From Candidimonas nitroreducens (GTDB lineage Bacteria; Pseudomonadota; Gammaproteobacteria; Burkholderiales; Burkholderiaceae_B), in the NCBI RefSeq assembly GCF_002209565.1, contig NZ_NJIH01000015.1, positions 62,001 through 126,000 on the forward strand: a stretch of DNA of 64,000 nucleotides, given 5' to 3'. Each line of letters opens with the position of its first letter. The first letter of the stretch is position 1. The notes beneath the pieces were generated by a model, which saw only the letters and a program-made list of their open reading frames with translations, did no database searches and was not told where the DNA came from. Below, in pieces: positions 1 to 64,000 of the stretch. The position numbers and the translations under genes were made by a program.

Positions 1-326
1 ACGCCGACATCTTCTTCAACAACAGCTTCAAGAACGGCCTGCTGCCCATCATTCTGTCCGAGCTCGAGGTGGCGCGCCTGTTCGACGAGGTCAAGGCCTT
101 CGTCGGCTACCAGCTGCGCATCGATCTCGAACGCCAGGTCGTCATCGCCCAGGACGGACGCGAGATCGGCTTCGATATCGAGCCGTTCCGCAAGCACTGC
201 CTGGTCAATGGGCTGGACGACATCGGCCTGACGCTGCAGAAGGCCGACCAGATCCGCGCCTTCGAGGCCGCGCATCTGGCGCGCTACCCCTGGCTGGAAG
301 CGCGGCCGCTGGCCGGCGGACGCTGA
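1..326 (+). CDS. leuD: 3-isopropylmalate dehydratase small subunit, C-terminal part
   Basis: The reading frame is open from the left edge (frame beginning at base 3) to a TGA ending at 326, so only the C-terminal ~107 residues are present. The start [12 protein letters not shown] is the conserved LeuD stretch holding the substrate-recognition loop, and the tail ([16 protein letters not shown], then [10 protein letters not shown]) is typical of the family. LeuD pairs with LeuC to isomerise 2- to 3-isopropylmalate in leucine synthesis. leuB follows 201 bp downstream, which fits a leuCD-leuB cluster. The true start lies outside the window. Confidence 0.95.
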
Positions 327-438
327 CAGGCCCTGCGGCTTGTAAGCCAAGCGGCGCGGGGGCTCGGCCCTCGCGCCCGCAGCAGTTGCGGGAATCGCAC
401 AGCTTGCGGGTTTTTCGCCGCGCGGGGGCAGGCCAGGC

Positions 439-468
439 TTGGCTAGCCCCGGTGTTTCCCTTTATAAA
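439..468 (+). promoter_or_regulatory. Candidate sigma70 promoter for leuB
   Basis: TTGGCT (439-444) and TATAAA (463-468) lie 18 bp apart, about 60 bp before the leuB start. This is the most AT-rich part of an otherwise very GC-rich leuD-leuB gap. The match is moderate (4/6 and 5/6) and untested. leuB could also be read through from leuCD. Confidence 0.35.
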
Positions 469-527
469 GTAATGTTACGGCGCCCCGCGCTGCGGCGCGG
501 GCGCAGCCTTGTTTTTCAGGATGGATC

Positions 528-1604
<1,077 letters not shown>

Positions 1605-1664
1605 TGCGGTAATACCTGATTTTCAAAGATTTTCCCAGATAGTTCCTTTTTCAAGCGATTCGAA

Positions 1665-2795
1665 ATGAAGCAAGCGGTAGGTTTGGTCGGCTGGCGCGGC
1701 ATGGTGGGTTCGGTGCTCATGCAGCGCATGCGCGACGAGAATGATTTTTCCCTGTTCGAGCCGGTGTTCTTCTCCACCAGCAATGCCGGCGGCCCGGCCC
1801 CCAAATGGGCCGAGGGCGCGCCTGCGCTGCAGGATGCGCACGACATCGAGGCCCTCAAGAAGCTGCCCATCATCGTCACCGCGCAGGGCGGCGACTACAC
1901 CACCGCGATCTTCCCCAAATTGCGCGCCACCGGCTGGGACGGCATCTGGATCGATGCCGCCAGCACCCTGCGCATGAAAGACGATGCCATCATCGTGCTC
2001 GACCCGGTGAATCGCCCGGTGATCGATGCCGCCATGAGCCGCGGCATCAAGAACTTCATCGGCGGCAACTGCACGGTCAGCTGCATGCTGATGGGCCTGG
2101 CCGGCCTGTTCAACAACGACCTGGTGCAGTGGATGACCTGCATGACCTACCAGGCGGCCTCGGGCGGCGGAGCGCAGCACATGCGCGAACTGCTGACCCA
2201 GTTCGGGCTGCTCAATGGCGCGGTCAAGAGCCTGCTGGACGACCCGGCCTCGGCTATTCTTGAAATCGACCGCGGCGTGCTGCGCGCGCAGCAAGACGAC
2301 AGTCTGCCGCACGAGCACTTCGGCGTGCCGCTGGGCGGCAGCCTGATCCCCTGGATCGACAAAGACCTGGGCAACGGCATGTCGCGCGAAGAATGGAAGG
2401 GCGAGGTCGAAACCAACAAGATCCTGGGCCGCGGGCCGGCCTTCGGCAGCCCGCTTACGCCCATCGACAGCCTGTGCGTGCGCATCGGCGCCATGCGCTG
2501 CCACAGCCAGGCCCTGACCATCAAGCTTACGCGCGACGTGCCTCTCGACGAGATCGAAGCCATGCTGCGCGAGGGCTCCAAGTGGGCCAAGGTCATTCCC
2601 AACGAGCGCGAGGCCACTATGAAGGATCTTACCCCGGTGGCCGTCACCGGCACGCTGGACATCCCGGTGGGGCGTCTGCGCAAGATGTCCATGGGCACGG
2701 AATATCTCAGCGCCTTTACGGTCGGCGATCAATTATTGTGGGGCGCGGCCGAGCCGCTGCGCCGCATGCTGCGCATCGTGCTGGGCGAGCTCTGA
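1665..2795 (+). CDS. asd: Aspartate-semialdehyde dehydrogenase
   Basis: 376 residues. It reduces aspartyl phosphate to aspartate semialdehyde with NADPH, the branch point to lysine/diaminopimelate, methionine and threonine. The N-terminal [11 protein letters not shown] is the Rossmann dinucleotide loop; [10 protein letters not shown] holds the catalytic cysteine at residue 136, and the later segment with HYSQALT-like residues ([10 protein letters not shown]) is the substrate region. Length and motifs match the proteobacterial E. coli-type enzyme. No strong Shine-Dalgarno precedes the ATG. The gene is only 2 bp from the next coding start, so it is probably cotranscribed with the fimV-like gene. 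Confidence 0.96.
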
Positions 2796-2797
2796 AC

Positions 2798-4870
2798 ATG
2801 CCGGCGACCCGCTCGGCCGCGACGACCCGGCGGTGGCGCGCCATACCTTTGGCAGCGGCCGTCTCGGCCGCGGTCGCCTTGTCATGCAATGCCGCTGCGG
2901 CTTCCTTGGGGCACACGCGCATCGTGTCCAGGCCCGGGCAGCCGCTGCGTATCGACGTGCCCATCGTGCGCCTGTCGGCGCAAGAACTGCGCACGCTGAA
3001 GGTGGCGCTGGCTCCGGCCGCGGCGTGGGCCCGTGCGGGGCTGGTGCCGCCGGCGGAACTGTCCAGCCTGCGCGTCGGCGTGGATGACGGCCCGCAGCCT
3101 GGCGTGCGCATCGTCCATGTCACGTCGGCCCAGGCCTTCGACAAGCCGGTGGCCGACCTGCTGCTCGAGGTGCAGACCTCTGCCGGCCGCCAGCAATACC
3201 AGGTCAGCGTATTGGCGCCGGCGCCGCGCTCGTCCGCTGCCAGCGTCGCCGGCGGGGCCGCCAGCGGCTCGCGTGCAGGCGCGCCGGGCCAGCATGGCGC
3301 GGCGGCGCATGCGCGCATCCATGTGCGCGATGGCGATTATCTATTCGTGCTGGCGCGCCGCCACGCGGTGCCGGGCGTGACCGTCTACCAGATGATGGTG
3401 GGCTTGCTGCGCGCCAATCCGCGGGCCTTCATTCATGACAACATGAATCTGGTCAAGGCCGGCTCCACCTTGCACGTCCCCGACATCTCGGTGCTGACCG
3501 CCATCAGCGACCGCGAGGCGCGCCGCATTTTCGAGCAACAGGCGCTGGAATTCGCGCGCTATCGGCAGCGGCTGGCCGGCGCCGGCATGGCTGCGCTTCC
3601 CGATCAGGTGGCCGATCGCGGCGCGGTCACGGCGGCGGGCGCAGGCAATTCGCCGGCGCCGCAGCCGCGCGACCGGCTCGAGCTTTCCAGCGGCGCCGCG
3701 AGCGATGCGCGGGCCGACGACAAGGTCGCCCTGCGCAAGGGAATTGCCGATTCCCGGCACAGAATTTCCGAACTGGAAAGCAATATCGGCGCGCTGGGCC
3801 AGGCGCTGCATGGCCAGCAGGGCGGCGGCAATGGTGCAGGTTCCGGCAATTCAGGTTCAACTGCCGCGGGCAGTGTCGCTGGCGGCGCCTTGCTGGCTTC
3901 CGCCTCGGCGTCGGGCGTGCCGGGCACCGTGGGTGCCGGTAGTGCCGGTAGTGCCGGCGCGGGCGCTTCGGCCGGTTCCTCGCACGCAGGTTCGGGGATG
4001 TTGGCCGACGCCGCATCGGCCGGCGCAGATGGGCGGTCGGGCTCTACCGCCGTGGGCGGCGCCTTGCGGGCGCAGTCCGACGTATCGCAGGCAGGGCAGG
4101 TGGCAAACGGTGGCGCCGCTGCGCAAGGCCAGGCGAGCCCGGCAGGGAAAGCGGGCGGATCCGGCCAGGGTGCCGCTGCGGGTGCTGCAGGCGCCGGCGG
4201 CGCTGCGGGACTGAATTCAGGCTCCGCAGGTTCGGGCTCGAGCGCCGCAGGGGCGGCTGCGGGTTCCTCCGGTGCCGGCACGGCGGGTGCCGCAGGCACC
4301 GCCGGCGCAGCGGCCTCCGGCCTCAGCGCTGCCGCGGCGGGCGGCGCGACGGCTTCGGCGTCCGGCTCAGCGGGTTCGGCCCCGTCGTCAGGCTCCGGTG
4401 CTGGCACTGCCGGTACGGCTTCCTCGGGCTTAGCCGCGGCAGGGGCTGGTACGGCGGCGTCTTCGGGCTCCGGGGCTGCACAGGCTTCCGCGGCCGACGG
4501 CTCCTCTGCGGCCACTGGCTCCGGCGCGGGCGCCGCCGGGTCATCATCGGGCTCCGCCGCGCATTCCGGCGGGCAGGCGGGCAACGGCGCTGCGGATGCC
4601 GCGGGCTCGGCTACGCAACAGACTTCGAACAAGGCAGGGCAATCGGTGTCGTGGATCCAAGAACACATGCTAGGCGCCATCACGGGGCTACTGGCGCTTA
4701 TCGTATTGATCATCGCCTGGCTGCTGCGCCGGGCCAACATCGCCCGCGACGATGACGGCGACGACCATCCCTCGGCCATCACCGAGGCCATGGTTCAGGA
4801 AAAACTCGACAAGATCAATCTCGACCTGAGCGAGCCACCGAGCGACGAGCCCCCCGCCGCCAAGACCTGA
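2798..4870 (+). CDS. fimV: FimV-like peptidoglycan-binding inner-membrane protein
   Basis: 690 residues from the ATG two bases after the asd stop; a longer in-frame ORF begins inside asd but is not needed. Order of parts: signal peptide (1-35), FimV N-terminal domain (about 37-140), LysM-type segment (about 172-232, from [11 protein letters not shown]), a charged short coiled coil (about 310-340), a Gly/Ala/Ser-rich low-complexity stretch (about 345-608), one transmembrane helix (about 623-645, [20 protein letters not shown]) and a 45-residue acidic tail. FimV proteins link peptidoglycan to polar type IV pilus and secretion functions. The tail lacks the long TPR-bearing cytoplasmic part of Pseudomonas FimV and keeps only a stub ([11 protein letters not shown]). 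The asd-fimV-truA order is standard in this group. Family assignment is firm; the cellular role here is inferred. Confidence 0.85.
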
Positions 4871-4883
4871 GGTGGCGCGCTTG

Positions 4884-5039
4884 GCCCACCTCGCGGCCTG
4901 CATGCCGCCCGGATTCGCCAGGCACAGCACAGTCCGCAGGGACTGTGCTGTGTCCGGGCTCGCCCACCTCGTGGCCCGTATGCCGCTCGGATTCGCCAGG
5001 CGCCGCACAGTCCGCAGGGACTGTGCCGCGTCCGGGCTC
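4884..5039 (+). repeat. Two tandem 78-bp copies, each with a strong hairpin
   Basis: Copy 1 is 4884-4961 and copy 2 is 4962-5039; they agree at most positions. Each carries an inverted repeat around the loop GCAG. In copy 1 the stem is 13 perfect pairs (4923-4935 with 4940-4952). In copy 2 it is 9 pairs (5005-5013 with 5018-5026), then one mismatch and three more pairs. The repeat fills almost the whole fimV-truA gap. No U-tract follows, so this is not a classical terminator. Confidence 0.85.
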
Positions 5040-5055
5040 ATTCCACGGAGTTGAG

Positions 5056-5853
5056 ATGGTTCGCATGGCCTTGGGGATCAGCTACGACGGTGCCCCGTGG
5101 CACGGCTGGCAGACGCAGCCTGGCGGGCGCACCGTGCAGGATGCGCTCGAGGCTGCCTTGTCGCAGTTCCTGGCCGGGCCGGCCGCCACCATTTGTGCCG
5201 GGCGCACCGACACCGGCGTGCATGCGCTGGGCCAGGTGGTGCACCTGGACACCACGGCACAGCGGCGCGACGAGTCCTGGATCCGCGGCCTGAACGCGCT
5301 GTTGCCGAGCAGCATCGCCGTGCAATGGGCGCAGGCCGTGCCCGATGATTTCCACGCCCGCTTTGCGGCGCTGTCGCGCACCTACATCTATGTGTTGCGC
5401 AATGCCCGTGTGCGTGCGCCCCTGGCGCATGGCAGAGTGGGGTGGGTGGCCCGGTCGCTGGAGCTGGAGCCCATGGCCCAAGCCGCCGCGCACCTGCTCG
5501 GCGAGCACGACTTCAGCAGCTTCCGCTCTTCGCAATGCCAGGCGGCCAGCCCGGTGCGCACGCTGCACGAACTGGGTATCGTGCGGCACGGCGAGTATTT
5601 CATCTTCACCCTCAGGGCCAACGCATTCCTGCATCACATGGTGCGCAACCTGATCGGTGCGCTCGTCTATGTCGGGCTGGGCCGGCAGCAGCCCGGCTGG
5701 ATGCGCGATCTGCTGGCGCAGAAAGACAGGCGCCTGGCCGCACCGACCTTCGCCGCCGACGGCCTGTATTTCGCGCAGGTGGAATACCCGGCCCGCTATG
5801 GCTTGCCCGCCGGCAGCCCGCAAGAGGCACTGGCACGCATCCCCGGCTGGTAG
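5056..5853 (+). CDS. truA: tRNA pseudouridine(38-40) synthase
   Basis: 265 residues from the ATG at 5056, preceded by GGAGttg; an in-frame extension reaching back into the upstream repeat is rejected. TruA converts uridines 38-40 of the tRNA anticodon arm to pseudouridine. The N-terminus ([15 protein letters not shown]) and [15 protein letters not shown], with the catalytic aspartate at residue 52, are diagnostic, as is FRSSQCQA and the later [15 protein letters not shown]. It lies between fimV and trpF as in related genomes. No anomalies seen. Confidence 0.97.
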
Positions 5854-5985
5854 GGTTCGGGCCCCGGCTTCCTGGCGTTTTCCCGGGCTCGGGCGGGGCG
5901 GGAATGAGTGCTGCCGGCTGGTAACATAGGCAGGCGCCGCTGGCGCGCCGGTCGAAGCCTCTCTTTTCTATCGTTCCAGGAATTC

Positions 5986-6672
5986 ATGCCGCATCCACGT
6001 ACCCGAGTCAAGATTTGTGGACTCACCCGCCCGCAGGATATAGCCACCGCCGCGAGCGCCGGTGCCGACGCCGTGGGCTTCGTGTTTTATCCGCAAAGCT
6101 CGCGCCTGCTTGGCCTGGAGCAGGCGCGCAGCCTGCGTGCGGCCGTGCCGGCCTTCGTCGACGTGGTGGCCCTGTTCGTCAATGCGCCGCGCGACGAGGT
6201 GCAGGCCGTGATCGACCAGGTACGCCCCGGGCTGCTGCAATTCCATGGCGACGAGCCGCCTGAATACTGCGCCGGTTTCCACCATCCCTATATGCGCGCT
6301 TTTCGCCTTGGCGCCCCGGGCCTGGATACGCCGCAGGGCGTGCTGGCGGCCGCGCAGCAGCATGGCGCCGCGGCCGCGTGGCTGTTCGACAGCTACAGCC
6401 CGGGCTACGGTGGCAGCGGCAAGACCTTCGACCTGTCCTTGCTCGACGCCGTGCGCCGCGAGCCCGGCAGCAGGCCCGTGGTACTTGCCGGCGGGCTGAA
6501 TGCCGCGACGGTGGCTGCTTCGATTCGCGACTTGCGCCCCTACGCGGTCGATGTCAGCAGCGGCGTGGAATCTGCCCCCGGCATCAAGTCGGCAGAAAAA
6601 ATCAAGGCCTTCATGCGTGCAGTGGCCCAGGGCGACGGCGCAGTAGTTGATAAGGACGCACAAACCGTGTGA
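5986..6672 (+). CDS. trpF: Phosphoribosylanthranilate isomerase
   Basis: 228 residues. TrpF performs the Amadori rearrangement of phosphoribosylanthranilate in tryptophan synthesis. The start MPHPRTRVKICGLTRP places the catalytic cysteine at residue 11; the catalytic acid is probably Asp135 in FDSYSPGYGGSGKTFD. The phosphate-binding loops LAGGLN and VDVSSGVE are present. An upstream in-frame ATG at 5908 is not used because homology begins at VKICGLT. In many Burkholderiales trpB and trpA follow trpF; here they do not. Confidence 0.96.
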   Translation: MPHPRTRVKICGLTRPQDIATAASAGADAVGFVFYPQSSRLLGLEQARSLRAAVPAFVDVVALFVNAPRDEVQAVIDQVRPGLLQFHGDEPPEYCAGFHHPYMRAFRLGAPGLDTPQGVLAAAQQHGAAAAWLFDSYSPGYGGSGKTFDLSLLDAVRREPGSRPVVLAGGLNAATVAASIRDLRPYAVDVSSGVESAPGIKSAEKIKAFMRAVAQGDGAVVDKDAQTV

Positions 6673-6815
6673 TGCGGCCGCGGCCACGACGGCAGTCATG
6701 GCCGACCCACTGCATCGCCAGCTTTGCACGAAAAGACGCTGCACACACAATGCGGCCACGGCTTTCACTGCCAGGCATGGCAAAGCCCGCGGTACGCCAG
6801 AAAGAGGAGCGCAAC

Positions 6816-7790
6816 ATGAATGACACAACACCTGCCGCCTATCTGCACGCTCACCAGTTCGCCGCCCTGGCCCCGGGGCCCAGGCTGATCGTCACCGGCG
6901 CGGTGCACGGCAACGAGACCTGCGGCACCCAGGCCATCCGGCGCACGCTGGACGACATCCAGAATGGCCGGCTGGAAATCGAGCGCGGCCTGCTGACCCT
7001 GTTGCCCGTTACTAACCCCTACGCCTATGCCAAGAAAGCGCGGCAGGGCGATCGCAACCTGAATCGCAATTTGCGACCCGGCAACAGCGCCGGCGACTAC
7101 GAAGACCGGGTTGCCGACGTGTTATGCCCGTGGCTGGCCGCGCACGACGTCTTGCTCGATCTGCATTCCTTCCACACCGGTGGCCAGCCCTTCGCCATGC
7201 TCGGCCCGCGCAACAATGCGGGCCAGCTCGAACCCTTTTCCCATGAGGGCGAGGAAGAACGCCTGGTGGCCCACTTGGGGGCGCGCTGCGTGGTAGAGGG
7301 CTGGATGCAGGCCTACCAGCGCGGCGTCGAGCGCCGCCGGCGTCTGCGGCCCGACGCGCCCGTCGAGTTGCTGGATGCCGCCTACGGTGTGGGCACCGCG
7401 GAATATATGCGCAGCCGCGGCGGCTACGGCGTCACCCTCGAATGCGGCCAGCATGACGACCCGCAGGCGCCGGAAGTCGCCTATCACGCCATCCGCCAGA
7501 CCCTGGCCTTGCTGGGCATGGCGCGCATCCCGCTGCAGCCGCCGGCGGCGCAGTTCACCGTGTATCACCTGGAAGATGTCGTCGATATGGATCACTCCGG
7601 CGACACACTGCTGCGGCCCTGGGCCAGTTTCGACCCGGTGGCCAAGGGCGAACCCATAGGCCGGCGCCACGACGGCACTTTGGTGTGCGCCGAGCGCGAT
7701 GGCTACGTGGTCTTTCCCAACCCGCATGCCTTGCCGGGTAATGAATGGTTCTACTTCGCGGTGCGCAGCAGTCGTACACTGGACGTCTAG
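6816..7790 (+). CDS. Succinylglutamate desuccinylase/aspartoacylase family metallohydrolase
   Basis: 324 residues from the ATG preceded by AAAGAGGAGcgcaac. Zinc carboxypeptidase-like fold: GAVHGNETCG gives zinc ligands His31 and Glu34, and LLDLHSFHTGG supplies the third histidine. The RNLNRNL segment is the substrate-carboxylate arginine/asparagine region of AspA/AstE enzymes. The family deacylates N-acyl amino acids (N-acetylaspartate, N-succinylglutamate). No arginine-succinyltransferase genes are nearby, so the substrate is not identifiable. It follows trpF on the same strand with a 143-bp gap. Confidence 0.8.
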   Translation: MNDTTPAAYLHAHQFAALAPGPRLIVTGAVHGNETCGTQAIRRTLDDIQNGRLEIERGLLTLLPVTNPYAYAKKARQGDRNLNRNLRPGNSAGDYEDRVADVLCPWLAAHDVLLDLHSFHTGGQPFAMLGPRNNAGQLEPFSHEGEEERLVAHLGARCVVEGWMQAYQRGVERRRRLRPDAPVELLDAAYGVGTAEYMRSRGGYGVTLECGQHDDPQAPEVAYHAIRQTLALLGMARIPLQPPAAQFTVYHLEDVVDMDHSGDTLLRPWASFDPVAKGEPIGRRHDGTLVCAERDGYVVFPNPHALPGNEWFYFAVRSSRTLDV

Positions 7791-7826
7791 CCTACCCGCG
7801 CCGCGGGTGCACACAGGAACGAGACC

Positions 7827-8678
7827 ATGTTCGCACGCAAGTATTTCATTTCTTTATTCGCCGGCACGGCCTTGCTGGCCGCCGCTTGTGCCAGCGTTGC
7901 CGCCGACGGGGGCGCGGACAAAGCCGCGAGCGCCGCCAGCGCCACCAATGCTGCGAGCACCACGAGCACCACGAGCACCACCAACGCCAACTACCCGGCG
8001 GTGATCCAGTCGCTGCAAAAGCAGGGGCTGGACGATGTGCAGGAATTCAAGGCCGGGCAGGGCTTGCGCGGCTTTGCCGGCATGGCCGGCGAAGATCCCA
8101 CCACTGTTTATGTCACGCCGGACGGCAATGCCATCGTAGGCACCCGTGTCAGCCCCGACGGCCGCGTCGTCGACGAAGCGCTGGTGCAGAAGTTGATGGC
8201 CAAGCCCATGAGCGATGCCCTCTGGGCCAAACTCGAGTCCTACACCTGGGTGCTCGACGGCAAGGCCAGCGCGCCGCGCGTCGTGTACATGATCACCGAC
8301 GCGAACTGCCCTTATTGCCACCGCTTCTGGGAAGCGGCACGCCCATGGGTGGATGCCGGCAAGGTGCAGGTGCGCGATCTATTGGTGGGGGTCATCAAGG
8401 CCGACAGCAGCACCAAGGCCGCTGCCATACTCGGTGCCAAAGACCAGTCGGCCGCGCTGGAACAGAACGAGCGCGATTTCGACAAGGGCGGCATCGCCCC
8501 CGCGGCCAGCGTGCCGCCGGACGTCCGCAAGGTTCTGGGCACCAACCAGGCGCTGATGGCGGAAATGGGCTTCCGGGGCACGCCCGGCATCATTTACCAA
8601 GACGACCAAGGTCTCGTGCAGCGGCTTACCGGCATGCCGCAGCCCGACGACTTGGGCAAGATCCTGGGGCCGCGCTGA
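7827..8678 (+). CDS. DsbC/DsbG-like periplasmic thiol:disulfide interchange protein
   Basis: 283 residues. An N-terminal export signal (LFAGTALLAAACASVAA) is followed by a Ser/Thr/Ala low-complexity linker with repeated STT units, a DsbC-type dimerisation segment, and a thioredoxin domain with the redox motif CPYC at 161-164 in TDANCPYCHRFW. The cis-proline region RGTPGIIY is near the C-terminus, and the GTPG form resembles DsbG. Such proteins isomerise or protect cysteines in the periplasm. Cleavage could be by signal peptidase I; an atypical lipobox (AAAC) leaves a lipoprotein possible. The next gene is convergent. Confidence 0.82.
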   Translation: MFARKYFISLFAGTALLAAACASVAADGGADKAASAASATNAASTTSTTSTTNANYPAVIQSLQKQGLDDVQEFKAGQGLRGFAGMAGEDPTTVYVTPDGNAIVGTRVSPDGRVVDEALVQKLMAKPMSDALWAKLESYTWVLDGKASAPRVVYMITDANCPYCHRFWEAARPWVDAGKVQVRDLLVGVIKADSSTKAAAILGAKDQSAALEQNERDFDKGGIAPAASVPPDVRKVLGTNQALMAEMGFRGTPGIIYQDDQGLVQRLTGMPQPDDLGKILGPR

Positions 8679-8709
8679 GCGGCACGTGAATCCTGGCCCG
8701 GCGCTTCGC

Positions 8710-9702
8710 TTATTCTGGCTTGATGCCGCCGCGCTGAATGACCTGCTTCCATTTGGCGACTTCGCTGCGGATGCGCTTGCCGAATTCGGCCGGTGTGCTG
8801 CCGACGGCGTCAAAGCCCATGCGGGTCAATTTCTGGTGCAGCTCTCCGCTGTGGGCGGATTGGCCAAGTGTGCCGGCCAGCTTGTCGATAATGCCCGCAT
8901 TCACGCCCGCGGGCGCTATCACGCCGAATATGGGAGAGATGTCCACCCCCGGCAGGCCTGATTCGCTGAATGTCGGCACATCGGGCAGCAGGCTGGTGCG
9001 GTGCACGCTAGTAACCGCCAGGGCCCGCAGGCGCCCGGCCTTGATGTGCGGAGCCAGGGTGGGTACTGTTGCAAAAGCGCATGACACCTGGCCTCCGAGC
9101 AGATCGCTGATTACCGTGCCGCCTCCGCGGTAAGGTATGTGCCGTATGTCGATTCCAGCCTCTTGGCGCAGCTGCTCGCCGGCCAGGTGCGGCCCGCTGC
9201 CTATGCCCGCCGAGCCGAAGGTGAGTTTTCCGGGCTGGGCCTTTGCCAGCGCAATGAACGATTTCAGGTCGTTTGCCTTCACCGAAGGATGCACCACCAG
9301 GACGAAGGGGGCCGTGGCTATCAATGAAATGGGCGCAAAATCCTTCAGCGTATCGTAGGGCAGCTGCGCGCCTCTGAGGCCGGGGTTGATGACGAATGTC
9401 GAGTCGACCATGCCTATCGTATAGCCGTCGGGGCTGGCGCTTGCCAGTGCGCGAGTGCCTATTGTGGTTCCGCCGCCGCCTCGGTTCTCTACCACGAACG
9501 GCTGTCCGTATGCCTGGGCGTATACCTGGGCCGTCATGCGCCCGATCGTATCGGTGGCGGCGCCCGGCGGGTAGGGGACATAGAAGTGCACGGGCTTGTC
9601 GGGATATTTGGCGCTGTCCGCCCAAGTGATGCGCGGTGCGAGCGATGCGCCCAGGAACAGTGGCCATGTCCGGGCCATAAAAGTTCTGCGTGATGTATTC
9701 AT
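8710..9702 (-). CDS. Bug/TctC-family tripartite tricarboxylate receptor
   Basis: 330 residues from the ATG at 9702, preceded on the minus strand by GGAGacaagc. The signal (MNTSRRTFMARTWPLFLGAS) is Arg-rich, TAT-like. The mature part has the family hallmarks YPPGAATDTIGR, FVVENRGGGGTTIGT, SPDGYTIG, HIPYRGGG and GRLRALAVTS. Bug proteins are high-affinity periplasmic binders of carboxylates or amides. It lies 85 bp downstream of the enolase-superfamily gene and is probably cotranscribed with it, so its ligand is likely that enzyme's acid-sugar or hydroxyacid substrate. No TctA/TctB partner is near. Confidence 0.93.
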   Translation of the reverse strand: MNTSRRTFMARTWPLFLGASLAPRITWADSAKYPDKPVHFYVPYPPGAATDTIGRMTAQVYAQAYGQPFVVENRGGGGTTIGTRALASASPDGYTIGMVDSTFVINPGLRGAQLPYDTLKDFAPISLIATAPFVLVVHPSVKANDLKSFIALAKAQPGKLTFGSAGIGSGPHLAGEQLRQEAGIDIRHIPYRGGGTVISDLLGGQVSCAFATVPTLAPHIKAGRLRALAVTSVHRTSLLPDVPTFSESGLPGVDISPIFGVIAPAGVNAGIIDKLAGTLGQSAHSGELHQKLTRMGFDAVGSTPAEFGKRIRSEVAKWKQVIQRGGIKPE

Positions 9703-9787
9703 GCTTGTCTCCGGTTGTGAAAGCGACGCGTGGCGATGCGGCGGTGTTTTCCGATGAGCCGGCCCGGCTGCAGGCCGTCTCGCCGGT

Positions 9788-10885
9788 TCAATGCTGGAAA
9801 TGCCCTTGTGCCAGTTCGAGTTCCGGATCGGCGCCCAGGCCGGGAGTGTCCGGCACGTGCACCCAGCCGTTCTCGACCGGAACCGTGCGTGCGTAGGGCA
9901 CATGGGCAAGCTCGACATAGAGCCGTTCCAGCGAAGCTTCGGCCTGCTGGGCAGCCAGCAGGTGCAGGCTGGCCAGGTAGCCAGGCCCGAAAAACGCGGC
10001 CTGTGGCGCGCACGTTACCGGCGTGCCGCGGCATCGGGCAGCAATATCCCATGCAGCGCTCAGTCCGAGTTTGATGACGCTGGGCTGCACGTAGCGCACC
10101 GCCCGCTCTTCTATCAATCGTTCCAGTGCGTAGGCGCTGCTGGCATTTTCACCGACGGCCAAAGCGACATTGCAGCTGCGGCCCAGCAGGCCGAGCGCCT
10201 TGTCGTCTTCGGGCGGCCACAAAGGTTCTTCGATCCAGTACGGCTCGTATGGCTTCATGGCGGCAATGGCCGCCGGGGCCTCGTCGGGCAGCCAGGCGCA
10301 ATTGGTGTCCACCATGATGCGGGTGCCTGGGCCCGCGGCGCGGCGCGCAGCCGCCAAGGCGCCAGCGGTACGCTCATGCAATTTCAATTCGGTGTACCCC
10401 TCGTGCAAGGCGCGCGTCGTTACCGCCTCGAGAAGCTGCGCGTTATCGTAGTACTGCAGCAGCGAGGCATAGGCCGGTATCCGGCTTCTGCGCTTGCCGC
10501 CGAGTAGCTCGTACAGCGGGGCGCGGGCGCGCTTGGCCCGCAGATCCCACAGGGCGATGTCCAGGCCGGCCAGCGCGTGGACGACGGGGCCTGAACGGCC
10601 CAGATTGTGCAGTGTGCGCTGCATGGCCGGCATTAGCGTTGGGTCGTCGGCTTCCTGGCCTGCGGCCAGGGGCGCTATCAGTTTCTCGAAAATGGCCTTC
10701 AGTGCTTGCGGCTCGACGCAATAGGCTTCCCCCCAGGCCACCGTGCCGTCCCGGGCTTCCAGGCGCACCAGGGCGCTGTCGAGCCGGTCGCGCGGCTTGC
10801 CGGCGAACAGGGGCGGTGGACTCCAGTGATGAAAGGGCAGGCGCATCGGTATGCACTTTACGGACGCGATGGTATTGGCGGTCAT
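9788..10885 (-). CDS. Enolase-superfamily enzyme (mandelate racemase/muconate lactonizing type)
   Basis: 365 residues. An N-terminal capping domain is followed by a TIM barrel with the superfamily catalytic series: K168-L-H170 (ELKLHE), an Asp in MVDTNCAW, Glu in IEEPLWP and Glu in VGENASS, the last three being metal ligands. A basic residue also sits in QPSVIKLG. The usual KxK at the second strand is KxH here, which may indicate a less common dehydratase, epimerase or lactonase activity. It leads a Bug receptor gene and diverges from a LysR regulator, an arrangement usual for acid-sugar or hydroxyacid catabolism. Exact reaction unknown. Confidence 0.85.
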   Translation of the reverse strand: MTANTIASVKCIPMRLPFHHWSPPPLFAGKPRDRLDSALVRLEARDGTVAWGEAYCVEPQALKAIFEKLIAPLAAGQEADDPTLMPAMQRTLHNLGRSGPVVHALAGLDIALWDLRAKRARAPLYELLGGKRRSRIPAYASLLQYYDNAQLLEAVTTRALHEGYTELKLHERTAGALAAARRAAGPGTRIMVDTNCAWLPDEAPAAIAAMKPYEPYWIEEPLWPPEDDKALGLLGRSCNVALAVGENASSAYALERLIEERAVRYVQPSVIKLGLSAAWDIAARCRGTPVTCAPQAAFFGPGYLASLHLLAAQQAEASLERLYVELAHVPYARTVPVENGWVHVPDTPGLGADPELELAQGHFQH

Positions 10886-10942
10886 GGCAGGGGTAGAGTT
10901 TGATCGGGAAGTTTGCTTTGTACCGTTGATGTTGCAGTACTA

Positions 10943-10952
10943 CATATATATG
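10943..10952. promoter_or_regulatory. AT-rich palindrome in LysR/enolase divergent promoter
   Basis: CATATATATG is a perfect 10-bp palindrome within the only AT-rich stretch of the 106-bp divergent gap (10886-10991). Its place suits a LysR operator or promoter element controlling both directions. Evidence is position and symmetry only. Confidence 0.3.
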
Positions 10953-10991
10953 GTCAAATAGATAATTTGGATTGTTTTATACAGATTTAAT

Positions 10992-11909
10992 ATGTTCAGC
11001 CGACGTGAATTGGCGCTGCTGCGCGCGATGTACAGGCATGGCACGGTAACGGCCGCAGCTGCGTCCGTCAGCATGACCCAGCCCGCGGCCAGCGCCTTGC
11101 TGCGCGATCTGGAAGTTCGCCTGGGCTTCGGCCTGTTCAGCCGCGAGCATCGCAGGCTGCGCTTGACCAGCCAGGGCAGGGCCTTGATGCCCGAGGTGCT
11201 CAATGCCCTTGCGGGCATCGAAGCCGCCGACCGGCTTGCGGGCGACATACGCCAGGGCGCGCAGGCGCGCATTGCGGTAGGGGCTGTGGCCATCGCCGCA
11301 TCCAGCCTGCTGCCGCCTGCTTTATTCCGTACGCGCCAGGCCTACCCCGGCGTTGCGCTTGCGGTGCGGGCAGGCACTTCGCTGGATATTGTCGAGATGG
11401 CGGTGGATCATCGGATCGACCTGGGCATTATTGTGGACGCGCCCGTCGACACGTTGCGGGTCGCGGCGCTCGAGCTGGCGCCTTTGAGCTTGTTTGCCGT
11501 GTTGCGGCGGGATCATCCATGGGCCGAACGGCGCAGGCTTACCCTGAGCGCGGTTGCCGCGACGAGTCCGATCGTGCTCGCCACGGCCCTGCCCGCCGGC
11601 CGTGCAACGCGCGGTGCAATTGAAAGTCTGGGCCTGGCGTACAGCCCGATGACCGAGGTGGCGCAATCTTCGGCCGCCTGCGCGCTGGCCGAAGAGGGCC
11701 TGGGCATTGCCATCGTGGAAGGCCTGGGCGCCCGCTACGCGCAGCGCCATGGCCTGCTTGCGCGCCACTTGCTTGCCGTCAAAGATCTGGCGCTGGCCTT
11801 GGTCTGGCCCAAGGACAGCGTGATGAGCCAGGCCGCCAAATTGCTACAGGAAAATCTGATCGAAGAAGCCGCGCGATGGCATCTGCCTCGCGCGGGCGAA
11901 CGGCCCTGA
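10992..11909 (+). CDS. LysR-family transcriptional regulator
   Basis: 305 residues. An N-terminal winged helix-turn-helix (about 1-62, including VTAAAASVSMTQPAASALL) is followed by an effector-binding domain. It is divergent from the enolase-superfamily/Bug pair across a 106-bp AT-rich gap, so it is the likely activator of that pair and probably senses its substrate or an intermediate. The ATG has no clear Shine-Dalgarno. The HTH begins at residue 5 as expected, so the start is probably right. Confidence 0.9.
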   Translation: MFSRRELALLRAMYRHGTVTAAAASVSMTQPAASALLRDLEVRLGFGLFSREHRRLRLTSQGRALMPEVLNALAGIEAADRLAGDIRQGAQARIAVGAVAIAASSLLPPALFRTRQAYPGVALAVRAGTSLDIVEMAVDHRIDLGIIVDAPVDTLRVAALELAPLSLFAVLRRDHPWAERRRLTLSAVAATSPIVLATALPAGRATRGAIESLGLAYSPMTEVAQSSAACALAEEGLGIAIVEGLGARYAQRHGLLARHLLAVKDLALALVWPKDSVMSQAAKLLQENLIEEAARWHLPRAGERP

Positions 11910-12093
11910 GGATTCGGAACCGCCAGAACGCCGGAGGTACATTCAGAGATGCACGCTTCGAGCTTTGCCTGTGCTTTTTTCAGACACGGCAATTGCGGCG
12001 TTTCTTTTGTCTGGCTTTGCGCCAAGCAGTTGATTTTGTGGGGCTTCGGGTGGGAGTTTTGCCTGAACAGGCGTGGCGCTGCGAGAGGAGGGT

Positions 12094-12169
12094 GGTAGGC
12101 AGTACTGGATTCGAACCAGCGACCTCTACGATGTCAACGTAGCGCTCTAACCAACTGAGCTAACCGCCT
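12094..12169 (-). tRNA. tRNA-Val (anticodon GAC)
   Basis: Read on the minus strand, a full cloverleaf is visible: acceptor stem AGGCGGT pairing with ACTGCCT (one G-T pair), D arm TAGCTCAGTTGGTTAGAGC, anticodon stem CTACG/CGTAG with loop TTGACAT (anticodon GAC), T arm with GGTTCGAATCC, discriminator A and an encoded CCA. 76 nt including CCA. Confidence 0.97.
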
Positions 12170-12183
12170 TTAAAAGGAACGAA

Positions 12184-12213
12184 ATTCTAGCGTATTTTTC
12201 AAAGTCTTGTCAA
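12184..12213 (-). promoter_or_regulatory. Sigma70 promoter of tRNA-Val
   Basis: On the minus strand a perfect TTGACA (12213-12208) is followed after 18 bp by TAGAAT (12189-12184). This puts transcription start about 7-10 bases before the mature tRNA 5' end. Sequence match and position are both strong. Confidence 0.75.
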
Positions 12214-12310
12214 AAAGCCCTGTGTCGGAAGACCGAGACCACGCCACGAGGATTGGGCGGGTCGGCGCGGTAGTCCAGGCTTTCTGCTTGGCGCGGGGCT
12301 CATATTTGAG

Positions 12311-12348
12311 TACATTTGAAAGATACATTCAAAAGATACATAAAAAAG
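12311..12348. repeat. Three 13-bp direct repeats upstream of the VOC gene
   Basis: Units beginning TACATTTGAAAGA (12311), TACATTCAAAAGA (12324) and TACATAAAAAAG (12337) recur with a period of 13 bp in an AT-rich stretch about 45 bp before the VOC start. They could be a regulator-binding array or a promoter-proximal AT tract. Confidence 0.5.
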
Positions 12349-12391
12349 CCTGCAAGCAATAATAAATACTGAATACCGGGATCCCTTTGCC

Positions 12392-13105
12392 GTGGACACA
12401 CTTTCGTTCGACCATCTGGTTCTGATGCTGCGCGATCGCCTGGTGGCTCTTGCGCCGTCCTTCGAAGATGACGGATATTGCCTGACCGATCTGGCAACCC
12501 ATAATCTGGGTTCCATGAATCGGCTCATCATGCTGCGAGACAACTATATCGAGTTGATGGGCTGGCCGCAGGGGCAGCCGCCGGCGCGCAAGGACATCGC
12601 GGATTCACCGGCCGGCCTGGATGCGCTGGTGTTCCGCAGCACCGATGCCCTGCAGACATACGAGCATCTGAAGCGCGGGCAGTTCGACGTAAAGCCGGTC
12701 ACGCATCTGGAACGCCCGATCGTAATCGATGGGAAAAGCCATGTGGTCAGCTTCAGGACGGTGCACTTTGCCACACAGCCCATACCCGGGTTCAGGGTGT
12801 ATTTTTGCCAGCACCTGACGCCTGAATATGTCTGGATGGATCGCTTCATGCGGCATGCGAACGGCGCCCGAGCGCTCGATGCGATCCGGATCCGGGCCGC
12901 GCAGCCCGAGGCCGTGGCGCAAACGCTGGCCGGCTTGGCGCAAGCCAGCATGCAGGTCATGGAAAACCAGGCCTGTCGGGTTGTGCTGCCGAACCTCGGC
13001 ATTGATGTCGTGCCCGGCGGCGTGCTTGCGAAGGCCAGCATAGAGGCGGCCACTCTGGCCGACGACCAGGGCAGGCGCTGGCTGTTCGACGCCAGGCTGC
13101 ACTGA
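12392..13105 (+). CDS. Glyoxalase-like (VOC superfamily) domain protein
   Basis: 237 residues from a GTG start; LSFDHLVLMLRD at the N-terminus is the first VOC beta-strand with a metal-ligand-like His, followed by LGSMNRLIML and YIELMGWP, as in the Glyoxalase_3 type family. A second VOC-like half begins near residue 155 (IRIRAAQPEAVAQTL). The activity cannot be named; related proteins include lyases, dioxygenases and isomerases. The Bug receptor gene follows after 101 bp on the same strand, suggesting uptake and conversion of one compound. Confidence 0.72.
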   Translation: MDTLSFDHLVLMLRDRLVALAPSFEDDGYCLTDLATHNLGSMNRLIMLRDNYIELMGWPQGQPPARKDIADSPAGLDALVFRSTDALQTYEHLKRGQFDVKPVTHLERPIVIDGKSHVVSFRTVHFATQPIPGFRVYFCQHLTPEYVWMDRFMRHANGARALDAIRIRAAQPEAVAQTLAGLAQASMQVMENQACRVVLPNLGIDVVPGGVLAKASIEAATLADDQGRRWLFDARLH

Positions 13106-13206
13106 CCGCGGCGTTCCTGTGTTCATGGCTGTGAGACGATGCCCGTCTCGCGCCTATGCCTTTCTGTTTTTTATTCGCGTAGCACTCGAACATAAAAGGA
13201 AGAAGC

Positions 13207-14202
13207 ATGATCAAGGCCATTCAATACTTTCAGCCTCTGAGGGGAGGCTTTCTGAAGCTGGGCGCCGCTTGCCTGCTGGCCGCAGGGCTGGCGGGGCCGG
13301 CGTATGCCGATGGCGCGCCCGTGAGGCTGGTGGTGCCATTTCCGCCCGGCGGCAGTACCGACATCGCGTCGCGCATCATCCAGCCCAAGCTGGCGGAACT
13401 GCTGGGGCGCACCGTCATCGTCGAGAACAAGCCGGGCGCCGCGACCCAGATTGCCTCGCAATACGTGGCGCGCTCCAAGCCCGACGGCAATACGCTGCTG
13501 GTCAGTTTCGACTCGCACTCCATCAACCCTATCGTTCATCCCGATCTGCCATACGACACATTCAAGGATTTCCGCGGCATTGCGCTGGCGCTGCGTTTCC
13601 CGCTGGTCATCGCCGCCTCGCCCACGACGCCGGGCAAGGATCTGAAGGGGTTCCTGCAGGCCGCCCGGCAGAGCCCGGGCAAGTTCACCTATGCCTCGAC
13701 CGGCGCGGGCTCGCTGAATTATCTGGCCATCGAGGATCTGAAGCGCCGCGCCAAGGTGGACATTCTGCATGTGCCCTTTGGCGGGGGCGGCGCCGCCGTG
13801 CAGGCGGTGCTGGGCAAGGTCGTCAACTTCACGACGCTCAGCTATGCCGCGCTGAAGTCGCATATTGCTTCGGGTGCCGTCAAGGCGCTGGCCGTGACCG
13901 GCACCCAGCGCCTGGCGGATCTGCCCAATACCCCCACGGTGGCGGAGTCGGGCTTTCCGGGCTATGACGCTTATTCGTGGATCGGTATTTTCGCGCCGTC
14001 CGGCATACCTGACGATGCCGCGAAGACGCTGACCCAGGCGTTCCAGAAAACCTTGACCGACAAAGAGGTCAAGGCCAAGCTGGTTGCTTTGGGTTTCGAG
14101 GTGATGGCCGAAGATGGCGCCAGCGCCGACCGCTATGCGCGCGAGCAATTCAAGCGCTGGGACACCTTCGTCAAGGAAACCGGTATTTCGCTGACGAACT
14201 GA
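13207..14202 (+). CDS. Bug/TctC-family tripartite tricarboxylate receptor
   Basis: 331 residues, with ATG after AAAAGGAAGaagc. The signal peptide ends about residue 34 (AGLAGPAYA). Family motifs are VVPFPPGGSTDIASRI, VIVENKPGAATQIAS, KPDGNTLLVS, ILHVPFGGGGAAVQ and GAVKALAVTGTQR. It is a periplasmic ligand-binding protein. It follows the VOC gene on the same strand and is separated from the next, convergent gene by an unusual repeat array. Confidence 0.93.
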   Translation: MIKAIQYFQPLRGGFLKLGAACLLAAGLAGPAYADGAPVRLVVPFPPGGSTDIASRIIQPKLAELLGRTVIVENKPGAATQIASQYVARSKPDGNTLLVSFDSHSINPIVHPDLPYDTFKDFRGIALALRFPLVIAASPTTPGKDLKGFLQAARQSPGKFTYASTGAGSLNYLAIEDLKRRAKVDILHVPFGGGGAAVQAVLGKVVNFTTLSYAALKSHIASGAVKALAVTGTQRLADLPNTPTVAESGFPGYDAYSWIGIFAPSGIPDDAAKTLTQAFQKTLTDKEVKAKLVALGFEVMAEDGASADRYAREQFKRWDTFVKETGISLTN

Positions 14203-14255
14203 GGGTACGGCGGGCCAACGATACTTTGGGGTGGCCCGCAAGAGCAGTGGATGTT

Positions 14256-14390
14256 GTCGGCAGTTGAAGCCGTTGGCAGTTGAGACGTCGGGAGTTGAGC
14301 CGTCGGCAGTTGAAGCTGTCGAAAGTTGAAATCGTCAGCGGTTTCAACTTTCGACATTTTCAATTTTCGACAGTTTCAACTGCTGGCGGC
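14256..14390. repeat. Array of 15-16 bp units that switches orientation
   Basis: Five direct units related to GTCGGCAGTTGAAGCC start at 14256, 14272, 14287, 14302 and 14318. After a 7-base centre come three inverted units (14341-14355, 14356-14371, 14372-14390). Two competing hairpins are possible: a perfect 15-bp stem 14317-14331/14342-14356 with a 10-nt loop, and a longer one pairing about 14307-14331 with 14358-14383 through G-T wobbles. It lies between convergent genes, so it may act as a bidirectional terminator. Confidence 0.8.
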
Positions 14391-14397
14391 GAAAGCC

Positions 14398-15288
14398 TTA
14401 TTCGGTGTGCGCCTGCGGTGCCAGGAACTCCAGAATGGCTTCCAGCGCCGTATTGCGGCTGTCGCGCCGCGTCACGGCGTAGACGTCGGCCTGCAGATCC
14501 GCCGCGTCCAGGGCTTGGAAGACCAGGCCGTCGGGGCGATAAGCGCTGGTCGAGGCCGGCACCAGCGCAATGCCCAGGCCGGCCTGCACCAGGCTTAGCT
14601 GGGTGGGAACCTCGACCACGGTGTGTGTGACACGCGGGGTGTAGCCTTGTGCGGCACAGGCCCGATACACGCGCGCCGCAAACGACGACGACTCGCGCTC
14701 CAGCATGATGAAGGGTTCTGTTGCCAGCGATGCCAGCGGCAGGGTGTGCGCTGGGGGCAGCGCCAGGGGATGCGCCGCCGGCAGCGCGGCCACGACCGGG
14801 TCGGGCCACAGCAGGCGGCTGCGCAGTATTTCATCGTCCACCTGCTGGCGCGAAATACTCAGGTCGATGCGGCCTTCGCGCAAGGCCTCGATCTGGCGGC
14901 TGGGCGACAGCTCCCGGATGGCGACGACGATTTCAGGACGGGCCTGCGCCAGCAGCCCCAGGCGCTGCGGCAGGGGCCCCAGGAAGTGCGAGCCGGACAC
15001 GCCGAGTTCGACCCGGCCGGCCAGTCCTTCGTGTATCTGGCGCACGTGGCGCTGCGCTTCGTCCAGGCGCTGCAGCAGTAGCCGCGTGTCCTGCAGGAAG
15101 GCCACGCCGGCGTCGGTCAGGCTGACCCTGCGGCTATTGCGATGTAAGAGCTGCACGCCCAGCTCCTGCTCCAGTTGCGCAATCTGCGCGCTGAGCGGCG
15201 GCTGCGAGATGTGCAGGCGGTCGGCCGCACGGGTGAAATTCAGTTCTTCGGCGAGGGCCGCGAAGTAGCGTAGCTGGCGTAATTCCAC
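14398..15288 (-). CDS. LysR-family transcriptional regulator, divergent from maleate isomerase
   Basis: 296 residues if the GTG at 15288 is used, giving the family-typical start (M)ELRQLRYFAALAEELNF. An ORF ATG 22 codons upstream and a TTG at 15300 are alternatives. The HTH (FTRAADRLHISQPPLSAQI) and the effector domain are complete. It is divergent from the maleate isomerase gene across about 180 bp and most likely controls it. The domain resembles aromatic/dicarboxylate regulators (BenM/CatR-like); this is by general similarity only. Confidence 0.9.
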   Translation of the reverse strand: MELRQLRYFAALAEELNFTRAADRLHISQPPLSAQIAQLEQELGVQLLHRNSRRVSLTDAGVAFLQDTRLLLQRLDEAQRHVRQIHEGLAGRVELGVSGSHFLGPLPQRLGLLAQARPEIVVAIRELSPSRQIEALREGRIDLSISRQQVDDEILRSRLLWPDPVVAALPAAHPLALPPAHTLPLASLATEPFIMLERESSSFAARVYRACAAQGYTPRVTHTVVEVPTQLSLVQAGLGIALVPASTSAYRPDGLVFQALDAADLQADVYAVTRRDSRNTALEAILEFLAPQAHTE

Positions 15289-15466
15289 ACGAATGTCCAA
15301 GGACTGTGGCCCGGCTTGGCCGTGGACGGCCGCGCCGGGCTCGGGGCCGTCCAAGTATAGGGCAAAGCTCGATCTCGATATGAATTCGGTATTGGTGCCC
15401 AGCGCATCGATACGCCATCATTGTCCATCGGCCCCAGACATCAAACCGTACCCCGAGAGGCTCTCT

Positions 15467-16231
15467 ATGTTGGAAAACTCCGTCCGCACCTATCGCATCG
15501 GCCAGATCGTGCCCAGTTCGAACACGACCATGGAGACCGAGATCCCGCTCATGCTCGACAGCCGCCGCGAGCTGTTTCCCGAGCGCTTCACCTACCATTC
15601 CAGCCGCATGCGCATGAAGAAGGTGACGGCCGAAGAGCTGCGCCAGATGGACACCGAATCAGACCGCTGCGCGCTGGAACTCTCGGACGCGCGCGTGGAC
15701 GTGCTGGGCTATGCCTGCCTGGTGGCCATCATGAGCCAGGGGCCGGGCTACCACCGCCAGTCGGAACAGCGCCTGCACGCAGCCACGGCATCCAACGGCG
15801 CATCCGCGCCGGTGGTTTCCAGCGCCGGGGCGCTGGTGCAGGGGCTGCATGCGCTGGGTGCGAAAAAGGTTTCGGTGCTGACGCCCTACATGAAGCCCTT
15901 GACCGGGCTGGTGGTGGACTACATACAAAGCGAGGGCATCGAAGTGCACGACAGCCTGTCGCTGGAGATCCCCGACAACCTGGAAGTAGGGCGTCAGAAC
16001 CCGCTGGCGCCAGCCGAGCATGTCAAGCGCCTGGACACGCGCGGCGTGGACGCGGTGGTGTTGTCGGCCTGCGTGCAAATGCCCTCGCTGCAGTCGGTGC
16101 AGCAGGTCGAAGACCGGCTCGGCCTGCCGGTGGTCACCGCGGCCGTTGCCACGGTCTACCGCATGCTCAAGGAACTGGGCCTGGAGGCCCGGGCGCCGCA
16201 GGCAGGCAGCCTGCTGTCGGGGCGCTACTAG
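15467..16231 (+). CDS. maiA: Maleate cis-trans isomerase / Asp-Glu racemase superfamily
   Basis: 254 residues from the ATG at 15467; an in-frame upstream extension is not supported. The catalytic cysteine pair is present at Cys84 (VLGYACLVA) and Cys202 (VLSACVQMP). Their spacing of 118 equals that of characterised maleate isomerase (Cys76/Cys194). IGQIVPSSNTTMETE at the start and APVVSSAGA match the family. The enzyme converts maleate to fumarate, the last step of nicotinate and some aromatic degradation routes. No other nicotinate genes are present, only the divergent LysR. Confidence 0.85.
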   Translation: MLENSVRTYRIGQIVPSSNTTMETEIPLMLDSRRELFPERFTYHSSRMRMKKVTAEELRQMDTESDRCALELSDARVDVLGYACLVAIMSQGPGYHRQSEQRLHAATASNGASAPVVSSAGALVQGLHALGAKKVSVLTPYMKPLTGLVVDYIQSEGIEVHDSLSLEIPDNLEVGRQNPLAPAEHVKRLDTRGVDAVVLSACVQMPSLQSVQQVEDRLGLPVVTAAVATVYRMLKELGLEARAPQAGSLLSGRY

Positions 16232-16298
16232 GGCCGCCCTGCGGTAATCAGGCACTGGGCTATACTGCTGTCCGTTTCCACTGACGGCCCTTATTTTC

Positions 16299-17060
16299 TT
16301 GGATTACGCGCAAATTCCCGTAGCGACGGCGGCCTGGGGCCTGGACGGCATCCTGGTGGTCAACGTCAAGGCCTTTACCGACAGGCGCGCCCATATCGAG
16401 GGCGAGCTGGCGCGTTTCGGCCTGCGCGGCGAGCTGGTGCTGGAGTATGACGCCGAGGAAATCGGCCCGGAACTCGACAGTCTTTATTACCTGCCCGAGG
16501 CCGGCAGCCGGCTGAGCAAGGGGCACAAGTCTTGCGGGCTCAAGCATGTGGCCATCATGCAGCGCATCGTGGCGCGCGGCTGGCGGCATTGCCTGGTGCT
16601 GGAAGACGACGCCGTGCTGTTGCCGGGTTTTCGCCGGGGCGTAGAGGCGGCGCTGCGCGAGCTGCAGCGCGACTACGCCCATGTGCCCACGGTCAGCTTC
16701 ATCGGCTGCGGCGGCAATTGGTATACGCCGCGCAGTCAGCGCCGGCCGGGGCAGTCGCTGTACCCGGCGACCAAGGGGCGTTTTACGGATTCGTACATCA
16801 TCGGCGCCGAGGCGGCGCAGCTGCGGTTGGACTGGATCGCCCGCAACAAGATGCGCGCGGCCATAGACAATGAGTTCGACCGCATGGACACGGAGCTGGG
16901 CATACGCATGCTGTGGCTCGAGCCCACTGTCGTAGAGCAGGGCACCAAGCTGGGCAAGTTCGGCTCGGCGCTCGACGGCCGCTGGCCGGCGCCCGTCCAG
17001 GGCGTTCTGCACCGCATCGAGCGCTTCCGGCGCAAGTACCTGTACCAGCTCTGGCGCTGA
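16299..17060 (+). CDS. Glycosyltransferase family 25 (LPS-type)
   Basis: 253 residues from a TTG start (MDYAQIPVATAAWGL); no better start lies close. GT25 features are ILVVNVKAFTDRRAHIE at the N-terminus, GHKSCGLKHVAIM, the DXD-like LVLEDDAVLLPGF around residue 105 and a C-terminal IDNEFDRMDTELGIRMLW. These enzymes add galactose-type sugars to lipopolysaccharide cores. No other LPS genes are nearby. It stands alone 67 bp after the maleate isomerase gene and ahead of the thrS leader region. Confidence 0.8.
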   Translation: MDYAQIPVATAAWGLDGILVVNVKAFTDRRAHIEGELARFGLRGELVLEYDAEEIGPELDSLYYLPEAGSRLSKGHKSCGLKHVAIMQRIVARGWRHCLVLEDDAVLLPGFRRGVEAALRELQRDYAHVPTVSFIGCGGNWYTPRSQRRPGQSLYPATKGRFTDSYIIGAEAAQLRLDWIARNKMRAAIDNEFDRMDTELGIRMLWLEPTVVEQGTKLGKFGSALDGRWPAPVQGVLHRIERFRRKYLYQLWR

Positions 17061-17274
17061 GCAGGCCGGCCCATGGCGCGCTCCGGCTGGATCTGGGAGG
17101 ATCACCGTGCCTTGATCGCTCTGCGCGGGCTACCGTTTACTGCGTTTTATGCAACAGCTGGCGCCGAAAAGCCGGCTCCAGCGCGGATTTGGCCGGTTCC
17201 AAGGCCGGAATGCTTCCGGAGGGTGTTACACTCTTTGGTAATTCCCTGTTTCCAATTTTCCGTACCTGAACGAC

Positions 17275-17316
17275 ATGACATCGACCGCGTTGCGAACTAC
17301 TTGCTGGAATCCCTGA
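17275..17316 (+). CDS. Putative threonine-rich leader peptide of thrS
   Basis: A 13-codon ORF encodes MTSTALRTTCWNP with four threonine codons, including a tandem ACT ACT at 17296-17301. It ends 47 bases before a rho-independent terminator that precedes thrS. An extended -10-like TGTTACACT (17224-17232) lies upstream, putting transcription start near 17239. The ribosome site is weak (cctgaacgac). The role as a stalling peptide is inferred from the codons and the RNA pairing described for the attenuator entry. Confidence 0.6.
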   Translation: MTSTALRTTCWNP

Positions 17317-17384
17317 GATCGCCGCGTTTTCGTCTGTCCTTCGTACCTTAGACATCCACATGACGCGGCCGGTGCCGCGTTTTT
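17286..17384 (+). promoter_or_regulatory. Candidate threonine attenuator upstream of thrS
   Basis: Four arms with mutually exclusive pairing: arm 1 17286-17295 (CGCGttGCGA) pairs with arm 2 17319-17326 (TCGCCGCG); arm 2 17321-17327 (GCCGCGT) pairs perfectly with arm 3 17363-17369 (ACGCGGC); arm 3 pairs perfectly with arm 4 17374-17380 (GCCGCGT), followed by five T. Arm 1 lies in the leader ORF beside the ACT ACT codons. Stalling there would free arm 2 to form the 2:3 antiterminator; reaching the TGA at 17314 would mask arm 2 and allow the 3:4 terminator. This is the classic his/thr/trp logic, inferred from sequence. Confidence 0.65.
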
Positions 17385-17392
17385 GCTGTCGG

Positions 17393-17423
17393 CCGCCGCA
17401 ACGGGCGGTTCGGGGGTTTTTTT
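17393..17423 (+). terminator. Second hairpin plus T7 run before thrS
   Basis: CCGCC (17393-17397) pairs with GGCGG (17404-17408), followed eight bases later by seven T (17417-17423). The spacing to the T-run is too long for a textbook terminator. It could be a secondary terminator or a translational element just ahead of the thrS ribosome site (AGGAttaattt). Confidence 0.35.
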
Positions 17424-17443
17424 CGTTTCATCAGGATTAATTT

Positions 17444-19390
17444 ATGGTTCACATTACCCTGCCCGATGGCTCGCAGCGCGAGTTCCCCGGCCCCGTCTCC
17501 GTCAGCGAGGTTGCCCAGTCCATAGGCACCGGGCTGGGACGCGCGGCGCTGGCGGGCAGGGTGACGATGCCGGACGCGCAGCCGCGGCTGGTGGACACCA
17601 GTTTCGTCATCGACCAGGACGCCGGCCTGGCGATCGTTACGGCCAAAGACAAAGAAGGCCTGGATCTGATCCGCCATTCCACGGCGCACCTGCTGGCCTA
17701 CGCGGTCAAGTCGCTGTTTCCCGACGCCCAGGTCACGATCGGCCCGGTCATCGAAAACGGCTTCTATTACGATTTTTCCTACAAGCGCCCGTTCACGCCC
17801 GAAGATCTGCAGGCCATTGAAAAGAAGATGGCCGAACTCGCCAAGAAAGACGAGACGGTCACGCGCGAGGAATGGCTGCGCGACGACGCAGTCAAGTTCT
17901 TCAAGGGCATAGGCGAGGACTACAAGGCCGAGATCATTGCCTCGATCCCGTCCAACGAGCCCATCAGCCTGTATCGGGAAGGCGACTTCATCGATTTGTG
18001 CCGCGGCCCGCACGTGCCGTCCACGGGCCGGCTCAAGGTGTTCAAGCTCATGAAGGTGGCCGGCGCCTATTGGCGCGGCGACAGCAAGAACGAGATGCTG
18101 CAGCGCATCTACGGCACCGCCTGGGCCACCAAGGAAGAGCAGGCCGCCTATCTGACCATGCTCGAAGAGGCCGAGAAGCGCGATCACCGCAAGCTGGGGC
18201 GCGAACTCGACCTGTTCCACTTCCAGGACGAGGCCCCGGGCCTGATTTTCTGGCACCCCAAGGGCTGGACGATCTGGCAGCAGGTCGAGCAGTACATGCG
18301 CAAGGTCTACCAGGACAACGGCTACCAGGAAGTGAAGGCGCCGCAGATCCTCGACCTGTCGCTGTGGAAGAAAACCGGCCATTGGGACAACTACGCCGAG
18401 AACATGTTCACGACGGAGTCCGAGAACCGCGTCTACGGCCTGAAGCCCATGAATTGCCCGGGCCACGTGCAGATCTTCAACGCCGGCCTGCATTCGTACC
18501 GCGAACTGCCGATACGCTACGGCGAATTCGGCCAATGCCACCGCAACGAGCCCTCGGGCTCGCTGCACGGCCTGATGCGGGTGCGCGGCTTTACCCAAGA
18601 CGACGGTCACATCTTCTGCACCGAAGACCAGCTGCAGGACGAATGTGCCGCGTTCACGGCCCTGCTGCAGAAGGTCTATGCGGATTTCGGCTTCACCGAC
18701 ATTCTCTATAAGGTGGCCACGCGCCCCGACAAGCGTATCGGCGCCGACGAAGTCTGGGACAAGGCCGAGCGCGCCCTCATGGAAAGCCTGACGCGCACCC
18801 ACTGCGACTTCGAGGTCTCGCCGGGCGAGGGCGCCTTCTACGGGCCGAAGATCGAATACACGCTGAAGGACGCGATCGGGCGCCAATGGCAGTGCGGCAC
18901 CATCCAGGTAGACTTTTCCATGCCGGCGCGCCTGGGATCCGAATATGTGGACGCCGACGACCAGCGCCGCACCCCGGTGATGCTGCATCGTGCCATCCTG
19001 GGCTCGCTCGAGCGTTTCATCGGCATGTTGATCGAAAACCATGCCGGCGCCATGCCGCCCTGGCTGGCGCCCGAGCACGCGGTGGTCTGCTGTATTTCCG
19101 AACCTTCCGCACAGTATGCCGAAGAAGTTGCTGTAACCCTGAAAAAACAAGGGTTTAGAGCCAGTTCCGATTTGCGCGGTGAAAAAATCACCCGTAAAAT
19201 TCGTGAACATAGTATGCAAAAAGTACCGTACATTCTCGTTGTAGGCGACAAAGAGCGCGAAACCGCCAAGGTGGCGGTGCGCGGCCGCGGCGGCGCCGAC
19301 CTGGGGGTCATGTCCCTGGCCGATTTCGCCAGCCGCCTGCAGCAGGACATCGACAGCCGGCGCGACGCCGGCCAGGCCGCACAGGCCTGA
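17444..19390 (+). CDS. thrS: Threonyl-tRNA synthetase
   Basis: 648 residues, full length. Domains in order: TGS (about 1-62), editing domain (about 65-225, starting [13 protein letters not shown] with the HxxxH site), class II catalytic core (about 245-540, including [10 protein letters not shown] and [14 protein letters not shown]) and anticodon-binding domain (about 545-640). It charges tRNA-Thr in the cytoplasm. The ATG has AGGA nearby. Codon use changes in the last ~55 codons (19090-19260), which are clearly AT-richer than the rest; a promoter for infC may lie there. Upstream is the threonine attenuator and downstream infC. Confidence 0.98.
19172..19200 (+). promoter_or_regulatory. Candidate infC promoter inside thrS
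   Basis: TTGCGC (19172-19177) and TAAAAT (19195-19200) are separated by exactly 17 bp, within an AT-rich patch of the thrS coding sequence about 220 bp before infC. In E. coli infC also has promoters inside thrS. Motif match is 4/6 and 5/6. Untested. Confidence 0.5.
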
Positions 19391-19418
19391 TCCTCAACAA
19401 CTCTAAGGAGTCTTAGAC

Positions 19419-19964
19419 ATCGCTACCGACAAAGCTCATCGCATCAATGGGGAAATCCGCGTTCCTGAGGTGCGGCTCATTGGTGTAGACGGCGAGCAGC
19501 TGGGCATAACAAAAACCCCGGACGCGCTCCGTTTATCTGAACAGCACGACGTGGATCTCGTTGAAATCGCGCCCAACGCCGACCCTCCCGTCTGCCGCCT
19601 GATGGACTACGGCAAGTTCAAATACCAAGAACAAAAGCGCCAGCAAGAAGCGCGCGCCAAGCAGAAGATCATCCAGGTCAAGGAAGTCAAGTTCCGCCCC
19701 GGCACCGACGAGGGCGACTACCAGGTGAAGCTGCGCAACCTGCGCCGCTTCATCGAAGAGGGCGACAAGGCCAAGGTCACGCTGCGTTTCCGCGGCCGCG
19801 AAATGGCGCACCAGGAACTGGGCATGCGGGTACTGGAACGGGTGCGCGACGACCTGGCCGAGATCTGCCTGGTGGAAGCGATGCCCAAGCTCGAGGGCCG
19901 GCAGATGGTGATGGTGCTGGCGCCGCGCAAGAAGGCGCCCAGCAAGCAGGATTCCGCCGCCTAA
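19419..19964 (+). CDS. infC: Translation initiation factor IF-3, AUC start codon
   Basis: 181 residues when started at ATC 19419, which lies 8 bases after TAAGGAG. This yields the conserved N-terminus [21 protein letters not shown]; no ATG or GTG start gives a complete protein, and a later start would remove the first N-domain strand. IF-3 binds the 30S subunit and rejects non-canonical start codons, so a rare AUC start makes infC self-limiting, as AUU does in E. coli. The N domain, basic linker ([16 protein letters not shown]) and C domain are intact. gshB follows directly; rpmI and rplT, the usual neighbours, are absent. Confidence 0.95.
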
Positions 19965-20012
19965 GTTGTCTTCCATACCGGCCGCCTTGCGGCGGCCACG
20001 CACAGGTGCCCC

Positions 20013-20972
20013 ATGCATGTGTTGTTCGTGATCGACCCCTTGCCTTTGCTGAAGGCTTACAAGGATTCCTCCGTTGCCATGATGCGGGCGCTGCAGGCTC
20101 GCGGCCACGAGCTCAGCGTAGCCCTGATGCGCGACCTGTACATCGACGAGGGCGTGGTCAAGGTGCGCGGCACCCGTATTTCCTTGCCCGAAGACGCCGA
20201 CCTGCACGGCCATGCGTGGTGGCGCGAACACGGCGAGGCGGCCGATGCGGTCTTGTCCGCGTTCGACGCCGTGGTCATGCGCAAAGACCCGCCGTTCGAC
20301 ATGGAGTACGTGTACGCCACGCACTTGTTCGACTATGCGCGGGCGCAGGGCGCGCGCATATTCAATTCAGGCGCCGCGATACGCAACCATCCCGAGAAGC
20401 TCGCCATTACTGAATTCGCGGGCTTTACCTCGCCCACGCTGGTTACTTCCGACATGGCGCGGCTGCGCGCCTTTCATGCGCAGCACCAGGACGTCATCGT
20501 CAAACCCCTGGACGGAATGGGCGGCACGGGTATCTTTCGCCTGCGCCAGCCCGAGGCCAACCTGGGTTCCATCCTAGAGACGCTCACGGCCAATGGCACG
20601 CGCACCATCATGGCGCAGCGCTATATTCCCGAGATCGTCGAGGGTGACAAGCGCATTCTCATCATCGGCGGCGAGCCGGTGCCCTATGCGTTGGCGCGCA
20701 TCCCGTTGGCCGGCGAGACCCGCGGCAACCTGGCCGCCGGCGGGCGCGGCGTGGCGCGCCCTTTGACGGCGCGCGACCGCGAGATCGCCGCGGCCCTGGG
20801 GCCGAAGCTCGCCGAGCGCGGCCTGCTGCTGATCGGCCTGGATGTCATCGGCGATTACCTGACGGAAGTCAACGTTACCAGCCCGACCTGTTTCGTGGAG
20901 ATCACCGAGCAGACCGACTTCGACGTGGCGGCCCGCTTTGCCCAGGCGCTGGAGCGCGCCGCGGAGGGCTGA
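20013..20972 (+). CDS. gshB: Glutathione synthetase (ATP-grasp)
   Basis: 319 residues. It joins gamma-glutamylcysteine and glycine using ATP in the cytoplasm. Family signs are MHVLFVIDPLPLLKAYKDSS at the N-terminus, the RKDPPFDMEYVYATHLF stretch, the ATP-grasp core VIVKPLDGMGGTGIFR and the C-terminal VNVTSPTCFVEI. It overlaps no neighbour but is 4 bp from the EIIA gene, suggesting one transcript with the PTS genes, an order seen across Burkholderiales. gshA, often upstream in that group, is not here. Confidence 0.97.
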   Translation: MHVLFVIDPLPLLKAYKDSSVAMMRALQARGHELSVALMRDLYIDEGVVKVRGTRISLPEDADLHGHAWWREHGEAADAVLSAFDAVVMRKDPPFDMEYVYATHLFDYARAQGARIFNSGAAIRNHPEKLAITEFAGFTSPTLVTSDMARLRAFHAQHQDVIVKPLDGMGGTGIFRLRQPEANLGSILETLTANGTRTIMAQRYIPEIVEGDKRILIIGGEPVPYALARIPLAGETRGNLAAGGRGVARPLTARDREIAAALGPKLAERGLLLIGLDVIGDYLTEVNVTSPTCFVEITEQTDFDVAARFAQALERAAEG

Positions 20973-20976
20973 GCCG

Positions 20977-21405
20977 ATGGCTAGTATCGTGCTGGTGATG
21001 CATGCGCCCCTGGCCACCGCGTTTGCGGAATGCGCCCGCCACGTGCTGGGCAGCCCGCCCGCGCTGCAGGTGTTCGATGTGCACCCCGACGATAATCCCG
21101 ACGAACTCGTGCCGCGCCTGGCAGGCATGCTGGCGCGGGCGCGCAGTGCGGGGGAAGAAACCTTGATTCTTTGTGATATATACGGGGCAACGCCCTTCAA
21201 TATCGCCAAGCGCGCCCTGGCTCATGAGGCCCAGCAGGGCGGCCAGAGCCGGTTGCTGACCGGCACGAACCTGTGCATGGTATTGAAAGCCTTGACCGAA
21301 AAGCAGAAAATGCCCGAGCAGCTCAGCCAGCTGGCGCGCCAGGGGGCTTTGAAGGGCATCGTCGACACCGGCCCCGCCGATACTGTCGATGATGCCTGTA
21401 CCTGA
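20977..21405 (+). CDS. PTS EIIA component, mannose/fructose type
   Basis: 142 residues from ATG 20977, four bases after the gshB stop. The EIIA-Man fold is evident from ASIVLVMHAPLATAF with the phosphorylatable histidine at residue 9, and from LILCDIYGATPFNIA. No EIIB or EIIC domain is fused or encoded nearby, so this is probably a regulatory phosphoacceptor and not part of a sugar importer. It forms a block with HPr and EI. An in-frame upstream ATG inside gshB is rejected. Confidence 0.92.
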   Translation: MASIVLVMHAPLATAFAECARHVLGSPPALQVFDVHPDDNPDELVPRLAGMLARARSAGEETLILCDIYGATPFNIAKRALAHEAQQGGQSRLLTGTNLCMVLKALTEKQKMPEQLSQLARQGALKGIVDTGPADTVDDACT

Positions 21406-21444
21406 AACCCTCGCCGTCACGCCTTTTTCCGACTCTTGAACCTT

Positions 21445-21714
21445 ATGCCGACCATAGACATAGTAATAAGCAACAAACTGGGCCTGCATGCACGAGCTGC
21501 GGCGAAGCTGACGCAGCTGGCCAGCAGATTCAAGGCCGATATTTTCATCGCGCGCGGCGCCCAGCGCGTCAACGCCAAGAGCATCATGGGCGTTATGATG
21601 CTGGCGGCGGGCCAGGGGGTTACCGTCAAGGTCGACGCCGAGGGCGCCGAGGCCGACCAGGCATTGCAGGACATCCGTTTGTTGTTCGACAATAAATTCG
21701 GCGAACACGAATAG
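21445..21714 (+). CDS. ptsH: Phosphocarrier protein HPr
   Basis: 89 residues from ATG 21445; a TTG nine bases upstream is an alternative but would be unusual. His15 in NKLGLHARAAAKLTQ accepts phosphate from EI; Ser46 in NAKSIMGVMMLAA is the HPr-kinase site, so both regulatory phosphorylation sites are intact. Full-length HPr. It passes phosphate from EI to EIIA in this locus. Confidence 0.97.
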   Translation: MPTIDIVISNKLGLHARAAAKLTQLASRFKADIFIARGAQRVNAKSIMGVMMLAAGQGVTVKVDAEGAEADQALQDIRLLFDNKFGEHE

Positions 21715-21770
21715 GCTACGCATAAAACATCGCAGGCGCCGTCGGGCGCTGCCACAAACAGACTTCACCC

Positions 21771-23528
21771 ATGATTCCAGCGACTTCGGCATCCAGCATC
21801 GATCACGGTTCCATGGTCTGCATGCAGGGCCAGGGCGTGGTCAAGGGCTTTGCCATCGGCCGTGCGGTGGTCATGGGCGCCGCCACGCTGGAAGTGGCGC
21901 ACTACCGCATCCAGCCGGAAGACGTGCAGGCCGAGTGCCAGCGCCTGCAGACTGCCGTGGCGGCGGCCGCCGAAGAACTGCACAATATGGCCAGCGGCCT
22001 GCCGGCCGATGCGCCGCGCGAACTGGCGGCGCTGCTCACCGTGCATGGCATGCTGCTGGCCGACCCCATGCTGCAGCAGCAGACCTGCGACCTGATCGCC
22101 GAACGCCAGTACAACGCCGAATGGGCGCTGGCCACGCAAGGGCAGATCCTGGGCGAGCAGTTCGCCGCCATGGAAGACGAATACCTGCGTGAGCGCGGCG
22201 CCGACGTGCGCCAGGTCATCGAGCGGGTGCTGCGTATGCTGTCTGGCTCCACGGCGCTGCTGCCGCTGCTGGACGGCGACCATGCCGACGAATCCCTGAT
22301 CGTGGTGGCGCGCGACATTTCCCCCGCCGACATGCTGCGCCTGCGCGGCGCGCGTTTCGGCGCATTCCTGACCGACCTGGGCGGGCCGACCTCGCACACT
22401 GCCATCGTGGCGCGCAGCATGAATGTGCCGGCGGTGGTCGGCCTGGGCCACGTGCGCTCGCTGGTGCGCGACGGCGACATGCTGATCGCCGATGGTTCCA
22501 CCGGCGCGGTGCTCATCAACCCCTCGGCGAAGGTGCTGGACGAATACCATAGGCGCCAGCAGGCCTACGCCGATGAGCGCGCCGCCCTGACGGTGCTGCG
22601 CGATGCGCAGGCGATCACGCTGGACGGCATTTCCATCCGCCTCGAGGCCAATATAGAATTGCCCGAAGAGGCGGCCGTTGCCATGTCGGCCGGTGCCGAC
22701 GGCATCGGCCTGTTCCGCAGCGAATTCCTGTTCATGGGCCGTCCCGACCTGCCTGGCGAAGAAGAGCAGTACCAGGCCTATGCCTCGGTGGTGCGCACCA
22801 TGCAGGGCCGGCCGGTCACCATCCGCACGCTCGATCTGGGCGCCGACAAGACGCTGGACGGCGAGGTCACTGTGGCCACCAATCCGGCGCTGGGCCTGCG
22901 CGCCATACGCTATTGCCTGGCCAACCCTGAGCTGTTTTCCACGCAGCTCAGGGCTCTGCTGCGCGCTTCGCAGCACGGGCCGGTGCGCATCCTGATTCCC
23001 ATGATCTCGCACATGCACGAGGTGCTGGCCACGCGCCAGGCGATCGCCGCGGCGCGCGCCGAGCTCGATGCCCGCGGCCAGACGTACAGCGACAAGATCG
23101 AGCTGGGTGCCATGGTCGAGATCCCGGCCATTGCCATTGCCATCGAGCCCTTCGTGGCCGATCTCGACTTCCTGTCCATCGGCACCAATGACCTGATCCA
23201 GTACACCCTGGCGATAGACCGCGGCGATAACGACGTGGCCGACCTGTACGACCCCTTGCATCCCGCGGTGCTGCGCCTGATCGCCAACACCATCAATGCC
23301 GGCGAGCGCGCCGGCAAGCCCGTGTCGGTATGCGGCGAAATGGCCGGCGACGCGCGTGTCACGCGCATGCTGCTGGGGCTCGGCCTGAAAGAATTCTCCA
23401 TGCATCCGCAGCAGTTGCTGGATGTCAAGAAGGAAGTCCGGCTGGCCCATACCAATGCCTTGCGCGTCAAGGTGGCTTCGGCGCTGAACCGGGCCGAACC
23501 CATAGACCTGGCCGCGTTGGCTGCCTGA
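21771..23528 (+). CDS. ptsI: Phosphoenolpyruvate-protein phosphotransferase (EI)
   Basis: 585 residues from ATG 21771. EI takes phosphate from PEP and gives it to HPr. The active-site histidine is in GGPTSHTAIVAR (residue 209 in this numbering); PEP-binding segments FLFMGRPDLPGEEEQ and SIGTNDLIQYTLAIDRG and the catalytic region VSVCGEMAGD are present. Starts at 21813 or 21822 are in frame and would place the histidine nearer position 190 as in E. coli; no ribosome site decides between them. Third gene of the regulatory PTS block. Confidence 0.95.
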   Translation: MIPATSASSIDHGSMVCMQGQGVVKGFAIGRAVVMGAATLEVAHYRIQPEDVQAECQRLQTAVAAAAEELHNMASGLPADAPRELAALLTVHGMLLADPMLQQQTCDLIAERQYNAEWALATQGQILGEQFAAMEDEYLRERGADVRQVIERVLRMLSGSTALLPLLDGDHADESLIVVARDISPADMLRLRGARFGAFLTDLGGPTSHTAIVARSMNVPAVVGLGHVRSLVRDGDMLIADGSTGAVLINPSAKVLDEYHRRQQAYADERAALTVLRDAQAITLDGISIRLEANIELPEEAAVAMSAGADGIGLFRSEFLFMGRPDLPGEEEQYQAYASVVRTMQGRPVTIRTLDLGADKTLDGEVTVATNPALGLRAIRYCLANPELFSTQLRALLRASQHGPVRILIPMISHMHEVLATRQAIAAARAELDARGQTYSDKIELGAMVEIPAIAIAIEPFVADLDFLSIGTNDLIQYTLAIDRGDNDVADLYDPLHPAVLRLIANTINAGERAGKPVSVCGEMAGDARVTRMLLGLGLKEFSMHPQQLLDVKKEVRLAHTNALRVKVASALNRAEPIDLAALAA

Positions 23529-23661
23529 TACCCACAAACTCCACGTTTGCAGGCGCTGCCCGGCGCGTGTTGCCGGTGCGCGTCGCCGTGCCGTCGCGCG
23601 CAGGCACGGGCTTGCCGGAATACGACAAGGCCGGCCCCCTGCGGAGCCGGCCCGGGAAACA

Positions 23662-23680
23662 CCGGCCCGCATGGGGCCGG
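23662..23680. terminator. Hairpin between convergent ptsI and amtB
   Basis: CCGGCCC (23662-23668) pairs with GGGCCGG (23674-23680) around a 5-base loop. It sits just past ptsI and just past the amtB end. No U-tract on either side, so intrinsic termination is uncertain. Confidence 0.35.
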
Positions 23681-23694
23681 CGGTGCCGATGCCG

Positions 23695-24924
23695 CTAGCG
23701 ATGGTAGGCCGACTCGCCGTGGGCCTGGATATCCAGCCCTTCGCGCTCCACGTCCGGCGCCACGCGCAGGCCGCCGCAAAGCTTGCCGGCGACGTAGTAG
23801 CCGATCAGCGCCACGATGCCCGACCAGACTATGGTGCACGCCACGCCTTCGAACTGCACCCAGAGCTGGTGCGGGACTTCGGCCATGGTCTTCAGCCCGG
23901 GGCCGCCCAGCGGCTGGGCATTGAACAGGCCGGTAAGCATGGCGCCGACGATGCCGCCCAGGCCATGGATGCCGAACACGTCCAGTGTGTCGTCGGCGCC
24001 CAGCATGCGCTTCAGGCCATTGACGCCCCAGACGCAGACCGCCCCCGTCAGCAGGCCGATGGCCAGCGCGCCGCCGGGGCCGACCAGGCCCGCGGCCGGC
24101 GTGATCCCTACCAGCCCGGCGACCATGCCCGAGATCCCTCCCAGCAGCGAGGGCTTGCCCTTGTACAGCCATTCGACTCCCGTCCACGCCAGCACGGCGG
24201 CCGCCGTGGCCAGCAGGGTGTTGAAGAAGGCCAGCGCCGCGGTCTGGTTGGCAGCCAGCGCCGAGCCCGCATTGAAGCCGAACCAGCCGACCCACAGCAG
24301 GCAGGCGCCCATCATGGCCATGGGCAGGTTGTGGGGCTGCATCGATTCCTTGCGGTAGCCGATGCGGTCACCCAGGAAGTAGGCGCCGACCAGGCCGGCG
24401 ATACCGGCATTGATGTGCACCACGGTGCCGCCGGCGAAGTCTAGCGCGCCGCTCTTGAACAGCCAGCCGTCGGGCGCCCAGACCATGTGCGCGATCGGCA
24501 CATAGGCCAGGGTCATCCAGATCACGGTGAACACCAGCACTGCCGAATAGCGTATGCGTTCGGCAAAGCCGCCGATCAGCAGCGCGCAAGTGATGCCCGC
24601 GAAGGTTGCCTGGAACGAGGCGAAGGTGAGTTCCGGAATGCTGCCGCTCGTGGAAAACTTCTGCGCGCCCAGATCCAGCATGCCGCTGAAGAACACGCGG
24701 GAAAAACCGCCGATCACCGAGCCGCCTTGCGTGAATGCCAGACTGTAGCCGTAAATGAACCACAGCACGAGGGCGATACAGAATACCGTCAGTACCTGCA
24801 CCAGAATCGACAGCACGTTCTTGCTGCGCACCAGCCCGCCGTAGAACAGCGCCAGCCCGGGGGTCACCATGAGCAGTACGAGCAGCGTCGAAACGCTGAC
24901 CCACACCATATCCGCTTTGTCCAT
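23695..24924 (-). CDS. amtB: Ammonium transporter
   Basis: 409 residues, about 11 hydrophobic helices. The twin pore histidines are His170 (GGTVVHINAG) and His320 (DVFGIHGLGG), and the phenylalanine-gate region FASFQATFAGITCALLIGG is present. The N-terminus MDKADMVWVSVSTLLVLLM lacks the cleavable signal seen in some AmtB proteins. It conducts ammonia across the inner membrane and is blocked by GlnK. glnK lies 41 bp upstream on the same strand, forming the usual nitrogen operon, here in glnK-amtB order behind a sigma54 promoter. Confidence 0.97.
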   Translation of the reverse strand: MDKADMVWVSVSTLLVLLMVTPGLALFYGGLVRSKNVLSILVQVLTVFCIALVLWFIYGYSLAFTQGGSVIGGFSRVFFSGMLDLGAQKFSTSGSIPELTFASFQATFAGITCALLIGGFAERIRYSAVLVFTVIWMTLAYVPIAHMVWAPDGWLFKSGALDFAGGTVVHINAGIAGLVGAYFLGDRIGYRKESMQPHNLPMAMMGACLLWVGWFGFNAGSALAANQTAALAFFNTLLATAAAVLAWTGVEWLYKGKPSLLGGISGMVAGLVGITPAAGLVGPGGALAIGLLTGAVCVWGVNGLKRMLGADDTLDVFGIHGLGGIVGAMLTGLFNAQPLGGPGLKTMAEVPHQLWVQFEGVACTIVWSGIVALIGYYVAGKLCGGLRVAPDVEREGLDIQAHGESAYHR

Positions 24925-24965
24925 GTGTTGCTCCTGTAGTCGAATGTCGAATCGCAGTCCAAGGG

Positions 24966-25334
<369 letters not shown>

Positions 25335-25344
25335 TCACAAGCAG

Positions 25345-25360
25345 AGCAAAAGCCGTGCCT
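25345..25360 (-). promoter_or_regulatory. Sigma54 promoter of glnK-amtB
   Basis: On the minus strand AGGCACGGCTTTTGCT matches the -24/-12 consensus GGCAC-N5-TTGC exactly, with GG and GC 12 bp apart. Transcription start would be near 25335, about 30 bases before glnK. This predicts NtrC activation under nitrogen limitation; I could not identify a clear NtrC site upstream. Confidence 0.85.
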
Positions 25361-25855
25361 GATTTTTATGGCGAGTAAGAGAGCCTCAAGGCCGGGGGCG
25401 CCGGGGCCTGTGTGGCGCGGCGCTATGCCCGATTCCGGTGCGTGCGCCACGCCCCGGCGCACCAAGGTGGTTCAGGAAATGCGCCACTCGTTTCGTGCCT
25501 GGGGCGTGCGCACTGATGAAATCGCGTCTTTGCGCGCGTGCCGGCGTTGCATATATGCCCACAAAAAGCCATTTAAAAGGTAACAAGAACTTGGTGTCGC
25601 GGCGCTTTTGTTTCGTGGTGTGTTTGCGGCGATACGGCCGGAGATGCCGAAGAACGGGGCGTGGCGGGGCCTGTGCGCCGCATTGCGGCCCGCGGCCGAT
25701 TTCTCTTGAAATCATGAATTACATCGAGGTATTGGGTGTGTAGCCGTGGCTGCATAGAATCGAATTAAGCCGCTTGTAAGACAAGACTGCTTCGGGCCGC
25801 GAGCCTGCATGGGCGCCGGCCTGACCGGAATTTTCAACAAGAGAGGAACTACGCG
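25361..25855. other. 495-bp intergenic stretch between glnK promoter and lipoprotein gene
   Basis: It contains only short overlapping ORFs on both strands with no recognisable protein and no good ribosome sites. A small palindromic CACCAAGGTG occurs near 25460, with spacing too short for an NtrC site. An AT-richer patch lies around 25555-25600. It probably holds NtrC sites and the promoter of the lipoprotein gene, but I cannot pinpoint them. Confidence 0.4.
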
Positions 25856-26281
25856 ATGAAATCAAACCGTATGCATCTGGCCATCTTGGCCGCCGGAGCC
25901 TGCCTGAGCCTGTTGGCCGCATGCTCCAAGAGCGACGACAAGGGCGCGCCCGATACGACGGCGCCGCCCGCCGAAGCCCCGGCCGCTCCGGGCGCCCCGG
26001 CTCCTGCCGCACCCGGGGCACCGGCTCCCGCGCCGGCTCCGGGCGAGTCGCAACCGGTACCGCCGCCGTCCAACGGCGCGGCAGACGAAAGCGCCACTGA
26101 CAAGGCCAAGGATCTCGGCAACAAGATTGCCGACAAGGCCGGCGAAATCAAGGACGGTGCGGTCGAGAAGGCCGGGCAGGTGGGCGATGCGATCAAGCGG
26201 GGCGCGGCTAGTGCCGACCGCAAGATCCAGGACTCCGTCGGCAATGGGCAGACCCCGCCGCCGTCCGGGCCGGGGAATTGA
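25856..26281 (+). CDS. Small lipoprotein with Pro/Ala-rich linker
   Basis: 141 residues. The signal ends in lipobox LLAAC (Cys about residue 23), so the mature protein should be lipidated. A Pro/Ala-rich linker (about 30-70) is followed by an amphipathic region with spaced K/D residues (DKAKDLGNKIADKAGEIKD, then VEKAGQVGDAIKRG), like LEA/YtxH-type or stress-associated lipoproteins. No function can be assigned. The ribosome site GAGAGGAActacgcg is good. It lies between the nitrogen operon and ubiK. Confidence 0.75.
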   Translation: MKSNRMHLAILAAGACLSLLAACSKSDDKGAPDTTAPPAEAPAAPGAPAPAAPGAPAPAPAPGESQPVPPPSNGAADESATDKAKDLGNKIADKAGEIKDGAVEKAGQVGDAIKRGAASADRKIQDSVGNGQTPPPSGPGN

Positions 26282-26512
26282 GGCTTGGCCAGGCTCGCAA
26301 GCCTGAGGAAGGCCTGAGCGGATAGGGTTGCGCAGGCGCCGGGGCGGTGTGCCGGTTTTTCCGCTGCGCAGCCCGGCTCGGGCCTATCTCCCCTGAGTTT
26401 TACCTAGGGCTCGCGAGCCTGTTGCGGCTCCCAGCAGGGCCGGGCTTGTCCCGGCCCTGATTTTTATTACACTGGCATTATTGCCGTTAGGCTTATGTAT
26501 CGGGAGCCCACC

Positions 26513-26782
26513 ATGACCATCCGCCCAGACTGGTTCGAAGATTTCCAGAAAAACATGTCCGATCTGATCGCCCGCAGCCCGGCGGCCGATATCGAGCGCA
26601 ACGTGAAGGCCATGATGGCACAGACGTTCGCGCGTCTCGATCTCATCACCCGCGAGGAGTTCGACGTGCAGGCGGGCCTGCTGCAAAAGGCGCTGGCGCG
26701 TATCGACGCGCTGGAAGCCCGCGTCAAGGCGCTGGAGGGCGAGCCGGCCGGGCCGGGGCAGGAGCCTCGACAGAATCCCTGA
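26513..26782 (+). CDS. ubiK: UbiK-type ubiquinone biosynthesis accessory factor (BMFP domain)
   Basis: 89 residues from ATG 26513 after CGGGAGcccacc; an in-frame ATG 18 bases upstream is less likely. A short N-terminal amphipathic helix (RPDWFEDFQKNMSDLI) and C-terminal coiled coil (REEFDVQAGLLQKALARI then LEARVKALE) match the BMFP/YqiC family, whose E. coli member helps aerobic ubiquinone synthesis and binds lipid. In many Burkholderiales it sits next to comM; here comM lies 32 kb away. Confidence 0.88.
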   Translation: MTIRPDWFEDFQKNMSDLIARSPAADIERNVKAMMAQTFARLDLITREEFDVQAGLLQKALARIDALEARVKALEGEPAGPGQEPRQNP

Positions 26783-26842
26783 TTCCGGGCTCGAGGTGGC
26801 GGGTGTCTCCGGCTCGACAGGCCGCAGACGCGTGGCGGGCCG

Positions 26843-27829
26843 TTATTCCGCCTTGAGTTTCGCGGCCTTGATCAGCGCCTTGCCAGATATATATTCTTCC
26901 TGAATCATCCTGCCCATGGCGGCCGCGGAGCCTCCGACGGGAGCCGTGCCCAGGTTCTCGAGTCTCAGGCTCAGCTCCGGATCTTTCAACGCCTTGTTCA
27001 TCTCTTCATTCAGGCGTTTGACCACGGCAGCAGGCGTGCCTTTGGGGGCCAGGATGCCCAGCCACGTCAGGTGGCTGTAGCCGTTCTTCAATACTTCGGC
27101 CGCAGTTGGCGTGTCCGGCAGGCTCGGCCAGCGTTTGGGAGACGTGACGGCCAGCGCGATGAGCCTTCCCGCCTGGATGTGCGGCATGGCCGCCGCCAGC
27201 GTGGACGACACCACGGGGATATGCCCGCCCATGGCATCTGCCAGCGATGGCCCGGATCCTTTGTATGGCACGTGCACCATACGGATCTTGCTTTCGTACT
27301 CGAACAGTTCGAAGGCGATGTGCGAAGGCAGCCCAATGCCGGGGCTGCCGAACGGAATGGTATTCGGCGATGCCTTGGCCTGGGCGATCAGGCTCTTCAG
27401 GTCGCGGAAGGGAGCATTCGTCGCCGCAACGAATACGGACGGGCCGCGCGTGAGTTCTATGACGGGCGTGAAGTCTTCCAGCTTGTACGGAGAGTGGGGG
27501 AAAAGCGAGACGTTTATAGTATGGTTGTTGCCGGTCAGCAGCAGCGTGTATCCGTCGGGCGCGGACTTGGCCACTATGTCGGTGGCGATGTTGCCGCCGC
27601 CGCCACCCCTGTTTTCGATAATGAACTGCTGGCCCAGGGCGCGGCTGAGCCGCTCGGCCATCAGGCGGGCTATCGCATCGGCACTGCCGCCGGGCGATGA
27701 AGGAACCACAATGCGTACCGGCTTGTCGGGGTAGGCTTCTTGCGCCCGCAGGCTGCCGGTTGCGGCCAGCGTGCCGAGGCCGATCGCCGCGGCAATCAAG
27801 CCGCGGCGAGTAATGGTCTTAAGGGTCAT
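26843..27829 (-). CDS. Bug/TctC-family tripartite tricarboxylate receptor
   Basis: 328 residues. The N-terminus MTLKTITRRGLIAAAIGLG has an RR pair before the hydrophobic segment (TAT-like), cleaved about residue 29. Motifs: VVPSSPGGSADAIARL, FIIENRGGGGGNIATD, APDGYTLLLT, VHVPYKGSGPSLAD and GRLIALAVTSPK. It is 33 bp downstream of a CoA-transferase gene and ends an operon crotonase, CoA-transferase, Bug. Its ligand is therefore probably the carboxylate activated by that transferase. Confidence 0.93.
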   Translation of the reverse strand: MTLKTITRRGLIAAAIGLGTLAATGSLRAQEAYPDKPVRIVVPSSPGGSADAIARLMAERLSRALGQQFIIENRGGGGGNIATDIVAKSAPDGYTLLLTGNNHTINVSLFPHSPYKLEDFTPVIELTRGPSVFVAATNAPFRDLKSLIAQAKASPNTIPFGSPGIGLPSHIAFELFEYESKIRMVHVPYKGSGPSLADAMGGHIPVVSSTLAAAMPHIQAGRLIALAVTSPKRWPSLPDTPTAAEVLKNGYSHLTWLGILAPKGTPAAVVKRLNEEMNKALKDPELSLRLENLGTAPVGGSAAAMGRMIQEEYISGKALIKAAKLKAE

Positions 27830-27862
27830 GCGCTTGTCTCCTCAGTGTAGGAATAATAAAGA

Positions 27863-29101
27863 TCAGGCCGCTACTTCAGCGGCCGTGTGTACTATGCCGG
27901 CGGCGGCCATGCGCTCGATTTCCTGCTGGCTGTATCCCAGCTCGCACATGACTGCGGCGGTGTGTTGGCCATAGACGGGCGCGCCCCGGCGGGTCACGCC
28001 GCTGCCGCGCGAAAATTTGATCGGCAGGCCCAGCGCCTCGATCTCTCCGGCGACTGGGTGGTCGACACTGATCACCATGTCGCGCGCCCGGGTCTGCGGG
28101 TCGTCCAGCACCTGCTTCATGTTCCTTACCGGGCCGGCGGGAACGCCGGCACGCTCGAAGGCTGCGCTCCAGTCGTCGGTGGAGCGGGTGCGCAGCACCT
28201 GCGACATTTTTTCCACTAGCTCGGCCCGGTTGTTCATGCGCGCGCCATTGGTCGCGAAGCGCGGGTCGTCGATCATCCATTCCAGGCCGAGCACCTTGGC
28301 CGTCCCTGTCCAGGTGGCCTGGCTTATGGCGCCTATGTTCAGCCAGCCGTCGCGGGTAGGGAAGGCCTGGTACGGCGCCGCTACCGGGTGCGCGGATCCC
28401 ATCGGGCCGGCGGATTCCCCGGTGGCAAGGGTCAGCGCCACGGGCCAGTATGTATGTACGAGTGAGGCTTCCAGCAAGGAGGTGTCCACGTACTGGCCTT
28501 CGCCGGTGCGCAGCCGCTCGATGTAGGCCGCGAGAATGCCGGTTGCCGCCAGGATGCCCGCGCTCACGTCGCCGATTGGAACGCCGATTTTTACGGGAGG
28601 CCGGCCCGGCCCTTCGCCCGTCAGGCCCATTAGTCCGGACATGCCTTGGGATATCAGGTCATAGCCGGCGCGTTGGGCATAAGGCCCAGTCAGCCCGAAG
28701 CCCGTGATCTTGCAATACACCAGGCCCGGATTGGTCTCTCGCAGCTTCGAGTATGGCAAGCCCAGCTTTTCCATGGTGCCGGGCCGGTAATTTTCCAGAA
28801 CCACGTCGGCCTGGTCGATCATGCGGCGTACTAGATCGAGGCCTGCGGTGCTTTTCAAGTCGACGGCGATCCCGCGTTTGTTGCGATTGAGGATCATGAA
28901 GGAAGCGGATTCGCCTTCGATCGAAGGCGGCGTCGTGCGGCGCGTATCGTCGCCGCCCGGCAGCCGCTCGACCTTGACGACATCGGCGCCCATATCGGCA
29001 AGCAGCAGCCCACCGACGGGGCCGGCCATCACGTGGGCGATTTCAACTACACGCAGGCCGGCGAGCGGGCCCTTGCGTTTCGGATCTCTTTGCATGTGCA
29101 T
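27863..29101 (-). CDS. Family III CoA-transferase (CaiB/BaiF)
   Basis: 412 residues from ATG 29101, whose A is the last base of the crotonase TGA (one-base overlap). A GTG one codon upstream and an ATG two codons downstream are alternatives. LRVVEIAHVMAGPVGGLLLADMGA is trimmed here to its core, LADMGADVVKVE, the CoA-binding start; the catalytic Asp is in GVPIGDVSAG. The C-terminal half has RMNNRAEL and GVPAGPVRNM. It transfers CoA between organic acids in the cytoplasm, partners unknown. Its position between a crotonase and a Bug gene fits activation of an imported acid. Confidence 0.92.
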   Translation of the reverse strand: MHMQRDPKRKGPLAGLRVVEIAHVMAGPVGGLLLADMGADVVKVERLPGGDDTRRTTPPSIEGESASFMILNRNKRGIAVDLKSTAGLDLVRRMIDQADVVLENYRPGTMEKLGLPYSKLRETNPGLVYCKITGFGLTGPYAQRAGYDLISQGMSGLMGLTGEGPGRPPVKIGVPIGDVSAGILAATGILAAYIERLRTGEGQYVDTSLLEASLVHTYWPVALTLATGESAGPMGSAHPVAAPYQAFPTRDGWLNIGAISQATWTGTAKVLGLEWMIDDPRFATNGARMNNRAELVEKMSQVLRTRSTDDWSAAFERAGVPAGPVRNMKQVLDDPQTRARDMVISVDHPVAGEIEALGLPIKFSRGSGVTRRGAPVYGQHTAAVMCELGYSQQEIERMAAAGIVHTAAEVAA

Positions 29102-29880
29102 CACTTTCCTTGGAATGACGGAGTGCGTTTTTCGAGGAACGCGTGCCAGCCTTCGGCGAAGTCCTCGGTGTCGAAGCAGTCATAGCCCTCGGCCAGTTCG
29201 GCGTCGGACAAGGGGGTCGCATCCAGAAGGCGGCGAACGAATTTCTTGTGCCAGCGCGCCGCAAGAGGAGCGCCGGAAACGATGCGCTGAACCGTGCGTT
29301 CAAGCTCGCTCTCGAACTCGGCGCGAGGCACTGCGCGGCTGATCACACCTTTGGCCAGCGCTTCCGCGGCTCCGATTAGGCGGCCTTCGAGCAGGAGTTC
29401 CAGGGCAACCTGGGGGCCGGCGACGCGAACCAGGCCTTCCAGCTCCGGGTAGGCCAGCACGCCGCCAAGGCGTGCGATCGGTACCCCGAATTTCGCATCG
29501 TCGCTTGCCAGCCGGATGTCGCAGCCGATCGCCAACTCCAGCCCTCCGCCGACGCACATTCCGCGAATGGCGGCAACCGTGGGCTTGCGGCTGCTCTGAA
29601 TGGCATGCATGGCCCGGTGGCCGTGGCGCCCAAAGGCGATGGCCTGCGCCTTGGTCGAGCGCAGCCGGGAAAACTCGGAGATGTCGGCGCCGCTGCCAAA
29701 GGCCTCGGCGCCTTCACCGCGCAGCACGACGCAGCGCACGTCGTCCTCTTGTTCCAGAGCCAGCAGCGCATCGCCCATGGCCGTCCACATGGCCTGATCC
29801 ATGGCATTGCGCTTGGCGGGGTTGTCGATCACGACAGTTGCCACACAGCCAGTGCGTTCGACTCTGATCTTGCCGCTCAT
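29101..29880 (-). CDS. Enoyl-CoA hydratase/isomerase family protein
   Basis: 259 residues. Crotonase fold: the oxyanion-hole strands are GEGAEAFGSGADISEF and AIRGMCVGGGLELAIGCDIRLA, and the family region FGVPIARLGGVL follows. The acidic pair of true hydratases is not obvious, so hydratase, isomerase or thioester hydrolase activity is open. It is first in an operon with the CoA-transferase and Bug receptor and divergent from a LysR regulator. Together they suggest import, CoA activation and hydration of a small unsaturated or branched acid. Confidence 0.88.
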   Translation of the reverse strand: MSGKIRVERTGCVATVVIDNPAKRNAMDQAMWTAMGDALLALEQEDDVRCVVLRGEGAEAFGSGADISEFSRLRSTKAQAIAFGRHGHRAMHAIQSSRKPTVAAIRGMCVGGGLELAIGCDIRLASDDAKFGVPIARLGGVLAYPELEGLVRVAGPQVALELLLEGRLIGAAEALAKGVISRAVPRAEFESELERTVQRIVSGAPLAARWHKKFVRRLLDATPLSDAELAEGYDCFDTEDFAEGWHAFLEKRTPSFQGK

Positions 29881-29929
29881 GTATTTGCCTCCTGGTGATG
29901 AAGCCGCAGTCTAGAGGCCTGTGGGTATG

Positions 29930-29966
29930 CTGTAAAATACAGTTTGCGGCTAGAGGTATATCTCTA
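29930..29966. promoter_or_regulatory. Two inverted repeats between crotonase and LysR genes
   Basis: CTGTA-AAA-TACAG (29930-29942) and TAGAG-(6 bp)-CTCTA (29951-29966) lie just upstream of the LysR start. Position and symmetry suit LysR operators or promoter elements for both directions. Unconfirmed. Confidence 0.35.
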
Positions 29967-29970
29967 CGAT

Positions 29971-30891
29971 ATGGATCTGCGACAACTTCATTATTTCGTG
30001 CGCATCGTTGAAGCCGGCAGCGTCTCACGCGCCTCGCGCTCGCTGCATGTGGCGCAGCCGGCGCTTTCCAAGCGGCTGGCCCAGTTGGAAGAAGAATTGG
30101 GCGTCAAGCTGCTTGCCCGCAGCGTACGCGGTATGACACCCACGGAAGCGGGTCTTGCCGTCTTCCGGCATGCGCAGGCTATTTTGAAACAGGTCGAGGC
30201 AACGCAAGCGGTGGCGGCCCAGGCCGAAGGAGGTGTGAGCGGCCCCGTAGCCATTGGCTTGCCCTGGACGATCACATCTGTTCTGGGGCTTGCGCTCTTG
30301 CAAGCCGTCCGCGAGCAATATCCCGACGTGCGGCTGGAGATCATGGAAGGGCCCAGCTCGGTACTGGCCCAGATGCTGGGCCAGGGCAAGCTCGACATCG
30401 CGGTGGTTTTCGCCGATGGCGGCCAGGCGGGGCTGCGGCTCAAGCCTAAAGTGCGCGAACCGCTGAAGATCGTCGGGGCGCGGGGGGTGTTGTCGGGCAG
30501 GCGTTCTCTGACGTTGGCTGCCGCCGCGCAATTGCCCTTGCTGCTCTTGAGCCGCCCCAATGGCATCCGCGAAACCATTGAGCGCGTCTGGAATGAACAC
30601 GGGCTGGTGCCGAATATGGTGGCGGAAGTGAATGCGCCCGCGCTGCTGATCAATGCGGTGCAGGCCGGCCTGGGCTGCGCGATTTTGCCGGCCTGCTCGC
30701 TCGACGAACGAATGCGCAGCGGCTCCATAGACACGGCAGCCCTGCGTGACGTGAAGCCGACCCGCACGGCGAGCATTGGAACGTCCATGCTCTTTCCGGT
30801 TTCTGCCGCGACGGAATGCGTGCGGGCGCTGGTGGAAGAGCTGATGGAGCGATGTGTGCGTGAAGGGCGCTGGGAAGCCGAGCTGCTTTGA
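29971..30891 (+). CDS. LysR-family transcriptional regulator (Nac/Cbl-like)
   Basis: 306 residues from ATG 29971 (MDLRQLHYFVRIVEAGSV); an in-frame upstream ATG at 29944 is not needed. HTH VSRASRSLHVAQPALSKRL followed by an effector domain with PLLLLSRPNGIRETIE. The N-terminus and RPNG motif resemble the Nac subgroup. It is divergent from the crotonase/CoA-transferase/Bug operon and probably controls it. The next gene is convergent. Confidence 0.9.
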   Translation: MDLRQLHYFVRIVEAGSVSRASRSLHVAQPALSKRLAQLEEELGVKLLARSVRGMTPTEAGLAVFRHAQAILKQVEATQAVAAQAEGGVSGPVAIGLPWTITSVLGLALLQAVREQYPDVRLEIMEGPSSVLAQMLGQGKLDIAVVFADGGQAGLRLKPKVREPLKIVGARGVLSGRRSLTLAAAAQLPLLLLSRPNGIRETIERVWNEHGLVPNMVAEVNAPALLINAVQAGLGCAILPACSLDERMRSGSIDTAALRDVKPTRTASIGTSMLFPVSAATECVRALVEELMERCVREGRWEAELL

Positions 30892-30983
30892 ATAACGCCG
30901 TAGCGCCAGCCGTGGCCAAGGCAAATCGGATCGACTGTGACGCGTGTGTGCCCGCACCCTGGCGGAGGCTGGAGAATGGAGTC

Positions 30984-31889
30984 CTAGGGGTGCTCCGCGC
31001 GGGTTCGCAGCGCGTCCCTGAATTCGTGCATCAGCGGCGACCAGATCGCCTCGTGGCGCGTCAGCAGCGAAAGCTGCAGCGGCAGCTCGGCCTTCTGGCC
31101 CAGGCTCAGCGCTGCGATGCCGGCAAATCGCGAGCGGCGTATATAAGATTCCGACACGATGGTCAGCATATCGGTGTCCCGCACCAGTTCCAGCCCGGCC
31201 GTGGAAGAGAAATCCACCTCTAGTGCCGCCTGTGGCGGGCGCAGGTTGGCATGGGTGAACAAGGCGTCGAGCTTTCTGCGCGCCATCGAGTCGTGGTGGG
31301 GCAGTATCCACAATTGGTCGCACAGATCGGCCAGGCCCAGCCGGCGGCGGTAGCGCAGTGGATGCTGTTCCCGGGCAACGATGCGCAATTGGTCGTGGCG
31401 CAAGGGGATCTGGGCCAGCGCCGGGTCGGGGTTGACATAGGTCGGAGCCACTGCCAGGTCGATGGCGCCCTCGGCCAGCGCAGTCAACAGGCGGTCGGAC
31501 AATTCAACCGAGAGGTGCACCCGCAGGGCGGGACGGCGCGGCAGCAACTGGGCCAGGGTGGGCAGCACGAATTGCGTCATGGTGGCCCCGGTGGCGCCGA
31601 CCCGCAGCAGTCCCGTGCGGCCGGCGCCCAGCTCGGCGGCATGCCGCATGGCGTCGGCATAGTCCGCTTGCAGCTTGCGCGCATGCTCCAGAAATACCTG
31701 GCCGGTGGCGCTGAGCGCCATGCGGCGCGTACTGCGGTCGAACAACACCAGCCCCGATTCCTCCTCCACCCTGCGGATGGCCTTGGACAAGGTGGGCTGC
31801 GTCACGCCCAGGGCCGCGGCGGCCCGCCCCACACCGCGATGGTCGATCACAGCCAGGAAGTATTCCAGATCCTTGAATGAGAGATTCAT
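30984..31889 (-). CDS. LysR-family transcriptional regulator, divergent from sulfatase
   Basis: 301 residues. HTH VGRAAAALGVTQPTLSKAI, effector domain complete. It is divergent from the sulfatase-Bug pair with about 100 bp between starts and is the likely regulator of that pair. Sulfur limitation or a sulfated ester may be the signal, but nothing in the sequence shows this. It converges with the previous LysR gene. Confidence 0.9.
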   Translation of the reverse strand: MNLSFKDLEYFLAVIDHRGVGRAAAALGVTQPTLSKAIRRVEEESGLVLFDRSTRRMALSATGQVFLEHARKLQADYADAMRHAAELGAGRTGLLRVGATGATMTQFVLPTLAQLLPRRPALRVHLSVELSDRLLTALAEGAIDLAVAPTYVNPDPALAQIPLRHDQLRIVAREQHPLRYRRRLGLADLCDQLWILPHHDSMARRKLDALFTHANLRPPQAALEVDFSSTAGLELVRDTDMLTIVSESYIRRSRFAGIAALSLGQKAELPLQLSLLTRHEAIWSPLMHEFRDALRTRAEHP

Positions 31890-31991
31890 AATATAAATTC
31901 ATGGGATGGGGTGGATATGGGAATGTTATACCTTGGATCCGGAACCTAGAATGGCCTGTCGCGCGGCGATCGCGCACTGTCCGGATAGCCC

Positions 31992-33335
31992 ATGCAAGAA
32001 GCCAAGACCCCGAATATCGTTCTGATCGTTGCCGACAATCTGGGTTGGGGCGAGCTGGGCTGTTACGGTGGCGGCGCCTTGCGCGGCGCCGCCACCCCGA
32101 ATATCGACAAGCTGGCCGGCGAGGGCCTGCTGCTGCACAACTTCAATGTGGAAAGCGATTGCGTGCCCACGCGTTCCGCGCTGATGAGCGGGCGGCACCC
32201 AATACGCACCGGCTGTCTGCAATCGGTGCCGCCTGGCCTGCCGCAGGGGCTCAAGCGCAGCGAGATAACGCTGGCGCAGCTGCTGTCGGCGCGGGGCTAT
32301 GCCACGGCGCACTTCGGCAAGTGGCATTTGGGCGACATTCCGGGGCGCTATCCCAGCGATCGCGGCTTCGACCAATGGTACGGCATACCCCGCACCACCG
32401 ACGAGAGCCAGTTCACTTCCACCCTGGGCTACGACCCGTCGGTGGCCGACATTCCTTACATCATGCGCGGCGTCAAGGGCAGCCCCTCAGAGAAGGTCAA
32501 GGTCTACGACCTGGACACGCGCCGCACCATAGACGAAGAGCTGGTCGGGCATTCCCTGGCCTTCATGCGCGACCGCCACGAAGCAGGCCAGCCGTTCTTC
32601 CTATACCTGCCCCTGACGCACCTGCATTTCCCCACGCTGCCGCACAAGGACTTTGCCGGCCGCACCGGGGCGGGCGACTTCGCCGATTCGATGGCGGAAA
32701 TGGATCACCGCGTCGGCCAGATCTGCGCGGCCATCGACCAGCTGGGCGTGCGCCAGGACACGCTGCTGATTTTCTGCAGCGACAACGGCCCCGAATTCCG
32801 GGCGCCGTACCGCGGCACGGCGGGGCCCTGGCGCGGCACCTACCATACGGCCATGGAGGGCAGCCTGCGCGTGCCTTTCATCATGCGCTGGCCGGGCCGG
32901 GTGCCCGCGGGCCGCAACAGCAACGAGGTCGTGCACGTCACCGATTTGTACGCGACGCTGGCCGCCGTGGCCGGCGCCGAGTTGCCGCAGGACAGGCCGA
33001 TAGACGGCGTCGACCAGCTGGCGTTTTTCACCGGGCAGCAGGAAAAATCGGCGCGCGAGGGCTTTCTGTTCTACATCAAGAACGAGCTGCGCGCGGTCAA
33101 GTGGCGCGACTGGAAGCTGCATTTCTATTGGGAGCCCGAGGTCAACGAGGGCAAGGGCAAGCTGGAATCCCCATACCTGTTCAACCTGACCCGCGATCCG
33201 AAAGAGGAAACCGATGTGCTGGTTTTCAACACCTGGGTGCTGGGGCCGATACTGAAGATGGTGCAGGCATTCAACGCCAGCTGCGCGCGCCATCCGAACA
33301 CGCCGCCCGGAGAACCCGACATGGACGCGGCTTGA
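31992..33335 (+). CDS. Sulfatase (arylsulfatase-type, Cys-type formylglycine)
   Basis: 447 residues. The sulfatase signature C-x-P-x-R is C57-V-P-T-R61 in ESDCVPTRSALMSGR; Cys57 would be oxidised to formylglycine. Metal ligands are in NIVLIVADNLGWGELG and FCSDNGPEFRAP. No signal peptide is visible, so it would act in the cytoplasm unless exported otherwise. Family members hydrolyse aryl or carbohydrate sulfate esters. The product would release sulfate and an alcohol. No formylglycine-generating enzyme is in the window. A Bug gene follows after 23 bp. Confidence 0.9.
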   Translation: MQEAKTPNIVLIVADNLGWGELGCYGGGALRGAATPNIDKLAGEGLLLHNFNVESDCVPTRSALMSGRHPIRTGCLQSVPPGLPQGLKRSEITLAQLLSARGYATAHFGKWHLGDIPGRYPSDRGFDQWYGIPRTTDESQFTSTLGYDPSVADIPYIMRGVKGSPSEKVKVYDLDTRRTIDEELVGHSLAFMRDRHEAGQPFFLYLPLTHLHFPTLPHKDFAGRTGAGDFADSMAEMDHRVGQICAAIDQLGVRQDTLLIFCSDNGPEFRAPYRGTAGPWRGTYHTAMEGSLRVPFIMRWPGRVPAGRNSNEVVHVTDLYATLAAVAGAELPQDRPIDGVDQLAFFTGQQEKSAREGFLFYIKNELRAVKWRDWKLHFYWEPEVNEGKGKLESPYLFNLTRDPKEETDVLVFNTWVLGPILKMVQAFNASCARHPNTPPGEPDMDAA

Positions 33336-33358
33336 GAAACCAAGAGGCGGAGGAAAAA

Positions 33359-34336
33359 ATGAATATTTCGAATTGGAGCGGCCTGTGGCGCGGCATTGTG
33401 CTGGCCGTGGGGCTATGCCTGGCTTGTACCGCCAGGGCCGACGGCGCGCAGAGCCTGGATTGGCCTGCCAGTCAGATAAATTGGGTGGTGGGCTTTGCCC
33501 CCGGTGGCACCGCCGACATACTCACCCGTATCGCTGCGCGCCAGCTGGGGCAGCGCACCGGCCTGTCGGTCGTGGTGGAAAACCGCCCCGGCGCTTCCGG
33601 AGTCATTGCCCTGAACTACGTGGCGCGCGGGCCCGCCGGCACGTTGATAACCGTGCCCGGCCCGATCCTGTTCGGCAAGCCCGAGCCGGAGGTCGGCAAG
33701 CAGCTATTGTCCGTCGGCCTGATGGCCCAGGGGCCGATGGTAATTGTCGCCGGTGCGCGCAAGGCGCTGCCGACGCTGCAGGCGGTTCTCGACGATGCAC
33801 GCCGTCATCCCGAGCGCTGGAGCTTTGCTTCTTCGGGCACGGGCACCAGCCAGCATCTGGCCGGAGAACTGCTGAACCTGATGGCGCACGTGCATATACA
33901 GCATGTGCCCTATAAAGGGGGCAGCCAGGCGCTGAACGACGTGATCGGCGGCCAGATCCCGCTGGCCATATTGGGCTCGGCCCCGCTGCTGCCGCACATC
34001 CGTTCGGGCGCGCTCAAGGCATATGCCGTCACCACCAGCTACCGCGTGAGCAGCCTGCCCGATGTGCCCACCATGGAGCAGCTCGGCTTCAAGAGCTATG
34101 ACGCGTCCCAGTGGTTCGGCGTCGCAGTTTCGAAGGGAACCCCCGAGGCGTCGATCCACAAGCTCAACGCCATCTTGCAGGACATATTCCGCGGCCCCGA
34201 ATTCCGCAAGGCCGTGGATGCCGCCGGCATGCTGCCCGGTTCGGGTTCGGCCCAGGACTTCCTGCAGTTCTACCGCAAGGACACGGCGAAATGGCAGGAC
34301 GTCGTGACCAAGGCGCATATCGTCCTGGGGAATTAG
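33359..34336 (+). CDS. Bug/TctC-family tripartite tricarboxylate receptor
   Basis: 325 residues from ATG 33359 after AGGCGGAGGaaaa; a long in-frame ORF reaching back through the sulfatase gene is a shadow. Signal peptide to about residue 28 (LACTARADG). Motifs: WVVGFAPGGTADILTRI, VVVENRPGASGVIALN, IQHVPYKGGSQALNDV and GALKAYAVTTSY. It is 23 bp from the sulfatase gene, so the pair is probably cotranscribed, pointing to a sulfated or sulfonated organic anion as ligand. Confidence 0.92.
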   Translation: MNISNWSGLWRGIVLAVGLCLACTARADGAQSLDWPASQINWVVGFAPGGTADILTRIAARQLGQRTGLSVVVENRPGASGVIALNYVARGPAGTLITVPGPILFGKPEPEVGKQLLSVGLMAQGPMVIVAGARKALPTLQAVLDDARRHPERWSFASSGTGTSQHLAGELLNLMAHVHIQHVPYKGGSQALNDVIGGQIPLAILGSAPLLPHIRSGALKAYAVTTSYRVSSLPDVPTMEQLGFKSYDASQWFGVAVSKGTPEASIHKLNAILQDIFRGPEFRKAVDAAGMLPGSGSAQDFLQFYRKDTAKWQDVVTKAHIVLGN

Positions 34337-34395
34337 GATAAGGTAAGGCCGCCTCTGGGGCTTCGCGTTGCGGGGCTCCGGGGGCGGGCTGCTTT

Positions 34396-35238
34396 TCACA
34401 GCACGGTGCGCAGCCGCCATAGCTCGGGAAACAGCACCACATCCAGCATCTTGCGCAGGTACGAAACCCCGTCGGTGCCGCCGGTGCCGCGCTTGAAGCC
34501 TATGATGCGCTCGACCGTGGTCACGTGGCGGAAGCGCCATTGCCGGAATGAGTCTTCGATGTCGACGAGTTTTTCTCCAAGCTCGTAGAGTTCCCAATGG
34601 CCGCTGGGGTCGCGATATACCTCGAGCCAAGCCGCTTCGACCGAGGCATCGTATTCGGTGCGTTCGGTTACGGGGCGCGCCAGCCGGGCCGGGTCTATGT
34701 GCAGCCCGCGGCGCGCCAGCAGGCGGATGGCGCCTTCGTACAACGAGGGGGTTTCCAGCGCACGCTGAACCTCGGCCAGGCGCGCCGGATTATGGGCATG
34801 CGGGCGCAGCAGGGCGGCGTTCTTGTTGCCCAGTATGAATTCGATTTCCCGATATTGAAAGGACTGGAAGCCCGAGGAATGGCCCAAGTAGGGGCGCATG
34901 GCCGTATATTCGGGCGGGGTCATGGTGGCCAGTACCGTCCAGGCCTGTACCAGTTGATCCATGATGCGCGAGACCCGGGTCAGCATCTTGAATGTGGGGC
35001 CGAGCTGTTCGGCGTCGATGTGGGCGCGTGCGGCGCGCAGCTCGTGCAGCATGAGCTTCATCCAGAGTTCGGTGGTCTGGTGCTGGATGATGAACAGCAT
35101 TTCATTGTGTTCGGGCGACAGAGGGTGCTGGGCGTCCAGCAGCTGATCCAGCGCCAGATAGTCGCCGTAGCTCATATCCTTGGAAAAATCCATGCTGGCG
35201 TCGTGCCATCCGGCGCCTTCTTGCGGGCCTGGGGTCAT
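34396..35238 (-). CDS. kynA: Tryptophan 2,3-dioxygenase
   Basis: 280 residues from ATG 35238, preceded on the minus strand by AAGGAGacccgac; the in-frame extension upstream is rejected. Haem-dependent [22 protein letters not shown] holds the substrate-contact histidine, [19 protein letters not shown] the conserved core, and [20 protein letters not shown] the haem-ligand/C-terminal region. It opens tryptophan to N-formylkynurenine. Other kyn genes are not adjacent. An Lrp/AsnC gene is divergent 166 bp away, as KynR is with kynA in some proteobacteria. Confidence 0.96.
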
Positions 35239-35403
35239 GTCGGGTCTCCTTGTTCGGGGAAAAGGGCGGCGTGTCGCGCCGCCCGGAATCAGGAATATGG
35301 TATAGAAGAAGACGGTGCATGAGCATGCAAAATGATGCCGCGCGCAAGCCTTGGGCTCAATAAAATGCCTATCCAGGCGCATCGCGCGCAAGAAAAGTCG
35401 AAA

Positions 35404-35883
35404 ATGGAACTGGACGCGATCAATCTACGCATTCTGGCCTGCCTGCAAGAGAACGGCCGCATCAGCAACCAGGATCTGGCCGACAAGGTGGCGCTGTCGC
35501 CTTCTGCCTGCCTGCGCCGCCTCAAGGCCCTGGAGGCCAGCGGCATCATCCTGGGCTATCAGGCGCGCCTGGACACCGAAAGACTGGGCGTCGAGATCGA
35601 GGCTTTCGTACAGGTCTCGATGCGCGAGGACGAGGACGGCTGGCATGACCGCTTCGTGGCCGAGGTCGGCCAATGGCCCGAAGTCTGCGCCATCTACGTG
35701 GTCACCGGCGAAAGCAATTACATACTGCGCGTGCAGGCGGCCAGCCTGAAGAACTATACGGATTTCATCGTCAACAGGCTGCACCGCACCCGCGGCGTCA
35801 AAGACATACGCTCGAATATGATTTTGCAGAAGCTCAAGGAAGTTCCCAGCGGGCTGCTGGGGCGGCGCCCGGCACGCCGCTGA
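35404..35883 (+). CDS. Lrp/AsnC-family regulator, probable kynA regulator
   Basis: 159 residues from ATG 35404 ([19 protein letters not shown]); ATGs at 35332 and 35365 would add poorly conserved residues. [23 protein letters not shown], then the RAM effector domain with [18 protein letters not shown]. The family forms octamers that bind amino acids. Divergence from kynA suggests control by tryptophan or kynurenine, as for KynR; this is inference from position. Confidence 0.85.
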
Positions 35884-36061
35884 GCTCCGGCCGTCCGGCG
35901 CGTTGCCCTCTCGCTGCCTTTCGCGCTGTCCGCGCGTCTACAAGGGAGCCGGCTTCTTCTGTACCGCCCGGGAATGAAAAAAACGTTATTCTGCATCCAT
36001 GGCAAAGGCCGTCTCGCGCTTGCATCGGCGGCGCGAGCAGCCATGGCCGCAACCGACACCT

Positions 36062-36073
36062 TTCAATATTGAA
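36062..36073. promoter_or_regulatory. 12-bp perfect palindrome before 2-hydroxyacid dehydrogenase gene
   Basis: TTCAATATTGAA is a perfect palindrome 56 bp before the dehydrogenase start, in a GC-rich gap. It is a candidate operator for an unidentified dimeric repressor. Only symmetry supports it. Confidence 0.35.
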
Positions 36074-36128
36074 CAATGCGAGGCCGGTGCGCGCGAGCGC
36101 ATGCCGGCTCCACGGCGACGGGGGAACG

Positions 36129-37076
36129 ATGTCCAGAATACGGATACTGCAGGTGTGCCGCATCGATCGGCATGTCGACGAGCAATTGGATCAGGCATAT
36201 GAAGTACTGCGCCTATGGGAGCAGGGTGATAAGCCGGGCTATATCGAGCAACATGGCAAGGCTGTGCGCGGCATGGTCACCACGGCGCGCGACGGCGTGG
36301 ACGTCGCCTGGCTGGAGGGCCTGCCCGACCTGCAAGTGGTCAGCAGCCTGGGCGTGGGCTATGACACCATCGATGTGCCGGCGCTGCATGCCCGCAATAT
36401 CCAGTTCGGCAACACCCCCGACGTGCTCAACGACTGTGTCGCCGATATGGCCCTGGCCCTGCTGCTGGCAAGCTCGCGCAAGCTGCTGCCTGCCGACCGT
36501 TTTGTGCGCGATGGTTCCTGGGGGCGCAGGCAGTCGTTCCCGCTGGCCGGCAGCGTCGCCGGCAAGAACCTGGGCATCGTCGGCCTGGGTAAGATCGGCC
36601 AGGCGGTGGCGCGCCGCGCCGAGGGCTTCGGCATGCAGATCCGCTATCACAATCGCAGCCGCAACGACCAGGTTGCTTATGGCTATGAGCCCACCCTGGT
36701 CGGGCTGGCCGAGTGGGCCGATTTCCTGGTGCTGACCTGCCCGGGCGGCGCCGCCACGCATCACATGGTCTCGCGCGATATTCTTGAAGCCCTGGGCGGT
36801 GATGGCACGCTGGTGAATGTATCCCGCGGCTCGGTGGTGGACGAGAGGGCGCTGCTCGACGCCTTGTCGCATGGCAAGCTGGGCGCCGCAGCGCTCGACG
36901 TGTTCGAGGACGAGCCCAATGCGCCGGCCGAACTGTTCGCCATGGACAATGTGGTGCTGTGCCCGCACGTGGGCAGCGCCACGGTTGAAACCCGCCGGAA
37001 AATGGGCCAGCTCGTGCTCGACAACCTGGGTCATTTCTTCAAGCACGGCCGCGTGCTGACTCCGGTGGACGGCTGA
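36129..37076 (+). CDS. D-isomer-specific 2-hydroxyacid dehydrogenase
   Basis: 315 residues from ATG 36129; a longer in-frame ORF overlapping the Lrp gene is not real. NAD(P)-binding loop GIVGLGKIGQAVARR; catalytic Arg in NVSRGSVVDERALLDAL, Glu in LDVFEDEPNAP and His in LCPHVGSATVETR. These resemble hydroxypyruvate/glyoxylate reductases. It reduces 2-keto acids or oxidises D-2-hydroxyacids. It lies alone between the Lrp gene and a LysR gene, so its pathway is unclear. Confidence 0.92.
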   Translation: MSRIRILQVCRIDRHVDEQLDQAYEVLRLWEQGDKPGYIEQHGKAVRGMVTTARDGVDVAWLEGLPDLQVVSSLGVGYDTIDVPALHARNIQFGNTPDVLNDCVADMALALLLASSRKLLPADRFVRDGSWGRRQSFPLAGSVAGKNLGIVGLGKIGQAVARRAEGFGMQIRYHNRSRNDQVAYGYEPTLVGLAEWADFLVLTCPGGAATHHMVSRDILEALGGDGTLVNVSRGSVVDERALLDALSHGKLGAAALDVFEDEPNAPAELFAMDNVVLCPHVGSATVETRRKMGQLVLDNLGHFFKHGRVLTPVDG

Positions 37077-37155
37077 TGCGTCTGCGGCGGATGCTGGCGG
37101 GTGCACACTCGTGCGGGCATGGCTCCGCTGCTGTAATTGACGGCTTTGTAGGCTC

Positions 37156-38100
37156 ATGAACATCCGTTTTCTGGAGACATTCATCTGGCTGGCCAGGTTG
37201 CAGAATTTCCGCCTGACCGCGGAGCGTCTGCACACCACGCAGGCGGCCGTGTCCAGCCGCATCGCGGCCCTGGAGGACGGCTTCGATGTCCGGTTGTTCG
37301 AGCGCAATTCCCGTTCCGCGACACTGACCCCGGCCGGGCGCAGGATGCTGGCTTATGCCGAGCGCATCGTGCGCCTGAACGCCGAAATGCGCCGCGACGT
37401 GGCCGGCACGGGGGCCGACGGCGGGCTGGTGCGCCTGGGCGTGATCGAATCCATCGTCCATAGCTGGTTCCCGGTTTTCATGGCGCGTCTACGCGAGTGC
37501 TATCCGGGAATCGATATCGAGGTTACTAGCGACACTACGCTGCACCTGGCCCGCTTGCTGCAAACCGACGATGTCGACGTGATCCTGCAGGCCAGCCGAG
37601 TTCCCGGTCGGGAATTCGTCAACCTGAATCTGGGAGAGTTTCTGCTGCGATGGGTGGCCAGCCCTTCTTTGCGGTTGGCGGGCGCGCCACTCGACCTGGC
37701 CCACCTGGTGCAGTTTCCCGTCGTCAGCTTCGCCCGTAATTCGGGGCCGCATGCCAACTTGGAGCAGCTGTTTGCCTGTACCGTCGATCGTCCCGCGCGC
37801 ATCAACTGCATCACCTCGATCGCCGCGATGATCAGGCTGGTTGCGGACGGCTTCGGCGTTGCCGCGCTTCCTGTGGCGACGATACAGCGCGAATTGCGTG
37901 AAGGCTCACTGGAATTGTTGGACGTGCGTGCCGACTTGCCCGCCTTGCCCCTAGTTGCCACCTATCGTGTCCAGAGCCATCCTCTGGCCGCGCACATCGC
38001 CGAGATCGCCAGTCATGCCATATCGGGTTTCGGATCCTTGCCGGAGCATAGCGTTGGCAAATTGAATCCCGACCTCCGCAGGGGGCCCCGGCACCGCTGA
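37156..38100 (+). CDS. LysR-family regulator of the DUF2848/amidase/Bug/M24 cluster
   Basis: 314 residues. HTH FRLTAERLHTTQAAVSSRI at the N-terminus and an effector domain (GVIESIVHSWFPVFMARL onward). All neighbours downstream are on the same strand and closely spaced, so this is a probable regulator in cis. It begins 79 bp after the dehydrogenase gene and ends 117 bp before DUF2848. Effector unknown. Confidence 0.9.
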   Translation: MNIRFLETFIWLARLQNFRLTAERLHTTQAAVSSRIAALEDGFDVRLFERNSRSATLTPAGRRMLAYAERIVRLNAEMRRDVAGTGADGGLVRLGVIESIVHSWFPVFMARLRECYPGIDIEVTSDTTLHLARLLQTDDVDVILQASRVPGREFVNLNLGEFLLRWVASPSLRLAGAPLDLAHLVQFPVVSFARNSGPHANLEQLFACTVDRPARINCITSIAAMIRLVADGFGVAALPVATIQRELREGSLELLDVRADLPALPLVATYRVQSHPLAAHIAEIASHAISGFGSLPEHSVGKLNPDLRRGPRHR

Positions 38101-38217
38101 TTTGCGGGCACCCGCGCTCATAACAAAAACTGTTCGCTGCTTGCAATATTTTTTGTTGGACTGTGATTTGGTGCGTTTGACATACTGTGGCCAATTCGTG
38201 TTGAAAGGCCATATTCG

Positions 38218-38895
38218 ATGCCCACATTGCATTTTCAAGTAGCCGGTGCGGGTGCACTAGCATTTACCGTCCAGCATCTGGTAATCGCCGGCTGGACCGG
38301 CCGCGACGCGCAAGCCGTCGAGCATCATGTTCGCGAGCTGCAGGAGATCGGCGTGAAGCCGCCGCCCACGGTGCCATGTTTTTATGTGCTTGCGCCGTCG
38401 CTGCTGACCACTTCGGATGTGCTCGAGGTACCACGCGAGGATTCGTCCGGCGAGGTCGAGTTCGTGTTGTTGCAGGCCGCCGGGAGCCTGTATGTCGGGG
38501 TAGGCTCGGATCACACCGACCGCAAGGTTGAGGCCTATGACGTGACCGTTTCCAAGCAGATGTGTTCCAAGCCGATAGGCAGTGAAGTGTGGCACTTCGA
38601 TGAAGTGGCCGGGCATTGGGACTCTCTGCGCATGCGTTGCTGGCGCACGCGTGGCGGACGGCGTGAGCTGTATCAGGAAGGTTCGGTCGACCGGTTGCTG
38701 GATCCGCGCGAACTTGTGCGCCGCTATACGGCTGCGGACAGCATGGAACCGGGTACGGCGATGTTTTGCGGCACCCAGGCTGTAATCGGCGAGCTTGGCG
38801 CCGGCACGGCATTCGAGGTGGAATTGTACGACCCGGTACACCGGCGCTCGCTGCGGCATGCGTACAGTGTGCGTGGATTGGTGGCGGCAGAATGA
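38218..38895 (+). CDS. DUF2848 protein (FAH-like)
   Basis: 225 residues. Recognisable as DUF2848 from IAGWTGRDAQAVEHHVREL, the PPTVPCFYVL strand and YVGVGSDHTDRKVEAYDV; the C-terminal half resembles fumarylacetoacetate-hydrolase-like folds (MFCGTQAVIGEL). Function unknown; the family tends to sit in amidase or hydrolase clusters. Its stop overlaps the amidase ATG by four bases (ATGA), showing translational coupling and a shared pathway. Confidence 0.82.
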   Translation: MPTLHFQVAGAGALAFTVQHLVIAGWTGRDAQAVEHHVRELQEIGVKPPPTVPCFYVLAPSLLTTSDVLEVPREDSSGEVEFVLLQAAGSLYVGVGSDHTDRKVEAYDVTVSKQMCSKPIGSEVWHFDEVAGHWDSLRMRCWRTRGGRRELYQEGSVDRLLDPRELVRRYTAADSMEPGTAMFCGTQAVIGELGAGTAFEVELYDPVHRRSLRHAYSVRGLVAAE

Positions 38896-40247
38896 GCATG
38901 CCCTCCGTCGAGGCCAGGCCCACCATCGCGCAGCTGGCCGCCGATCTGGCTGCCGGCCGCAAGACCAGCATGGAGCTGACCGAAGAGGCGCTGACCCGCA
39001 TCGCCAAGCATGTCGGGCATGGCGGTGTGGCGTTCGTGGCCGTCGATGAACCGGGTGCCATGGCGGCCGCGCGTGCGGCCGACCAGGCCCGGGCTGCGGG
39101 GTATGTGGGGTCGCTCTTGGCAGGGTTGCCGGTATCGGTCAAGGATCTCTTCGATGTGCGAGGCCAGGTCACCCGCGCCGGCTCCCGGGCGCTCGATGGT
39201 AGCGCCCCCGCCGCCTGCGATGCGCCAGCCGTGGCCCGGCTGCGCGCCGCGGGCGCGGTGATAGTGGGCCGTACCAACATGAGCGAATTCGCCTTTTCGG
39301 GCTTGGGCCTGAATCCGCATTACGGCACGCCATGCATTCCGCACGATCCAGAGCGTATTGCCGGAGGCTCCACCTCCGGCGGCGCGGTCAGCGTGGCCGG
39401 GGGAATGGCGGTTAGCGCGCTGGGCACCGACACAGGCGGCTCGATTCGCATCCCCGCGGCGTTCTGCGGCCTGAGCGGCTTCAAGCCGACAGCCGGCCGC
39501 GTGCCTCTGGGCGGCACGGTGCCCTTGTCGGCTACGCTGGACTCGGCGGGCTCCATAGCCCACTCGATCGCATGCTGTGCCGCCATGGATGCCGTGCTCA
39601 GCGGCCAGACACTGGATACCCGACCGGCCGAATTAGCCGGCTTGAGGCTGTATGTGACACGCGATTTTGTTTCCGACGGCCTGGATTCCACAGTGGCCCT
39701 GGCGTTCGAGGCCGCGCTGGAGCGGCTCGTGCGATCGGGCGCGCGCGTCGTATGGTTCGATTTTCCAGAATTGTGCCGCTTGCCGGAGATCAACGGCAGG
39801 GGTGGCCTGACCGCAGCCGAGGCCTGGGCCTGGCATCGCGGATTGTTGGCCGAAAGAGGCGCGGATTACGATCCACGCGTGGCCATGCGTATACGGCGCG
39901 GCGAGCAAATGAGTGCCTGCGAGTATCTGGAAGTGCTGGCGGCCCGGCGGGACATGCAGGCATGCGCGGCGTGGCGGCTGCGTGAGGCCGACGCGTGGTT
40001 GATGCCGTCGGTGGCCATATGTCCGCCGCGCTTGGACGCTCTGGAGAGTGATGAAGCATTCTTTGCCGTCAACGCACAGGCCTTGCGCAACAGCAGCGTC
40101 ATCAACTTCCTGGACGGTTGCGCGGCAACGCTGCCGCTGGGAAATGGCGTCGGCTTGAGCGTATGCGGGCTGCATGGGCAGGACGCCCGAGTGCTTCAAG
40201 TGGCGGGTGCCATAGAAGGCATCGGATATCAATACGGGAGAAACTGA
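38892..40247 (+). CDS. Amidase-signature family amidase
   Basis: 451 residues from ATG 38892, which shares ATGA with the DUF2848 stop. The Ser-cisSer-Lys triad is intact: Lys84 (SVKDLFDV), cis-Ser160 (AGGSTSGGAVSVA) and nucleophile Ser184 (GTDTGGSIRIPA), with the typical 24-residue serine spacing. It hydrolyses a carboxamide to acid and ammonia or amine, substrate unknown. Partners downstream, a Bug receptor and an M24 hydrolase, suggest one imported amide or amidine compound. Confidence 0.93.
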   Translation: MSMPSVEARPTIAQLAADLAAGRKTSMELTEEALTRIAKHVGHGGVAFVAVDEPGAMAAARAADQARAAGYVGSLLAGLPVSVKDLFDVRGQVTRAGSRALDGSAPAACDAPAVARLRAAGAVIVGRTNMSEFAFSGLGLNPHYGTPCIPHDPERIAGGSTSGGAVSVAGGMAVSALGTDTGGSIRIPAAFCGLSGFKPTAGRVPLGGTVPLSATLDSAGSIAHSIACCAAMDAVLSGQTLDTRPAELAGLRLYVTRDFVSDGLDSTVALAFEAALERLVRSGARVVWFDFPELCRLPEINGRGGLTAAEAWAWHRGLLAERGADYDPRVAMRIRRGEQMSACEYLEVLAARRDMQACAAWRLREADAWLMPSVAICPPRLDALESDEAFFAVNAQALRNSSVINFLDGCAATLPLGNGVGLSVCGLHGQDARVLQVAGAIEGIGYQYGRN

Positions 40248-40248
40248 T

Positions 40249-41349
40249 ATGAGCAAGTTGAATCTATATCGATCTACGACGTCCGATTCGTGCGTTCCGT
40301 CCCCGATCGCGAGCAGTGGCGCCGCGGTGCCTGGCGGCAATGGCGCAGTCTCCATGGCGCATGACCAGGGACGGCGCCGGCTGCTGCGTTTTCCACTGAT
40401 GTGCGCCGCGCTGGCGGCGGCCGTGGCGGCCAGCACGGCATGGGCTGCCGACTATCCAGCGCGCCCGCTCAGGCTGGTCGTTCCTTATGCGCCCGGCGCG
40501 GGCACGGACACCGTCGCCCGACTAGTGGCTACCAAACTGGCTCGCAAGCTGGGGCAGACCATCATCGTGGAGAACAAGGCGGGAGCGTCGGGCAATATCG
40601 GCACAGCCGATGTCGCCAGGGCCGCACCCGACGGGTATACCCTGGGGGTGGCCACGCCGGGGCCGGTCTCGGTCGGCGCCAGCCTTTACAAACATCTACC
40701 CTACGATCCGCTGAAAGATCTCCAGCCCGTCATCCTGCTGAACGAAAGCCCGGTCGTCATGCTGGTCAATCCGAAGGTGCCGGCCGCTTCCATTTCCGCC
40801 TTCATGAAATGGGCGAAGACTAAAAGCGGCGGAATCAACTCCGCCATTGCCGCCACCGGGTCAGTGAACCACTTGGCCACTGAATTGTTCAAATTGGAGG
40901 CCGGGGTCGATTTGTACGACGTTCCGTACAAGGGCGGCGCGCAGGCCCTGATGGACACGATAGCGGGGCAGGACGATGTATTGTTTATCGGGCTGTCCTC
41001 GGTCGTGGGCGCGATTTCGGCCAAGCAGCTTGTTCCCATATTCGTGGCCGACAAAAAGCGCAATCCGCTGTTGCCGAACGTGCCGACCAGCGCGGAGGTG
41101 GGTTTTCCCGGCGTCGTTGCCAGTGCGTGGAACGGTATTGTCGTGCCGCGGGGTACGCCGCCGGCGATCGTCGAGAAGTTGAATCATGCGCTCCAATGGG
41201 TATTGCAGCAGCCCGATGTGCGGCAATCCATGAGCGGGCAGGGCATCACTCCCATGGGGGGAAGCGCCTCCGAGTTTCAAACCTTCCTCGAGGCGGATGC
41301 CGCCAAATGGAAGAAAGTCATCGCCGATGCGAAAATCCAGCAAATGTAA
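40249..41349 (+). CDS. Bug/TctC-family tripartite tricarboxylate receptor
   Basis: 366 residues, beginning one base after the amidase stop. The N-terminus is longer than usual: about 45 residues precede the hydrophobic signal (FPLMCAALAAAVAAS), so the true start may be an internal ATG near residue 36 (MAHDQGRRRLL). Motifs: VVPYAPGAGTDTVARL, IIVENKAGASGNIG, APDGYTLGVA and LYDVPYKGGAQALMD. Part of the DUF2848/amidase/M24 operon; likely binds the operon's substrate. Confidence 0.92.
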   Translation: MSKLNLYRSTTSDSCVPSPIASSGAAVPGGNGAVSMAHDQGRRRLLRFPLMCAALAAAVAASTAWAADYPARPLRLVVPYAPGAGTDTVARLVATKLARKLGQTIIVENKAGASGNIGTADVARAAPDGYTLGVATPGPVSVGASLYKHLPYDPLKDLQPVILLNESPVVMLVNPKVPAASISAFMKWAKTKSGGINSAIAATGSVNHLATELFKLEAGVDLYDVPYKGGAQALMDTIAGQDDVLFIGLSSVVGAISAKQLVPIFVADKKRNPLLPNVPTSAEVGFPGVVASAWNGIVVPRGTPPAIVEKLNHALQWVLQQPDVRQSMSGQGITPMGGSASEFQTFLEADAAKWKKVIADAKIQQM

Positions 41350-41362
41350 AAGGGCATAGAAC

Positions 41363-42559
41363 ATGAATGACAAGGACGTCGAGATTTTCAAGCAGAGAAT
41401 CCGCGAATGTGAACGCTGGATGAAGGAACAGGGCATGGTTTCCCTGTTGGTATTCGCCCACGGCAGCAATCTCGGGCCAGCCACTAAAAGTCACGGCTAC
41501 ATGCGCTACTTGTGCGGCTGGGACGGCCACCAGAACGACACTGCCTTGATTATCCGCCCGGGTAATGAGCCCGTGCTGGTCGTCACCAACATATTCGCCC
41601 TGTATTTCTCACAGTCTTATTTCTGGATAAAGAACGTGCGCTTCGTCAAGGCAGCGGCCCTGGGAAGCGAGCTCGCCGCCATGTGCGGGCAGCGGGAAGA
41701 GAATCGCTGCAGGCTGGGCACGCTAGGCTTGGGAGAAATGCCTGTGAATTCCTGGCTCGCCCTGCAGGAAGGGATACGGGGCTGCGAGATGATTGACGCC
41801 GCTCCGCATTTCGATGAGTTGAGGCTAGTCAAAGATGCCCATCAGATGCGGCGCCATCAGCAGGCGGCGGCTTTATGCGACCACCTCTTCGAGACGCTGG
41901 CGGCGGAAATCAAGCGGCCCCGCCCCGCCTACCAGTTGCAGGCCGAATTGGAGCATCGCGCCCGTTATGCCGGTGCCGAATTTTGCATGACCTGGCTCAC
42001 CGTCGGCCCGCAGGCCGACTATTGCCGTTTTTTCAAGGAGGAGTGCGAACGGACGCCGCAGCGCGGCGATCAAGTGCTGTTGGGCATATACCTGATGCTC
42101 GACGGGTATTGGGGGCACGCCATACGCACTGGCACCATGGGACAGCCGTCGGCGTCGCAGCAGCGAGTCTTCGATACTGCCCAGCGTATGTGGCAAGGCA
42201 TGCTCGACGCATTGAAAGCTGGGCAGAACCTGACGCATGTCCATGATGCGGCGGAGGCCGCATTGGCCGCCGATTTTCCCGAAGACCAGGAACGCGTATT
42301 TCGGTTCCGCCATGGGCACGGCCTGGGCCATTCCTACGAGGATCCCGTCAGCAGCCTGGCTTTTCCCCAGCACTACGATCTCGATCGTAGCGCCCGCCCG
42401 AACGTCGCCGGACGCGCAGGCATGCTATTCGAAATTCATCCGAATTTGTTCGTGCCGGGCGTGGGGGGAGCCGCCATCGGCGACATGGTGGCGCTGGAGG
42501 AGCAAGGCTACAGCATACTCACCTCTTATCCGCGCCACCACCTGGATTGGGCCGCGTAG
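41363..42559 (+). CDS. M24-fold hydrolase lacking metal aspartates (creatinase-like)
   Basis: 398 residues, 13 bp after the Bug gene. The pita-bread fold is clear from FRHGHGLGHSYEDP and GMLFEIHPNLF, with a final Glu in VALEEQGYS. The two aspartates that bind metals in Xaa-Pro aminopeptidases are absent: the aligned segment GDQVLLGIYLMLDGYWGHAIRT has Gly and His at those positions (quoted here in two parts, GDQVLLGIYL and MLDGYWGHAIRT). This is the pattern of creatinase and ectoine hydrolase, which act without metal. It probably cleaves a C-N bond in a small amidino or cyclic substrate. Confidence 0.82.
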   Translation: MNDKDVEIFKQRIRECERWMKEQGMVSLLVFAHGSNLGPATKSHGYMRYLCGWDGHQNDTALIIRPGNEPVLVVTNIFALYFSQSYFWIKNVRFVKAAALGSELAAMCGQREENRCRLGTLGLGEMPVNSWLALQEGIRGCEMIDAAPHFDELRLVKDAHQMRRHQQAAALCDHLFETLAAEIKRPRPAYQLQAELEHRARYAGAEFCMTWLTVGPQADYCRFFKEECERTPQRGDQVLLGIYLMLDGYWGHAIRTGTMGQPSASQQRVFDTAQRMWQGMLDALKAGQNLTHVHDAAEAALAADFPEDQERVFRFRHGHGLGHSYEDPVSSLAFPQHYDLDRSARPNVAGRAGMLFEIHPNLFVPGVGGAAIGDMVALEEQGYSILTSYPRHHLDWAA

Positions 42560-42699
42560 GGCTTTGGCCGCTTGCGTATCCATGCGCCACTTCCGTGTTC
42601 CCGGGGGGAGGCCTGGGCCGATCCGCCCTGATTGCTGGCTGACCGGAGGGCTCGGCATTTACAATGCCGGTTCCTGCCCACTTCCATGCGATTCCACCC

Positions 42700-43902
42700 A
42701 TGACCACGATCGGCTCTCCACTGTTTCCTAATGCCACCCGGGTAATGCTGCTCGGCTCCGGCGAGCTGGGCAAGGAAGTGATTATTGCCTTGCAGCGCCT
42801 GGGCGTCGAAACCATAGCGGTCGACCGCTACGAAAACTCGCCGGGCCAGCAGGTCGCGCATCATGCGCGTACCATCACCATGAGCGACCCGGCCCAGCTG
42901 AAGGCGCTGATCGAGGCCGAGCGGCCCGATATCGTGGTGCCCGAGATCGAGGCCATTGCCACGCAGGCACTAGTGGAGCTGGAAGCCGCAGGGGTGGCGC
43001 GCGTCATTCCCACGGCCCGCGCGGCGCGCCTGACCATGGATCGCGAAGGCATACGGCGCCTCGCTTCCGAGACCTTGGGCCTGCCCACCAGTCCTTATGC
43101 TTTCTGCGATTCGCTGCAAGCCATGCAGGACGCCATCGATGCGGGCATAGGCTACCCCTGCGTGGTCAAACCGGTAATGAGCAGTTCCGGCAAAGGCCAG
43201 AGCAAGGTCGACGGCCCCGGGCAGGTGCGCGAGGCCTGGGACTACGCCATGGCCGGCGGCCGTGTCAGCCACGGCCGCGTCATCGTCGAGGGCTTCATCG
43301 ACTTCGATTATGAAATCACGCTGCTTACCGTGCGTGCCCGCGGCGCGGACGGTGAAATCCAGACCCACTTCTGCGACCCCATCGGCCATCTGCAGTCCGC
43401 CGGCGACTATATCGAAAGCTGGCAGCCTCATCCCATGAGCTCTGTGGCGCTGCAAGAGGCGCGCCGCATCGCCAAGGCCGTCACCGACGACCTGGGCGGG
43501 CAGGGCGTGTTCGGCGTCGAGCTGTTCGTGAAACACGACAAGGTGTGGTTCAGCGAAGTGAGCCCGCGCCCGCATGATACCGGCCTGGTGACCATGGCCT
43601 CGCAATGGCAGAGCGAATTCGAACTGCACGCGCGCGCCATACTCGGGCTGCCGGTCAGCACTGCCTTGCGCAGCCCCGGCGCCAGCGCCGTTATCTATGG
43701 CGGCGTCGATGCGCAGGGCATCGCCTACGACAGCGTGGCCGAAGCGCTAAGCGTGCCGCAGACCGACTTGCGCTTGTTCGGCAAGCCCGAAAGCTATGTG
43801 CACCGGCGCATGGGCGTGGCGGTAGCTTATGGTGACACTGTGGCCGACGCGCGCCAGCGCGCCAAGGCCGCCGCAGCTTGCGTCAAGCCGCGGCGCGCAT
43901 AA
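42700..43902 (+). CDS. purT: Formate-dependent phosphoribosylglycinamide formyltransferase
   Basis: 400 residues from ATG 42700; an in-frame ATG at 42664 is less likely because homology starts at TTIGSPL. ATP-grasp enzyme of purine synthesis that makes formyl-GAR from GAR, formate and ATP. Signs: [20 protein letters not shown], the ATP loop [16 protein letters not shown], and [13 protein letters not shown]. It stands alone between the hydrolase operon and the ABC transporter. Confidence 0.96.
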
Positions 43903-44180
43903 CGCCGGCGGCAAAGCCCCGGCAGCAAGGCCGGGCGGCGCCGCCGTATGGCGCTTTAATGTGCCCTAGCTTTCTACAAGCTGAACGATATCGGCCCTGG
44001 CAGCGCTGCGCGGGCCGATATACGCCGCGGCGCCGGGGCTCGGCTTGACTTACCGCGCTTGCCGCTCTCATACTTGCCCTCACGCACTCGCGATCTGGGT
44101 GCCGTGGCTGATTTGTCGCGCAGCCGCATCGGCACCAGGATCGATGTAGTCCTTAGTCTCAGTCCTGATGGAGATCTACC

Positions 44181-44996
44181 TTGAAAAAATCAATCACTTC
44201 TCTGATGGCTCCTGTGATGGCCGGCTTGCTGTTCTCGGCCTGCGCATTCACCGCCACCGCCGCCTCCAGCGGCAAAGCCACCATCCTGGTCGGCGCGGAC
44301 ACCACCTTCCCGCCGTTCGAAACGGAAGTCAACGGCAAGGTCACGGGCTTCGACATCGACATGATCCGGGCCATCGCCAAGGCCGAAAACCTGCAGGTCA
44401 GCTTGAAAACCATGCCTTTCAACGGGATCATCCCCAGCCTGCAGGCGGGCTCCATCGACGCCGCGGTGGCCGGCATCACCATCAAGAAAAGCCGCATGCA
44501 GAACGTCGACTTCAGCAATGCCTACTACAAATCGGGCCTGTCCGTGCTGGTCAAGGCAGATTCCAAGATCAAGAGCTTCGCCGACCTGAAGGGCCATGTC
44601 GTGGCCACCAAGAAGGCTACGTCCTCGGTCGACTACATGACCGACCACGGCATCGACCAGCGCTACATCAAGCAGTTCCAGGACATCGACGTGGCCTACC
44701 AGGCACTCATGACGGGCGGCGCCGATGCGGTGGTGTTCGACAACCCGGTCAATGTCAACTTCAAGACCTCTCACGACAAGAGCGTGAAGATCGTCGGCGA
44801 CCTGCTGACGGGCGAATACTATGGCATCGCCGTCTCCAAGAAAAAGCCTGAACTCGTCAAGGAGCTCAACGATGGCCTGGCCAAGATCAAGAAGAGCGGC
44901 GAGTATCATCAATTGTTCGTGAAGTACTTTGGCGGCGATACCCGCGGCGCGGTCAAGGGCGTCGAGTCGCCCAGCAGCGTAGCAGTGTCGGACTAA
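44181..44996 (+). CDS. Polar amino-acid ABC transporter, periplasmic binding protein
   Basis: 271 residues from a TTG start 6 bp after GGAGatctacc; this gives a Lys-rich signal MKKSITSLMAPVMAGLLF. Family SBP_bac_3: ILVGADTTFPPFET, GFDIDMIRAIAK, AAVAGITIKKSR and GEYHQLFVKYFGG. Close in design to GlnH/HisJ. First of three transporter genes. A strong hairpin follows before the permease, which may raise the binding protein's yield over the membrane parts. Substrate likely glutamine, glutamate or a related amino acid, not determined. Confidence 0.93.
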   Translation: MKKSITSLMAPVMAGLLFSACAFTATAASSGKATILVGADTTFPPFETEVNGKVTGFDIDMIRAIAKAENLQVSLKTMPFNGIIPSLQAGSIDAAVAGITIKKSRMQNVDFSNAYYKSGLSVLVKADSKIKSFADLKGHVVATKKATSSVDYMTDHGIDQRYIKQFQDIDVAYQALMTGGADAVVFDNPVNVNFKTSHDKSVKIVGDLLTGEYYGIAVSKKKPELVKELNDGLAKIKKSGEYHQLFVKYFGGDTRGAVKGVESPSSVAVSD

Positions 44997-45093
44997 GCAG
45001 TGCCGTGTCCTGTTGTGTGATTCCATGGGATTGAACATGCGAATCAGCCGAACAAGAAACTAGCCGTCCGGCCGGCGGCCGGATCCGCCGAAC

Positions 45094-45121
45094 CGGCCCC
45101 GCCGCCACGGCAGCGGGGCCG
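45094..45121 (+). other. Intercistronic hairpin in ABC transporter operon
   Basis: CGGCCCCGC (45094-45102) pairs perfectly with GCGGGGCCG (45113-45121) around a 10-base loop, 20 bases before the permease ATG. No U-run. It probably stabilises the upstream binding-protein mRNA or partially limits read-through. Confidence 0.6.
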
Positions 45122-45140
45122 ACCAGACTGAACAAGGCTT

Positions 45141-45809
45141 ATGAATACAATCTGGCACAACCTACCCGTCATTCTTGATGGCCTGCGCCTCACGATCCAG
45201 TATTCGATCGTGGCCATCGTCCTCATGGTCATCATCGGCCTGATCGCCGCGCTCATGCGCTTGTCCAAGTCCGCAGTTTTGCGCTGGATCGCGTCGGCCT
45301 ACGTCGAGATCTTCCGTTCCACGCCCTTGCTGGTGCAGCTGTTTTTCATCGTGCTGGGGCTGCCCGCCATCCTGCCCATGAACCAATGGTTCGGGCAGCT
45401 GACTTATCCGATTCTGGCGGCCGCGGTAACCCTGGGCCTGAACGAAGGCGCCTATGTCACCGAAATCATCCGCGCCGGCATCCTGGGCGTGGATCGCGGC
45501 CAGAAGGAAGCCGCCGCCAGCATCGCCATGACCGGCTTCCAGACCATGCGCTACATCGTGCTGCCGCAGGCGTTCAAGCGCATGATCCCGCCGCTGGTGA
45601 ACCAGGCGGCTCAAACCATCAAAGACACCTCGCTGCTGGCACCGGTGGGCATCGTCGAGATGGTCTACAAGGGCGAGGTCGTGATCTCGGCCACCTTCGC
45701 CTCGTTCTCGATCTGGGGGCTGATCGCCGTCCTGTACTTCATCATCATCTTCGCGGTATCGAAGTGCGCGTCCTACCTCGAGAGGAGGCTTCAAGTTGAT
45801 AAACGTTAA
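45141..45809 (+). CDS. Polar amino-acid ABC transporter, permease
   Basis: 222 residues with about five membrane segments. HisM/GlnP family: [18 protein letters not shown], then the EAA loop with [20 protein letters not shown], and [17 protein letters not shown]. It forms the inner-membrane pore. Its end overlaps the ATPase start by 14 bases, coupling translation. Confidence 0.95.
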
Positions 45810-46518
45810 AGATCTGCACAAGTCCTTCGACCACCACGAGATCCTCAAGGGGATCACGAATCACGTGGAAGAGAAGGAAGTTGTCGTGGTCATCGGCCCC
45901 TCGGGCAGCGGCAAGAGCACGTTTCTGCGCTGCCTCAACGGCCTCGAAGTCGCCAGCAGCGGTGAAATCGAGGTGGCCGGCATGAGCCTTACCGACCCCA
46001 AGACCAATATCCACCAACTGCGCCAGCACGTGGGCATGGTGTTCCAGCAGTTCAATCTGTTCAAGCACCTGACCATACTCGAGAACATCACCATAGGCCC
46101 GCGCAAGGTCAAGAAGATGTCGCTCGAAGACAGCAACCGCAAGGCCCGTGAATTGCTTGCCAAGGTCGGCCTGTCGGGCAAGGAAGACAGCTATCCCGAC
46201 CAGCTGTCCGGCGGCCAGCAGCAGCGCGTGGCCATTGCACGGGCGCTGGCCATGGGCCCCGAGGTCATGCTGTTCGACGAACCCACCTCGGCGCTGGATC
46301 CCGAAATGGTGGGCGAGGTACTGCAGGTCATGAAGGCGCTGGCGGTCGAAGGCATGACGATGGTGGTGGTCACGCACGAAATGGGTTTCGCGCGCGAGGT
46401 CGGAGACCGGGTCATATTCATGGACGACGGCTACATCGTGGAAGAGGGCAGCCCGCAAGACATATTCACCAATCCGCAGATGGATCGCACCAAGAACTTT
46501 CTGGCCAAAGTCCTGTAG
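45796..46518 (+). CDS. Polar amino-acid ABC transporter, ATPase
   Basis: 240 residues from a TTG start (GAGGAGGcttcaag before it), inside the permease end. Walker [11 protein letters not shown]-loop VFQQFNLF, signature [15 protein letters not shown], Walker [15 protein letters not shown] and H-loop VVTHEMGFA are all intact. GlnQ/HisP type, drives uptake of the bound amino acid. Operon of three genes ends here at a long hairpin. Confidence 0.96.
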
Positions 46519-46533
46519 CGATCCCGGCAACAG

Positions 46534-46587
46534 TCAGGGCCTGTGCACACCAAAAGGGAAGCCCTTTGGGGTGTGGACAGGCCCTGA
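46534..46587. terminator. Long bidirectional hairpin between convergent operons
   Basis: 46534-46558 pairs with 46562-46587 through a near-perfect ~25-bp stem and a 3-base loop: TCAGGGCCTGTGC at the base and AAAAGGG/CCCTTT at the top. It lies between the ABC ATPase (+) and a Bug gene (-). No long U-run. It may terminate both operons or be a REP-like element. Confidence 0.65.
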
Positions 46588-46604
46588 TGCATTGGCGCCC
46601 TACG

Positions 46605-47603
46605 TCAGCCCGCGGTGATGTGGGCCGCTTCGATGATTTGCTTGTAGCGGGCCGTTTCGGAATCGATGTAGGCGGTGAAGTCCGGTGAATTCTTATAGGC
46701 CGACTCGAAGCCCATCGCCTTCAGCCGCTGCTGCATGGCGGGCGTATCCATGATGTGGGCCGCGGCGGTCTCGAGCTGCTTCAGAATGGGGGCGGGCAGT
46801 GCGGCCGGGGCCCACAGGCCATACCAGGAATAGAATTCGAAGTCTTTCATGCCGGCTTCGCGCATGGTGGGCACGTCGGGCAGCAGCGGGCTGCGTTCGG
46901 CGCCGGTTACCGCCAGCGCGCGCAGCTTGCCGCTTTGCACCTGCGGCAGCGACGACAGCATGGGATCCATGATGGCCGAGACTTGTCCGCCAACCATGTC
47001 CTGCAGCGCCGGCCCGGCTCCCTTGTAGAGCACGATGGGTACCTTGGAAATATGGGCTTCGTGCAGGAATTGCGCCGCGGCCAGATGGCCTGCAGAGCCG
47101 AAGCCGCTGGTGGCGAAGCTGAATTTGTCCGGATCGGCCTTGAGCTGGTCGACGAATTGCGCAACCGTGTGGGCCTGCACCTTGGGGTTGACGCTGAAGA
47201 TCAGCGCGCCCTTGGCCAGCATGCTGACCGCGGTGAAATCCTTGACCGCGTCGAAGCTGATGGTCTTCTTGTACAGCAGCGGGTTGATGGAGTGGATGGA
47301 GGCGTTGATGTAGAGTGTGTAGCCGTCCGGCTTGGAGCGCGCCACATGGGCTGCGCCGATCATGCCCGACGCGCCGGGGCGGTTCTCTACCACTACGGAT
47401 GTATGCAGCTCGTTCTTGAGTTTGTCGGCGAATATGCGCGCAACCCCGTCCACGGATCCGCCGGGCGGCTGCGGGACGACGATGGTGATCGTGCGCGACG
47501 GATAGTCGGACTGGGCCAGGGCGGGCGCGGCCAGTACGGTGGCGGCCACGCCGGCCGCGCCTAGCGCGGCGTTCAAGAAGCTGCGTCGGGTCAGGTGTTT
47601 CAT
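46605..47603 (-). CDS. Bug/TctC-family tripartite tricarboxylate receptor
   Basis: 332 residues from ATG 47603 (MKHLTRRSFLNAALGAAG), 6 bp after AGGAAAtcc; an in-frame ATG at 47615 lacks a ribosome site. The RRSFLN start is TAT-like and is cleaved about residue 31. Motifs: VVPQPPGGSVDGVARI, VVVENRPGASGMIGAAH, KPDGYTLYIN, IVLYKGAGPALQD and GKLRALAVTGAERS. It follows the SDR gene on the same strand after two hairpins. Confidence 0.92.
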   Translation of the reverse strand: MKHLTRRSFLNAALGAAGVAATVLAAPALAQSDYPSRTITIVVPQPPGGSVDGVARIFADKLKNELHTSVVVENRPGASGMIGAAHVARSKPDGYTLYINASIHSINPLLYKKTISFDAVKDFTAVSMLAKGALIFSVNPKVQAHTVAQFVDQLKADPDKFSFATSGFGSAGHLAAAQFLHEAHISKVPIVLYKGAGPALQDMVGGQVSAIMDPMLSSLPQVQSGKLRALAVTGAERSPLLPDVPTMREAGMKDFEFYSWYGLWAPAALPAPILKQLETAAAHIMDTPAMQQRLKAMGFESAYKNSPDFTAYIDSETARYKQIIEAAHITAG

Positions 47604-47638
47604 GGATTTCCTCATATAAAAAATAAAAACGTCCCCAT

Positions 47639-47727
47639 GGCTTGTGTTGCGCACAAGCCTAGTTATTGGCTGCTGCTCGGGTGAAGATGGCTGCGGGCCG
47701 CGCGCGGACGCTTACGGGCCCGCAGCC
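47639..47727 (-). other. Two hairpins between SDR and Bug genes
   Basis: 47639-47646 pairs with 47652-47659 (8 bp, loop 5), and 47689-47699 pairs with 47717-47727 (11 bp, loop 17). Both stems are perfect. On the minus strand the smaller is followed by GGGGACGTTTTTA, so it could act as a partial terminator reducing Bug transcription, or separate transcripts. Confidence 0.55.
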
Positions 47728-47761
47728 GTGCGCCCCTTTGGAGGCGCGGCGTGGAAGGGCC

Positions 47762-48541
47762 TTAGAACGTGCCCGGGTACCCTCCGCCGTCTATCAACAG
47801 GTTTTGGCCCGTTATATAACCCGCGTGCGCCGAGCAAACGAAAGCGCATAGCGCGCCCAGTTCTTGCGGCTGCCCATAGCGGCCCGCGGGGTTGCCCCTG
47901 CCGCGCTCGTCCCAGAGCTGCTCGAAGGTCTTGCCGGTGCCCTCGAGCATGCCCTGGATGTGGCGGCGCTGTGCGTCGGTGTCGAACACCCCAGGCAGCA
48001 GGTTGTTGACGGTGACGTTGTGCCGCACGGTCTGCCGTGCCAGGCCGGCGACAAAGCCTACCAGCCCGGAGCGCGCGCCATTGGACAGGCCCATTTCGAG
48101 CTGCGGGGTTTTAACGCTGCGCGACACGATATTGACGATGCGCCCGAACTTGCGCTCGATCATGCCGTCGACCGTGCGGCGCATCATTTCGATGGGGCCT
48201 ATCATCATCGAGTCCAGCGCCTGGTGCCAGTCGTCCCGCGTCCATTTGCGAAAATCGCCAGGCGCCGGGCCGTCGGCGTTGTTCACCAGAATGTCCGGGG
48301 CGGGGCAGGCTTGCAGTGCCGAGTCGCGCCCCGCCTCGGTGGTGATGTCGGCTACGGTCACCCGCACCGGATTGCCCGTTTGCTCGCCGATTTCGGCTGC
48401 CGCTTGTTGCAGCGTGGCCAGCGTGCGTGCCGCGATGGTTACGTGCACGCCTTCCCGGGATAGCTGGAGCGCGCAGGCGCGCCCCATGCCGCGGCTGCCG
48501 CCGAAGATCAATGCGTGTTTGCCTTGGATACCGAGATCCAT
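47762..48541 (-). CDS. SDR-family protein lacking the YxxxK catalytic pair
   Basis: 259 residues with AGGAGactgattc before the ATG. The Rossmann loop FGGSRGMGRAC and NNADGPAPGD (an NNAG variant) are present, and the C-terminal GQNLLIDGG is typical. The catalytic Tyr-x-x-x-Lys reads SNGAR in LSNGARSGLVGF, with Ser and Arg at the Tyr and Lys positions. A standard proton-relay is therefore missing; the protein may use other chemistry or act in binding. It lies 17 bp after the DapA-like gene in the same operon. Confidence 0.88.
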   Translation of the reverse strand: MDLGIQGKHALIFGGSRGMGRACALQLSREGVHVTIAARTLATLQQAAAEIGEQTGNPVRVTVADITTEAGRDSALQACPAPDILVNNADGPAPGDFRKWTRDDWHQALDSMMIGPIEMMRRTVDGMIERKFGRIVNIVSRSVKTPQLEMGLSNGARSGLVGFVAGLARQTVRHNVTVNNLLPGVFDTDAQRRHIQGMLEGTGKTFEQLWDERGRGNPAGRYGQPQELGALCAFVCSAHAGYITGQNLLIDGGGYPGTF

Positions 48542-48558
48542 GAATCAGTCTCCTGAGA

Positions 48559-49494
48559 TTAGGCGGCTTTCAGTTCGCGCGAGCTCCAGCCGTACTTCTT
48601 GTCCAGCCCCAGTTCGCGCACCGCGCGCAGGCCCTGCTGCAGCGCTTCTTCGGGCAGCGCCTTCAGGGGCTTGCGCAGCTCGCCCGCAGGCAGCCCCACC
48701 GCCTTGAGCAGCGACTTGATCGCCACCGGATTGATGGCCGAATACGAGAAATGCAGCATCGGCAGCATCTGCAGATAGGTTTCGCGGAAACTGACCGACA
48801 CCTCCGGCGTGGCCCAGGGCCGCGAGATCGTGGCCATCTCGGCCGGCGCGATGTTGCCGGTCATGTTGGCCGTACCGTGCCCGCCCAGGCTCATCGTCGG
48901 CACCACCAGCCCCAGGTTGGGCGAATCGCAGCACATCACCGCCACGTCGGGGCGCGCGTGCAGCACCTGCGCCACCTGCCCCACGCGCGTGGTCGATTCC
49001 TTGTGCACTACGTAGTTCGGGTGCTTGAAGATGCGCAGCAGATTGCTCCAGTGCAGGTCGGTCTTGACCCGCGGTGGATTGTTGTAGATGCCCAGCGGCA
49101 GGTCGGTCGCATCGGCCACTTCCAGGAAGTAGTCTTCGATGTCGGCTTCCGAGCCGCAGATGTACGCCGGTGCGGCCAGGATCGCCCCGTCGGCGCCGTT
49201 GGCGCGCGCAAAACGCAGGTAATCTATGGTGGTCTCGGTATTATTGCCGGTGCAGCCATAGAAGAACTTCATCTTGCCGCTTTTCATCTTGGCCGTCTCG
49301 GCGATGATCTGCTGGCGCTCTTGCTGCGACAGCATCGACACTTCGCCGGTCGAGCCCATGATGAGCACGGCCGCGGTGCCGTGATCTTCCTGGAATTTCA
49401 GCAGGGTGCGGAAACCTTCGAAATCCACCGTCCCGTTGCGGTTGAAAGGGGTAATGAGAGCCACGAAGGATCCTTCGATCTTCATCTTAGCCAT
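48559..49494 (-). CDS. DapA/N-acetylneuraminate lyase-family aldolase
   Basis: 311 residues. TIM-barrel Schiff-base lyase: Lys165 in VVHKESTTR is the catalytic lysine, Tyr137 in LGIYNNPPR the partner, and MGSTGEVSMLSQQER the GxxGE site. The true dapA gene is usually elsewhere. Location with an SDR and a Bug receptor suggests a catabolic aldolase or dehydratase for an imported oxo acid (such as a sugar acid). It starts the operon that ends with the Bug gene. Confidence 0.88.
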   Translation of the reverse strand: MAKMKIEGSFVALITPFNRNGTVDFEGFRTLLKFQEDHGTAAVLIMGSTGEVSMLSQQERQQIIAETAKMKSGKMKFFYGCTGNNTETTIDYLRFARANGADGAILAAPAYICGSEADIEDYFLEVADATDLPLGIYNNPPRVKTDLHWSNLLRIFKHPNYVVHKESTTRVGQVAQVLHARPDVAVMCCDSPNLGLVVPTMSLGGHGTANMTGNIAPAEMATISRPWATPEVSVSFRETYLQMLPMLHFSYSAINPVAIKSLLKAVGLPAGELRKPLKALPEEALQQGLRAVRELGLDKKYGWSSRELKAA

Positions 49495-49624
49495 TGCGAT
49501 TTCTCCGATAATGAATAAATATTTGTAGCAAACAACCCGGCGGAGGCGTTGGGGCCTGTTGGCACTAAACCCAATTCTGCCAGATCTGGCTTGGCAGCGT
49601 GGTTTCGATACGCAGTTTTAGACC

Positions 49625-50821
49625 CTAGGCCACCAGCAGCTGCGCTTGCGTCCGTTCCAGCACTGTGAGCCCTTGCTCCAGATCCGCGACCAGGTCGGCG
49701 GGATCCTCCAGGCCGATATGCAGGCGCAGCGCCTGGCCCGTGTAGGGCCACTGGGTCGCGCTGCGGTCGCCGGACGGGTCGAAGGGGATGATCAGGCTTT
49801 CGTAGCCGCCCCACGAAAAACCGATGCCGAACAGCTGCAGGCTGTCGATGAAGGCTTCCACGGCTGCCGCCGGCGCAGGCTTCAGCACTATGGCGAACAG
49901 TCCGCAGGCTCCCAGGAAGTCGCGCTTCCACAACTCGTGCCCGGGGTGGCTGGGCAGAGCCGGGTGCAATACTTTTTCGACCTCGGGGCGGCTCTCCAGC
50001 CATGTCGCGATTTCCACCGCCGATTTCCAGTGCTGCTGCAGCCGCACGTTCATGGTGCGCAGGCCGCGCAGCGCAAGATACGTGTCGTCGGGGCCCGCGG
50101 TCTGGCCCATGTCCTGGGTGGTGCGCTTGATGAGCGGCCACATTTCTTCCGTGCAAGTGACGATGCCGAGCATGGCGTCGGAGTGGCCAACAATGTACTT
50201 GGTGGCAGCCTGGATGGACACGTCGACGCCGTGTTCAAAAGGCTTGAAGAACAGCGGGGTGCCCCAGGTGTTGTCCATGAGCACTTTGGCGCCGTGGCGG
50301 TGCGCGGCGGCGGCGATGGCGGGAATGTCCTGCACCTCGAAGGTCTCGGATCCGGGCGACTCTACGTAGACGACACGCGTATTGGGCTGGATGCTGGCCT
50401 CGATGCCGGCGCCGACGGCGGGGTCGTAGATCGTGAATTCCACGCCGTAGCGGCCCAGCACCCGGGTCAGGAAGTCTCGGGTAGGCGTGTAGGCGCTGTC
50501 GGTAAGCAGGACATGGTCGCCGGCCGACAGCAGGGACGTAAGCGCCGTCGCGCAGGCGGCCAGGCCCGAGGGGTAGACCTGCGAACGGAACCCGCCTTCC
50601 AGTTCGGCGATGGCTTCTTGCAGCGCGTGGTGGGTGGGGGTGCCATAGCGGCCATAAGTGCTGACACCGGGCTCGTTGGCGGCGCGCCGCTTGATCTTGT
50701 CTTTCAATTCCGCCATCGAGCCGTGCAAGATGGTCGAACCGCGAAAGACGGGCGTGTTTACCATTCCGGCGTAACGCTCCGGATGCCTGCCGGCCGTAAC
50801 TAATTGCGTGTGCTCTTTCAT
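49625..50821 (-). CDS. metC: Cystathionine beta-lyase-type PLP enzyme
   Basis: 398 residues from ATG 50821; upstream in-frame residues are unlike the family. Cys/Met metabolism PLP fold: YGRYGTPTHHALQ, SGLAACATALTSLLSAGDH, the PLP lysine in ATKYIVGHSDAM and GHSDAMLGI. It splits cystathionine to homocysteine, pyruvate and ammonia; a related activity such as cystathionine gamma-lyase cannot be excluded. Monocistronic, 130 bp upstream of the DapA-like gene on the minus strand. Confidence 0.85.
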   Translation of the reverse strand: MKEHTQLVTAGRHPERYAGMVNTPVFRGSTILHGSMAELKDKIKRRAANEPGVSTYGRYGTPTHHALQEAIAELEGGFRSQVYPSGLAACATALTSLLSAGDHVLLTDSAYTPTRDFLTRVLGRYGVEFTIYDPAVGAGIEASIQPNTRVVYVESPGSETFEVQDIPAIAAAAHRHGAKVLMDNTWGTPLFFKPFEHGVDVSIQAATKYIVGHSDAMLGIVTCTEEMWPLIKRTTQDMGQTAGPDDTYLALRGLRTMNVRLQQHWKSAVEIATWLESRPEVEKVLHPALPSHPGHELWKRDFLGACGLFAIVLKPAPAAAVEAFIDSLQLFGIGFSWGGYESLIIPFDPSGDRSATQWPYTGQALRLHIGLEDPADLVADLEQGLTVLERTQAQLLVA

Positions 50822-50982
50822 GCTGCCTGCTGTCCTTTTCGATGATGCCCGCCGACGCGGCAAACGGGTCGGCAAGGGCGTTATGGCGTGCCCGGAACGG
50901 GGCGGATTCAGCATAAAGTGTAGGGTGGATGCCCGATAATTTTTTTCTGTTTTTGGCATGCCTGAGGCTGAAAATGGAAAAA

Positions 50983-52419
50983 TTATTCCACCGCCTTGGC
51001 CATGTCCTCCACGACCTTTTTGGCGTCGCCGAAGACCATCATGGTCTTGTCGAGGTAGAACAGCTCGTTTTCCAGGCCCGCATAGCCCGCCGCCATCGAC
51101 CGCTTGTTGACGATGACCGTGCGCGCCCTGTAGGCCTCCAGGATCGGCATGCCGGCAATCGGCGACTTGGGGTCGTTCTTGGCGGCGGGGTTGACCACGT
51201 CATTCGCGCCCAGCACCAGCACCACGTCGACCTGGCCGAAGTCAGAGTTGATGTCATCCATTTCGAACACCTGGTCGTAGGGCACTTCGGCTTCGGCCAG
51301 CAGTACGTTCATATGCCCGGGCATGCGCCCGGCCACCGGGTGGATGGCGTACTTGACGTCCACGCCCTTGGCGGCCAGCTTGGTGGTGAGTTCCTTCAGC
51401 GAGTGCTGGGCACGTGCCACGGCCAGCCCATAGCCGGGAACGATCACCACCGTCTCGGCGTTGGCCAGCATGAAAGCCGCGTCGTCCGGGCTGCCCGACT
51501 TGACGCTGCGCTGCTGCTGTTGCGGGCTCGCGCCTGCCGCGCCCGCCGCATCGCTGCCGAATCCGCCCAGGATCACGTTGAAGAACGAACGGTTCATGGC
51601 CTTGCACATGATGTAGGACAGGATCGCCCCCGAGGAGCCCACCAGCGAGCCGGCAATGATCAGCATGGGGTTGTTCAGCGAGAAGCCGATTCCGGCCGCC
51701 GCCCAGCCCGAGTAGCTGTTCAGCATCGACACGACCACCGGCATGTCGGCGCCGCCGATGGGAATGATGATGAGCACGCCCAGCACGAAGGCGAGAGCGG
51801 CCATGGCCACATACGGCAGCCATAGCTGAGTGGCGGCGAACCACACGCCGCAGCCCAGCATGGCGGCTGCCAGCAGCAGGTTCAGCATGTGCTGTCCCGC
51901 GAATACGACCGGGGCGCCGCGGAACACGCGCAGCTTGTAGCGGCCCGACAGCTTGCCGAAGGCAATGACCGAGCCCGAGAAGGTGATGGCGCCGACGAAG
52001 GTGCCGATGAACAGTTCGATGCGGTTGCCGGTGGGGATGGGCTGGCCGGGTGCGGCGATGGCAAAGGCGTGCGGCTCGGCCACCGCCGCAATGGCGATGC
52101 ATACCGCGGCCAGGCCGATCATGCTGTGCATGAAAGCGACCAGCTCGGGCATCTTGGTCATTTCGACGCGCCTGGTCATGATGGTGCCGGCCGTGCCGCC
52201 CAGCAGCAGTCCCAGGCCCACCCATCCCAGGCCGGCGGCGGGCGTGCTGCCCAGTTTGACCGTGAGCGCCGCCGTGGTCAGCACGGCGATGGCCATGCCC
52301 GCCATGCCGAAGGTATTGCCCAGGCGCGATGTGGCAGGGTGGGACAGCCCTTTCAGGGCCTGGATGAAGCACACCGAGGCGATCAGATACAACAGAGTGA
52401 CGACATTGAGCGATAACAT
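50983..52419 (-). CDS. pntB: NAD(P) transhydrogenase, beta subunit
   Basis: 478 residues. About nine membrane helices are followed by the NADP(H)-binding domain III (from about residue 300, VIVPGYGLAVARAQHSLKEL). The conserved KRSMAAGYAGLENELF lies at the C-terminus. Proton-translocating enzyme that makes NADPH from NADH. Its ATG overlaps the pntAB stop by one base (TGATG). Last gene of pntAA-pntAB-pntB. Confidence 0.96.
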   Translation of the reverse strand: MLSLNVVTLLYLIASVCFIQALKGLSHPATSRLGNTFGMAGMAIAVLTTAALTVKLGSTPAAGLGWVGLGLLLGGTAGTIMTRRVEMTKMPELVAFMHSMIGLAAVCIAIAAVAEPHAFAIAAPGQPIPTGNRIELFIGTFVGAITFSGSVIAFGKLSGRYKLRVFRGAPVVFAGQHMLNLLLAAAMLGCGVWFAATQLWLPYVAMAALAFVLGVLIIIPIGGADMPVVVSMLNSYSGWAAAGIGFSLNNPMLIIAGSLVGSSGAILSYIMCKAMNRSFFNVILGGFGSDAAGAAGASPQQQQRSVKSGSPDDAAFMLANAETVVIVPGYGLAVARAQHSLKELTTKLAAKGVDVKYAIHPVAGRMPGHMNVLLAEAEVPYDQVFEMDDINSDFGQVDVVLVLGANDVVNPAAKNDPKSPIAGMPILEAYRARTVIVNKRSMAAGYAGLENELFYLDKTMMVFGDAKKVVEDMAKAVE

Positions 52420-52745
52420 CAGCGGGCCTCCTGCCTGGCGGATGTGGCCACGGGCCTGGCCTTTTTACGGAACATCTGCAGCATGCGGCGGGTAACCAGG
52501 AAGCCGCCGAACACGTTTACCGCCGCCAGCGCCACGGCCACCACGCCCATGGCCTTGCCCAGGCCGGTGTCGGTCAGCGCGGCCGCCAGCATGGCGCCGA
52601 CGATGATGATGGCCGAGATCGCATTGGTCACCGCCATCAGCGGGGTATGCAGGGCCGGCGTCACGTTCCAGACGACGTGATAGCCCACATAGATGGCCAG
52701 CACGAAGATGATCAGGTTGATGACGGTATGGTTGAGCAGTTCCAT
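52419..52745 (-). CDS. pntAB: NAD(P) transhydrogenase, membrane part of alpha subunit
   Basis: 108 residues with about three membrane helices ([17 protein letters not shown], then [16 protein letters not shown] and [18 protein letters not shown]). In E. coli this part is fused to PntA; here it is separate. Start and stop each overlap neighbours by one base (TAATG and TGATG), giving tight coupling. It supplies part of the proton channel. Confidence 0.94.
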
Positions 52746-53872
52746 TACTTTTTCCTTAGTACAGTGCGTGCTTCGCACACCATGCAGGCCGCGACGATTT
52801 CGTCTTCCCGCTGGATGGCCGGGGTACCGTCCTGGGCTATCACCAGCTTCAGGAAGTCCAGCAGGTTGCGCGCATACAGCGCCGAGGCGTCGGTGGGCAC
52901 CAGCGCCGGCAGGTTGCTGTAGCCGATGAGGCTGACACCGTGCTTTTGCACGATGCGGTCTTTTTCCGACAGCGGGCAGTTGCCGCCGCGCTCGACCGCC
53001 AGGTCGACGATGACCGAGCCGGGCTTCATGGCGTGCACGGTTTCTTCGGCGATGAGCACCGGCGCAGGGCGCCCCGGGATCAGCGCGGTGCTGATGACGA
53101 TGTCGGCCTGAGCGCAGCGCTGCGAAACCAGCGCCGCCTGGCGCGCCATCCAGGCCGCCGGCATGGGCCGCGCGTAGCCGCCGACGCCTTGGGCGATCTC
53201 GCGCTCTTCGTCGGTCTCGAAGGGCACGTCGATGAACTTGGCGCCCAGCGATTCGATCTGTTCTTTGGCGGCCGGACGCACGTCGGAGGCCTCGACCATG
53301 GCGCCCAGGCGCTTGGCGGTGGCAATGGCCTGCAGGCCGGCCACGCCGGCGCCCAGCACCACGACGCGGGCCGCCTTGAGCGTGCCGGCCGCGGTCATCA
53401 TCATGGGAAACAGCCGCCCGTACTGGTTGGCCGCCAGCAGCACCGCCTTGTAGCCGGCCAGGTTGGCCTGCGAGGACAGCACGTCCAGGCTTTGCGCACG
53501 CGTGATGCGTGGCGCGGCCTCGAGCGCAAAGGCGGTGACCCCCGTCGAGGCCAGGTGCTGCAGGCCCTCGAAGTCGTAGGGGTCGAGCATGCCCAGCAGC
53601 AGCTGGCCATCGCGCAGCAGCGCGAGTTCGTGCTGCTGCGGCGCCCGAACCTTGAGGATCGCTTCGGCTTGCCCGTAGACGCCGGCGGCGTCCGCCACCA
53701 GCGTGGCGCCGCAGTCCGCATAGGCTGCGTCGGGGTAGCTGGCCGGTTGCCCCGCGCCGGCCTGCACCAGCACCTGGTTGGCGCCGCCCGCCGCCAGCTT
53801 CTTGACAGTTTCGGGCGTAGCGGCGACACGTGTTTCCCCCGGCCGTGTCTCGGTCGGGATTCCGACTTTCAT
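52745..53872 (-). CDS. pntAA: NAD(P) transhydrogenase, alpha subunit NAD-binding part
   Basis: 375 residues. Domain [19 protein letters not shown] at the N-terminus, [20 protein letters not shown] as the NAD loop and [17 protein letters not shown] as the conserved region. It binds NAD(H) in the cytoplasm and docks on PntB. First of the three transhydrogenase genes; the DUF1684 gene ends 42 bp upstream on the same strand. Confidence 0.96.
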
Positions 53873-53914
53873 GAAACTCTCCTTGTTGCGTTAAGGCGCT
53901 ATAAGCCCGAGGCC

Positions 53915-54811
53915 TTAGCCCTTGTAGGTGGATATGCGCTCGTGAGGCACGGGGGGCGTGTATTCCCCGGCGGGCACTCGGAAGGGCAGCCTGCTGCCCG
54001 CCGGGGTGGAGGGGCAGGCGACGAAAGTCGACAATGCGCAGGGAAACGAGACGGCGCGATTGAAGTCCAGCGCCGTCAGGGCTTCGAGCTCGGCCTGGTC
54101 GGCGAACTTGATGATTCTGCCCCCGCCATAGGTTTCTTTGCCGTTGGTCTGGTCGCCGAAATGGACGTAGCAGTAATTGCTGAAGTACCCGGTAGACTGG
54201 CTGCCGGCGCGGTGGCCGCTGACCTCGAGGCTGAAGGCCTGGCCGTTTATCGTGAGTTCGATGTGGCCGATCGTGAAGCTGGCTTCGTAGACGCTGTCGT
54301 CGACCGTGGGCACGTTGTGCAGCTCGATATGCGCCGCCACGAATTTCGCCGGAACCACCCATGCCTCGCTCAGGGGGAAGGTCTCGATATCGTCGAAGCG
54401 TTTGCGTGCAGCCTCTTGCGGGTCTCTGACACGGATCGCGTGGATCGTCTCGCCCCGGGAGTTCACGCGGGTGATCGTCTCCACCTCGAGATCTTCGTAG
54501 AACAGGGCGACGGCCGAGCCGGTGCCCGAGTTCTTGTTGTAGCCGTGGGGAATATGGGTCGGGCCTTTTGCTTGCTTGCCGTCGACGCTCAGGAATTCTC
54601 CTTTTGCGGCGCGTTCCGGATCGGGGTGGTAATAAATCTCCCCGTCTTTCAGCAGCCACTGTCCGGGGACGAACTCGGAGGTATACAGTTCCCCCTCGGT
54701 CAGCCAATCCTGGCAGACGACCGACAGGAAGCCGTGGGGACGGTTCAAATCCTTTATCCGATCGTCATGCCATTGTTGCCATGCGGCGATGTATTCTGTA
54801 GAGAGAGCCAT
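53915..54811 (-). CDS. DUF1684 protein
   Basis: 298 residues. Family recognisable from [25 protein letters not shown]-like acid stretch, the central strand [65 protein letters not shown]. The tail strands are typical of the domain. Enzymatic role unknown. Located between trxB and pntAA, all on the minus strand, so it may be expressed with the redox genes. Confidence 0.85.
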
Positions 54812-54941
54812 GATTGCCTTCTGTATCGAGTAAAAAACAAGGGGGCTTGAACGGAACGAGCAGCTGTGTCCGTGGGTGCGCGCCGGGCCTCAAGCGGGGT
54901 CGTACGCAGGCCGCACCCATAGCCTGTCGGGGTGATGCAAT

Positions 54942-55973
<1,032 letters not shown>

Positions 55974-56153
55974 TTATAGATACTGCCCGGTGTCAACAAG
56001 AACCGTTTTTAGTGATTTGTGTTCTCTTGAAAGCAACGCAGTGCGTTTTTCATCTGGATAAATGTCAACGCAGAGACTAAAGTAGGGCAGTGCCGCGGCA
56101 TCTTGCGCCGGCACCCATATCGTTTCCCACCCATCCAAGTGCAGGTAATCGCC

Positions 56154-57065
56154 ATGTACGCCCTGTCTCCGTTCTTGCGCTACTTTGAAGAAGTTGCCGT
56201 GCAAGGCTCCGTGCGCCGTGCGGCGGAACGCCTGTATATCGCCCCATCGGCGGTTACACGCCAGATCAAGGCATTCGAAGAGATGCTGGGCGTGCCCCTG
56301 TTCGAACGCCTGCCCAGGGGCGTGCGCCTTACTCCCACCGGTGAGCTCATGCTTGCCAGCGTCCGGCGCCTGCACAGTGAGTTCGAAGAGGCCCTGGCCC
56401 AGGCCGATGCCTTGAAAGGCCTGCGCTGGGGCAAGGTGCGGATCGGCGTGCTGCAGTACCTGAGCGAGCGATTCATCCCGTCTTTCGTCGCGGCGACGAA
56501 TAAAACCCATCCCGGCATATCGTTTGCCATCCACATTGCCAATTCCGAGCAAATAGCCCATCTGGTGGAAACCGGCGAGCTGGATATCGGCTTATGCTGG
56601 GCGCCGCCGCCTACGGCGCTGCTTGCCCGGGTGCGCACGGCCGCAATCCCGATAGGTGCGGTGGTGCCGGCCGGACATGCGCTGGCGAAGAAGCGGCGCA
56701 TCCCGTTTCATGAATGCGCCGGCTATCCGCTGATACTGCCCACCGCGGAAATGGAATTGCGGCGTATGCTGGACGGCCTGCACAATGGCATGTCCGGGCG
56801 CATCACGCCGCTGCTCGAGACCAATTCCATTTTTGCCATGCGCCAGCTGGTGCGCGATGGCAGCGGCGTGGCGATCATGACCCGCATGTCCATCCTGGAC
56901 GAGATCAAGCGGGGCGAGCTGGTTCACGTTCCGCTGTCGGATCCGCACGCGCGATCGATGCAGCTTTCCTTGCTGGTGCGAACCGGGCGCGACCTGCCCG
57001 CCGCGGCTGCCGCATTGCTCGACAGGCTGCAGGCAAGCTTCGATGCCTATGCGGGCGTCGCTTAG
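56154..57065 (+). CDS. LysR-family transcriptional regulator, divergent from trxB
   Basis: 303 residues from ATG 56154 (MYALSPFLRYFEEVAVQGSV). HTH VRRAAERLYIAPSAVTRQI; the effector domain is full length. It is divergent from trxB and convergent with dadA. Its target is uncertain; dadA is a candidate if it serves amino-acid catabolism, but nothing in the sequence decides. Confidence 0.9.
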   Translation: MYALSPFLRYFEEVAVQGSVRRAAERLYIAPSAVTRQIKAFEEMLGVPLFERLPRGVRLTPTGELMLASVRRLHSEFEEALAQADALKGLRWGKVRIGVLQYLSERFIPSFVAATNKTHPGISFAIHIANSEQIAHLVETGELDIGLCWAPPPTALLARVRTAAIPIGAVVPAGHALAKKRRIPFHECAGYPLILPTAEMELRRMLDGLHNGMSGRITPLLETNSIFAMRQLVRDGSGVAIMTRMSILDEIKRGELVHVPLSDPHARSMQLSLLVRTGRDLPAAAAALLDRLQASFDAYAGVA

Positions 57066-57118
57066 CCGCGCGTGCGACGGCTGCTTCCGAAGAGACGTTG
57101 TTTGCTATCCGCTATTCG

Positions 57119-58375
57119 CTATCCGCGGTAGCGTTCTATGGTCAGCCCTTCGATGTCGATTTCCGGCTTGCGGCCGCTGGCCAGATCCGACACGACCTTT
57201 GCGGTGCCGCAGGCCTGCGTCCATCCATTCGACCCATGTCCGCTGTTCAGCAGCAAGCCTTCCCGGCCCGACGGGCCGAGTATCGGCGGGCCGTCCGGCG
57301 TCATCGGCCGCAACCCGGCCCAGAAGCTGGCGTTCTCATAGTCTATGCCGTCCGGGAACAAGCCTCGCACCGTGCGAACCAGCAGCTTTTTGCGCTCGGG
57401 TTTCAGCGACAGGTCGTCGCCGATCAATTCTGCCATGCCGGCGGCACGGATCCTGTTGCCCAGCCGGGAGATCATGACCTTGCTGTGCTCGTCCATGACA
57501 GATACCGTCGGCGCCTGCGCGGCATCCGTCACCGTGGCCGTGATGGAATACCCTTTCAACGGGTAGACGGGCAGCTTGATGCCCAGCGGCGCAACAAGCG
57601 CGGGAGCCTGGTTGCCCATCGCTACCACCGTGACGTCGGCATTCAGCGGCCCCGCCGACGTCCTGGCGCCCGTGACGCGGCCCGCTGTGTGCAGCAGCTG
57701 CTCGACCCGGGTGGAGTAATGGAAGCGCACGCCTTGGCTTGCCAGCCATGCGGCCAGGGCCTGGCAGAAAGCGTGGCTGTCGCCCGAGGCATCGGCGGGC
57801 AGGTGCAGCGCGCCGGCCACCGCGACGCTGGCGCGCTTCAGCGCGGGCTCTATGGCAAGCGCGGCCTCGGAGTCCAGCATCTTGTGATCGATGCCCAGCT
57901 CGGCCAACGCGTTAGCCGCAATATTGCCCAATTTGCATTCGGCGTCCGTTTGGAACAATTGCAGCACGCCGTCCGCATGAAAGTCGAAGGCAATGGGCGT
58001 CTGTGCCATGAGTTCTTGCAGGCAGGCGTAGCTATAGTGCGCGACCCGCTGCATGCGCAGCTTGTTGACGCGGAACCGGGGTGCGTTGCACTCGCGCAGC
58101 CACTTGCGCGCCCAGCTCAGCCTGCGCAATTCCGGCCGCAGCGAAAAGCGCACCGGGGCGTCGGCCTGCATGACCATCTTCAGCACCTTGGCCGGCATGC
58201 CGGGCGCGGCCCAGGGCCCCGCGAAACTCGGACAGAGCCCGCCGGCATTGCCGAAGCTGGTCTCCATGCCCGCGCCCGTAAGGCGTTCGACGACCTCGAC
58301 TTCGTGGCCGTCACGGAACAAATAATAGGCGGTGGCGGTACCGACCACCCCCGCGCCAAGAACGAGGATCTTCAT
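57119..58375 (-). CDS. dadA: D-amino-acid dehydrogenase small subunit (DadA-like)
   Basis: 418 residues. FAD Rossmann loop VLGAGVVGTATAYYLFRDGH, then ETSFGNAGGLCPS, typical of DadA. C-terminal WAGLRPMTPDGPPILGPS and GHGSNGWTQACGTAKVVSDL complete the FAD site. It oxidises D-amino acids, mainly D-alanine, at the inner membrane. No alanine racemase is adjacent. Confidence 0.92.
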   Translation of the reverse strand: MKILVLGAGVVGTATAYYLFRDGHEVEVVERLTGAGMETSFGNAGGLCPSFAGPWAAPGMPAKVLKMVMQADAPVRFSLRPELRRLSWARKWLRECNAPRFRVNKLRMQRVAHYSYACLQELMAQTPIAFDFHADGVLQLFQTDAECKLGNIAANALAELGIDHKMLDSEAALAIEPALKRASVAVAGALHLPADASGDSHAFCQALAAWLASQGVRFHYSTRVEQLLHTAGRVTGARTSAGPLNADVTVVAMGNQAPALVAPLGIKLPVYPLKGYSITATVTDAAQAPTVSVMDEHSKVMISRLGNRIRAAGMAELIGDDLSLKPERKKLLVRTVRGLFPDGIDYENASFWAGLRPMTPDGPPILGPSGREGLLLNSGHGSNGWTQACGTAKVVSDLASGRKPEIDIEGLTIERYRG

Positions 58376-58788
58376 AGGCTAGACATAGTAACGATTTTTC
58401 AGGCGGGCAGGGCGCGAGCAAAGGCCGTGGCGCAATAGCGCCGCCTTCGAAAGACGGGATGCTGAGAGGACGCTTAAGCGTAAAAGACAACGGCGTGAAA
58501 TTTATTTCTTTGTAGGGCTGAAATCCACATCGCCGGGAAAGAATTTTCACCGGCAACAGGTGCTTTCCGGCCCGGATGTCTGCATGTTCGCAAGCGCCGA
58601 GTCGGGCTGGCTCCGTGAAACCCCGTCCGGCGCTTGCACCGGATCGGTTCTAAGTAGTAGCCCTTGCGGACATTCCGGGCGCGGTTCGCCGCTATTGGCC
58701 GCGCAACGCGCCATACTCGGCTCCATATATGCGAGACGGGTTCACGCGCCGACGTTGCGGTTCGCGCGAACTCGCAAAAGGAGAGCGG
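58376..58788. other. 413-bp gap between divergent dadA and comM
   Basis: No coding sequence or RNA gene could be recognised. The first ~150 bp is AT-richer with the sequence GAAATTTATTTC near 58498, a near-palindrome suggesting promoter/operator use. The rest is GC-rich. A strong ribosome site (AAAAGGAGAGCGG) marks comM. Confidence 0.4.
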
Positions 58789-60336
58789 ATGTCCCTGGCG
58801 GTATTGGCCAGCCGGGCCTTGTACGGACTGGAGGCGTTGCCGGTACGGGTCGAAGTACACGTGGGGCCTGGCCTGCCCGCCTTCAACGTGGTGGGGCTGC
58901 CCGATGCAGGCGTACGCGAAAGCCGCGAGCGCGTGCGTTCGGCCATTATCAGCAGCGGGCTGGAATTTCCGGCGGGGCGCATCACCGCGAACCTGGCGCC
59001 GGCCGACCTGCCGAAAGAATCGGGGCGCTTCGACCTGCCCATAGCGCTGGGTGTGCTGCTGGCTTCCGGGCAGGTGCAAGTGCCGGGCCGCCGCCGCGGC
59101 ACCAGCAGCGAACCCGACCTGGCCGGCTACGTCTTCGCCGGCGAACTGTCCCTGACCGGCGCCGTGGTGGAGGTGGGAGCGCCATTGGCCATCGCGCTGG
59201 CGGTGGCGCGCAGCGACCCGGCCTTGCGGCTGGTACTGCCTGCCGCCAGCGCGGGCGCCGCCGCCCGTGTGCCCGGGCTTACCGTGCTGGCCGCAAGCAC
59301 CTTGCAGGAAGTCGTGGCCCATTTTTCCGGACTGGCCCAATTGCCGCGCGCCGAACCCGAGATACCACCGCCTGCCCAAGACAGTGCGAGCCTCGCTTGC
59401 CTTTCCGAAGTGCGCGGCCAGCCCATGGCGCGCCGCGTGCTGGAAGTCGCAGCCGCTGGCGGCCACAGCCTGTTGATGTGCGGGCCCCCCGGCGCAGGAA
59501 AAAGCATGCTGGCGTATCGCCTGCCGGGCTTGCTGCCGCGCCTGACCAACATCCAGGCGCTGGAGGTCGCGGCGCTGGCCGGCATTGCCGGGGCCGCGCA
59601 ATCGGTCAGCGATACGCCGCCATTCAGGTCGCCGCACCATTCGGCGTCGGCGCCGGCCATCGTCGGCGGGGGCATGCACCCCAAACCGGGCGAAATCAGC
59701 ATGGCTCATCACGGCGTGCTGTTCCTGGACGAGCTGCCCGAATTCGAGCGCCGCGTGCTGGAATCCCTGCGCGAGCCCATGGAAACCGGCCGTGTCTCCA
59801 TCGCGCGCGCCTCGCGCACACTGGCTTTTCCGGCCTCGTTCCAATTGATCGCCGCCATGAATCCGTGTCCTTGCGGCTGGCTCGGACATGCCACCATGCG
59901 CTGCACCTGCAGCGTCGACCGCGTCGAGAAATACCGCGGCAAGCTGTCGGGGCCGCTGCTCGACCGCATCGACCTGCAGATCACGCTGCCGCCGGCCGAC
60001 GCCGCCTGGATGGACGCGCCGCCCGGCGAAGCCTCGGCCCCGGTGCGGGCTAGGGTGCAGCTGTGCCGCCAGCGCCAGATCGACCGGCAGGGCTACCCCA
60101 ATGCCCGCCTCGGCGTCACCGACCTGGATCGCCACTGCGTTCTGGATACCGCCGCCCGCAAGCTGTTGGGCCAGGCCATGTCGCGCTGGAGCTGGTCGGC
60201 GCGCGTGGCGCACCGCGTGCTGCGCGTGGCCCGTACGCTGGCCGACATGCAGGGCGCCGATGCCATCGGCGCCGCGCACATCGGCGAGGCCATACAGTAT
60301 CGACAGCCCTGGAGCCGCGCGCCGCGGGGCGGATGA
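58789..60336 (+). CDS. comM: Competence protein ComM / YifB-family Mg chelatase-like AAA ATPase
   Basis: 515 residues from ATG 58789, preceded by AAAAGGAGAGCGG; an in-frame ATG 20 codons upstream is rejected. The N-terminal Lon-like domain (LPVRVEVHVGPGLPAFNVVG) precedes an AAA core with Walker A GPPGAGKSM, Walker B LFLDELPEF and a Cys cluster NPCPCGWLGHATMRCTC. ComM is a helicase promoting branch migration in natural transformation. It usually neighbours ubiK in related genomes; here 32 kb separates them. Confidence 0.94.
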   Translation: MSLAVLASRALYGLEALPVRVEVHVGPGLPAFNVVGLPDAGVRESRERVRSAIISSGLEFPAGRITANLAPADLPKESGRFDLPIALGVLLASGQVQVPGRRRGTSSEPDLAGYVFAGELSLTGAVVEVGAPLAIALAVARSDPALRLVLPAASAGAAARVPGLTVLAASTLQEVVAHFSGLAQLPRAEPEIPPPAQDSASLACLSEVRGQPMARRVLEVAAAGGHSLLMCGPPGAGKSMLAYRLPGLLPRLTNIQALEVAALAGIAGAAQSVSDTPPFRSPHHSASAPAIVGGGMHPKPGEISMAHHGVLFLDELPEFERRVLESLREPMETGRVSIARASRTLAFPASFQLIAAMNPCPCGWLGHATMRCTCSVDRVEKYRGKLSGPLLDRIDLQITLPPADAAWMDAPPGEASAPVRARVQLCRQRQIDRQGYPNARLGVTDLDRHCVLDTAARKLLGQAMSRWSWSARVAHRVLRVARTLADMQGADAIGAAHIGEAIQYRQPWSRAPRGG

Positions 60337-60754
60337 TGCCGCAGCATGAGCCGATGTCGTTAGCTCTGGCCATCTCCACGAGAGAATAAAGCATGGCCGA
60401 ATTCTGAGGCTCATGGCGGTTGGCCATCGTGGCGGCACATGATTCTTATCCAGTATCACTGAGATAGAAAATTAGAAATTTCCATATTAGCGAAGGCTCG
60501 AGATAATACGGCCGGTAATGTGGCGCTGGACGGGGCGGCCCGCGTACTAGAGAAGGTCGAGCCTTATGTGGGTATATGAACGGGACGGGCGTGGGCGGGA
60601 TCTCCCACGGTTGGCGGCGTGCCTGGCTATCGCATTACGACAAAGAGGCCGGCGCTGTTATGTCCGATAGATAGCAGGCGCGCCGGATTTTTCGGGATAC
60701 TGCATTGAAAGAGCAATATCACCGCAATGGCAAGTCGTTACGGAGGATACATCG
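60337..60754. other. 418-bp gap between comM and Bug gene
   Basis: No ORF or RNA is recognisable. An AT-rich patch near 60455-60495 (GATAGAAAATTAGAAATTTCC) could be a promoter zone, and CGGAGGA precedes the Bug ATG as its ribosome site. The comM end carries no clear terminator. Confidence 0.4.
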
Positions 60755-61741
60755 ATGAACAGGCGCATGAACAGACGCCGTCTTTTGGGGAGCGCGGCAA
60801 GCATGTGGCTGGCGCTGGCGGCTGCCGGGCCCGCACAGGCCGAGCCCGCGTGGCCGAATAAGCCCATCACCTTGGTGGTGGCCTATCCGGCAGGCGGAAC
60901 TTCCGATCTGCTGGCGCGCATACTTTCTTCGCAGCTCAACAAACGCTTGGGGCAGCCGGTCATCGTGGAAAACCGGCCGGGCGCGGGGGGTACGATAGGC
61001 ACTGGCTACGTAAGCCATGCCGAGCCTGACGGGTATACGTTTCTTGTGGGCTCCAGCAGCCCCATTACGATTGCCGGCGCCTTGTATTCCAAGTTGAGCT
61101 ATAGCCCTACGCAAGGCTTTACCGACGTCTCGCCGCTGGCCGCGACGCCGTTTTTCCTTACTGTGAATGCCAAGACCAGCCTGCATTCGGTGAAAGACGT
61201 CATAGAGCAAGGCAAGTCCGGCAAGCTCAATTTCGGCTCGGCCGGGTCGGGCTCTCCCCAGCACATCCTGGGTGAGATGTTCAATGTCGCAACCCATACG
61301 CATATGCAGCATATCCCGTACAAAGGGTCGGGGCCCTTATTGACCGATCTGGTGGGCGGGCAGGTTCAGCTGGCTTTCGAAAGCCCGGTGGTGGTCATGC
61401 CCCAGGTAGAGACCGGCAAGCTGCGTGCGCTGGCGGTGGTCGGCGCCGAGCGCACTCCGCTGTTTCCGGACATTCCCACCTTGGACGAGCAGGGGGTGAA
61501 GGGTCTCGACGTCTTGCCCTGGTATGGATTGTTCGGGCCGGCACACTTGCCGGCGGCAATCACGAATCGCATGAATGCGGCAGTGCAAGACATCCTGCGC
61601 ATGCCGGACGTGCAGAGCAGCTTGCGCAAGCTCGGTGCGCAGACCCTTTTGATGAGCGCCGCGTCGTTCAAGAAAATGGTCGATCGTGACATCGATATCT
61701 GGGGCCGCGCGACGAAGGCCGCAGGCGCGAGGATCGATTGA
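60755..61741 (+). CDS. Bug/TctC-family tripartite tricarboxylate receptor
   Basis: 328 residues. Arg-rich start MNRRMNRRRLLGSAASMWLA, TAT-like, with cleavage near residue 30. Motifs: VVAYPAGGTSDLLARI, VIVENRPGAGGTIGT, EPDGYTFLVG, MQHIPYKGSGPLLTD and GKLRALAVVGAERT. A close match in layout to the other Bug proteins here. It is convergent with the RraA-like pair, which may still supply its substrate's enzymes. Confidence 0.92.
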   Translation: MNRRMNRRRLLGSAASMWLALAAAGPAQAEPAWPNKPITLVVAYPAGGTSDLLARILSSQLNKRLGQPVIVENRPGAGGTIGTGYVSHAEPDGYTFLVGSSSPITIAGALYSKLSYSPTQGFTDVSPLAATPFFLTVNAKTSLHSVKDVIEQGKSGKLNFGSAGSGSPQHILGEMFNVATHTHMQHIPYKGSGPLLTDLVGGQVQLAFESPVVVMPQVETGKLRALAVVGAERTPLFPDIPTLDEQGVKGLDVLPWYGLFGPAHLPAAITNRMNAAVQDILRMPDVQSSLRKLGAQTLLMSAASFKKMVDRDIDIWGRATKAAGARID

Positions 61742-61876
61742 TTGGGCTGCCGGCAGCATAGGGCGCAAACAGAAGACGGGCCAGCCCGCAGGCTTCGTGA
61801 AGCATAGCGCTGACGAGCTTGCGGGCTTGTTCCAGGAGTGCCGCGTCTTAGGCGGCGGCCGCGGCGGTGGCGGGCA

Positions 61877-62557
61877 TCATGCTTTTCTTTGTAGCGTGTG
61901 GTAGTTCAGTGCGGCTCGCGCCTCGCCTATGGTGGCGCCTTGCGCGATGCGTTCGCGGATCGCGGCTTCGACGGCTTCGATATGGCGGGCGGTTTCCGCA
62001 ACTTCGCGTGCGCGGGCACGCGGTACGATAATCACGCCGTTGGCGTCGGCCACCACGATGTCGCGCGCCGCGACCCTCACTGTGCCGATGGCTACGGTGG
62101 TATTTATCGATTCGACCTGGACGCGATCCTTGCCGGTGCGCATGTAGCGGCCCGCCGAGAACATGGGGTAGCCGTCGGCCAGCGCCTTGTTCACGTCCCG
62201 GCACACGCCGTCTATCACCGTGGCGGCGATGCCCCGCAGGCCGGCGTACTGGGTCATGATGTCTCCCCATACGGTGCAATCGGTACGGCCGTCATTGTCG
62301 ATTACGACGACATCGCCTGCAGCCACCTCGTCGATGAAGTCGCCCACGGTACCAGCCGGCACGCTCGCCGGCACGTATTTCACGGTATAGGCCGGGCCTA
62401 CGACCGGGCTCGGGTAATCGGCCAGCGGCATGATGCCAAGCGCTTGGCCATGCACACCGAGCTTGTCCATGGCGTCCGATACGCCGGGGGTGTCCAGGCC
62501 GGCAAACAGGGCGACCAGCTCCAGGTCTTCGGCGCTGGCTTGGCGGGGGTTTGTCAT
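61877..62557 (-). CDS. RraA-like aldolase/decarboxylase family, copy 1
   Basis: 226 residues. RraA/HMG-CHA aldolase fold: VVVIDNDGRTDCTVWGDIMT and the catalytic AATVIDGVCRDVNKA with Arg and Asp intact. Some members are 4-carboxy-4-hydroxy-2-oxoadipate aldolases or oxaloacetate decarboxylases; others inhibit RNase E. The conserved active site favours enzyme activity. It follows copy 2 with a 4-base overlap (ATGA), so both are made together. Confidence 0.87.
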   Translation of the reverse strand: MTNPRQASAEDLELVALFAGLDTPGVSDAMDKLGVHGQALGIMPLADYPSPVVGPAYTVKYVPASVPAGTVGDFIDEVAAGDVVVIDNDGRTDCTVWGDIMTQYAGLRGIAATVIDGVCRDVNKALADGYPMFSAGRYMRTGKDRVQVESINTTVAIGTVRVAARDIVVADANGVIIVPRARAREVAETARHIEAVEAAIRERIAQGATIGEARAALNYHTLQRKA

Positions 62558-63237
62558 GAAAGGTCTCCAGATTCAGGTGTACGGGTTCGAATAGCTTCGA
62601 ATTCTTTGTCATGCATGACTTGGGCCACGGAACGGCCGGCGCGCACCGCTGCGACCATGTCGTTCTGGCGGCGGGCGATACGTTCGCCAAGGTCGAGCAC
62701 CGCTTCAATATGGCCGGTGGGGACGAAAACCGTCCCGCAGCGATCCGCGATGACATAGTCGTCTTCCTGTACGGTGACGCCGGCCACCTGTATCGGCTTG
62801 CCGGAATCTACCTGGATGATCCGGTTGCGTGCGCTGACCATGGTGATGCCGCGGCCATAGACCGGATAGCCTATGGATTCGCTGCCTTCTATGTCGCGGC
62901 TCGCGCCGTCGATGATCGTGCCGCGGATATGCTTGACGTGGGCGGCATTGGCCAGAATGTCGCCCCAGCACGAGATGCCATTCACACCGCCGGCAATGAC
63001 CAGTACGCGATCGTCGGCGCTGACTGCCTCGATGACCGGCGAAATCAAATGCACGGTAGGCTGGGCATCGGTCTTGGGGCCGAGTTGGACGGTGCTGGCG
63101 CGCCCGACAATTTTGGGACAGCGCCACAGCGGGCGCAGGCCATAGGTGGCGCCGGGAAGGCCGAGGAAATCCAGGGCGTCGGAAACGGTGTTTGTGTCCA
63201 GCGCCGCGAGGCGATCGAGCAGGGATGGCTGAGCCAT
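62554..63237 (-). CDS. RraA-like aldolase/decarboxylase family, copy 2
   Basis: 227 residues from ATG 63237 (MAQPSLLDRLAALDTNTVS); the upstream in-frame ATG lies in the LysR promoter. Catalytic segments GVNGISCWGDILANAA and RGTIIDGASRDIEG carry the Arg-Asp pair. Clearly diverged from copy 1. First gene of the pair, divergent from a LysR gene. The two products may form a mixed oligomer or act on successive substrates; neither is proven. Confidence 0.87.
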   Translation of the reverse strand: MAQPSLLDRLAALDTNTVSDALDFLGLPGATYGLRPLWRCPKIVGRASTVQLGPKTDAQPTVHLISPVIEAVSADDRVLVIAGGVNGISCWGDILANAAHVKHIRGTIIDGASRDIEGSESIGYPVYGRGITMVSARNRIIQVDSGKPIQVAGVTVQEDDYVIADRCGTVFVPTGHIEAVLDLGERIARRQNDMVAAVRAGRSVAQVMHDKEFEAIRTRTPESGDLS

Positions 63238-63347
63238 AGACGTATAAATCCAGGAAAAAGACTTGTATTTTGTGGGCCTCAATCTGATATGTAAATTTCT
63301 ATAAAATTATTTGTGTAATATGAAATTTGAATGAGAGGGAGGGAACC

Positions 63348-64000
63348 ATGAGCACAATAGACTTCAGATTGATCCGCCAATTGTGGATGTTTCTTGCGGT
63401 AGCCGAAGAGCAGCATTTCGGCAGGGCGGCAACCCGGCTGGGCATGTCTCAACCGCCCTTGACCGGGCAAATCAAAGTGCTGGAACAGTCCCTGAAAATG
63501 CGTTTGTTCGAGCGCTCGCGCCGCGGCACGCAGCTGAGCGCGGCAGGGGCTGCAATATTGCCCGCGGTGCAGCAGTTTTCCAGCCAAGTCGAACATCTCG
63601 AGCGTGTGGTGCGCGAGGTGGCGAGAGGTCAATCGGGGGTGTTGCATGTGGGCGCCATTACCTCGGCGATGCTGGACACGGTGCCGCCGCTGCTCAACGC
63701 GCTAAGGCAGGCTCACCCCCATCTGACGGTTTTCGTGCGTGAAATCGACAGTGTGGAAGCGATTCCCGGCCTGGAGGCGGGGGATCTGGACATGGCTTTT
63801 GCCCGGGTCGACGGCGACATCGGCCCAGGTATCGCCACCTTGCCGCTGACTGAAGATCGCCTTGCAGTTGCCTTGCCCCGGGATCACGCCCTGGCAGGCT
63901 TGCAGCGTGTTCCGTTGAAATCTTTGGCGACAGAGCAACTGGTCATGTCCGCGCGACAGATCAGCCCTGTTTATTTCGATATGCTGGCTTCCATCTGCCG
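63348..64000 (+). CDS. LysR-family regulator, 3' end beyond window
   Basis: 217 codons are present from ATG 63348, after GAGGGAGGGaacc, and the frame stays open to the window edge. HTH FGRAATRLGMSQPPLTGQI and VLEQSLKMRLFERS are typical. It is divergent from the RraA-like pair across a 110-bp AT-rich gap and is its likely regulator. C-terminal part not seen. Confidence 0.9.
   Translation, partial: MSTIDFRLIRQLWMFLAVAEEQHFGRAATRLGMSQPPLTGQIKVLEQSLKMRLFERSRRGTQLSAAGAAILPAVQQFSSQVEHLERVVREVARGQSGVLHVGAITSAMLDTVPPLLNALRQAHPHLTVFVREIDSVEAIPGLEAGDLDMAFARVDGDIGPGIATLPLTEDRLAVALPRDHALAGLQRVPLKSLATEQLVMSARQISPVYFDMLASIC

Follow-up and report, generated by a model that had tools for sequence, protein, structure and literature searches.

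The thrS locus of Candidimonas nitroreducens

The window, as we call the whole 64,000-nucleotide stretch of Candidimonas nitroreducens DNA that was analysed, carries thrS behind a short open reading frame (ORF) rich in threonine codons and an intrinsic terminator, with the following features:

17224 to 17232, forward strand: probable extended -10 promoter element TGTTACACT, of the form TGnTAnAnT seen before most same-family leaders
17275 to 17316, forward strand: leader ORF MTSTALRTTCWNP, 13 codons plus stop, with counterparts in relatives
17287 to 17298, forward strand: arm 1, imperfect partner of arm 2 (from folds)
17293 to 17301, forward strand: Arg-Thr-Thr codons CGA ACT ACT, a rare, conserved codon pair at which the ribosome presumably stalls
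17319 to 17328, forward strand: arm 2, with core GCCGCGT at 17321-17327 (from sequence and folds)
17362 to 17369, forward strand: arm 3, left half of the terminator and alternative partner of arm 2 (from sequence and folds)
17374 to 17384, forward strand: arm 4 and T-run of the intrinsic terminator (from sequence)
17444 to 19390, forward strand: thrS, threonyl-tRNA synthetase (648 aa), the presumed regulated gene (ORF, with matches in relatives)
19419 to 19964, forward strand: infC, encoding IF3 and probably on one transcript with thrS (ORF 19470-19964 with an in-frame extension on its 5' side)

The original prediction placed a 13-codon, threonine-rich ORF ahead of a terminator and thrS, and this is what lies at 17275-17316, where the codons read ATG ACA TCG ACC GCG TTG CGA ACT ACT TGC TGG AAT CCC TGA; four of them encode threonine, with ACT ACT in tandem. 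A short upstream ORF in which codons for the sensed amino acid are over-represented, and an intrinsic terminator ahead of the regulated gene, are both features of leader-peptide attenuators, and thrS is preceded by both. The terminator, which had been proposed with its T-run at 17363-17384, was found as a stem at 17362-17381 (GACGCGGC-CGGT-GCCGCGTT) and a T-run at 17380-17384. It is the one terminator-like site between 17050 and 17480 and, given its composition, has a low folding energy (z -2.78), while its mere presence is not beyond chance, since shuffles of this stretch average 1.1 such sites.

The promoter-like element ends 43 nt upstream of the leader ATG and transcription would start at about 17239, some 35 nt before that ATG. 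Of 71 same-family leaders, 60 have the TGnTAnAnT pattern in the 90 nt ahead of their ATG, a count with no chance control; in 47 of these the pattern begins 35-56 nt from that codon. A generic sigma-70 scan of the window's thrS leader region returned no promoter. The window's own leader has no clear Shine-Dalgarno sequence, none beyond chance, and same-family leader starts as a group carry no such signal above shuffled sequence; among scored leaders of other families, a Shine-Dalgarno of at least 4 nt is present in 53/60 (shuffled, 13/60). The spacing from terminator to thrS is 16-28 nt in 62/71 same-family loci; the window has about 60 nt extra here (17385-17443) and a congener (L002) has 170 nt.

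Downstream, the product of 19419-19964 is one that we take to be IF3, and the gene probably begins at a non-ATG codon (ATC). No rpmI-like sequence was found behind infC in eight same-family loci, the window's included (19965-20013), nor was one found anywhere in the window, and the L20 gene of this genome lies on a different contig. In both other-family loci checked, rpmI is present after infC.

Conservation of the leader among relatives

Matches to thrS were found in 148/151 same-family genomes (full or partial), 242/250 from the order and 113/114 from the class. Upstream regions were compared for 170 loci and 80 named loci; other-family loci were chosen at one to six per family from the listed part of the 242 order matches, and two loci (L171 and L172) were assigned to the same family from their names. 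From the rest of the class, 40 of the 113 matched genomes were analysed, and from a sister order the best 30 of 41 loci, of which 29 were used (L309 has no recognised start). One further locus, L170, was excluded as it has no terminator.

An ATG ORF with an in-frame CGA-ACN followed by a terminator precedes thrS in 71/105 same-family and 63/145 other loci. The original prediction had asked that the ORF and both stems be conserved in relatives, and these loci do share the threonine leader, the terminator and, close to the leader's stop codon, an arm 2. Examples are the leaders of Achromobacter (MFFPPARTTTRNFRPMSR), Cupriavidus necator (MTPRTTTAGKRQ), Burkholderia (MTPRTLTETTSERR), Janthinobacterium (MTPRTTTKLWE), Comamonas (MTPRTTTTQSAGR), Roseateles (MTPRTTTTTPTRV) and Vogesella (MFKRTTTTRISR). 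Judged by its named relatives, the window's family is probably Alcaligenaceae. Four same-family loci (L004, L014, L064 and L171) have no threonine leader but retain the terminator and a promoter-like element of the form TGnTACACT, so thrS would there start behind a bare terminator.

It can be argued that the leader is translated, since threonine is kept in one frame while third bases vary. At the second and third codons after CGA, threonine stands in frame in 58/71 and 52/71 same-family leaders with the third base free; in both other frames it occupies those positions in 3/142 and 8/142 cases. With shuffles that preserve dinucleotides as the control, a threonine-dense ATG ORF (at least three Thr in six codons) was found in 78/103 same-family upstream regions against approximately 2.6% of shuffled ones. 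A few of these 78 ORFs look accidental, for example in L043 and L047, where the ORF seemingly runs antisense through a tRNA gene. With shuffles that preserve base composition only, as also used for the operator hairpin, Shine-Dalgarno and both fold tests, a short threonine ORF followed by a T-run was found in 62/105 same-family and 71/145 other loci, against 0.8% and 0.3% of shuffles.

A covariance model (R1) searched against the 151 same-family genomes points to the same place. Each of its best 98 matches is from a different genome and lies on the thrS strand within about 170 nt upstream of thrS (positions compared by eye with the thrS matches); 70 of the 98 genomes had been used to build R1, the remaining 28 had not. 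The first match away from thrS is in genome G112 at an E-value of 2.7e-6, the window itself scores 59 bits, and 128/151 genomes have a match at E 0.1 or better, with many weaker ones elsewhere in the genome. Five of the six genomes of one genus (G002, G089, G112, G132 and G151) hold 7 to 15 R1 matches each, the extra ones being weaker, away from thrS and perhaps ordinary terminators with the same stem sequence.

Alternative pairings and a proposed mechanism

The segment GCCGCGT at 17321-17327 has the same sequence as the right arm of the terminator and can pair with ACGCGGC at 17363-17369, exactly the alternative that had been predicted. Arm 2 had further been said to pair with 17286-17295 inside the leader ORF; such a pairing exists, but it is imperfect, joining 17287-17298 to 17316-17327 with interruptions and G-U pairs. 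The arm 2 core begins 25 nt from the first base of the ACT after CGA and 5 nt past the stop codon. Across the family, with arm 2 defined as the best complement of arm 3, it starts 23-30 nt after the first threonine codon in 61/71 leaders and between -10 and +13 nt relative to the stop codon in 63/71. This is the geometry in which a stalled ribosome would leave arm 2 free and a ribosome at the stop codon would cover it.

The covariation of the arms that had been suggested as a check appears between families but, for helix 2:3, not within the window's own. Here helix 2:3 is paired in 92.6% of cells without covariation over shuffles, helices 1:2 and 3:4 show covariation somewhat above shuffles, and own and swapped arms fit equally (1159/2000 permutations); because the arms are nearly invariant, covariation within the family is not demonstrable. 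Between families, the fit of arm 2 is better to the arm 3 of its own locus than to a swapped one (16.2 vs 14.2, 0/2000 permutations), as it does in the 48 loci with a distinct arm 3 (16.7 vs 14.6, 0/2000). With one locus for each of 17 families the values are 14.65 and 13.55 (median p 0.038; worst of 40 draws 0.106), which suggests a modest co-change of the arms. Pairs that illustrate it are GGTTCGCGC with GCGCGGACC (L121), GCTAGTCG with CGGCTAGT (L181), TCGAGG with CCTCGA in Burkholderia (L218) and CTGAGCC with GGCTCAG in Aquitalea (L225). A first per-locus shuffle test of arm 2, with dinucleotides preserved, was weak (27/134 with p <0.05), partly because the terminator loop was mostly omitted; in a Massilia-like group this loop belongs to arm 3. 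Removal of rows whose terminators were weak or distant left 131/134 for the arm-swap test and 130/134 for each of the two fold tests.

When full-length transcripts are folded at equilibrium, nearly all loci form the terminator whatever the ribosome state. Just 6/69 same-family and 2/61 other loci fall below 0.5 on stalling and above 0.5 at the stop codon (control 3/130), with a small significant shift between states (Wilcoxon p 3e-5 and 2e-4; control 0.43). Such a slight shift would be expected if the choice precedes the transcription of arm 4, and an attenuator here would depend on a kinetic decision, since the full-length folds favour the terminator throughout. As these folds barely separated the ribosome states, folding before arm 4 was added: the transcript was taken up to the terminator loop, ribosome footprints were masked and the probability that arm 3 pairs with region 2 was computed. 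In a separate set of folds the masks lay one base off, with the ATG taken at 17276 rather than 17275. The medians for a ribosome stalled, at the stop codon and absent are 0.73, 0.02 and 0.19 for 69 same-family loci, 0.65, 0.08 and 0.14 for 61 others, and 0.44, 0.20 and 0.24 for shuffled sequences. The shuffled control too has some difference between stall and stop, which the real loci exceed (p 4e-19 in the family and 6e-8 in the others); the combination of a stall value above 0.5 and a stop value below 0.5 is found in 47/69, 36/61 and 90/390 shuffled cases, respectively. A ribosome on the start codon gives medians of 0.68 (same family) and 0.69 (others), so this test does not single out the threonine codon, since such a ribosome frees arm 2 almost equally; what the modelled folds show is a need for arm 1 to be covered with arm 2 left open. 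The window itself gives 0.87 stalled, 0.02 at the stop codon, 0.85 at the start codon and 0.70 with no ribosome, and arm 1 looks weak here because the ribosome-free state already favours the antiterminator. A mutually exclusive antiterminator pairing, another feature of the class, is thus present in the folds and in the co-change of the arms between families.

On its parts, their conservation, their geometry and these folding alternatives, all observed here, we conclude that the element is very probably a ribosome-mediated transcription attenuator of thrS(-infC), and the claim that a four-arm layout of this kind controls thrS is strengthened by the conservation and by the folds made before arm 4. 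We infer the translation of the leader, the stalling, the termination and the response to threonine as follows. RNA polymerase would start about 35 nt before the leader ATG. With threonyl-tRNA plentiful, the ribosome would reach the stop codon and cover arm 2, arm 3 would pair with arm 4 and transcription would end at about 17384. With threonyl-tRNA short, the ribosome would wait on the threonine codons after CGA (17296-17301) and cover arm 1, leaving arm 2 free 25 nt downstream to capture arm 3 before arm 4 exists, and the polymerase would read on into thrS.

What exactly the leader senses may be questioned, as CGA and ACT are both rare in thrS yet dominant in the leaders. In the first 600 codons of 53 thrS genes, ACT makes up 6.3% of threonine codons and CGA 3.9% of arginine codons. 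CGA is followed by ACT in 109/134 leaders; these, like alignment A2, were selected for an ATG ORF containing CGAAC, which makes that motif invariant among them by construction, while the frequency of ACT and the counts by threonine density are not built in by that selection. Among 125 ORFs selected by threonine density alone (250 loci), 117 contain Arg-Thr, and CGA accounts for 137/260 arginine codons. As far as could be searched, the conserved pair is new. It possibly reflects a function within arm 1, a site made slow on purpose or the choice of the threonine codon most sensitive to shortage; the theory that attenuators favour such codons is discussed in PMC1183508. The preference makes codon choice in attenuators a testable question. 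An attenuator that used the fixed pair to sense a general slowing of translation, or arginine together with threonine, would also suit the MTPRT leaders, 17/43 of which have just two or three threonine codons. We consider this unlikely, as most same-family leaders carry the further, third-base-free threonine codons described above, the regulated gene is thrS, and CGAAC may in some families act as part of arm 1.

That the site is an ordinary intergenic terminator of the upstream gene beside a chance ORF is very improbable: a same-strand ORF does end at 17060 and about one terminator-like site is expected by chance in the stretch, but many genera have the ORF, the spacing and the terminator ahead of thrS, the best 98 R1 matches are all at thrS, and a promoter-like element stands between the upstream ORF and the leader.

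Range of the leader and known systems

The known mechanism for thrS in E. coli is a translational operator, a tRNA-like element in the 5'-UTR to which ThrRS binds, according to the portion consulted of PMC8058203. It regulates thrS, as the element proposed here would, and an anticodon-arm-like hairpin, with a 7-nt loop resembling the tRNA-Thr anticodon loop, precedes the gene in 23/40 other class members (22/1000 shuffles). The loop is mostly CTCGTAN, and such hairpins apparently represent the E. coli-type operator across a wide range. They lie about 25-75 nt before thrS (loci L256-L295). Just upstream of the thrS start the hairpin is found in 0/105 same-family loci and in only 5/145 others, two of which (L238 and L242) are named outside Burkholderiales; autoregulation by ThrRS in the E. 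coli manner is hence a highly doubtful explanation for the window. Two of the 29 sister-order loci have a hairpin by this definition, neither with a CTCGTAN-type loop.

The sister order, probably Xanthomonadales because the named Rhodanobacter and Lysobacterales loci look alike, has short threonine mini-leaders before thrS in 19/29 loci, defined as a short ATG ORF with two threonines in four codons and then a T-run; the same definition yields 0/40 among the other class members and 1.1% in shuffles of these. MTRTGTHI, MSTTTAHC and MNVSFRTTT are examples, and nine of the 19 have CGAAC in the upstream stretch as well. The leaders in L299-L328 are of 6-16 codons and are mostly followed by a terminator of GGGCGC or GGCGC type. 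The attenuator appears where an E. coli-type operator was not found, which would make this a traceable swap of mechanism on one gene; the apparent swap is new as far as could be searched. Tentatively, we suggest that in Burkholderiales and the sister order control of thrS may have moved from a tRNA-mimic operator to a leader attenuator, with CGA-ACT retained as a dedicated sensor at a single site, which would let even a leader with two threonine codons work. If the leader is an attenuator, an essential gene is under widespread control of this type in a group to which Burkholderia, Achromobacter and Cupriavidus belong.

In Firmicutes thrS is controlled by T-boxes, but direct reading of tRNA or of a metabolite by a T-box or some other RNA, with the ORF incidental, is scarcely credible here, as the leader matches no Rfam family and keeps its threonine codons in one frame with free third bases. 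At gathering thresholds the leader had no Rfam match, T-box included; at E-values up to 10, 17100-17460 gave just two weak matches to unrelated families. At the leaders, gathering and permissive searches returned nothing above a family cut-off, and tRNAs elsewhere. A plasmid search gave no match.

No published thrS leader attenuator in Betaproteobacteria was found in the open-licence literature searched. In the main text of one terminator-based survey, as far as available, threonyl-tRNA synthetase is mentioned once, for E. coli (PMC2965389). Leader-peptide attenuation is thus known as a kind, and the thrS case in these bacteria is new as far as could be searched. In the enteric attenuators pheM-pheST and thrL-thrABC, the position of the ribosome chooses between antiterminator and terminator. 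These share the proposed mechanism and act on other genes, and the window's leader matches none of the Rfam families. A parallel in target is uORFC-8-2, a cysS leader attenuator of Rhodobacterales, which likewise has tandem cognate codons and a terminator before an aminoacyl-tRNA synthetase gene in Proteobacteria, but senses Cys rather than Thr, belongs to the alphaproteobacteria and is a different RNA (PMC8632094, in the parts consulted). For thrS itself, the leader peptide MKRVRPFLETTPGFVPAR of thrL-thrS in Streptomyces lividans has been proposed as an attenuator and resembles the window's leader in placing threonine codons in a leader peptide before thrS (PMC8079986, from the accessible sections). 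It differs in phylum and peptide, in its leaderless start and in that no clear intrinsic terminator is reported in those sections (PMC8079986), whereas leaders of the window's type have a conserved four-arm layout with a terminator and an Arg-Thr motif.
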